A program made the position numbers and the translations under genes. Source: a virus. From it: a DNA stretch of 28,267 nt. This document shows positions 1-28,267 of this stretch, piece by piece. The stretch is taken from the IMG/VR virus record IMGVR_UViG_3300017613_000821, positions 1 to 28,267 of that record, one strand, 5' to 3'. Positions within the stretch are counted from its first letter, which is position 1. Every line of letters begins with the position of its first letter. The notes under the pieces are model-generated. The model was not told the origin of the DNA and did not search any database. It was given only the letters and a program-made list of their open reading frames with translations.

Positions 1-2175
1 AAAATTAGAAAGTAAACTTTGTTCCGCACTATCAGCAACATCCCCACGCTCATTAGTACCACCAAAATCCCATCCTTTAAGACCATCTACATTTTCTATC
101 AAATCTCCGTTTTCCATATTAGCAGAATTACCATCTTTAGCTAATGAAGTAGAATCCAATACTGTTCCTGCTCCTGATGGGGCTTTTTGAAGATGATATA
201 CTCCTACAAAATCACTATCCCAAACAGCTTGAGCGGCTGTAGTTCCTACCGTACCAACATAGGTATCATTATCTGATTGAAGCGAATCATAATATAATGT
301 TAATGCTGTTCCAGAAGACGGATAACTAGTCAATTTAGTATGAAGTACTGCTTTTTTATTTGACTCATTCCAATTTTCTATTTCAGTATATAAATCATTA
401 TCATTTTTATCCGCAATTCTTATCTTTAATTTATTTGATCCTAATTCTGTAAAAATATCATTCGTATTAAAATCTGTTATACCAGAAGCAGAAGTCAATG
501 AAATCAACAATGGAAAATTCACTAAATCTCCACTAGGAGAACCAGAAACATTTAGTGTAAAAGAATTAGCCCAAGGAGTCATAGAGTCTGATGAAGAAGA
601 ACTACTTGAAGAAACTGATTGACTAGATGAGCTTGACGATGAAGATACAGATGACGAAGATGAACTACTTGAAGATGAAATACTTGAAGATGATAATGAA
701 ATTGATGAGGAAGAAGAACTTGAACTCACCGATGAACTTGACGAAGATGACGAAGACGATTGACTAGAACTTGAACTTGATGAAGAAACTGATGAAGAAG
801 AGCTTGAGCTTGAAGAGCTTACAGAAGATGAGCTTACAGAAGATGAACTTACAGAAGAAGAAGATATAGAACTGGAAGAAGAAGAAACAGAACTTGAAGA
901 TGAACTCAAACTTGACGAAGATTCTGATGACGAAGATAATGAATTTTCAAGAATTTCATAATTTTGAGAATATCCAGTTATTGTACTAGCACTTCCAGCA
1001 TCTCTACTTGATAATGTATATAGATATCTCTTATCTCCAGTTTCACAAGTAATTGTTAAAGTATCTATTAATGTAGTTCTAGAAGCATCTGAATAAATTT
1101 TACAAGTTGCGGTTGTTCCATTTCTTTCAAATTTAAAATAAGTCAAAGCAATTGAAGATACAGCACCAAAGTCATATGTATCTGAATTATTATTACTCAT
1201 ATCACGCAATCTAATTATAAAAGAACCTGAATTTGGTCTATATAAATCTACAAATATACCATCATTCGCAGTATCCCAATCTACCCATGTTCCAATTGTA
1301 TCAGAAACACAACAAAGTACATCTTGTCCAGAATTAGTTCCTGCTGTAGTAATTTCAGCTTCAAATTCTATATCAAAATCGGCAAAGTAATTTACTCCGT
1401 AATCTTTATAAACATAACTAGTAGCATCTTGACGCATTGTATCAAAAGCCACTTTTGGAACTGTAACAGTTAAATCATTATTACCATCTACTTCTGTAAA
1501 TGTTAATAAATTCTCAAATGGAATATATGAATAAGAACTACTACTATTTGAAGAAGAACTACTACTATTTGAAGAAGAACTTGAAGAAGATGAAGCAAAT
1601 TGAATTTCGTAATTCCTAACCCTACCACTCAAAGTATCAGCAGGACTTGTTCCTGTATCATCTCTTGTAGCCAATACATATAAATACCTCTTTGCTCCAG
1701 TTTCACAAGTTACAGTAATAGTATCAATTAAAGAAGTCCTTGCAGAATCAGAATAAAACTGTACCGTTGCAGTTGTTCCATTTCTTTTAAAGGTACAGTA
1801 TATTATATTTGAAGTGCTTCCACCATCTACATAATCATCTTGATTATCAGTATTATAATCAGTTAAGAAAAAACTAAGATCATTATTTCTATTATAAGCC
1901 CAAACAACTATACCATCATTAGCATCTCGTATATCTTGATTAGTTCCAATTGTATTAGAAACACAACAAATTACTACATTTCCTTGAGCATCACCAGCAT
2001 CAATTTTGACTTCAAAATCTATATCAAAATCTATAAAATGACTTGCTCCAAAATCATAATAAACATAAGCAATATCATCTCTACGTGTAGAAGTAAAAGC
2101 CGCTGATGGTACTGAAATATTAAATGTTCCATTACCTGAAACTTCGGTATATGTGGTTAAATTTTCTATTGCCAT
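1..2175 (-). CDS. Poly-serine tail fibre/adhesin protein with duplicated beta domain (C-terminus outside window)
   Basis: The frame is open from an ATG at 2175 to the left edge (725 codons), so the C-terminus is missing. It begins MAIENLTTYTEVSGNG. Residues about 1-192 and 214-413 are two copies of one beta-rich domain sharing motifs such as ENL-T-TEV, DFDI-FE, CCVS-TIGT and SLIDTITVTCETG-KRYLY. A short Ser/Asn linker (about 193-213) joins them. Residues about 415-530 are almost pure serine. The region after it resembles DUF2341 followed by a LamG-like concanavalin fold (KIRIADKND, EIENWN, LTLYYDSL, GVYHL). Such domains bind or surround polysaccharides in secreted bacterial proteins. Position after other fibre genes suggests a receptor-binding role at the tail; this is inference. 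The ribosome binding site is weak, and only 15 bases separate it from the preceding stop, so coupling is likely. Confidence 0.8.
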   Translation of the reverse strand, partial: MAIENLTTYTEVSGNGTFNISVPSAAFTSTRRDDIAYVYYDFGASHFIDFDIDFEVKIDAGDAQGNVVICCVSNTIGTNQDIRDANDGIVVWAYNRNNDLSFFLTDYNTDNQDDYVDGGSTSNIIYCTFKRNGTTATVQFYSDSARTSLIDTITVTCETGAKRYLYVLATRDDTGTSPADTLSGRVRNYEIQFASSSSSSSSNSSSSSSNSSSSYSYIPFENLLTFTEVDGNNDLTVTVPKVAFDTMRQDATSYVYKDYGVNYFADFDIEFEAEITTAGTNSGQDVLCCVSDTIGTWVDWDTANDGIFVDLYRPNSGSFIIRLRDMSNNNSDTYDFGAVSSIALTYFKFERNGTTATCKIYSDASRTTLIDTLTITCETGDKRYLYTLSSRDAGSASTITGYSQNYEILENSLSSSSESSSSLSSSSSSVSSSSSSISSSSVSSSSVSSSSVSSSSSSSSSSVSSSSSSSSQSSSSSSSSSSVSSSSSSSSISLSSSSISSSSSSSSSSVSSSSSSSSQSVSSSSSSSSDSMTPWANSFTLNVSGSPSGDLVNFPLLISLTSASGITDFNTNDIFTELGSNKLKIRIADKNDNDLYTEIENWNESNKKAVLHTKLTSYPSSGTALTLYYDSLQSDNDTYVGTVGTTAAQAVWDSDFVGVYHLQKAPSGAGTVLDSTSLAKDGNSANMENGDLIENVDGLKGWDFGGTNERGDVADSAEQSLLSNF
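585..930 (-). repeat. Poly-serine linker repeat in the partial fibre gene
   Basis: Low-complexity DNA encoding about 115 residues that are nearly all Ser, with scattered Val, Ile, Leu, Gln and Glu. It separates the duplicated beta domains from the DUF2341/LamG-like region. Confidence 0.85.
940..2175 (-). repeat. Tandem duplication of a ~195-residue domain
   Basis: Two copies lie at about 2175-1600 and 1534-940, separated by a short Ser/Asn linker. Similarity persists at DNA level: near-identical stretches such as ggttgttccatttctt and ccagtttcacaagt occur at equivalent places in both copies, pointing to duplication within the gene. Confidence 0.8.
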
Positions 2176-2190
2176 TTTACTATAATTGCC

Positions 2191-3000
2191 TTATCCTATA
2201 ATTGTTACTTGATAACTGTCTAATTCAGCTACCTCTACTACTGTTCTCCTGTTACTTATTGACTTTACGGTACTAGGTACAATTACTTCTCCTTTAGGTA
2301 CTTTCATTAATTGTACTATGGGCCATTCGTTTAAAAGATCATGTTTAATATTACTAACGTAGTTATCTCCAGAAGGACTCCACCCACCAGAAGCGATTAA
2401 TGTTGAAAACATATCAGCGGCAGAAGCATCTAGTGTAACTGTAGATCCACTCAAAGCTCCTTGATACATCTTATTTATAAGTAGATTACTAACGACTTTA
2501 TTGTAGTCATTATTATTATCACAATGCACTACTGGTTGAAGATTATGGGGATCTTCTGTAGGCACAGGTATATCTATATGGTTACTCCATTTGTAGGCTA
2601 GAGCATTACTTATAAGTTTATTCTTCTTATCTTTTTCTCCAGCCGTTTGACCAGTAGCGGTTTCATCCACAGAAGGTAACGGTGGATATACATCTACGGG
2701 ATCTATTGACCCTCCTACTATTCCAGCCTTATACCATTCCAATCTGAATTTTTGAGAATACTCATACCCACCTTCGACTTCCCATTTATCTCCTACCCAA
2801 AATTCAAAGAAACCATCTGCATTTGTTTTTAAGTTGGCTACGCTAGTTGTAGTGATAGCTCCAGTAGAAGGATTCCTATAAATACTTGCTTCTATAGATC
2901 CTATGCCAGTTCCATCCGATAGATAAAACCGTATTTCCACATTATCTAATGGAGTTCCCTCCTCATCAACTATGTATTGCCAATAGTGATATCTTGCCAT
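2191..3000 (-). CDS. Tail fibre-associated beta-sandwich protein without a serine linker
   Basis: A 269-residue protein starting MARYHYWQYIVDEEG. Residues about 1-90 look like a transthyretin/carboxypeptidase-regulatory-type beta-sandwich (VDEEGTPLDNVEIRFYLSDG, then TNADGFFEFWVG), a pattern found at the base of phage fibre proteins. Residues about 95-150 are polar and linker-like (ATGQTAGEKDKKNK). The remainder is beta-rich. The start has a good ribosome binding site (GGGAG, about 7 bases upstream) and a T4-type late promoter box lies 36 bases upstream. It is the only complete large protein of the adhesin region without poly-serine. It may be a connector or short fibre; the exact role is not recognised. 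Confidence 0.65.
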   Translation of the reverse strand: MARYHYWQYIVDEEGTPLDNVEIRFYLSDGTGIGSIEASIYRNPSTGAITTTSVANLKTNADGFFEFWVGDKWEVEGGYEYSQKFRLEWYKAGIVGGSIDPVDVYPPLPSVDETATGQTAGEKDKKNKLISNALAYKWSNHIDIPVPTEDPHNLQPVVHCDNNNDYNKVVSNLLINKMYQGALSGSTVTLDASAADMFSTLIASGGWSPSGDNYVSNIKHDLLNEWPIVQLMKVPKGEVIVPSTVKSISNRRTVVEVAELDSYQVTIIG

Positions 3001-3035
3001 TATTTTACTCCCTTAAAAAATTATACTTTCTTATA

Positions 3036-3043
3036 TATTTATA
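3036..3043 (-). promoter_or_regulatory. T4-type late promoter box TATAAATA
   Basis: The gap between two fibre genes reads TATAAATA on the minus strand, the -10-like element used by T4-class phage late sigma factors. It is 36 bases upstream of the 269-residue fibre gene, leaving room for a leader carrying GGGAG. Confidence 0.6.
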
Positions 3044-3047
3044 CAAA

Positions 3048-4979
3048 TTAAGCGATAGAACTTATTGAACTTGAACTTTCGCTATGACTAGAGCTTGAAG
3101 ACGAAACGGAAGTTGAAGATATAGAGCTTGAAGAACTTGATACGCTAAACGATGAGGAAGAAGAGGACGAAAAACTTGAACTGGACAATGAAAATGAAGA
3201 AGAGCTTGACGATGTTGAACTGGTACTCTTACTTGACGATGAAGAACTAAAAGAAACCGATGAAGAAGATGAGCTAACTGATGAAGAAGATGATACGCTG
3301 GAGCTTGAAGAGCTTACACTTGAGGAACTTGCACTTATTGATGAAGATGAAGACGATTCACTAGAACTGGAAGAACTTAACGAAGTAGAAGAAGATGAAA
3401 TCGAAGAGCTTGAACTTGAAGTCGAAGAACTTGAGCTTGAAGATTCAGAACTTGAAGATTCAGAACTTGAAGAAAAACTCACAGAACTTGAACTGGTACT
3501 CTTACTGGAACTTGAAGAAGATACACTTGAGCTTGATTCTGAAAAACTAGAGCTTGAGACAGATGAAGATGACGAAGAACTTGACGAAGACTTCGATGAC
3601 TCACTAGAACTCGACTCACTTTCAGAGCTTGACGATGTTGAAGAGTAACTTGAAGAGCTTGACGATATTGAAGAAGAAGAAGATGAAGATACACTAAAGC
3701 TTGAGCTTGAAGATACGCTGGAGCTTGAACTTGATCCAGACGATTGACTGGAGCTTGAGCTTGAGATACTGAAACTTGAACTGGACGAAGAACTTGAAGC
3801 AGTAGGAACAAGTTTTTCTATTCCATAATTAAACACTACTCTTGCTGTCTCTGGTTTATACAATTCAGAGCATTTAGAGTAGAAAAGCAATTCATCATTT
3901 ATATTAAAAATACCTACTTCCCTTATAGTTAAACCTTCTCCCCAAGGAACTATAAAATCAAGAAAATAACTACCATCATTTTCATAAATTCTCCAATAGC
4001 TACCGCTAGCTGTAGGAGACTCAAGATCATTACTAGTGAAAGGATTCCATTCAGCAGGAGCCGATCCTACTGGAGATTCACCGTCACCAACTTTCCAATA
4101 TCCAAGGTTTGGGCCTATACCCATACTCATAATATCTTCTTCTTCTTGTGAAAGATATATAACATTTCTTTCTAGATAAATAAAATGAGCAGTTCCAATA
4201 ACAGGATAATCAAATTCTATTCTTACATTATCAGCATCTTCAATATATATTTCACTTGGAAAAATATGATTCCTACAATCATCATAAACTTGTACTAACA
4301 AAAAATATGTATTCATATCATGTTCAATATTCCATGTGCTAGCTTCTACAGTTTGTTCAAAAATCAAATCTGATCTTCTTAGAAAAGCCGCACCAACTAA
4401 GCATGGCTCTATACTTGCGCTTGAAGAAGAAGTTGAAGAAGATGAGCTTGAATAGGAACTCAATGAACTGCTACTTGAACTCAATGAACTGCTACTTGAA
4501 CTAGAACTCAATGAAGAAGAACTTGAACTTACACTAGACGAACTTGAGCTTGAAGAAGAACTTGTAGAACTAGAACTTGTACTTGTACTACTTGAACTTG
4601 AATATGATGTTCCTTCATGTTGAATTTCAATCAATGCTACATAACCAGATGGGCCAAAGGTTTGCATTTCATAATTTAATAAAGTTAGATCCCCACCTGT
4701 AGGAATTACTGTAAGCGTATTTGGAGAAACACCAGTACTAACAGAAGTTCCACCAGGTACTCCATTTATTTTATAATTAATTCCTATTTTAAATGGCATA
4801 TTAAATGTCGTTCTAATTGCTCTGACATCCATCCCAATTGACCATGAACCTTTTGGTTTAAAATGTTGCTGAACACCAACTGCATCGAACTCCCATCTAG
4901 GGCCAGCAGGATTCCACGCAATTCCACCACCACTTGGAGTCCAAAATCTAGGATCTGTTATTGATTGCCATATTGCCAT
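3048..4979 (-). CDS. Poly-serine tail fibre protein ending in a long serine tail
   Basis: A 643-residue protein. Residues 1-124 (MAIWQSITDPRFW) form a beta-rich N-terminal domain. A first Ser block spans about 125-186. Residues about 187-390 hold two recognisable fibre modules. One (STWNIEHDMNTYFLLVQVYD, then a PVIGTAHFIYL strand) also occurs in the 1882-residue tail protein. The other (GYWKVGDGESP, YWRIYEND, GLTIREVGIFN, SELYKPE) resembles N-terminal modules of phage tail fibres. Residues about 392-643 are almost all serine and the protein then stops, ending SSISSIA, with no C-terminal domain. An AAGGAAA ribosome binding site precedes the ATG. It may be a fibre whose tip is supplied by another polypeptide, or one shortened by repeat loss; neither can be decided here. 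Confidence 0.75.
   Translation of the reverse strand: MAIWQSITDPRFWTPSGGGIAWNPAGPRWEFDAVGVQQHFKPKGSWSIGMDVRAIRTTFNMPFKIGINYKINGVPGGTSVSTGVSPNTLTVIPTGGDLTLLNYEMQTFGPSGYVALIEIQHEGTSYSSSSSTSTSSSSTSSSSSSSSSSVSSSSSSLSSSSSSSSLSSSSSSLSSYSSSSSSTSSSSASIEPCLVGAAFLRRSDLIFEQTVEASTWNIEHDMNTYFLLVQVYDDCRNHIFPSEIYIEDADNVRIEFDYPVIGTAHFIYLERNVIYLSQEEEDIMSMGIGPNLGYWKVGDGESPVGSAPAEWNPFTSNDLESPTASGSYWRIYENDGSYFLDFIVPWGEGLTIREVGIFNINDELLFYSKCSELYKPETARVVFNYGIEKLVPTASSSSSSSSFSISSSSSSQSSGSSSSSSVSSSSSFSVSSSSSSSISSSSSSYSSTSSSSESESSSSESSKSSSSSSSSSSVSSSSFSESSSSVSSSSSSKSTSSSSVSFSSSSESSSSESSSSSSSTSSSSSSISSSSTSLSSSSSSESSSSSSISASSSSVSSSSSSVSSSSSVSSSSSSVSFSSSSSSKSTSSTSSSSSSFSLSSSSFSSSSSSSFSVSSSSSSISSTSVSSSSSSHSESSSSISSIA
3050..3805 (-). 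repeat. C-terminal poly-serine tract, about 250 codons
   Basis: The longest serine tract in the window. Single Val, Ile, Phe, Thr, Lys, Glu, Tyr or Leu residues interrupt runs of mostly 4-8 Ser. Serine codons alternate between the TCN and AGY families. Confidence 0.9.
4415..4605 (-). repeat. Internal poly-serine linker of the 643-residue fibre
   Basis: About 62 codons of Ser with scattered Thr, Leu, Val and Tyr, joining the N-terminal domain to the middle fibre modules. Confidence 0.88.
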
Positions 4980-4991
4980 AATTTTCCTTAA

Positions 4992-5252
4992 TTACTGATT
5001 AACACAATCATCAGGCCAGCTTATTATCATTACTTCATTTGATGAGTCATTTATATTACAAGGCCAAGTTTTACATTCCACTAAATCCCAATCTGGACAA
5101 GCAGAACTTGTACTACTAGAAGAAGACGAAAAAGAAGTCGATGAAGAAGATGACGATTGACATTCGGCTATAGGCCCATTGTATTCAAAGGAATCTTCTT
5201 CTAATACTTCCAATGTATCAATGTCTATTTTTATGTGGTTATAAATTTTCAT
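4992..5252 (-). CDS. Small Cys-containing protein with a short serine linker
   Basis: An 86-residue protein in three parts. Residues 1-31 (MKIYNHIKIDIDTLEVLEED, ending YNGPIAEC) form a compact domain. Residues about 32-50 are a Ser/Thr/Phe linker. Residues about 51-86 contain four more cysteines (C52, C60, C65, C83), suggesting disulfides or a metal site. It sits between the Cys-cluster gene and the 643-residue fibre, so a tail-associated role is plausible but unproven. The late-promoter box begins only 13 bases upstream of the ATG and no Shine-Dalgarno sequence is visible, so a transcript from that promoter would be almost leaderless for this gene. Function not recognised. Confidence 0.65.
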   Translation of the reverse strand: MKIYNHIKIDIDTLEVLEEDSFEYNGPIAECQSSSSSSTSFSSSSSSTSSACPDWDLVECKTWPCNINDSSNEVMIISWPDDCVNQ

Positions 5253-5264
5253 TATTATCTAGTA

Positions 5265-5272
5265 TATTTATA
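5265..5272 (-). promoter_or_regulatory. T4-type late promoter box TATAAATA
   Basis: The minus strand reads TATAAATATACTAG in the only real gap between the small Cys-cluster gene and the fibre genes. It would give the adhesin genes their own late transcript. Confidence 0.6.
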
Positions 5273-5289
5273 TATTTTTTTTAGTATTT

Positions 5290-5526
5290 CTAAACAATCT
5301 CCTTTAAATATTGACAAGGGGTACTTGGAACAAATTTTTTACCAAGTCTAAGAATATCCAAAAATAGAAAACAACATCTACCACATCTACTACACTCTCC
5401 TATTATCTTCCCATCTTCAAGGTAATATGAACAACTGTTTGTAGGTCTTCCAGTCCATTTTTCAATGGGATATAATTCACATATTAACGGTCTATTTTCA
5501 TAAATACTACATTCATACTTCGGCAT
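5290..5526 (-). CDS. YkgJ-like Cys-cluster protein with circularly permuted motif order
   Basis: A 78-residue protein. YkgJ/UPF0153 proteins, thought to bind Zn or Fe, normally read CxxCGxCC, then CxxL, then CxIYexRPxxCxxyP toward the C-terminus. Here the C-terminal half comes first: residues 6-20 are CSIYENRPLICELYP. CSRCGRCC follows at 45-52 and CQYL at 71-74, and the protein ends four residues later. Joining its C-terminus to its N-terminus would restore the usual order, so it reads as a circular permutation. The start is supported by AGGAG about 9 bases upstream. It lies between the giant tail protein and the fibre genes. Metal binding is inferred from the family; its role in the phage is unknown. 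Confidence 0.7.
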   Translation of the reverse strand: MPKYECSIYENRPLICELYPIEKWTGRPTNSCSYYLEDGKIIGECSRCGRCCFLFLDILRLGKKFVPSTPCQYLKEIV

Positions 5527-5538
5527 AAACTAATACTC

Positions 5539-8500
5539 CTAACCGTAAAACTCTATGTTAGTTACTGTATAAGCACTACCTTCTCCACTTCCTACTTGTA
5601 ATTCTTTTATATCTGCACCTTGAAATGTTATATCAACCTCATCTCCTGATGTGTAGTCAGATATAATAAAAAGAGCAACTGAATTTGAATCTCGTAGTCT
5701 CAGATATGTAGGAGATCCCACAGTATGTGTTACACGAATCTTAGTTGGTCTAAATCCTTCAACCCAAGTTCCAAGTTCATCTAACCAGCAATACTCACCA
5801 CCTTTACCTCCTTCGCTATCCCATACTGAGCCGCTCCATGATCCAAAAATAGTAGTCCAATAAGTATTATCAAAATACGCTTGCCATGAAAAAGAAGTAG
5901 AACTACTGCTTACCGAAGTAGAACTACTGCTTACGGAACTAGAACTTATAGAAACGGAACTGGAGCTACTAGACGAAGAGCTTAAACTACTAGACGAAGA
6001 ACTTACACTTGAACTTGAGCTACTTGAACTGGACACACTTGAACTTGAAGAACTTACACTTGAACTTGACGAACTATCTTCTGTAAAGACAAACGTATCT
6101 AACCATCCTGTATCTTCTCCAACTGACTCTGAATAATCTTCATCATAAACCCAATATACTGAATCAGTACTTGATATATGATAACTTACTAATACCCAAT
6201 CAACAGTACCCGAAATTCGTGTTTGTAAAACATCATTAATATAAAATGATAACCAATCATAGTCTTCTTCACTTGATACCTTCCAATACCATGATAATTG
6301 CCCATCATATGGATGAACTAAATCTATTCTAGTAGATTGATCGAAACCAATAGCCCCACCTTGTAACGCTTCTATACCAGAATGTACAAAACTACTTTGT
6401 TTGAACCAATCTGCATCTCCTGAAAGGTTAAAATTTAATCCATCAAATGTAAGATCAGCAGAAGCAGAACTTGTGCTTGAACTTGATCCTGAACTTGAGC
6501 TTGAGCTTACTGAGCTTGAACTTGAGCTTACTGAGCTTGAACTACTGGACGAAGAAGATAGCGAACTTGAACTGGAACTTACCGAACTGGACGAAGATGA
6601 ACTTGAAGATAATGAACTACTGGATGAAGAAGAAGAAAAAGAAGAAGAACTTGAAGATAATGAACTACTGGACGAAGATGAACTTGAAGAAGTTGAACTA
6701 CTTAATGAACTACTAGATGAAGAAGAAGAAAAACTACTTAATGAACTACTGCTTGAAGAAGAAGAAAAAGAAGAAGAACTTGAAGATAATGAACTACTGG
6801 ACGAAGATGAACTTGAAGAAAGTGAACTACTTAATGAACTACTGGATAAAGAAGAAGAAGATAGTGAAGTACTAGAGCTTGATAAACTAAAATTTTGACT
6901 AATAAAAAATCTTGCCATTAGAAAATAATCTGGTTGATCAGTAAATAAAGATGGACTACCATCACCTATTTGATCACCAATATCATACATCCAACCATTA
7001 CTAGGGCCAACTAATGAATAAGTAATTTCAAGACCGTTTTTACAAGCATATCCTAAATAACTTATTCCTGCACTAACAGGGAAAGCATCCCCTGAAAAAT
7101 CTACATTTTGATTTAAAGTTTTAAGTCCTGTAGTTAAAGATATATCTTGAACCCATTTTTTATCTGTATATACGTCAGAGACACCATCTCTAGTAAAAGT
7201 AGAAATATCAACATCTCCAGCTACACCAACATATAATTGAATTTGAGTTACATATCCATCAGTCGGAACAGCTATGTTACTTCCAGGATCTCCATCTATT
7301 ACTATGTGGGTAGCACCTCCTGTATCTTGTGCTTGAAATGATGGAGTATAAGGATATCCGTACCAATATCCTGCATAAGAACTATAACTTGAAGAGCTTG
7401 AGCTTGAGCTTAATGAAGAAGAACTACTTGAAATACTACTTGAGCTTAATGAAGAAGAACTTGAGCTTAATGAAGAAGAACTTGAAGAAGATGAACTTGA
7501 TAACGAAGAAGAACTTGAACTGGACGAAGAACTTAATGAACTGGACGAAGAACTTAACGAACTGGATGAAGAACTTGAACTGATCGAACTGGATGAAGAA
7601 GATAGCGAACTACTACTTGAGCTTGAGCTTGACTCACTAGATGAACTACTTGAATCACTAGATGAACTACTACTACTCAATGACGAAGAACTTGAACTGG
7701 AGCTTGAGCTTAATGAAGAAGAACTACTTGAAATACTTGACGAACTAAGTGAACTACTTGATGAACTTGAACTACTGGAACTTGATGAACTTACCGAAGA
7801 ACTCGATGAACTTACCGAAGAACTTGATGAGCTAGACAAAGCCGCTTTTAACACAAAAACACCAGCGATTTTTCCACAGCTTCCACCTTCTGGCCCATCA
7901 GTCAAGAAACGCTCATCAATCACAGGACTAGTATTATTATGATATACTTTGATATACATCGAAGTAGAAAATCCATCTAAGCTTGCAACATCTTGAAGAA
8001 GATATCCATAACTATAACTATACTCATGAAACATTATATCAGTATCTAAGAAGGTTATATAATTAACTCTGGAACCCATACAAAAAATCATTGGTAAATC
8101 TGCATTTATATGGTTGTAATATCCAGTCCATATTCCATCATACCAGTTATCAGGATCAACATTATAATTAACACCATAAACCGTATCAATTGGAGTAGTT
8201 TGATTTACATTTTCACATGCGACATATCCTAGCACAGTTCCATCGTCAGGGCCAAATACCCAATCTACATTAATTTCATCGTTTGTCCTTGAAACTATTC
8301 CGCTTTCTAATAAATATCCAGTCCAATGATATATACTTCTGTATGTCCTATCATTTACACCAATCGAAAAAATCGGTGTTAATTTATTACCTCCTAATTC
8401 AACTTTATCTATCTCCAAAGGAACATCTGGATCATCTGCTCTAGCAGAAATCGCAACAATTACTGCTCTATCACCATTCCCACCGACAGCCGATGGAACA

Positions 8501-11187
8501 GGAAAAGATGCACTAGCTGGATCAGAATACTCAAAAATGCCGTATTCCCAAAATTGAAACCCTGGACCTGGATTGCTATCAATCATTTCTACGTTTAAAA
8601 ATACACCAGAAGTAGAACTTGAACTTATCGAACTTGAGCTTGACAAGCTTGAACTAGATGAACTTGAACTTAACGAACTTGAAGAAGATATAGACGAAGA
8701 CGAAGAAGAAGACGAAAACGAAGATAATGAAGACGAAGATATAGACGAAGACGAAGAACTAGTAGAACTTGAGCTTGAAGGATGTATCCAAATATTGACC
8801 AGCGGCCCAACTCCACTTGGATATCCAGCTAATCCACCAGAAGGAGTATCTTCAAAATCATGGAATATAGTCCACGTTCTATCAGGACAAGGATCTCCAC
8901 ATTCTTTATGTAGATAAGTCAAGTACGGAGAAGAACCAGCTATTGTAGCCCACCCATTAACAGGTTGAGCAAATCTAATTTTTAAACTATCATCTCTTTG
9001 AATACATATACTCTTAGGTTCTATTCTTCTCGCATAAGGTCTATCTTCATTTACCTTACCACAACTACCTTGTAAAATTTCCCATGCTTGAACTACTACA
9101 TACCTACCAAGACCGTGATTTACATGCCACTCTTTATTTGCGTAATTCTGTCTATGTAAATAAGTAGCCACACCAGCCGAAGGAGTAGGCCCACTTCCAG
9201 AAAGGTATTGACTACCTGTAAAAAATGTATTAAAAAATCCATCCGAATCTAATGGATATAAAGGAATTGAAGTAACCCCTTTAGCTTCACTTGCAGAAGG
9301 AGAAATTAACTCATGATAAATTACATGCTTATTAACTGGTCTTACATATTCCCAATTTCTAATTAGCTCCGTAGCTAAGAATTCATTAATAATAAAACTT
9401 TCACCAGAAAATAAATCATTAAATGGCTGTACATCAATTAATGGTTCTGTATTAAGATCTACTTCTACAATATAGTGAGGAGTAATTACAGGAGATCCAC
9501 TTGGGCCAAGACCTTCCACAAAACGTGAAAAATCTACATGCTGTGGATAGACCGTTCCAAAAAATTCTCCGTCCAATCCATTAGTAATAGAATTCAATGC
9601 ATGAAGTACTGTATATGATTGACATCCTTGAAGTGTATGAGTGATTACTTCTGTTAAATTACTTTCTAATCGCTTACCATCATATACATAAACATTTAAT
9701 TGTGGTGTTCCAGCGGAAGGACAGGTTCTATCAATTCCTATTCTATATCTGTTACCTGATTTATAATTTGTTATGCTTCCAATGGTTGAATATACCGTTC
9801 CATTATATTGCTCATATACAGCGAAACGTCTTTGACTACCTACCTTCTCCATTGCTACGGCAATCCAATCACTATACGTAGTTCCGAAACCATGATAATC
9901 ATTACTCAGACCATAGAACATAAAGCTACAGTTATTAACCGTTTGCGCTCCCATTGCAATACCAGCACAATGTTCAAAATCACCAACAAAACTTTGTCCT
10001 GATAAACTCAAAGTTCTTGTTCCAGTATCTACAGTATCCCACGCTGAAACACTTACGGTATCTGTACTTATACTATCTACAAATGAATTTAACTCCCTTG
10101 CTTTATAGCAAAGAAATTTCTCTGATTGACCGCAATCCCATGAATCAAAACAAGTAGGCTTTTCAGTAGCATGAACTGGATAATTAGAAGGATCAAATTG
10201 AGAATACCATAAATCTCCTGCACCACCAGAAGGTTGTTGACCATAAAATTCTAACCAATTGTAGTCATTAATAGGATTAATTTCTGGCCCAAAATAACTC
10301 CGTACTCCTTTAGGAATTCCAGGGTGAAAACTTGGAAATCTATCATAACTAGCTAATCCACCGTCACACCATTCATCCCACCGCTCATAAACATTCATAG
10401 CGCTAGTAGAATTAGATAGGAATAATTTCCAGATAATATATAATGCATTGTAAGTACCAATGCGTTTTAAGAAATAAATTAAATTTTCCGTCCACTCACG
10501 TAAATTTATTTCTGCAAACTGTTCATTAATTTCTATTCCATATATTTGAGCGATATAGCCTAGCCAGCGAAGTTGAATTTCTCTAGAGTCCATTAATGAC
10601 CATAAAGTTTTCATCATAGTATATGGTTCATGATGTACTTGATCGAAGTAAACCTTTAACCATTCCACTACATTAGGAGTTTGATTATGCGCTGGTATAG
10701 CTCTTACGGCATAATCTTTAAGACCTTCAAATTCTATTGAATAGATATCTGTTTCACTAGTAGGCCAAACTTTTCCGAAGAAAGCAAATGTTCTTTCTTG
10801 ATTAACATAATCTCTATATTCTAAATTTTCTGATCTTGCTAGCCACGCATGAAAAAAGCTATCTTTACGGAAGTACATCTCATTGCCTATTCCTATTGCA
10901 CTTAAAGAAGCCGTTTCTGTATCAGTACGAAACTTCTTAAAGTCTTCATAGACTCCTTGATACTCCATCTTGAAACGATTACCATCAATTTCTTTTATAA
11001 GAAATTTCTTACCTACAAATCCATCAGTAGCATCGTCCTCATAAAGAACTGTAAACACTCCTCCATCAGCCCAAATACCTTGTCGTGGGCCAGCTAGAAA
11101 AGATCTTTGTGTACCTGTAGTTCTACTAACTAAGATATTAAAGTATCTTTCAAGTAGCTGATAATTAGGATCTGAAAATTTACCCAT
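5539..11187 (-). CDS. Giant baseplate/tail protein: P2 gpI-like N-terminus plus poly-Ser-linked lectin-like domains
   Basis: An 1882-residue mosaic. Residues about 200-260 (LDSREIQLRWLGYIAQIYGIE-type stretch, then REWTENLIYFLKRIGTYNALY) match the pattern of P2 gpI-type tail proteins, which join baseplate to fibres. Residues about 685-790 include the EWHVNHGLGRYVVVQAW module shared with the 643-residue fibre. Poly-serine blocks at about 804-860, 1116-1268, 1432-1575 and 1703-1765 separate beta-rich domains. The domain at 1576-1702 (SGIEALQGGAIGFDQST, LSWYWKVSSEEDYDWLSFYI, ISGTVDWVLVSYHI, GWLDTFVF) resembles one common in secreted bacterial proteins. The C-terminal domain is about 1766-1882. 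It follows the gp6-like gene, where T4 has gene 7. Likely a baseplate-anchored, multi-headed adhesin; ligands are unknown. Confidence 0.75.
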   Translation of the reverse strand: MGKFSDPNYQLLERYFNILVSRTTGTQRSFLAGPRQGIWADGGVFTVLYEDDATDGFVGKKFLIKEIDGNRFKMEYQGVYEDFKKFRTDTETASLSAIGIGNEMYFRKDSFFHAWLARSENLEYRDYVNQERTFAFFGKVWPTSETDIYSIEFEGLKDYAVRAIPAHNQTPNVVEWLKVYFDQVHHEPYTMMKTLWSLMDSREIQLRWLGYIAQIYGIEINEQFAEINLREWTENLIYFLKRIGTYNALYIIWKLFLSNSTSAMNVYERWDEWCDGGLASYDRFPSFHPGIPKGVRSYFGPEINPINDYNWLEFYGQQPSGGAGDLWYSQFDPSNYPVHATEKPTCFDSWDCGQSEKFLCYKARELNSFVDSISTDTVSVSAWDTVDTGTRTLSLSGQSFVGDFEHCAGIAMGAQTVNNCSFMFYGLSNDYHGFGTTYSDWIAVAMEKVGSQRRFAVYEQYNGTVYSTIGSITNYKSGNRYRIGIDRTCPSAGTPQLNVYVYDGKRLESNLTEVITHTLQGCQSYTVLHALNSITNGLDGEFFGTVYPQHVDFSRFVEGLGPSGSPVITPHYIVEVDLNTEPLIDVQPFNDLFSGESFIINEFLATELIRNWEYVRPVNKHVIYHELISPSASEAKGVTSIPLYPLDSDGFFNTFFTGSQYLSGSGPTPSAGVATYLHRQNYANKEWHVNHGLGRYVVVQAWEILQGSCGKVNEDRPYARRIEPKSICIQRDDSLKIRFAQPVNGWATIAGSSPYLTYLHKECGDPCPDRTWTIFHDFEDTPSGGLAGYPSGVGPLVNIWIHPSSSSSTSSSSSSISSSSLSSFSSSSSSSSISSSSSLSSSSSSSSLSSSSSISSSSTSGVFLNVEMIDSNPGPGFQFWEYGIFEYSDPASASFPVPSAVGGNGDRAVIVAISARADDPDVPLEIDKVELGGNKLTPIFSIGVNDRTYRSIYHWTGYLLESGIVSRTNDEINVDWVFGPDDGTVLGYVACENVNQTTPIDTVYGVNYNVDPDNWYDGIWTGYYNHINADLPMIFCMGSRVNYITFLDTDIMFHEYSYSYGYLLQDVASLDGFSTSMYIKVYHNNTSPVIDERFLTDGPEGGSCGKIAGVFVLKAALSSSSSSSVSSSSSSVSSSSSSSSSSSSSSLSSSSISSSSSSLSSSSSSSSSSLSSSSSSSDSSSSSSESSSSSSSSSLSSSSSSISSSSSSSSLSSSSSSLSSSSSSSSSSLSSSSSSSSSSLSSSSSSLSSSSISSSSSSLSSSSSSSSYSSYAGYWYGYPYTPSFQAQDTGGATHIVIDGDPGSNIAVPTDGYVTQIQLYVGVAGDVDISTFTRDGVSDVYTDKKWVQDISLTTGLKTLNQNVDFSGDAFPVSAGISYLGYACKNGLEITYSLVGPSNGWMYDIGDQIGDGSPSLFTDQPDYFLMARFFISQNFSLSSSSTSLSSSSLSSSSLSSSLSSSSSSSSSSLSSSSSSFSSSSSSSSLSSFSSSSSSSSLSSSTSSSSSSSSSSLSSSSSSFSSSSSSSSLSSSSSSSSSVSSSSSSLSSSSSSSSSVSSSSSSVSSSSSSGSSSSTSSASADLTFDGLNFNLSGDADWFKQSSFVHSGIEALQGGAIGFDQSTRIDLVHPYDGQLSWYWKVSSEEDYDWLSFYINDVLQTRISGTVDWVLVSYHISSTDSVYWVYDEDYSESVGEDTGWLDTFVFTEDSSSSSSVSSSSSSVSSSSSSSSSVSSSSSSLSSSSSSSSSVSISSSSVSSSSTSVSSSSTSFSWQAYFDNTYWTTIFGSWSGSVWDSEGGKGGEYCWLDELGTWVEGFRPTKIRVTHTVGSPTYLRLRDSNSVALFIISDYTSGDEVDITFQGADIKELQVGSGEGSAYTVTNIEFYG
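5893..6080 (-). repeat. Poly-serine block 4 of the giant tail protein
   Basis: About 62 codons of Ser with Val, Leu, Ile and Thr, placed before the C-terminal domain. Confidence 0.88.
6465..6893 (-). repeat. Poly-serine block 3 of the giant tail protein
   Basis: About 143 Ser-rich codons. The complementary strand shows repeated GAACTT, GAAGAA and GATGAA hexamers. Confidence 0.9.
7385..7840 (-). repeat. Poly-serine block 2 of the giant tail protein
   Basis: About 152 codons. Near its start it repeats a seven-codon unit (six Ser then Val, such as AGTTCATCGAGTTCTTCGGT), which then decays into irregular Ser runs broken mainly by Leu and Ile. Confidence 0.9.
8608..8775 (-). repeat. Poly-serine block 1 of the giant tail protein
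   Basis: About 56 codons of Ser with Leu, Ile, Phe and Thr. This is the most N-terminal linker, following the baseplate-anchoring part. Confidence 0.88.
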
Positions 11188-11196
11188 TATACTCTC

Positions 11197-11580
11197 TTAG
11201 TTGATCTTATTCATCAACTCATCCATCTTCTGTTTAATTCTTTTCCTTTCTTCTTCTACTTCAATATAGTCCTGTCTCAACTCTTGATTAGTTGGATCTC
11301 TTCTTAATTGTCTTTTAATATTCATCTTATCTTGAACTAATTTATCATGCATAAATTGATAAAATTTATAATCGCTTTTTATTTGTTGATTCTGTAATGC
11401 TCCTGCAAAATCATTTTCATATGTTTTCATTTTAGAATCGACTCTTTCTATTACTGCTTTATCTTCTTTATCCACTCTTTCATTAGTAGCAAATGTAGTA
11501 GCAAAAGCAAATACCGCACCAATCAAAACGATTAAAGAACCAGCGATTGCCAAAGTAGTTTTTAATTTTTTAGTAAACAT
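11197..11580 (-). CDS. Membrane-anchored coiled-coil protein in the baseplate operon
   Basis: A 127-residue protein. After a basic N-terminus (MFTKKLK), residues about 9-32 form one hydrophobic segment (TLAIAGSLIVLIGAVFAFAT). The rest is charged and helical, with heptad-like stretches at about 75-125 (IEVEEERKRIKQKMDELMNK). The layout, one N-terminal membrane segment followed by a soluble coiled coil, matches inner-membrane spanins of the Rz type. It is also compatible with other membrane proteins, and no lipoprotein partner is visible nearby. The ATG follows GAGGAG and directly abuts the stop of the gp6-like gene, so it is translated with the baseplate. A membrane protein at this place is unusual. 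Function not recognised. Confidence 0.6.
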   Translation of the reverse strand: MFTKKLKTTLAIAGSLIVLIGAVFAFATTFATNERVDKEDKAVIERVDSKMKTYENDFAGALQNQQIKSDYKFYQFMHDKLVQDKMNIKRQLRRDPTNQELRQDYIEVEEERKRIKQKMDELMNKIN

Positions 11581-13308
11581 TTAGAACTCCTCTACTATCT
11601 TTACTGTGTCAGGGGCTAAAACAGGAAATTGATTTAACCCTATTTGAATTGGTCTAAGCATATTATCTCTATCAGTCCAAGGAGGAGTTACCCATCTTGG
11701 ATAAAGAAGAGAATTATGACCATAAATTATTTTGTTACTATTTATGTCACGAATATCTATATTTCTTATACCTCTGATATTTTCAAATTCGTTATCTGGA
11801 GATACTTGAGTAGTATCCAGTAAAAATTCTACAATATCTTTAAAATCCATTTCGCTATAGAATAACTGATTTTGTGGTCTGAAATAATAAATCAATTTAT
11901 CTAATACATCCTGTGCAATATTAGTAAAATTAAATATCCTTTTCTTCCTCACTCCAATTTCAAAAGTGAAGTAAACTAAATCTGGAACTTCAAATACCTC
12001 ATAAGCAGAAATCATTTTTCTCGGAGCAAGGTAATTAAGTAATTCCTCTTCCCATGCTTGAGCATATCTAATAGGAACAAGGGTTGACGCTGATACTCCC
12101 CAATCAGTCCAGAACATACCAGCGGAAGTAACTATAGTATTGTTTCCCCACACTTGAGGAATAACACTAAGATGTACTAAGTTATATTCTTCTGGATCAC
12201 CAGCGGAAGGAGATATATCTTGCTCTCCCCATGCATTAGCTCTTATGATATCAGAACGTGAGGATAAATAGGAATTGTAGTCATTCGAAGTAACATCTCT
12301 AAATTGCGCTCTAAGAGCGGAAGCGGAGTTAAACTTGATCTCCGTTATGGTTTCGGGGTTAGCGGCTCCAATACTTGCCGCTGATAAAGTAATTGTGATT
12401 GTGCTATTGTCTACATAAACTGGAACAACTCCAAGTTCCTCCATAAACTCATCGTCTACTATAATCCAAGTTTCAGCTACATCTGCACCAATACTTCCAT
12501 CTATGCCTTTAGAATCAATAACTCTAATATTTATTTTATCATTAGGAGCAGGAACATTTCTAGAAGAATTAAATACTACTTTATATCTTTCATATCTATC
12601 ATAGATAAACATATAAACGTCATCAGATACTTGAGGAATAAGATCTAAATAAAAATCTGAAACTCTTGTCCATTCAGTTTGTACAGTACCAGATTGTGGT
12701 TGAACTAGTACTCTCAAAGTAGGATAAATATCTGTTAAATCATCGTCATAAGCATAATCGGCTGGAAGGATCAATTCATTATCAACTAAATCATCTCCTG
12801 AATAGTTTTCTAAATCTACTACTTGTCCTTGTTTTACAGGTAAAGGAAATTGAAGCAATGGGCCAGTAGCGGTTACTTGAGTGGAAGTAGTAGTGGTATA
12901 AAAAATAATATTACCTTCATTGTCTGTACGTCCAGAATTTAATTGTTTCCAAGGAAGTACTCTAAATACATCTCCTGCTACTATCGGATCACCAGGCCCA
13001 CCAGTTACCGTGACTGTTACAGTAGCTCTAGCTGATCTAATTCCCTTTGGCTCATATCCAACCTGTCTAGCCAATCTGTTTGCCGCTTCATAAACATCGG
13101 CTGTTTCTAAGAAAACATTTTTAGCAATCTTATTGGTGAAGAATGTAGTCAATTCACCGATATAAGACATAAGCTCCATAAGGATTGAGATATTGGCTCC
13201 TTCGAAATCATAATCTCTATATACATCACTTTGCTTTAACTCTTCCCTAAATTTATCTACCAATGTTAGAAAATCAATTTCTAGGTAGCTTGGTGTAAAA
13301 TCTGTCAT
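11581..13308 (-). CDS. Baseplate wedge protein, gp6/baseplate J-like
   Basis: A 575-residue protein. The N-terminal part (YLEIDFLTLVDKFREELK, ANISILMELMSYIGELTTFFTNKIAKNVFLETA, ANRLARQVGYEPKGIRSARA) is the typical start of T4 gp6 and baseplate-J proteins: a helical region followed by a beta region (TVTVTVTGGPGDPIVAGDVF). In T4, gp6 dimers form the inner baseplate ring and pull on the wedges during contraction. T4 gp6 is somewhat longer (about 660 residues). It lies downstream of gp25 and upstream of the gpI-like tail protein, matching the order of contractile-tail operons. The start is supported by GGAG about 9 bases upstream. Confidence 0.88.
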   Translation of the reverse strand: MTDFTPSYLEIDFLTLVDKFREELKQSDVYRDYDFEGANISILMELMSYIGELTTFFTNKIAKNVFLETADVYEAANRLARQVGYEPKGIRSARATVTVTVTGGPGDPIVAGDVFRVLPWKQLNSGRTDNEGNIIFYTTTTSTQVTATGPLLQFPLPVKQGQVVDLENYSGDDLVDNELILPADYAYDDDLTDIYPTLRVLVQPQSGTVQTEWTRVSDFYLDLIPQVSDDVYMFIYDRYERYKVVFNSSRNVPAPNDKINIRVIDSKGIDGSIGADVAETWIIVDDEFMEELGVVPVYVDNSTITITLSAASIGAANPETITEIKFNSASALRAQFRDVTSNDYNSYLSSRSDIIRANAWGEQDISPSAGDPEEYNLVHLSVIPQVWGNNTIVTSAGMFWTDWGVSASTLVPIRYAQAWEEELLNYLAPRKMISAYEVFEVPDLVYFTFEIGVRKKRIFNFTNIAQDVLDKLIYYFRPQNQLFYSEMDFKDIVEFLLDTTQVSPDNEFENIRGIRNIDIRDINSNKIIYGHNSLLYPRWVTPPWTDRDNMLRPIQIGLNQFPVLAPDTVKIVEEF

Positions 13309-13309
13309 T

Positions 13310-13522
13310 TTAGTTTACTCCTAAACTTGTTTTTGCATCCTCTATCGCTAATTCAGCACTTAATTGAGAACGTCCTACATTTCCTATTTTTTCCATCTCT
13401 ACTCTATAATGACGTTTCTCTTCATCATAACAAAGAGTAACATCATATTTTCCTATTTTCATTGGCTTTCTTATATCTTTAAATTGATGATTTAATTTTA
13501 ACCAATTATTAAATGTAGTCAT
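13310..13522 (-). CDS. Small protein between gp25 and gp6, unknown
   Basis: A 70-residue protein (MTTFNNWLKLNHQFKDIRKP). Residues about 22-48 look like beta strands (KIGKYDVTLCYDEEKRHYRVEM), followed by a helix (SAELAIEDAKTSL). AAGGAT precedes the ATG, and its stop is one base from the gp6-like start, so the two are co-translated. No family recognised. Confidence 0.65.
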   Translation of the reverse strand: MTTFNNWLKLNHQFKDIRKPMKIGKYDVTLCYDEEKRHYRVEMEKIGNVGRSQLSAELAIEDAKTSLGVN

Positions 13523-13531
13523 TTAATATCC

Positions 13532-13915
13532 TTATCTAGACAAAATAAAATCTATTACTTGAGTGTCATCCCTTCCAAGTATAGTAAAATTAATCTTACA
13601 GCGATAAGTATTAGAATTATACAAAGGCTCAATATCAAATACAGTTACTTCTATTCTAGGTTCCCATATTTTAATTGCTGATAATAAATTTTCAGCTATA
13701 ATCCTTGCAGTAACTTCATCCATAGGTTCGAAAAGAAGACCCCAAATATTAGTAGCAAAAGTAGGCAACATTCTTCTTTCACCTTGAAATGTTAATATAA
13801 TATTCCGTATACTGTTTAATACAGCGGCTACATCTACGTCCTTCTGCATATCACCATCGGATTGCTTACTATAATTTTCGTCTAAGTCACTCCAAAAAAA
13901 GCTTTGATCAACCAT
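13532..13915 (-). CDS. 25: Baseplate wedge protein gp25 (GPW/gp25 family)
   Basis: A 127-residue protein of usual family length. It has the family's central signature: a helix (VAAVLNSIRNIILTFQGERRMLP, residues 30-51, with the conserved GER at 45-47), then TNIWGLLFEPMDEVTARIIAENLLSAI and a C-terminal beta section (RIEVTVFDIEP, YRCKINFTI). gp25 sits at the heart of the wedge next to gp6 and the sheath; although sometimes called lysozyme-like, its role is structural. AGAGGAAAC precedes the ATG. The start overlaps the end of the upstream Zn-finger gene by 8 bases. Confidence 0.9.
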   Translation of the reverse strand: MVDQSFFWSDLDENYSKQSDGDMQKDVDVAAVLNSIRNIILTFQGERRMLPTFATNIWGLLFEPMDEVTARIIAENLLSAIKIWEPRIEVTVFDIEPLYNSNTYRCKINFTILGRDDTQVIDFILSR

Positions 13916-14288
13916 GTTTCCTCTGTGGATTTATTACTATATCGTCTGTATATTTTTTTCGAATAGGTCTAGAAGTATTTATCTTTTTTTTATCACCATT
14001 ATCAATAATTAGAATAGATTCTGTATTTCTTCTAGATATTATTCTTTCTTTGTACTTTTTATAATACTCTGCATTGTAATTTTTTACCTTGATTTTATTT
14101 TCACGTTTCCACCTTTTGTCACGTTTTCTTTTTAATATTTTATAACGCTCCGTTTGTTTTAACCTGTTATTTCTATCCCTTTGACAGTCCTTACATTCTA
14201 CTTGCTTGCCGTTAGTCCTACTCCTGTTATTGTAGTACTTTTTATCAAGTCTCCTATTCTTACCACATGTAGGACATATCTTTTTCAT
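13908..14288 (-). CDS. Basic Zn-finger protein resembling the N-terminal part of phage HNH proteins
   Basis: A 126-residue, strongly basic protein. CPTCGKNRRLDKKYY (C5, C8) and VECKDCQRD (C32, C35) make a four-Cys zinc motif. It is followed by a Lys/Arg-rich helical stretch (ERYKILKRKRDKRWKREN, YNAEYYKKYKERIISRRN). This layout is common at the N-terminus of phage HNH endonucleases, but no HNH catalytic motif follows. It could be a DNA-binding remnant of a homing endonuclease or a stand-alone nucleic-acid binder. The ATG overlaps the preceding stop as ATGA, and its 3' end overlaps gene 25. Confidence 0.6.
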   Translation of the reverse strand: MKKICPTCGKNRRLDKKYYNNRSRTNGKQVECKDCQRDRNNRLKQTERYKILKRKRDKRWKRENKIKVKNYNAEYYKKYKERIISRRNTESILIIDNGDKKKINTSRPIRKKYTDDIVINPQRKHG

Positions 14289-14470
14289 ATTCGCTCAAAT
14301 TTCGTACTTTGATAATCTTTATGTTTTCTATCGGTAATATTGAAGTAATAGCCGTAGTCATCCTTACCAATGAATTCAAGATATTTAGGATCTACCTTCA
14401 AACGCTTGGAAATCTTCTTCTTAGCTTGCTCTAACTTTCTATCTTCTACAAGATACCGTATTAGTCTCAT
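14285..14470 (-). CDS. Small protein with capsid-targeting-like leader
   Basis: A 61-residue protein beginning MRLIRYLVEDRKLEQAKKK. The first ten residues closely match the start of the CCA-adding-type enzyme in the same operon (MKFLNYLVEER) and contain LVE, fitting the LxE cleavage consensus of T4-type prohead proteases. The rest is a basic helix (EQAKKKISKRLK) followed by DPKYLEFIGKDDYGYYFNIT. It overlaps both neighbouring genes by four bases (ATGA). No family recognised. Confidence 0.6.
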   Translation of the reverse strand: MRLIRYLVEDRKLEQAKKKISKRLKVDPKYLEFIGKDDYGYYFNITDRKHKDYQSTKFERI

Positions 14471-14682
14471 GTTGCCATTGCCAAATTTTTATTAGTTAAT
14501 TTACGAGTGAGATTTCTCATTTTTATTTCGTCCATAAGACTAGTAAAAAGATTTCCTGCTAAAGTCTTAAAATCGCTCTTCTTATGCTTAAAATAAAAAC
14601 TCAAAATTTCTTTATCGTTCATTTTTTCTAAGCTAGTGTTTACGGTTACTTTCTCACCTAAATATTTTTCTACTAAATCCAT
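14467..14682 (-). CDS. Small unknown protein
   Basis: A 71-residue protein (MDLVEKYLGEKVTVNTSLEK), mostly charged helices ending in a basic stretch (MRNLTRKLTNKNLAMAT). The N-terminus has LGE at residues 8-10, a possible but weak match to the leader seen in neighbours. AGGAGAATAAC precedes the ATG. No family recognised. Confidence 0.55.
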   Translation of the reverse strand: MDLVEKYLGEKVTVNTSLEKMNDKEILSFYFKHKKSDFKTLAGNLFTSLMDEIKMRNLTRKLTNKNLAMAT

Positions 14683-14691
14683 GTTATTCTC

Positions 14692-16503
14692 CTAAATGAT
14701 TGTCTTTAATACTTTCTTTCCACCTTTAGCTAGTTGAGTATAATCGGCTACTCTTCTAGGATTAAATCCACAAGCATTAGGACATGTTTTACAATGAGCG
14801 GTAGAGCAACATATTTTAGAAAGTACCTTATTCCAATTCGCCTTTGGATGGACTTTCTTCATTCCTTCTATTGCTTGTTTCCAGCCTTGACTTCCAGGAC
14901 TCATGTTCTGATAAATATCAGCATTTTTCATTCTACTGGATTTAGCCGATCCGAAATGTAGTAAAGTAATAACATCAACGGCAGGATCTTTAGAATAATT
15001 AATTGCTTCTTTTGGATTTCTTGCTACTACTCTTATGTTGACGTTGCCTGGATAGGATCTTTTCAAATTTTTAGCTATCGCTAATTTGAATCCCATTTGC
15101 TCATCTACAGACATGTTTATATTAAATACTGGTTTACCTTTCAATGGCCCCTCTGTAAACACACGACCAGCGTACTTCTTAACGAATCTCTCTTGTTTAG
15201 TAATAGCTTTAAGTTGAAGCCCTACCAATTGAGCGTCATCAATGATCCTTTCTATTTCTTTATCAGTAGCTTCGTCTTCTATATAATCACCAGAAGAGAA
15301 AAATCTTAATCCACCCATTCTATTAAGATCAGATACTTGTTTTAATCCAGATTTAGTTAATTGAAAATTTCCGTCTTTATCTTGTTTAAAAGTTCCGTCT
15401 TTTTCTTTATTCAACCACTTCTTAAAAGTATCTTGATATCTAAGTCCTCTCTTCTCAGCTTTTGCAAGAAAGTATTTAGGATGTTTCTTTGCTACTTCTC
15501 TTGCAGACTCTACGTAACAATAAGCACATGTAGGATTATTAGCTTCGGTAACTTTCAATTTATCCGCTCTATTCTGTAAAGTTTTAACCCTTGAATCTTC
15601 TGCTCCTGCTTCAATTGCTTCTTGTAAATCTTTATTAGCTTGTGACCAGTCCTGCATCATTTCTAAAAGTTTTTCTCTTTTAGGACATACTGTAGATATA
15701 TCTACCGAAGATTTTGTTTTTGTATTACCACCAATAGCACTCCATTGTTTAACACAATCTTCAAGTTCTTTTTGACTATTATACTGCTTTGCTCTTATCT
15801 TAAATAGATACTCTAAATATGCGTCCTCTGGAAACCATCCCTTACCAAATTTATCTTTGGCCCATTCAAATAACTTACTAGTAAATCCATCTTTGCTTCT
15901 TCCAAGACTAGCTTCAAAATCAACTATGCTATTAAATCTCTTCATCACATCATTTAATTTTGCTTCTCCTTCCTTCTGTTCGACTTGCCAATTCTTATAC
16001 ATTTTTATTATATCATTAGCGAATCTCTGTTTTTCCTTATAGCTTTGAAGAGCATCAGAATATAGCTCTTTTGGATCTCTACCAAATGAAGCTTGTCTTC
16101 CCCATCCTTTACCTGTTACATTAGGAGACTCAAGACCATGAAGAATATATTTACCGATAAAAGATTTTTTCTCTAAATCATCCAAAGCATGAAATGACTT
16201 CTTTGATTTTTTAGTAATATCTTTAAAAGCCTTTTCTACTTCTGCATCCCATTCACTTTTCGGCTGTACATCCTTTGAAGCCTGAAATTCAGCGGCTTTG
16301 AGTTTTCTATTAGCCTTTTCTTCTCTAGATATTTCATTAAGTAAATTAAAATGACTTACCTCATCCTCTGATAATTTTCCATCTACAGGATAATAGACAT
16401 CTTCAAGTAAGGGATGTTCTAAAAACAGCCAAGTATTTTGACCTAGTATAATAGCTTCATCTATCCGTTCTGGTTCTTGTCTCATATAATCGTTTAAATT
16501 CAT
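14692..16503 (-). CDS. Cys-rich protein with radical-SAM/Gp88-like motifs
   Basis: A 603-residue protein. The first ~260 residues are helical and highly charged and match nothing I know. Then come VCPKR (C273), PTCAYCYVESAR (C326, C329, Y330), LRFFSSGDYIEDE (403-406 is SSGD), QLKAITKQERF, an NINMSVDEQ strand and DVITLLHFG. A C-terminal cluster holds five cysteines at 565, 566, 571, 574 and 578. CxxCY followed by a (S)GD strand and alternating beta/alpha units resembles phage Gp88-like and DUF5131-type proteins and radical-SAM folds. The canonical CxxxCxxC is absent: the first Cys is about 53 residues before CAYC. The C-terminal cluster could hold a second Fe-S centre. It overlaps the CCA-enzyme stop by four bases. 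The reaction is unknown. Confidence 0.55.
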   Translation of the reverse strand: MNLNDYMRQEPERIDEAIILGQNTWLFLEHPLLEDVYYPVDGKLSEDEVSHFNLLNEISREEKANRKLKAAEFQASKDVQPKSEWDAEVEKAFKDITKKSKKSFHALDDLEKKSFIGKYILHGLESPNVTGKGWGRQASFGRDPKELYSDALQSYKEKQRFANDIIKMYKNWQVEQKEGEAKLNDVMKRFNSIVDFEASLGRSKDGFTSKLFEWAKDKFGKGWFPEDAYLEYLFKIRAKQYNSQKELEDCVKQWSAIGGNTKTKSSVDISTVCPKREKLLEMMQDWSQANKDLQEAIEAGAEDSRVKTLQNRADKLKVTEANNPTCAYCYVESAREVAKKHPKYFLAKAEKRGLRYQDTFKKWLNKEKDGTFKQDKDGNFQLTKSGLKQVSDLNRMGGLRFFSSGDYIEDEATDKEIERIIDDAQLVGLQLKAITKQERFVKKYAGRVFTEGPLKGKPVFNINMSVDEQMGFKLAIAKNLKRSYPGNVNIRVVARNPKEAINYSKDPAVDVITLLHFGSAKSSRMKNADIYQNMSPGSQGWKQAIEGMKKVHPKANWNKVLSKICCSTAHCKTCPNACGFNPRRVADYTQLAKGGKKVLKTII

Positions 16504-17933
16504 GTTATACTCCTAATATATTCATCTATTTTATTTTTATCAGTAACATCATTATCCATGATCCAATTTACTGTCTGTCTAATCACTTCACCAAGCTTCG
16601 GCCCTGCTTTCATTCCTGTAAGAGCCATGACATGATTACCATCGACTAATTTTATTCTCTTCTTTACTTCTCCTACATTTCCGTATTTCTCTTTAATCTT
16701 AACAGCCTTTTCAACTATCTTTTCAAACTCTCCAGCATGTCTAAATACATCTCCTCTGGAAAATTCATCTGCTCGACCTACAGCTACAAGTACATCCCAA
16801 TTATCATCATTGACTAGTTTAGCTATTTTAGATGGACGCATATCAAGGATCTTATGAAACTTCATATGATTCCCAACCGAAAAAACCATAGCATCCCTTT
16901 CTTTATTACTCATCTTTAACCTGTCTGCAATTGCATTGACTAGTTTTATACTTTTTTCTGCGTGTCCGTAGTATGTTGGGAATCCATGTTTTTTGTGAGG
17001 GGCAAAGGTGACTCCTTTTCCGACATCATGCAAAAGTATAGCAAGATTTTTAATCGGATCTTTAGTATTACTCTTTTTAAGTGCCGCAAGAACATGACTA
17101 TATACTGTTCCTCCTTCTCCTCTTGTCTCTGGATGAAACTGTAAATTTTCCCTAAACCATTTCAGATTCATCACTTCTGGTAAGACATGCCTTAATATTC
17201 TTAACTCATCTAAAATTTTAATGTAGTCAGCAAACTTTTCACCACTCTGAGCCGCTGATTTTAGTAGCTCTTCTTTTACTCTTTCTGGAGCAAGACTCAA
17301 AATATTTGGTGAAAGTTTTTGAGCCGCTTTCTTAGTCTTAGGATCTATCTCAAAATCTAACTTGGAAGAAAATCTTGCGAGTCTCATCATTCTCAAATAG
17401 TCTTCTCCGAATCTCTTTAGCGGATCACCTACAGTTTTCAAAACCTTATTCTTTATATCTCTTCTACCGTCAAAGTAATCTATGATCTCACCTTTAGCAT
17501 TTAGACCCATTGCGTTTATAGTGAAATCCCTTCTTCCTACATCCTCTTCGAAACTTCCTGTAACCTGTACGGATTCAGGTCTTCTACCGTCCATGTACTT
17601 ACCATCTGTTCTAAATTGAGCTACCTCAAAATCCATCCCACCTTCTTTAGCTACAACTATCCCAAAGTCCTTAGACTTTCCTATGTCATAGGTCTTAAAA
17701 AGCCGCTCAAGCTCACTTATCGGCATATTAGTAGCAATGTCTACATCATGGGGTTTCAGGTTTCCTAAGATGATATCTCTAACCGATCCACCCACAATAT
17801 AAGCTTTGTATTTCTTCTTGTTTATCTTATTCAAGATAGAAACTGCCGCTTTAAGTTCCTTGTTTCTCCGTATGTAGTCTTGCCAGTCTTTCAATTGTTG
17901 TCTTTCTTCTACAAGATAGTTTAAAAATTTCAT
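16500..17933 (-). CDS. cca: CCA-adding-type tRNA nucleotidyltransferase/poly(A) polymerase with HD domain
   Basis: A 477-residue protein. Class II nucleotidyltransferase motifs are clear: YIVGGSVRDIILG (45-57) with the metal-binding DVD at 63-65, RRDFTINAM (134-142), and DPLKRFGEDYLRMMRLARF (170-188) binding the nucleotide. A C-terminal HD domain is present (YSHVLAALKKS, then LAILLHDVGKG with HD at 302-303). Cellular members add or repair CCA at tRNA 3' ends. The first ~40 residues are extra: MKFLNYLVEERQQL resembles a T4 capsid-targeting leader with LVE as a possible prohead-protease site. GAGG precedes the ATG. With the Rnl1-like ligase in this window it fits tRNA repair or maintenance. CCA-adding versus poly(A) activity cannot be told apart here. 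Confidence 0.85.
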   Translation of the reverse strand: MKFLNYLVEERQQLKDWQDYIRRNKELKAAVSILNKINKKKYKAYIVGGSVRDIILGNLKPHDVDIATNMPISELERLFKTYDIGKSKDFGIVVAKEGGMDFEVAQFRTDGKYMDGRRPESVQVTGSFEEDVGRRDFTINAMGLNAKGEIIDYFDGRRDIKNKVLKTVGDPLKRFGEDYLRMMRLARFSSKLDFEIDPKTKKAAQKLSPNILSLAPERVKEELLKSAAQSGEKFADYIKILDELRILRHVLPEVMNLKWFRENLQFHPETRGEGGTVYSHVLAALKKSNTKDPIKNLAILLHDVGKGVTFAPHKKHGFPTYYGHAEKSIKLVNAIADRLKMSNKERDAMVFSVGNHMKFHKILDMRPSKIAKLVNDDNWDVLVAVGRADEFSRGDVFRHAGEFEKIVEKAVKIKEKYGNVGEVKKRIKLVDGNHVMALTGMKAGPKLGEVIRQTVNWIMDNDVTDKNKIDEYIRSIT

Positions 17934-17944
17934 ATATCCTCATC

Positions 17945-18478
17945 TTATACGAATTTCTCATATATTACTTTAACGGTTTCAATCTTAGCTTTATTTATTT
18001 CTACTATTCCTTTACCTATATTGACATTATCTCTAGTTGATTTTATTCCATATGTTCCTGTCTCATCTACTGTTTTCCAGATATGATCATATGCTTCTGG
18101 AAAATCTAATTGTCTTTGATATTGATCTGGATCTACTGTAGGTGAAACATCAGAAGAATCAAATACTACTATATGAATACTTGGTGGACATCCACCACTA
18201 ACTATAGCCCATTCAGTTAGATTAGAAACTCCATAGCTTCCAGAAGTACAATAACTACATATTCCTCCACAACTTGAGACTCCTAAATCTATAGCTTTTT
18301 GAGCTAAATAAGCATTTGATTGAGCAGTTAAATCTGCTAGTACAACATTTTCAATTGCTTCTCTTTGCTCCTGTAAATCTGCCGCAATAGATGTAAGCTC
18401 CGTTATGGAGTCTTCCATTTGTTGGATTTGCTCTGGATAACCAGCTACCATTTCTCTTAATTTATCAACATCACTCAT
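17945..18478 (-). CDS. Coiled-coil protein with Cys cluster, likely tail-associated
   Basis: A 177-residue protein. Residues about 1-62 form a long helix with heptads (VDKLREMVAGYPEQIQQMED, ITELTSIAADLQEQREAI). A cysteine cluster follows (CGGICSYC), then a beta-rich region with EWAIVSGGCPPSIHIVVFD and a C-terminal stretch ending IETVKVIYEKFV. It lies immediately after the PAAR gene and is co-oriented with the baseplate genes. A trimeric coiled coil near the spike or a hub-associated role is possible; I do not recognise the family. Confidence 0.6.
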   Translation of the reverse strand: MSDVDKLREMVAGYPEQIQQMEDSITELTSIAADLQEQREAIENVVLADLTAQSNAYLAQKAIDLGVSSCGGICSYCTSGSYGVSNLTEWAIVSGGCPPSIHIVVFDSSDVSPTVDPDQYQRQLDFPEAYDHIWKTVDETGTYGIKSTRDNVNIGKGIVEINKAKIETVKVIYEKFV

Positions 18479-18494
18479 AATAATTTTACTCCAC

Positions 18495-18800
18495 TTATCC
18501 TACAAATACATTTCCAGAACCAGTTACAATGGTTCCAAAAAAACATCCTGTAAAATAACTAGTCAATCTCGCTTGAGGAAGAGAATTGCTTAAAACAGTT
18601 CCCGATCCTGTTACTATAACTCCTACATGTCCACATCCACCTAATACTACATCCGTTAATCTTGCTCCACCTAAAGAGTTTCCACCAACATTAGGAGAAG
18701 AAGTTACTATAACTCCAGACATTGATATACAAGTAGGATCATGATGACAACAACATGTTCCTACTCCTACATCTGTTAATCTTGCAAAAGGTAATCCCAT
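18495..18800 (-). CDS. PAAR-repeat spike tip protein
   Basis: A 101-residue protein with three repeats of the PAAR pattern: FARLTDVGVGTC, GARLTDVVLGGCGHVG and QARLTSYFTGC. Each is followed by a Gly-rich turn and a VIVT/TIVTGSG strand. PAAR proteins fold into a short cone that caps the beta-helical spike and carries a metal ion; the Cys/His residues (CCCHH, CGH) are likely ligands. In T4 the equivalent is gp5.4, also encoded near gene 5. Its ribosome binding site is modest (AGG). Confidence 0.9.
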   Translation of the reverse strand: MGLPFARLTDVGVGTCCCHHDPTCISMSGVIVTSSPNVGGNSLGGARLTDVVLGGCGHVGVIVTGSGTVLSNSLPQARLTSYFTGCFFGTIVTGSGNVFVG

Positions 18801-18802
18801 AA

Positions 18803-19501
18803 TTAAAACCTACTTGCTGGATTAAAATCTCCTGCTTCTTCTAATTGCTTTATCATGTTATCTTTAGAAGCAGTAGAAATTGCTTCTGATTGAATTTGAT
18901 AAGTATTTAAATTTTGTTTTAAAGCTGGATATAGATCCTCTGTCAGTTTATCAAAATCAAATTCTCCGCTACTGTCTACAGGGAGATCATCCAACACTTG
19001 ATCAATTCTATCATTCATATCATCTATCTGATCTGCATATTTTGCGGCATCGGCTGAACTAGTAATACAAAGTTGATTTTTCTCTATGGCATTTAACAAT
19101 CTGTTCAAACTATACCTTTCAAATAAAGCTATAAGATCTGAAAGACTACCACATAAAAACCTTTCTGCTACTGCCATTGCCGCTTGTGCCGCTCCTCCTA
19201 AGTCTCTATCAAGATTTTTTAACTTTCTATTTACTTCTCCTCTAATCTTATTAAGGCAATCCTGTATATAGTCTTGAACTATAGGAACTTGATCTTCATC
19301 ACATCCTAAATTAGTAGTGGTTACGTTATCTACTACATCTTGTGCCATTTCAAATGGAGTAGATAAATTCTCTAATGGAAAATCAATTGCATCCTGAATC
19401 CAACCATTAGCTTGTGACTCTAAAACATCTCTATATGACTCTAAAGCATTTACATCTGCTTCTAATCCTCTTATTGCTGAATCAGTACACGCTCTTGCCA
19501 T
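18803..19501 (-). CDS. Helical protein between spike and PAAR genes, unknown
   Basis: A 232-residue, almost entirely helical, acidic protein (MARACTDSAIRGLEADVNALE; later YADQIDDMNDRIDQVLDDLP). It has five cysteines (C5, and others in NLGCDEDQ, IQDCLNK, RFLCGSL and QLCITS) and a helix rich in Ala (LGGAAQAAMAVAERF). It lies between the spike and PAAR genes, so it is probably virion-associated, perhaps a hub accessory. AAGGAG precedes the ATG. No family recognised. Confidence 0.6.
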   Translation of the reverse strand: MARACTDSAIRGLEADVNALESYRDVLESQANGWIQDAIDFPLENLSTPFEMAQDVVDNVTTTNLGCDEDQVPIVQDYIQDCLNKIRGEVNRKLKNLDRDLGGAAQAAMAVAERFLCGSLSDLIALFERYSLNRLLNAIEKNQLCITSSADAAKYADQIDDMNDRIDQVLDDLPVDSSGEFDFDKLTEDLYPALKQNLNTYQIQSEAISTASKDNMIKQLEEAGDFNPASRF

Positions 19502-19511
19502 TTACTTCTCC

Positions 19512-20591
19512 TTAATTCAAATTGATCTTTGGTGCTGTTATGTTTACTTCTGTAGAAGAAACCAAATTAACTTTTCCTGTTACTGTTATATTAAGCTCTC
19601 CTCCAATAGTCTCATCCTTATCTCCTCCAATAGTCTCATCCTTATCTCCTCCAATAGTCTCATCCTTATCTCCTCCAATAACTTCCGTATCATCTCCTCT
19701 TATTTCTGTTCTCCTATCTCCGTCTACTCTTCTATCTTCATCTGCATTGATTTCAGTTTGTTTGTTGCCTTTAACTTTATATCGTTCATCTGCATCTACA
19801 GTTACATAGTTATCTTGTACAATATGAACATACTTGTTTTCTATAACAATTTCATACTTATCCGACTGGTTCCGAATAATCATTTCTCCATTATTACCAA
19901 TTTCCATGTAAGTATTACTAGGATGATAAAAAGCAAGACGTTTTGCACCTGGAGTTGAATCTATTTCAATCGTCAACCCACCATGAGTAGTAAAAACAAA
20001 ATTATGTGGATACTTTGCATTATAAAAAGGATTCGGTTCATCCCAACTTCCTCCGTAAGCAACCTGTATTGCTTGATCTAAATTCTCTTCTTTAGTTTGA
20101 ACTAGAGTTTGACCACTCTCCCCTCTTGCTAACCTATGTACATCTGGTTCTCCTATTCTGATAGGATACTTTCCATCTGGATCTCTAAACCCATCTTTTT
20201 TTGAAGCCGAAACGCCTTTATTTACTTCTGACTTCTCCAAAGATTCTTTACTCTGTGGAATTCCAGGCATAGAAGCAAAATATCTAGGTTGCATCGGATT
20301 AGCATTTTCAAAGAACACCATTACATGAGATCCTTGTAATGGAACTCCCCATATTCCAAACCCACCTATTGATCCTTCTGCTACTGGAAGACAAGGTTCG
20401 GCCCAAGGCAACTCATCAGTAGGGATTCCTTCAATTTCAGTTTTTGTCTTCTTCTCCGTATGTAGTCCGAAAACTCTAATTCTAACTCTACCAGCTTTTT
20501 CAGGATCGGTATTATCTTCTACAACACCTCTATAAAAACCAAAAAGTTTATCTGGATCTAATTGTAAATCATATGGTGAATTCTTTATCAT
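19512..20591 (-). CDS. 5: Baseplate central spike, gp5/VgrG-like, lacking a lysozyme domain
   Basis: A 359-residue protein if started at the ATG at 20591, which is 8 bases from GAGG; a TTG two codons upstream is too close to GAGG. An OB-fold region comes first (FYRGVVEDNTDPEKAGRVRI, WAEPCLPVAEG, FGIWGVPLQGSHVMVFFENA, QPRYFASMPGIP), as in T4 gp5. The second half reads as an octapeptide beta-helix (VTVDADERYKVKGNKQTEI, DGDRRTEIRGDDTEVIGG, repeated GDKDETIG, ITVTGKVNLVSSTEVNITA). The lysozyme domain of T4 gp5 is absent, so the spike pierces the envelope but is not expected to digest peptidoglycan. The gene starts just after the hub stop. Confidence 0.85.
   Translation of the reverse strand: MIKNSPYDLQLDPDKLFGFYRGVVEDNTDPEKAGRVRIRVFGLHTEKKTKTEIEGIPTDELPWAEPCLPVAEGSIGGFGIWGVPLQGSHVMVFFENANPMQPRYFASMPGIPQSKESLEKSEVNKGVSASKKDGFRDPDGKYPIRIGEPDVHRLARGESGQTLVQTKEENLDQAIQVAYGGSWDEPNPFYNAKYPHNFVFTTHGGLTIEIDSTPGAKRLAFYHPSNTYMEIGNNGEMIIRNQSDKYEIVIENKYVHIVQDNYVTVDADERYKVKGNKQTEINADEDRRVDGDRRTEIRGDDTEVIGGDKDETIGGDKDETIGGDKDETIGGELNITVTGKVNLVSSTEVNITAPKINLN
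19597..19680 (-). repeat. 24-bp tandem repeat, 3.5 copies, in the spike beta-helix
   Basis: Identical copies at 19597-19620, 19621-19644 and 19645-19668 plus a half copy to 19680. Each encodes one beta-helix octad (GDKDETIG). Perfect DNA identity suggests recent slippage, so spike length may vary between relatives. Confidence 0.9.
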
Positions 20592-20593
20592 TA

Positions 20594-21892
20594 TCAATTC
20601 CTCATAATTATATTTGGTTGTTCTTTTTTACTATACAAATTAGTTATTACTGAATCATACAACATTAAACTATCGCTATCATGATAAGCATTTTTTATAC
20701 ATACAAGTCTTTGCCTATATGGATATGTAGCTCCTGTCTTAAAACTATGAGTAACGGATTTTATTAAATACTTTCCTCTCAAAGAATCGTTCATTTTATC
20801 ATTGCCTTGAATTCCAGGCCATTCAATCTCTATATGCTGTCCAGCATGTCTTTTTTCACTTCCTTCTACAATTATGTTTACAATAAACTGCATATTATAG
20901 CGTTTAGCCCAATCATTAAATCCAACATCAGATAATGTATCTATACTATTATCACCTACCATTGTATTCGATGATAAGTAGTCATCCATTTTTCCGTATA
21001 AAGTTTTCCTACCCAACATTACATTTTTATTTACACCATCAGAATAATTATAATCCATCTGTAAAAGTTTTTTAGTTAAAAAGTCATATCCTCTCCAATG
21101 TCCTCCCCTCAACACAGGATTAGAATTTCTATCAATGGCGTTTATCCACCATTCTAAAATTTTATTCTCATCTGATACAACATCACTTTGTAATACGTAA
21201 GTTTTCTTATCTAAAGTTTTATCTACATCCATTAACAGATAATTCAAAGATAAAGCATTAAGAGTTATACCGTTTACTGTATTATTAAAAATCAGATAAC
21301 CACTTGTACCGCTACGTTTTCCCTTTGCTCTTCTACATAAAAAATTCAAAGTTGTTCTAGGAGTCCAATAAGGCATTATAAAATCTGTAGAATTACTTGA
21401 TTCTTCTAAATTTATTTTGAATCCACTAGTACTTGCAAAAAGCATATAATTAAGGATGTCTTTAATTATTTGAGAATATTTTTCTCCTTTCCAACTTCTA
21501 CTGTATTTTCTTAAAGTATGAGCCGCAAAAAAAGGATCTACGAAATTGATCTCTATTTGGTTTTCACTAGTCTCCCTCATCCCTGGCCCTGATTGAGAAA
21601 TCCTTCCAACCTTCCATATATCAAAAACCATATTCTTATCAGACTGACCTTCACCGTAAATTATAACAATTTTTTCTTGTCCAGTAAAAGGCCCAACTTC
21701 TAAAAAATTATATCTATCATTGAAGATAAGTTTACCGACCATACAAAACTTGAAGATATCCTCTATGAAATATAAATCATAAATGTCTTCGTTTAATAAA
21801 ACGATGTTCTGTTTTTCTGTAATAAACATGACAGAGTAAACCCCTTTTTTAAGTTCTACCTGTCCTGTTTTTTGATAATCTGTTTGTGTCAT
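20594..21892 (-). CDS. Baseplate hub protein, gp27-like
   Basis: A 432-residue protein. It has the architecture of hub proteins that form the trimeric platform above the spike: an N-terminal beta section (SVMFITEKQNIVLLNEDIYDLYFIEDIFKF), a second beta domain (EVGPFTGQEKIVIIYGEG, NQIEINFVDPFFAAHTLR), a helical stretch (KYSQIIKDILNYML) and a late OB-like part (IVEGSEKRHAGQHIEIEWP, GKYLIKSVTHSF). It sits between a gp53-like and a gp5-like gene, where a hub gene is expected. The assignment is by pattern and context, since gp27 diverges strongly. The ATG overlaps the preceding stop (TAATG). Confidence 0.7.
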   Translation of the reverse strand: MTQTDYQKTGQVELKKGVYSVMFITEKQNIVLLNEDIYDLYFIEDIFKFCMVGKLIFNDRYNFLEVGPFTGQEKIVIIYGEGQSDKNMVFDIWKVGRISQSGPGMRETSENQIEINFVDPFFAAHTLRKYSRSWKGEKYSQIIKDILNYMLFASTSGFKINLEESSNSTDFIMPYWTPRTTLNFLCRRAKGKRSGTSGYLIFNNTVNGITLNALSLNYLLMDVDKTLDKKTYVLQSDVVSDENKILEWWINAIDRNSNPVLRGGHWRGYDFLTKKLLQMDYNYSDGVNKNVMLGRKTLYGKMDDYLSSNTMVGDNSIDTLSDVGFNDWAKRYNMQFIVNIIVEGSEKRHAGQHIEIEWPGIQGNDKMNDSLRGKYLIKSVTHSFKTGATYPYRQRLVCIKNAYHDSDSLMLYDSVITNLYSKKEQPNIIMRN

Positions 21893-22212
21893 TATACTTT
21901 CTGCTCTGCTATTCTTTCAAGATCTTTGACTATTGCGTAAACAAAATCATCTCTTAATACTTTTATAATATCACCTTCTGATAATTCTTCGAATGGATTT
22001 ACTATATTGTTTAAGATAGCTAATGCCCACCATATGTATTGATTATTATAAAGATTCCATGAAATATTATCCCAAAATTCTCCGTTAGCCACCTGATAAG
22101 TATTGAAGTAAGCGGTTTCAGTAAAGACGCTATCATTCAAAATATAGCTTCTAAAGATATTCATAAACTTTGTTTCTCTATCTTCATCCAGCAAGATATT
22201 AAAAAGTCTCAT
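21892..22212 (-). CDS. 53: Baseplate wedge protein, gp53/LysM-like
   Basis: A 106-residue protein. The middle (ETAYFNTYQVANGEFWDNISWNLYNNQYIWWALAILNNIVNPFEEL) matches the short gp53-type wedge proteins; a LysM-like end follows (LSEGDIIKVLRDD). T4 gp53 is longer and helps join wedges around the hub. The start MRLFNILLDEDRE resembles the leader of other genes in this operon, with LDE as a possible protease site. The ribosome binding site is weak; an internal Met at residue 17 is an alternative start. It overlaps the hub gene by one base. Confidence 0.75.
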   Translation of the reverse strand: MRLFNILLDEDRETKFMNIFRSYILNDSVFTETAYFNTYQVANGEFWDNISWNLYNNQYIWWALAILNNIVNPFEELSEGDIIKVLRDDFVYAIVKDLERIAEQKV

Positions 22213-22274
22213 GAAACTATAATTGTTTATTTGTTTACCTGTAAGCTCAAAAAAATTTTCGTCTGTATATTCTG

Positions 22275-22397
22275 TTACAGCGATAGCTCCTCCTCCGTTA
22301 TCAACCCTGCTTCTACTTCTCTATGACAATTAGCACAAAGGATAACGCATTTTTCTATTTCTTCATTGAGAAATGTGTCAATTAATTTATCATCCAT
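22275..22397 (-). CDS. 40-residue HNH-like fragment
   Basis: An ATG overlapping the preceding stop (TAATG) with GGAG about 8 bases upstream opens a 40-codon frame. It reads MDDKLIDTFLNEEIEKC, then VILCANCHREVEAG, then LITEEELSL. C-x4-C-x2-C-H-x-E is the typical C-terminal half of small HNH endonucleases, but the first His and the rest of the fold are missing. It is either a remnant of a homing endonuclease or a small zinc-binding protein now translated with the structural operon. Confidence 0.6.
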   Translation of the reverse strand: MDDKLIDTFLNEEIEKCVILCANCHREVEAGLITEEELSL

Positions 22398-22774
22398 TAG
22401 ATTTTCTCCATACCTTTTGAAATGCTTTCATCCATATCTGGAGTTAACATTCCTTCCGCTTGTAATACCTCTCTAGCGAACTGTAAATTATGCTGTCTGG
22501 TACGCCTTGAGATGTCTGGTTTCGAACCATACCGAATTGCTTGGTGATAGTTGCCTTGTCCAGTAAAGTACGTCATAACACCGTCCTCTGACTCCCTCAT
22601 TTGAATTCCAGAATCACCGTCATCTCTAATCAACATCTTCTCCATTTTCTTACTCTTTTTTCCTTGATCCTTATCGGCTTTATCTAGAGATCTTGCATAT
22701 ACCTTATCAATGGTTTCGACTTCTTTATACTTAGGTTTTTTTTGCAAATACTTATCCATTTTGTCACTTTCCAT
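22397..22774 (-). CDS. Charged small protein at the head of the structural operon, unknown
   Basis: A 125-residue protein. The N-terminal half is Lys/Asp-rich and probably helical or disordered (MESDKMDKYLQKKPKYKEVE, DKADKDQGKKSKKMEKML). The C-terminal half is more ordered (GVMTYFTGQGNYHQAIRYGS, RTRQHNLQFAREVLQAEGML). Its ATG lies inside the end of a 35-codon TTG-started frame and follows GGGAGG at a suitable distance. It overlaps the HNH-like fragment by one base. No family recognised. Confidence 0.6.
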   Translation of the reverse strand: MESDKMDKYLQKKPKYKEVETIDKVYARSLDKADKDQGKKSKKMEKMLIRDDGDSGIQMRESEDGVMTYFTGQGNYHQAIRYGSKPDISRRTRQHNLQFAREVLQAEGMLTPDMDESISKGMEKI

Positions 22775-22871
22775 TTGACTTTTCCTCCCTGTGAATCTTC
22801 TTGCTATTTTTTCTATTATAATTCTTAGATTTTATTTGATTTTTGCGTTTTAATCTCCAATTAGGTTTCAA
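22764..22871 (-). CDS. 35-residue basic peptide with TTG start
   Basis: A TTG 8 bases after AAGGAGAG opens a frame reading MKPNWRLKRKNQ, then IKSKNYNRKNSKKI, then HREEKSNGK. It stops by overlapping the ATG of the 125-residue gene. It sits 40 bases downstream of a late-promoter box with nothing between, so it would be the first frame of the structural operon. Its charge suggests nucleic-acid binding. Evidence is the strong ribosome binding site and the coupling overlap; the non-ATG start and size make it uncertain. Confidence 0.45.
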   Translation of the reverse strand: MKPNWRLKRKNQIKSKNYNRKNSKKIHREEKSNGK

Positions 22872-22910
22872 ATATAACTCTCCTTAGAAGAATACAATGC
22901 TACTAATTAT

Positions 22911-22918
22911 TATTTATA
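22911..22918 (-). promoter_or_regulatory. T4-type late promoter box TATAAATA, head of structural operon
   Basis: The minus strand reads TATAAATAATAATTAG about 50 bases downstream of the intrinsic terminator and 40 bases before the first frame of the baseplate operon. It likely starts the late transcript for the genes to the left. Confidence 0.65.
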
Positions 22919-22966
22919 TATTTTTAAAGTGGAATTTGAAAAAAATGTAGGAAAAATGGTGAGATA

Positions 22967-23016
22967 ATAAAAAAAAGAGCGATAAAGGATAACCCTAAAA
23001 ATCCTCTATCGCTCTT
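22967..23016 (-). terminator. Intrinsic terminator
   Basis: On the minus strand AAGAGCGATAGAGGAT pairs with ATCCTTTATCGCTCTT. The 16-bp stem is complete with one G-U pair, has a loop of about 10 bases and is followed by eight T. On the plus strand the same position is an A-C mismatch and the T tract is interrupted, so it works for leftward transcription. Confidence 0.9.
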
Positions 23017-23200
23017 CTTTCTTCTTTTGGCTCATGTGCCACCCAAAAAACACATGACACCAACGTAACTTGCTCCATGCCACATCACTAACAAGGAACA
23101 AGTCTCCTAGTCAATATCGGGGATGAAATTTGACTAGGGGCGAACCATCCTTCCCCAAGGTATGGTTCAATGACCTAGCGGCAACTAGGTCGGGCATACG
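22967..23200 (-). ncRNA. Structured RNA: five hairpins followed by a terminator, downstream of the acidic peptide gene
   Basis: About 230 bases without a gene fold, on the minus strand, into a series of hairpins. H1 is 23191-23172 (GACCTAG/CTAGGTC). H2 is 23168-23142 (GAACCAT and CCTT/AAGG closing a GGGG loop). H3 is 23138-23106 (CCTAGTCAA/TTGACTAGG). H4 is 23103-23068 (ACTTGTTCC/GGAGCAAGT, one G-U). H5 is about 23060-23029 (TCATGTG/CACATGA, extendable). The terminator follows. The G-U pairs in H4 and the terminator become A-C mismatches on the other strand, which fixes the transcribed strand. It could be a stable 3' UTR, a processed phage small RNA or a replication or packaging element. It does not fit a tRNA cloverleaf. 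Confidence 0.55.
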
Positions 23201-23350
23201 TTAATCTTTAGTGGAAAAAATATCTTGCGGAGTACCACTAGAGAAAAGATCTTGGTCATGTCCAGTATCGAATACTTCTCCATTAGCTGGAGAATTTTGT
23301 AATTCATCTGGATCTATAACAAATTCGTCAATGTCAAAAAAATCGTCCAT
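23201..23350 (-). CDS. 49-residue acidic protein
   Basis: The ATG follows AAGGAG with an 8-base gap, an excellent ribosome binding site. The product starts MDDFFDIDEFVIDPDELQ, continues NSPANGEVFDTGHDQDLF and ends SSGTPQDIFSTKD: very acidic, with no cysteines or membrane segment. It is the only frame between the dyad-flanked promoter candidate and the structured RNA. Small acidic phage proteins are often early inhibitors of host proteins or DNA mimics; here that is only a guess. Confidence 0.7.
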   Translation of the reverse strand: MDDFFDIDEFVIDPDELQNSPANGEVFDTGHDQDLFSSGTPQDIFSTKD

Positions 23351-23583
23351 GATAAACTCCTTCATTTTTAAGGTGAATTGTGATTGTCTACTATATACTT
23401 ATCACAATTATAATGCAATGTCAACAACTTTTTTAAAGCTAGCCCAATCTACCCTAATTGTATCATTAGGTTTTCTAGAATTCTCCCTAATGAATCCAGT
23501 CAATCGGAACTATGTGAGAACCACAATCCCTTATAACTCTTCCAGCTAATGGCCTGGGCGTACAGGAATAGATCAGAAAAATT
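23351..23583. other. Non-coding gap between two small genes
   Basis: About 230 bases with no convincing frame on either strand. It holds the promoter/dyad described separately and a small hairpin (CCTAAT/ATTAGG, about 23450-23470) without a T tract. The remainder shows nothing I can name. Confidence 0.5.
23376..23424 (-). promoter_or_regulatory. Possible sigma70-like promoter within a 9-bp inverted repeat (operator candidate)
   Basis: On the minus strand a perfect TTGACA (23424-23419) is followed, after 15 bases, by GATAAG (23403-23398). This is a weak -10 with sub-optimal spacing. AATTGTGAT and ATCACAATT form a 9-bp inverted repeat at 23409-23401 and 23384-23376, enclosing the -10 and expected start point. 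This suits a repressor site or a 5' hairpin. It lies 26 bases upstream of the acidic peptide gene. Confidence 0.4.
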
Positions 23584-23895
23584 TTAATTCTTCATCCATT
23601 GTTTTTTAATTTTACGATTCTTCCATGATTTGCGAGTATCGACATCTCCCCTTTGATAATCATCCCATGCATCGGGAAGATTGAAAGGGCTTCTTTTAAG
23701 TCTTCCGTATCCTTCACTAGCAAACCACAAGCGTTTTTCCTGAGTGCTTTTAGGAATTTTATACCAGTAACGAAATCGGTAGTCACGTTTACAAATAGTA
23801 GGAACTGGATCTACACGAAAACGAAAGTAGATATATTTTCCTGAGAATCTAGTGTGCCAACGGCTGTCAAAAAGTTTTTCTCCGTATTCAATCAT
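23584..23895 (-). CDS. Basic, aromatic-rich small protein, unknown
   Basis: A 103-residue protein started at the ATG at 23895, which follows GGAGG by 5 bases; an in-frame ATG four codons upstream lies inside a palindrome and has no ribosome binding site. The sequence is rich in Arg, Lys, Tyr, Phe and Trp (WHTRFSGKYIYFRFRVDP, CKRDYRFRYWYKIPKS, ending SWKNRKIKKQWMKN) and predicts beta strands with a basic tail. Nucleic-acid binding is plausible. A sigma70-like promoter and a leader ORF lie upstream, so it is probably expressed early. No family recognised. Confidence 0.65.
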   Translation of the reverse strand: MIEYGEKLFDSRWHTRFSGKYIYFRFRVDPVPTICKRDYRFRYWYKIPKSTQEKRLWFASEGYGRLKRSPFNLPDAWDDYQRGDVDTRKSWKNRKIKKQWMKN

Positions 23896-23903
23896 TATGA
23901 CCT

Positions 23904-23927
23904 CCATTAAGTAAATTTACTTAATGG
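23904..23927 (-). promoter_or_regulatory. Perfect 24-bp palindrome overlapping leader-ORF stop and adjoining the next ribosome binding site
   Basis: CCATTAAGTAAA followed by its exact reverse complement. In RNA it would give a roughly 10-bp stem with a 4-base loop. Its 3' arm ends with the first two G of the GGAGG that serves the 103-residue gene, while its 5' arm contains the UAA of a 10-codon frame. This is the layout of a translational attenuator, or the palindrome is a protein-binding site in DNA. Confidence 0.65.
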
Positions 23928-23953
23928 ATGTCGATATCAAATTTGTACGGCAT
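23921..23953 (-). CDS. 10-codon leader ORF
   Basis: AAAGGAG lies 6 bases before an ATG that encodes MPYKFDIDIH, stopping within the 24-bp palindrome. It has a better ribosome binding site than many genes here. Likely a leader peptide whose translation affects the hairpin before the 103-residue gene. Confidence 0.5.
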   Translation of the reverse strand: MPYKFDIDIH

Positions 23954-24026
23954 TTTGATCTCCTTTATTCTATGGGGTTGCTTGGCATCCCAAAGGTCGA
24001 ATATCGTCTTTTTTGATTATATTACC

Positions 24027-24055
24027 ATCCTATCATACTATAATAGGCCTGTCAA
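24027..24055 (-). promoter_or_regulatory. Sigma70-like promoter TTGACA-17-TAGGAT
   Basis: On the minus strand a perfect -35 (24055-24050) and a 4/6 -10 (24032-24027) are separated by exactly 17 bases. They lie just after the glycosyltransferase stop and about 70 bases before the leader ORF. A TATAAATA box at 24067-24060, inside the last codons of the glycosyltransferase, might add late expression but could be chance. Confidence 0.6.
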
Positions 24056-24723
24056 GTATTATTTATAATTGGTTTAATAAAATCCTCAAAAACACGTTTA
24101 TACTTGACAACGTAATCTTGCTGTGATCCAGCCGATATATCATTCTTCGTACTGGAAGCAACAAAGCTTGCTTCTGGACAAGGTACTCCTAGATATCCCA
24201 TTTTAAAGGCTTTCAGAAGAAACGCATAATCCAATAGCCGTTTATATTTATCATCTGTCACTAGCCCTACCTTTTCAATAACGCTGGATCTAAACAATGA
24301 ATTTGAGCTTATGTAATTAGCTTGTAATAACCTGTCGATATCAAATGGATCTGCATTGAATTTCTGGTTTACATGTCCTTTAAATTCAAAGGACGCATAC
24401 GCATATCCCACCTGATCAAACTCCGCATATTTCTTGAGGGTCGCTACAAGCTTGTCTATCATTCCTCTACCCATCGTAATATCTCTATCTACCATAAGAT
24501 AGAATGGGGGAAGAGCCTTGAAGCTCTTGTACCACTTAATAGCTTCCAAGGCATTTACAGGAATATTATTATCTCCGTAACTTTTAACCCATGTATATCT
24601 AGTCTTGTTTCTCTTCAATGAAACTTTCGTTTCTCTACTTACCTCATGATTAGGAAGTAACGGAGTTACGACTAGTACTTCTGGATCTTTACATTCTGTC
24701 ACCACACAAATCTTATTCCTCAT
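24052..24723 (-). CDS. GT2-type (GT-A fold) glycosyltransferase
   Basis: A 223-residue protein. LPPFYLMVDRDITMGRGMIDKL carries a DxD-like motif (D79-R80-D81) after a hydrophobic strand, the metal/nucleotide-sugar site of GT-A enzymes. It is preceded by NIPVNALEAIKWYKSFKA, as in family 2 proteins. A later acceptor-side section reads ANYISSNSLFRSSVIEKVGLV. It has no membrane segment, so it is probably cytoplasmic. It starts inside the last codons of the sugar-nucleotide enzyme gene (11-base overlap), so the two are made together and may act in sequence. The acceptor is unknown: host surface glycan, virion protein or DNA are all possible. Confidence 0.75.
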   Translation of the reverse strand: MRNKICVVTECKDPEVLVVTPLLPNHEVSRETKVSLKRNKTRYTWVKSYGDNNIPVNALEAIKWYKSFKALPPFYLMVDRDITMGRGMIDKLVATLKKYAEFDQVGYAYASFEFKGHVNQKFNADPFDIDRLLQANYISSNSLFRSSVIEKVGLVTDDKYKRLLDYAFLLKAFKMGYLGVPCPEASFVASSTKNDISAGSQQDYVVKYKRVFEDFIKPIINNT

Positions 24724-25885
24724 TTTTAAACCTTATCTTTGGTTCCATTACAGCTTCCAGCGGAAATAGCTCATCCCTCATAGGCATTAAAGTTTCAAAC
24801 ATATGAAGAATTTCAAATTTAACATTCCTAGTAGGTTTATAACCAAGAGCTTTTAAATTATCTGTTACATAATGATAGTAATGACTTCCAGTATGTTCCA
24901 TTCTAGGAGTATCAATCCATTGCATATCTACCATCCATTCAAAATCAGATGCAACTTCACGAACCATCTTAGCTATATCATTCATGGAGTGCCATTCACT
25001 TAATTGATTCCAACATTGAACCTTTCCCTTTTCCGCTGGATTTTTTACTGCTAACATCAAAGCTTGTACACTATCATTTAATGAAAGAAATGTCCTCTGA
25101 TGCTCTCCTTTACCATATATAGTCAAAGGAATACCAAGGATAGCTTGTAAAACAAATCTATTGATTACAGTACCACCAGCTTCGTCTGTATCGAATCGAC
25201 TATAAATATTACTTTCGGAAATCTCATCTGTATATGTTCCGAATACAATTCCCTGCATTACATCTGTACATCTAAGATTCCATGCTCTTGCAAGGTAGTC
25301 GATTAAATATGTTGAAGCCGTTTTACTAGTATGATAAATACTTCCAGGTCTTCGTGGAAATATTACTTCATTGCTAATCCGTCCTTTATGCTCAAATTTT
25401 GCATATCCTTCTTCAATATCAATATTGCAGTAATGATCATATTCTCCAGCCGTACCAATAGTGATATAATGACAATTAGGAACTATCTCTTTAATATTCC
25501 ATAGAATATTATTTGTTCCAAGAATATTATTAGACAAAACTGATTCTGCATTTTCCCTTGACTTCATACTAAATGGGCCAGAAGGATTATGAGCCAAATT
25601 AATAACTATATCAGGCTGAAAATCCTCAAACATATTTTTTAAAATTTCTGGCTCCTCTTCAATATCAACTTCTTCAAATGAAAAAGTACCTCTGTACATT
25701 TCACTAAATAAAACAGCTTTCTCTTCCATATCTAAAAGCGGAGTAGCAGAAAAGCTACCCATTTGTTCACTTACCCAATCTCTTCTCCAAAAATTATCAA
25801 TTCCAATAACTTCGTTACCTTCTGCTAACAATCTTTGAGTCAAAGCATTTCCAATATAACCGTCACATCCTAATACGAAAATCAT
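24713..25885 (-). CDS. NAD-dependent sugar-nucleotide enzyme resembling UDP-sulfoquinovose synthase (SQD1)
   Basis: A 390-residue extended SDR protein. The NAD fingerprint is FVLGCDGYIG (G6, G9, G12), and IDNFWRRDW follows. The middle closely follows plant/cyanobacterial SQD1 as I remember it: IGTAGEYD with catalytic T145, then NIDIEEGY, YHTSK (Y184, H185, K188), QGIVFGTYTDE, then NRFVLQAILGIPLTIYGKGEHQRTF and NPAEKGKV--WNQ. SQD1 makes UDP-sulfoquinovose from UDP-glucose and sulfite. One substitution stands out: the segment equivalent to EQRSAPYSM in SQD1 reads HNPSGPFSM here, so an Arg is lost. The substrate may therefore differ. GAGGAGG gives a strong ribosome binding site, and a large hairpin lies upstream. 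Confidence 0.75.
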   Translation of the reverse strand: MIFVLGCDGYIGNALTQRLLAEGNEVIGIDNFWRRDWVSEQMGSFSATPLLDMEEKAVLFSEMYRGTFSFEEVDIEEEPEILKNMFEDFQPDIVINLAHNPSGPFSMKSRENAESVLSNNILGTNNILWNIKEIVPNCHYITIGTAGEYDHYCNIDIEEGYAKFEHKGRISNEVIFPRRPGSIYHTSKTASTYLIDYLARAWNLRCTDVMQGIVFGTYTDEISESNIYSRFDTDEAGGTVINRFVLQAILGIPLTIYGKGEHQRTFLSLNDSVQALMLAVKNPAEKGKVQCWNQLSEWHSMNDIAKMVREVASDFEWMVDMQWIDTPRMEHTGSHYYHYVTDNLKALGYKPTRNVKFEILHMFETLMPMRDELFPLEAVMEPKIRFKNEE

Positions 25886-25911
25886 AACAACCTCCTCTAC
25901 ATCCTCCTTTC

Positions 25912-25950
25912 CTTTAAAGGAACATATAGCCTTTATATGCTCCTTTAAAG
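25912..25950 (-). promoter_or_regulatory. 17-bp mRNA hairpin upstream of the sugar-nucleotide enzyme
   Basis: On the minus strand CTTTAAAGGAGCATATA pairs with TATATGTTCCTTTAAAG across a 5-base loop. The single imperfect pair is G-U on this strand. No T tract follows, so it is not a terminator. It hides an AAAGGAG and ends about 20 bases before the true GAGGAGG, suggesting control of mRNA stability, processing or translation. Confidence 0.6.
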
Positions 25951-26000
25951 TACCAAATATGAAACATTAAGTCCTTTTTACTTCTTTAATGTTGCAAATT

Positions 26001-26156
26001 TTACACTTTAAACTCTTCTTCTTTAATGAACTCTTCTTTCGGCTCATCTGTAGGAACATCCACTCCTTTCTTAGATCCAGCGTTTCTGAAACGCCAATCA
26101 GAATAACATCTATCTCCAAATCCATAAGCCATAGGTTTTGCATGTAGTATCGTCAT
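26001..26156 (-). CDS. 51-residue protein, unknown
   Basis: The ATG overlaps the RNA ligase stop (ATGA) and follows AAAGGGG. The product reads MTILHAKPMAYGFGDRCYSD, then WRFRNAGSKKGVDVPTDEPK, then EEFIKEEEFKV: an aromatic/basic first half and an acidic tail. No family recognised. The 50 bases after its stop contain only a weak hairpin before the larger one. Confidence 0.6.
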   Translation of the reverse strand: MTILHAKPMAYGFGDRCYSDWRFRNAGSKKGVDVPTDEPKEEFIKEEEFKV

Positions 26157-27241
26157 TTTATATACCCCTTTAATAAATTTACTTTGTAGTTATCTGTAAA
26201 CCCTTCTAAGATTTCAGATATTTTTCTTCCTTTCCTTACGGCAAACAGAACTCCTTTAGCTGGACAATCCTTAATAGCTAAAGCAAATTCTTTCTGATCC
26301 TCAATAGCTCCGTATGTAGCCCATGATATAGTAATATCCTTTATCATTTCACGGTAAGCTACCATATAAGGCTCAAACTCTGGCTTATCCTCTGGAAAAT
26401 GAATTAGATATTCTAAATGATCATGCATGAAAACTAACTTTACTACTCTCTTCTCTGTTATAGCTCCGTTTTCCCTTAGATGAGCAATAGCTAGATAAGC
26501 AGGATTCTTGATCTTAATTCTCCAATCTCCTATTGCGGCTACATACCCTTCTTCCATAGCTGGTAGTGCCTTAGAAGACTCTACTATCTCTTCCCATGTT
26601 TTAAATTCATGTTTTTGTGGATAAAACCAATGTGCTTCTGTAGGAATAACCCAAGACCAAGTAATTTGATTTCCGAAAAATTCTCCAGTAACCTTATTTC
26701 TAACTTCCAGAAGAAAAACTTGTTTCTCTGGATAAGGAGTAACTACCCTTGTCTCTGGAGATACCATTTCAAAGATTATGACTAGATCCTTACTGATTTC
26801 TTTAAAGATATCATTTGGATCTCCACCAATTGCTTCTTTAAAAATATCAGCATATGTCTTCTTCTTATTCGGAACTAGACCTTCTGCAAACGCCATTTGG
26901 CGTGTTGATACGTTCCATTTGGCTCCGTCATGGTAGACATTAGTAAGAGAACCATCTATCTTATCATCTATTGTAGATTTAGTAACATCGAACTCATCGG
27001 ATCTTGGATCTTCTCCGTAGTTCCAGAATCTATCGAAAGATCTACATAGAATTTTATGATCTGGCTTACTTAAAATTAAACCTCTACACTCCATGACTAT
27101 AGGATGAAACCTATGTTTATAGGAATCTATTTGATGGTAATTTAAAACTACTCTATCAGGATATTCGTCTTTTACTTTTATCCCAAAGTTAGTTGTTAAA
27201 TCTCTGTAGATATGATCTTTTAAGTACTCTTGTACTAACAT
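26153..27241 (-). CDS. rnlA: T4 Rnl1 (RnlA)-like RNA ligase
   Basis: A 362-residue protein, close to the 374 of T4 Rnl1. Motif I is DDKIDGS with the AMP-accepting Lys at K94. Upstream MECRGLIL and SFDRFWNYGEDP match Rnl1's ECRGI and KFFNLNE-P. FEMVSPETRVV (157-167) is motif IIIa, EEGYVA (230-235) is motif IV and RIKIK (241-245) is motif V. The enzyme joins 3'-OH and 5'-phosphate RNA ends. In T4 it reseals tRNA cut by a host anticodon nuclease, after end healing by Pnkp. No Pnkp is in this window. TAGGAGAG precedes the ATG; the gene overlaps its upstream neighbour by 7 bases. Confidence 0.9.
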   Translation of the reverse strand: MLVQEYLKDHIYRDLTTNFGIKVKDEYPDRVVLNYHQIDSYKHRFHPIVMECRGLILSKPDHKILCRSFDRFWNYGEDPRSDEFDVTKSTIDDKIDGSLTNVYHDGAKWNVSTRQMAFAEGLVPNKKKTYADIFKEAIGGDPNDIFKEISKDLVIIFEMVSPETRVVTPYPEKQVFLLEVRNKVTGEFFGNQITWSWVIPTEAHWFYPQKHEFKTWEEIVESSKALPAMEEGYVAAIGDWRIKIKNPAYLAIAHLRENGAITEKRVVKLVFMHDHLEYLIHFPEDKPEFEPYMVAYREMIKDITISWATYGAIEDQKEFALAIKDCPAKGVLFAVRKGRKISEILEGFTDNYKVNLLKGYIK

Positions 27242-27720
27242 TTTACTCTCCTATTATTATTTTGCTGTTTATATGTACTCCATTTGCAATTAATAGGTTC
27301 ATAATGTCCATCATTATCAATTCTATCTAGAGTTAATCCTTCTGGACGTTCTCCCATGTCTGCGAGAAAATTTTCAAATACCATCCAGCGTTCACAGACC
27401 ATAATACCTCTTCCACCATAATAGTTAAATTTAAAATTATTAATATTTAAACATCTTTGTTTCATTGCATCCCATGACCTGTATGTTCTACTTCTATATC
27501 TTTGTCCATTTGTATGACCATGAATAGTTTTACTTTCTGACATTAAACATCCACAAGACTTTCTACCATTATGAAGTAAATAAGATGATTGTACTTCTAT
27601 TATATTACCACAGTCACAAATACATTTCCATATAACATATTTGTTATGTCTTTTACCAGTATCTTCAACAACTGTTAATCTTCCAAATTTTCTATTTGTT
27701 AGATTAATTTTTCTAGACAT
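27235..27720 (-). CDS. HNH endonuclease-like protein with Cys-rich N-terminus
   Basis: A 161-residue protein. The N-terminal half (KFGRLTVVEDTGKR, WKCICDCGN, KSCGCLMS) carries CxCxxxC-like and CGC cysteines (C33, C35, C37, C56, C58), probably a zinc-bound DNA-binding module. After GRGIMVCERW, the C-terminal half reads LTLDRIDNDGHYEPINCKWSTYKQQNNN. This is the pattern of a widespread phage HNH family with D132, D135, N136 and N144. Such genes are usually free-standing homing endonucleases that spread between phage genomes. AAGGAGAATAA precedes the ATG. Confidence 0.78.
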   Translation of the reverse strand: MSRKINLTNRKFGRLTVVEDTGKRHNKYVIWKCICDCGNIIEVQSSYLLHNGRKSCGCLMSESKTIHGHTNGQRYRSRTYRSWDAMKQRCLNINNFKFNYYGGRGIMVCERWMVFENFLADMGERPEGLTLDRIDNDGHYEPINCKWSTYKQQNNNRRVKC

Positions 27721-27987
27721 TTATTCTCCTTTTTCTGGTAATCTTATATTTTCTCCTCTATCTTTTGCTTCATTATATAAACGATAGAATTGTGATGTAT
27801 TACCATCCCAATCACAGATATCTTTTTTCGGATCATACTTTAATTCTACTGATCTAGGTTTCATTATAACTTTATGACAATCATGATCACATTTCGGGCA
27901 ACTAATTATAGACAACTTCTTATCTGTCAAATTCTCAAATATATTACCGCAATGCTCACATTCCCAATCAAACATAATCTTCGGCAT
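27721..27987 (-). CDS. FmdB-like zinc-ribbon protein
   Basis: An 88-residue protein. The start chosen is the ATG at 27987, since GGAGG lies 9 bases upstream; an in-frame ATG three codons earlier directly follows the GGAGG and cannot use it. MPKIMFDWECEHCGNIFE and SCPKCDHDCHKV (C10, C13, C30, C33) are the FmdB-type zinc ribbon. A charged tail follows. It overlaps the preceding gene by 20 bases. The role of such ribbons in phages is not established; they may bind nucleic acid or modulate transcription. Confidence 0.7.
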   Translation of the reverse strand: MPKIMFDWECEHCGNIFENLTDKKLSIISCPKCDHDCHKVIMKPRSVELKYDPKKDICDWDGNTSQFYRLYNEAKDRGENIRLPEKGE

Positions 27988-28183
27988 CTTCGTCATCCTC
28001 CAAATCTCTCATTGACTCTCGTTCAAAAAAACAATCAGTACATAATAATTTTCCGTCCTCATTATGAACCAATGTTCCTTCTTCTTCATTCATTAAGTCT
28101 TCGGATGTTACTCCGCAATCTTCACATTTCTCTTCTTCTTTTCTTTTAGAACTATACGCTTCAAAATCGTCATCCCAAGACAT
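27968..28183 (-). CDS. Acidic small protein with two CxxC pairs
   Basis: A 71-residue protein started at the ATG at 28183 (7 bases after GGAGG); a TTG codon just before it is too close to the ribosome binding site. KCEDCG (C20, C23) and LLCTDCFFERES (C48, C51) form a probable zinc site, resembling a small zinc ribbon or DksA-like finger. The ends are very acidic (DLEDDEDAEDYV). The ATG overlaps the preceding stop (TGATG). No firm family. Confidence 0.6.
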   Translation of the reverse strand: MSWDDDFEAYSSKRKEEEKCEDCGVTSEDLMNEEEGTLVHNEDGKLLCTDCFFERESMRDLEDDEDAEDYV

Positions 28184-28267
28184 CAATAACCCTCCTTGCT
28201 AGCCCACTTCTTACCTTTCAAAATAAAAGTGGATTTCGAAATTATTCTTCTAGCTACTTCTCCGCAA
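28183..28267 (-). CDS. C-terminal end of a second FmdB-like zinc-ribbon protein (partial)
   Basis: A frame enters at the right edge and ends CGEVARRIISKSTFILKGKK, then WASKEGY and a stop. FmdB-type proteins typically end CG---R-IS-S-F-LKG-GWY-----, so this is probably the last half of one. The N-terminal part is outside the window. It would make two FmdB-like genes within 500 bases. Confidence 0.55.
   Translation of the reverse strand, partial: CGEVARRIISKSTFILKGKKWASKEGY

Follow-up and report, generated by a model that had tools for sequence, protein, structure and literature searches.

The DNA analysed here (the window) is a viral record of 28,267 bases, in which nearly all genes lie on the minus strand. 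Family scans characterize it as a T4-type contractile-tail phage, with a gp5-like spike, gp6, gp25, another baseplate wedge protein and a PAAR tip, and they also identify a T4-type RNA ligase among the window proteins. The closest named phages infect Rhizobium, an assignment based on one tail protein at ~25% identity; no DNA similarity of the window to phage and plasmid records was found, and genome-collection scans returned no relatives. A tRNA nucleotidyltransferase/poly(A) polymerase-type enzyme is encoded within the baseplate operon (16500-17933, minus strand), and predicted virion-region proteins contain long serine-rich runs (3048-5252, minus strand, and 600-1700).

Upstream of the baseplate operon, a sigma-70-type promoter is followed by a short acidic ORF, by an array of hairpins that begins directly after the ORF stop codon and ends with hairpin H6 and eight U, and by a T4-type late promoter (Table 1). 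This order indicates an early message with a single gene, of which the array forms the 3' UTR. Bounded by an ORF stop and an intrinsic terminator within one predicted transcription unit, the array can be placed by position with the 3' UTR-derived phage noncoding RNAs. The early promoter is shared in position and shape by 11 of 12 relatives (it was not seen in L024), and its conservation upstream, together with the late promoter downstream, supports the proposal of an earlier note that the region separates an early unit from the late operon. The tiny acidic gene described in that note is present, with its start moved to 23350 (49 aa), which is the most likely start because all homologues begin there and a Shine-Dalgarno sequence precedes it. 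The acidic ORF matches no family in Pfam or PHROGs; its homologues in L007-L024 exhibit a repeated motif, (F/W)DTG..xDLFxSG..xDIFxTK, which is kept through distant relatives. Peptides similar to the product of the basic ORF beyond the late promoter can be read in L009, L022, L023 and L024. Another strong match to a sigma-70-type promoter (TTGACA-17-TAGGAT, 24055-24027, minus strand) is located upstream of a 107-aa ORF, with a further TATAAATA box beside it at 24067.

Table 1. Predicted features of the early unit and of the start of the late operon, in the direction of transcription
Feature	Position	Strand	Remarks
Sigma-70-type early promoter	23396..23424	-	TTGACA-17-TAAGTA, TGA ahead of the second hexamer
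Acidic ORF, 49 aa	23201..23350	-	MDDFFDIDEFVIDPDEL...FDTG..QDLFSSG..QDIFSTKD; 54 aa from ATG 23365 in the ORF list
Single-stranded UAUGCCC	23192..23198	-	Adjoins H1; (U/A)UGCCC kept in the window, L016, L017, L018, L022, L023
H1	23172..23191	-	GACCUAG/CUAGGUC hairpin; stem nearly invariant, loop length variable
H2	23142..23168	-	GAACCA/UGGUUC hairpin; cap CCUU-GGGG-AAGG (GGGG tetraloop)
H3	23106..23138	-	CCUAGUCAA/UUGACUAGG hairpin; loop has UCCCCGA, complementary to H2 loop UUGGGGA
H4	23067..23104	-	Sequence poorly conserved; hairpin also here in L016, L017, L018, L022
H5	23027..23063	-	Loop UUUUUUGGGUGG conserved; stem covarying
H6, intrinsic terminator	22969..23020	-	Long hairpin, then eight U
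T4-type late promoter box	22911..22918	-	TATAAATA; serves the baseplate operon; in 13/13 homologous intervals
Short, very basic ORF	22764..22871	-	TTG start (LKPNWRLKRKNQIKSK...); immediately downstream of the late promoter

The minus strand of segment 22960-23210 folds with an energy of -106.4 kcal/mol, against -63.8 +/- 4.6 for dinucleotide shuffles (z -9.35, with 0/200 shuffles as stable), and when 150-base folds were slid along the entire window, the four most stable on the minus strand all fell at 22951-23250. The plus strand of the same segment also folds well, because any set of inverted repeats must, only more weakly (-80.9, z -6.71); without the terminator, the array gives z -5.98 in the sense and -4.1 in the antisense orientation. 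The predicted structure comprises six hairpins (23191-22969) with 71% of the bases paired, which bears out the six consecutive hairpins of the earlier note, including its GGGG-capped stem, recognizable as H2 closed by CCUU/AAGG, and its strong terminator, H6, with 20-nt arms that are 90% complementary in a repeat search and a loop of 10 nt; a simple terminator scan missed this hairpin. The note had further claimed that G-U pairs in two stems are valid only on the minus strand: the asymmetry is real (12 such pairs on the minus vs 2 on the plus strand), but more than two stems contribute to it. Nothing in the array resembles tRNA, as had been stated (ARAGORN detects no tRNA or tmRNA gene in the window), no ORF of at least 50 aa lies inside it, and it stays unclassified, with no match in the window at the gathering score among 4227 Rfam families and only sub-threshold matches when the relatives were scanned at E up to 10. 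Rarity of CTAG does not set the CUAG stems apart, as the tetranucleotide is about as frequent in this genome as a Markov model predicts (105 seen vs 104 expected). Two further pairings were considered and set aside: a closing helix that encloses H1-H4 (AACGU/ACGUU in the fold of the window), which is not consistently present in the relatives, and a long-range pairing of UUGCCC with GGGUGG in the H5 loop, which is possible on paper and relies on wobble pairs.

Relatives were gathered from IMG/VR with the tail protein, a 125-aa protein and the acidic protein as queries. Apart from duplicates, they added six distinct versions of the slot, each of them structured (L016, L017, L018, L022, L023 and L024). 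The series H1-H2-H3-H5-H6 is common to the window, L016, L017 and L018, the last three of which have one additional hairpin at the 5' end; in L023 the hairpin order is that of the window with a different H2, L022 has no H2, and L024 has retained the CUAGUCA/UGACUAG hairpin together with the terminator, its other hairpins being largely different. The sense-strand folds of all seven arrays without the terminator are beyond chance (z -3.0 to -5.98), and in all seven the sense strand folds more stably than the antisense strand. All seven sequences share an identical CUAGUCA/UGACUAG inverted repeat around a variable loop. By this comparison, the predicted modules of the array turn over between relatives. 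In the additional 5' hairpin, TTCGATTTAAAT of L017 (~1322-1342) is the exact reverse complement of ATTTAAATCGAA of L016 (~3010-3032), so that the loop looks as if inverted, and both strands of the stem differ in sequence; a tRNA-like nature of this hairpin in L017 and L018 found no support from the tools. In L018, the sequence from ~5853 on, directly after the late promoter, runs into an ORF that resembles a homing-endonuclease gene (MRTLSEEHKKNISKSLIGRKRG...).

Six more distant relatives (L007, L008, L009, L011, L012 and L014) possess the acidic ORF, a terminator-like hairpin and the late promoter without the array, and the interval from the ORF stop to the late promoter measures 96-214 nt with a GC content of 0.27-0.36, compared to 272-350 nt and 0.40-0.49 where the array is present. 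In the still more distant L065-L070 group the downstream operon is kept, and no acidic ORF was recognised. A search across IMG/VR with a 20-base H2 pattern matched only two contigs, both already in the set. The predicted array is restricted to one clade of uncultured T4-type phages, and its absence from distant relatives makes it dispensable for this type of phage.

Covariation in homologues, the check that the earlier note had suggested, is present. As a whole-array MAFFT alignment misplaced the hairpins, the helices were aligned by hand, which favours the structure; two-sided matched changes were observed in 15/42 of the pairs so aligned, distributed over H1 (1/8), H2 (2/6), H3 (2/9), H5 (3/7) and H6 (7/12), with the weight of these numbers limited by the hand alignment and by a sample of no more than seven distinct sequences, of which four are close. 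With a counting tool, 7/29 pairs of H1, H3 and H6 in six sequences and 5/13 pairs of H2 and H5 in four sequences were changed on both sides, and the covariation scores (0.244 vs 0.163 +/- 0.022 and 0.551 vs 0.176 +/- 0.074, respectively) were not reached by any of 500 shuffles in either case, while slid pairings gave low values throughout. A less biased check than the hand alignment is provided by a covariance model built from the four closest sequences only: over 321 kb its next best match is L002/L023 (E 0.008), followed by the L003/L004/L005/L019 group (E 0.3), which carries the array of L022, each at the matching position; the contigs searched contain no convincing second copy of the array. 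The H1 and H3 stems vary hardly at all, which sequence constraint at the DNA level would produce likewise. Because H1, H2, H3, H5 and H6 show matched two-sided changes, we regard the fold predicted on the minus strand as that of a conserved structured RNA.

The loops of H2 and H3 offer an additional contact. UUGGGGA of H2 can form seven pairs with UCCCCGA of H3 in the window and in L017, six in L016 and five in L018, with UCCCC constant within an otherwise variable H3 loop. In L023 both loops are changed and six pairs are retained (ACAGCGCA with AAGUGCUGA; chance of 0.001 with permuted loops and 0.04 with random composition), in an H3 shape that lies 2.2 kcal/mol above the minimum, and L022, which has no H2, also has no CCCC in H3. 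With this one independently changed case behind the claim, the two loops may pair as a kissing contact. The spacing of 3 nt between H2 and H3 in the window would make an intramolecular kiss sterically awkward, and a real contact may therefore be intermolecular. We consider it a long shot that a small early phage RNA forms oligomers in this way, each molecule pairing head to tail through its H2 loop with its neighbour's H3 loop; if it did, this would be an RNA-only or RNA-protein assembly acting in host takeover and a new RNA family.

We propose, with about an even chance of being right, that the array is a clade-specific 3' UTR RNA domain that ends an early transcript, protects it, and probably remains afterwards as a stable noncoding RNA. 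Host RNA polymerase would start at the sigma-70-type promoter near 23424-23396, transcribe the acidic ORF first and the hairpins after it, and stop at H6, in a unit of ~420 nt. Judging from the anatomy of the locus, the array and H6 very likely serve termination and insulation, keeping early transcription out of the baseplate operon, whose late promoter begins ~50 bases beyond H6. The message is likely to be protected by the array as well, since a compact structure, possibly held by the pairing of the H2 and H3 loops, would shield the RNA from 3' exonucleases. The array would then most likely outlast the decayed or severed ORF part as a stable noncoding RNA of ~200 nt, which would bind a protein or an RNA via the conserved loops, above all U6GGGUGG of H5. 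This last step, which we prefer and regard as probable, is favoured because the loops have been selectively kept; on the other hand, the more distant relatives do without the array, and that of L024 is mostly of different hairpins.

The same anatomy could also be read as a plain 3' UTR and insulator, in which the hairpins only stabilise the mRNA of the acidic gene and block read-through, with no separate RNA product or action in trans, a reading that we consider rather unlikely. It agrees with the presence of a terminator-like hairpin behind the ORF of the distant relatives as well, which makes insulation the ancestral job, and the variable number and sequence of the hairpins (as in L022 and L024) would be expected if structure alone mattered, but those distant relatives manage with one terminator, and selectively kept loops (U6GGGUGG of H5 and the H2/H3 complement) are not needed for pure protection. 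Fast turnover of hairpins between relatives, as in an arms race, might instead indicate an RNA decoy against host defence or a host RNA-binding protein, with hairpins that imitate host RNA; the promoter makes early expression likely, and the phage also possesses a T4-type RNA ligase, an enzyme of anti-nuclease tRNA repair in T4 (PMC3014915). Such a decoy appears improbable to us, as the array has no repeated unit and no likeness to tRNA or Rfam families, and no defence-family protein was found among the eight window proteins scanned.

The oriE region of T4 (repEA/repEB) is positioned among baseplate genes. With its small early gene and early promoter near baseplate genes, the present locus resembles that region, where the origin apparently requires an early promoter and has the small gene repEA close by (PMC3016281). 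A similar DNA-level element, in which replication near the baseplate genes would be primed by the early transcript and proteins would bind the inverted repeats, would agree with the invariant CUAGUCA/UGACUAG, but we hold it to be highly improbable, as a search of 22200-24100 revealed no 12-nt iterons at even spacing, the direct repeats there being two-copy and chance-like, GC skew shows no switch at the array, and the G-U asymmetry and the compensatory changes indicate RNA; unlike in oriE, the conserved feature is an RNA fold.

The preferred reading, a 3' UTR domain that persists as a noncoding RNA, has counterparts among phage RNAs. UTR-derived phage noncoding RNAs have been reported by Grad-seq in phiKZ infection (PMC8545117), and the array resembles them in kind, being assigned to the untranslated region of an mRNA; the phiKZ RNA derived from a 5' UTR is described as highly structured (PMC8545117), whereas the array is the predicted 3' UTR of a small early gene, terminator-ended and covarying. 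RNAC and RNAD of T4 are likewise small RNAs of unassigned role in a T4-type phage (PMC3014915), but they lie in a tRNA region, and the window has no tRNA. GOLLD and ROOL are hairpin-rich RNAs of phages and prophages, of unknown function, with kissing loops and covariation (PMC12286853); the array shares with them the richness in hairpins and the covariation, while kissing loops are here only possible, and its length of ~230 nt contrasts with that of GOLLD members, often >800 nt. By the Rfam models, which give no match, the array is neither GOLLD nor ROOL.

As judged by its predicted structure and position, the array is an uncatalogued RNA family of a known kind, the structured RNAs derived from phage UTRs. 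In a review of 2010 it was stated that no small trans-acting regulatory RNA from T4 had been functionally characterised, and that the genomes of related phages might suggest candidates (PMC3014915). The array is such a candidate, uncatalogued, covarying and located in a defined early unit, for which the relatives without it provide a natural comparison, and the 3' UTR of this small early gene appears as a site where structured RNA modules come and go.
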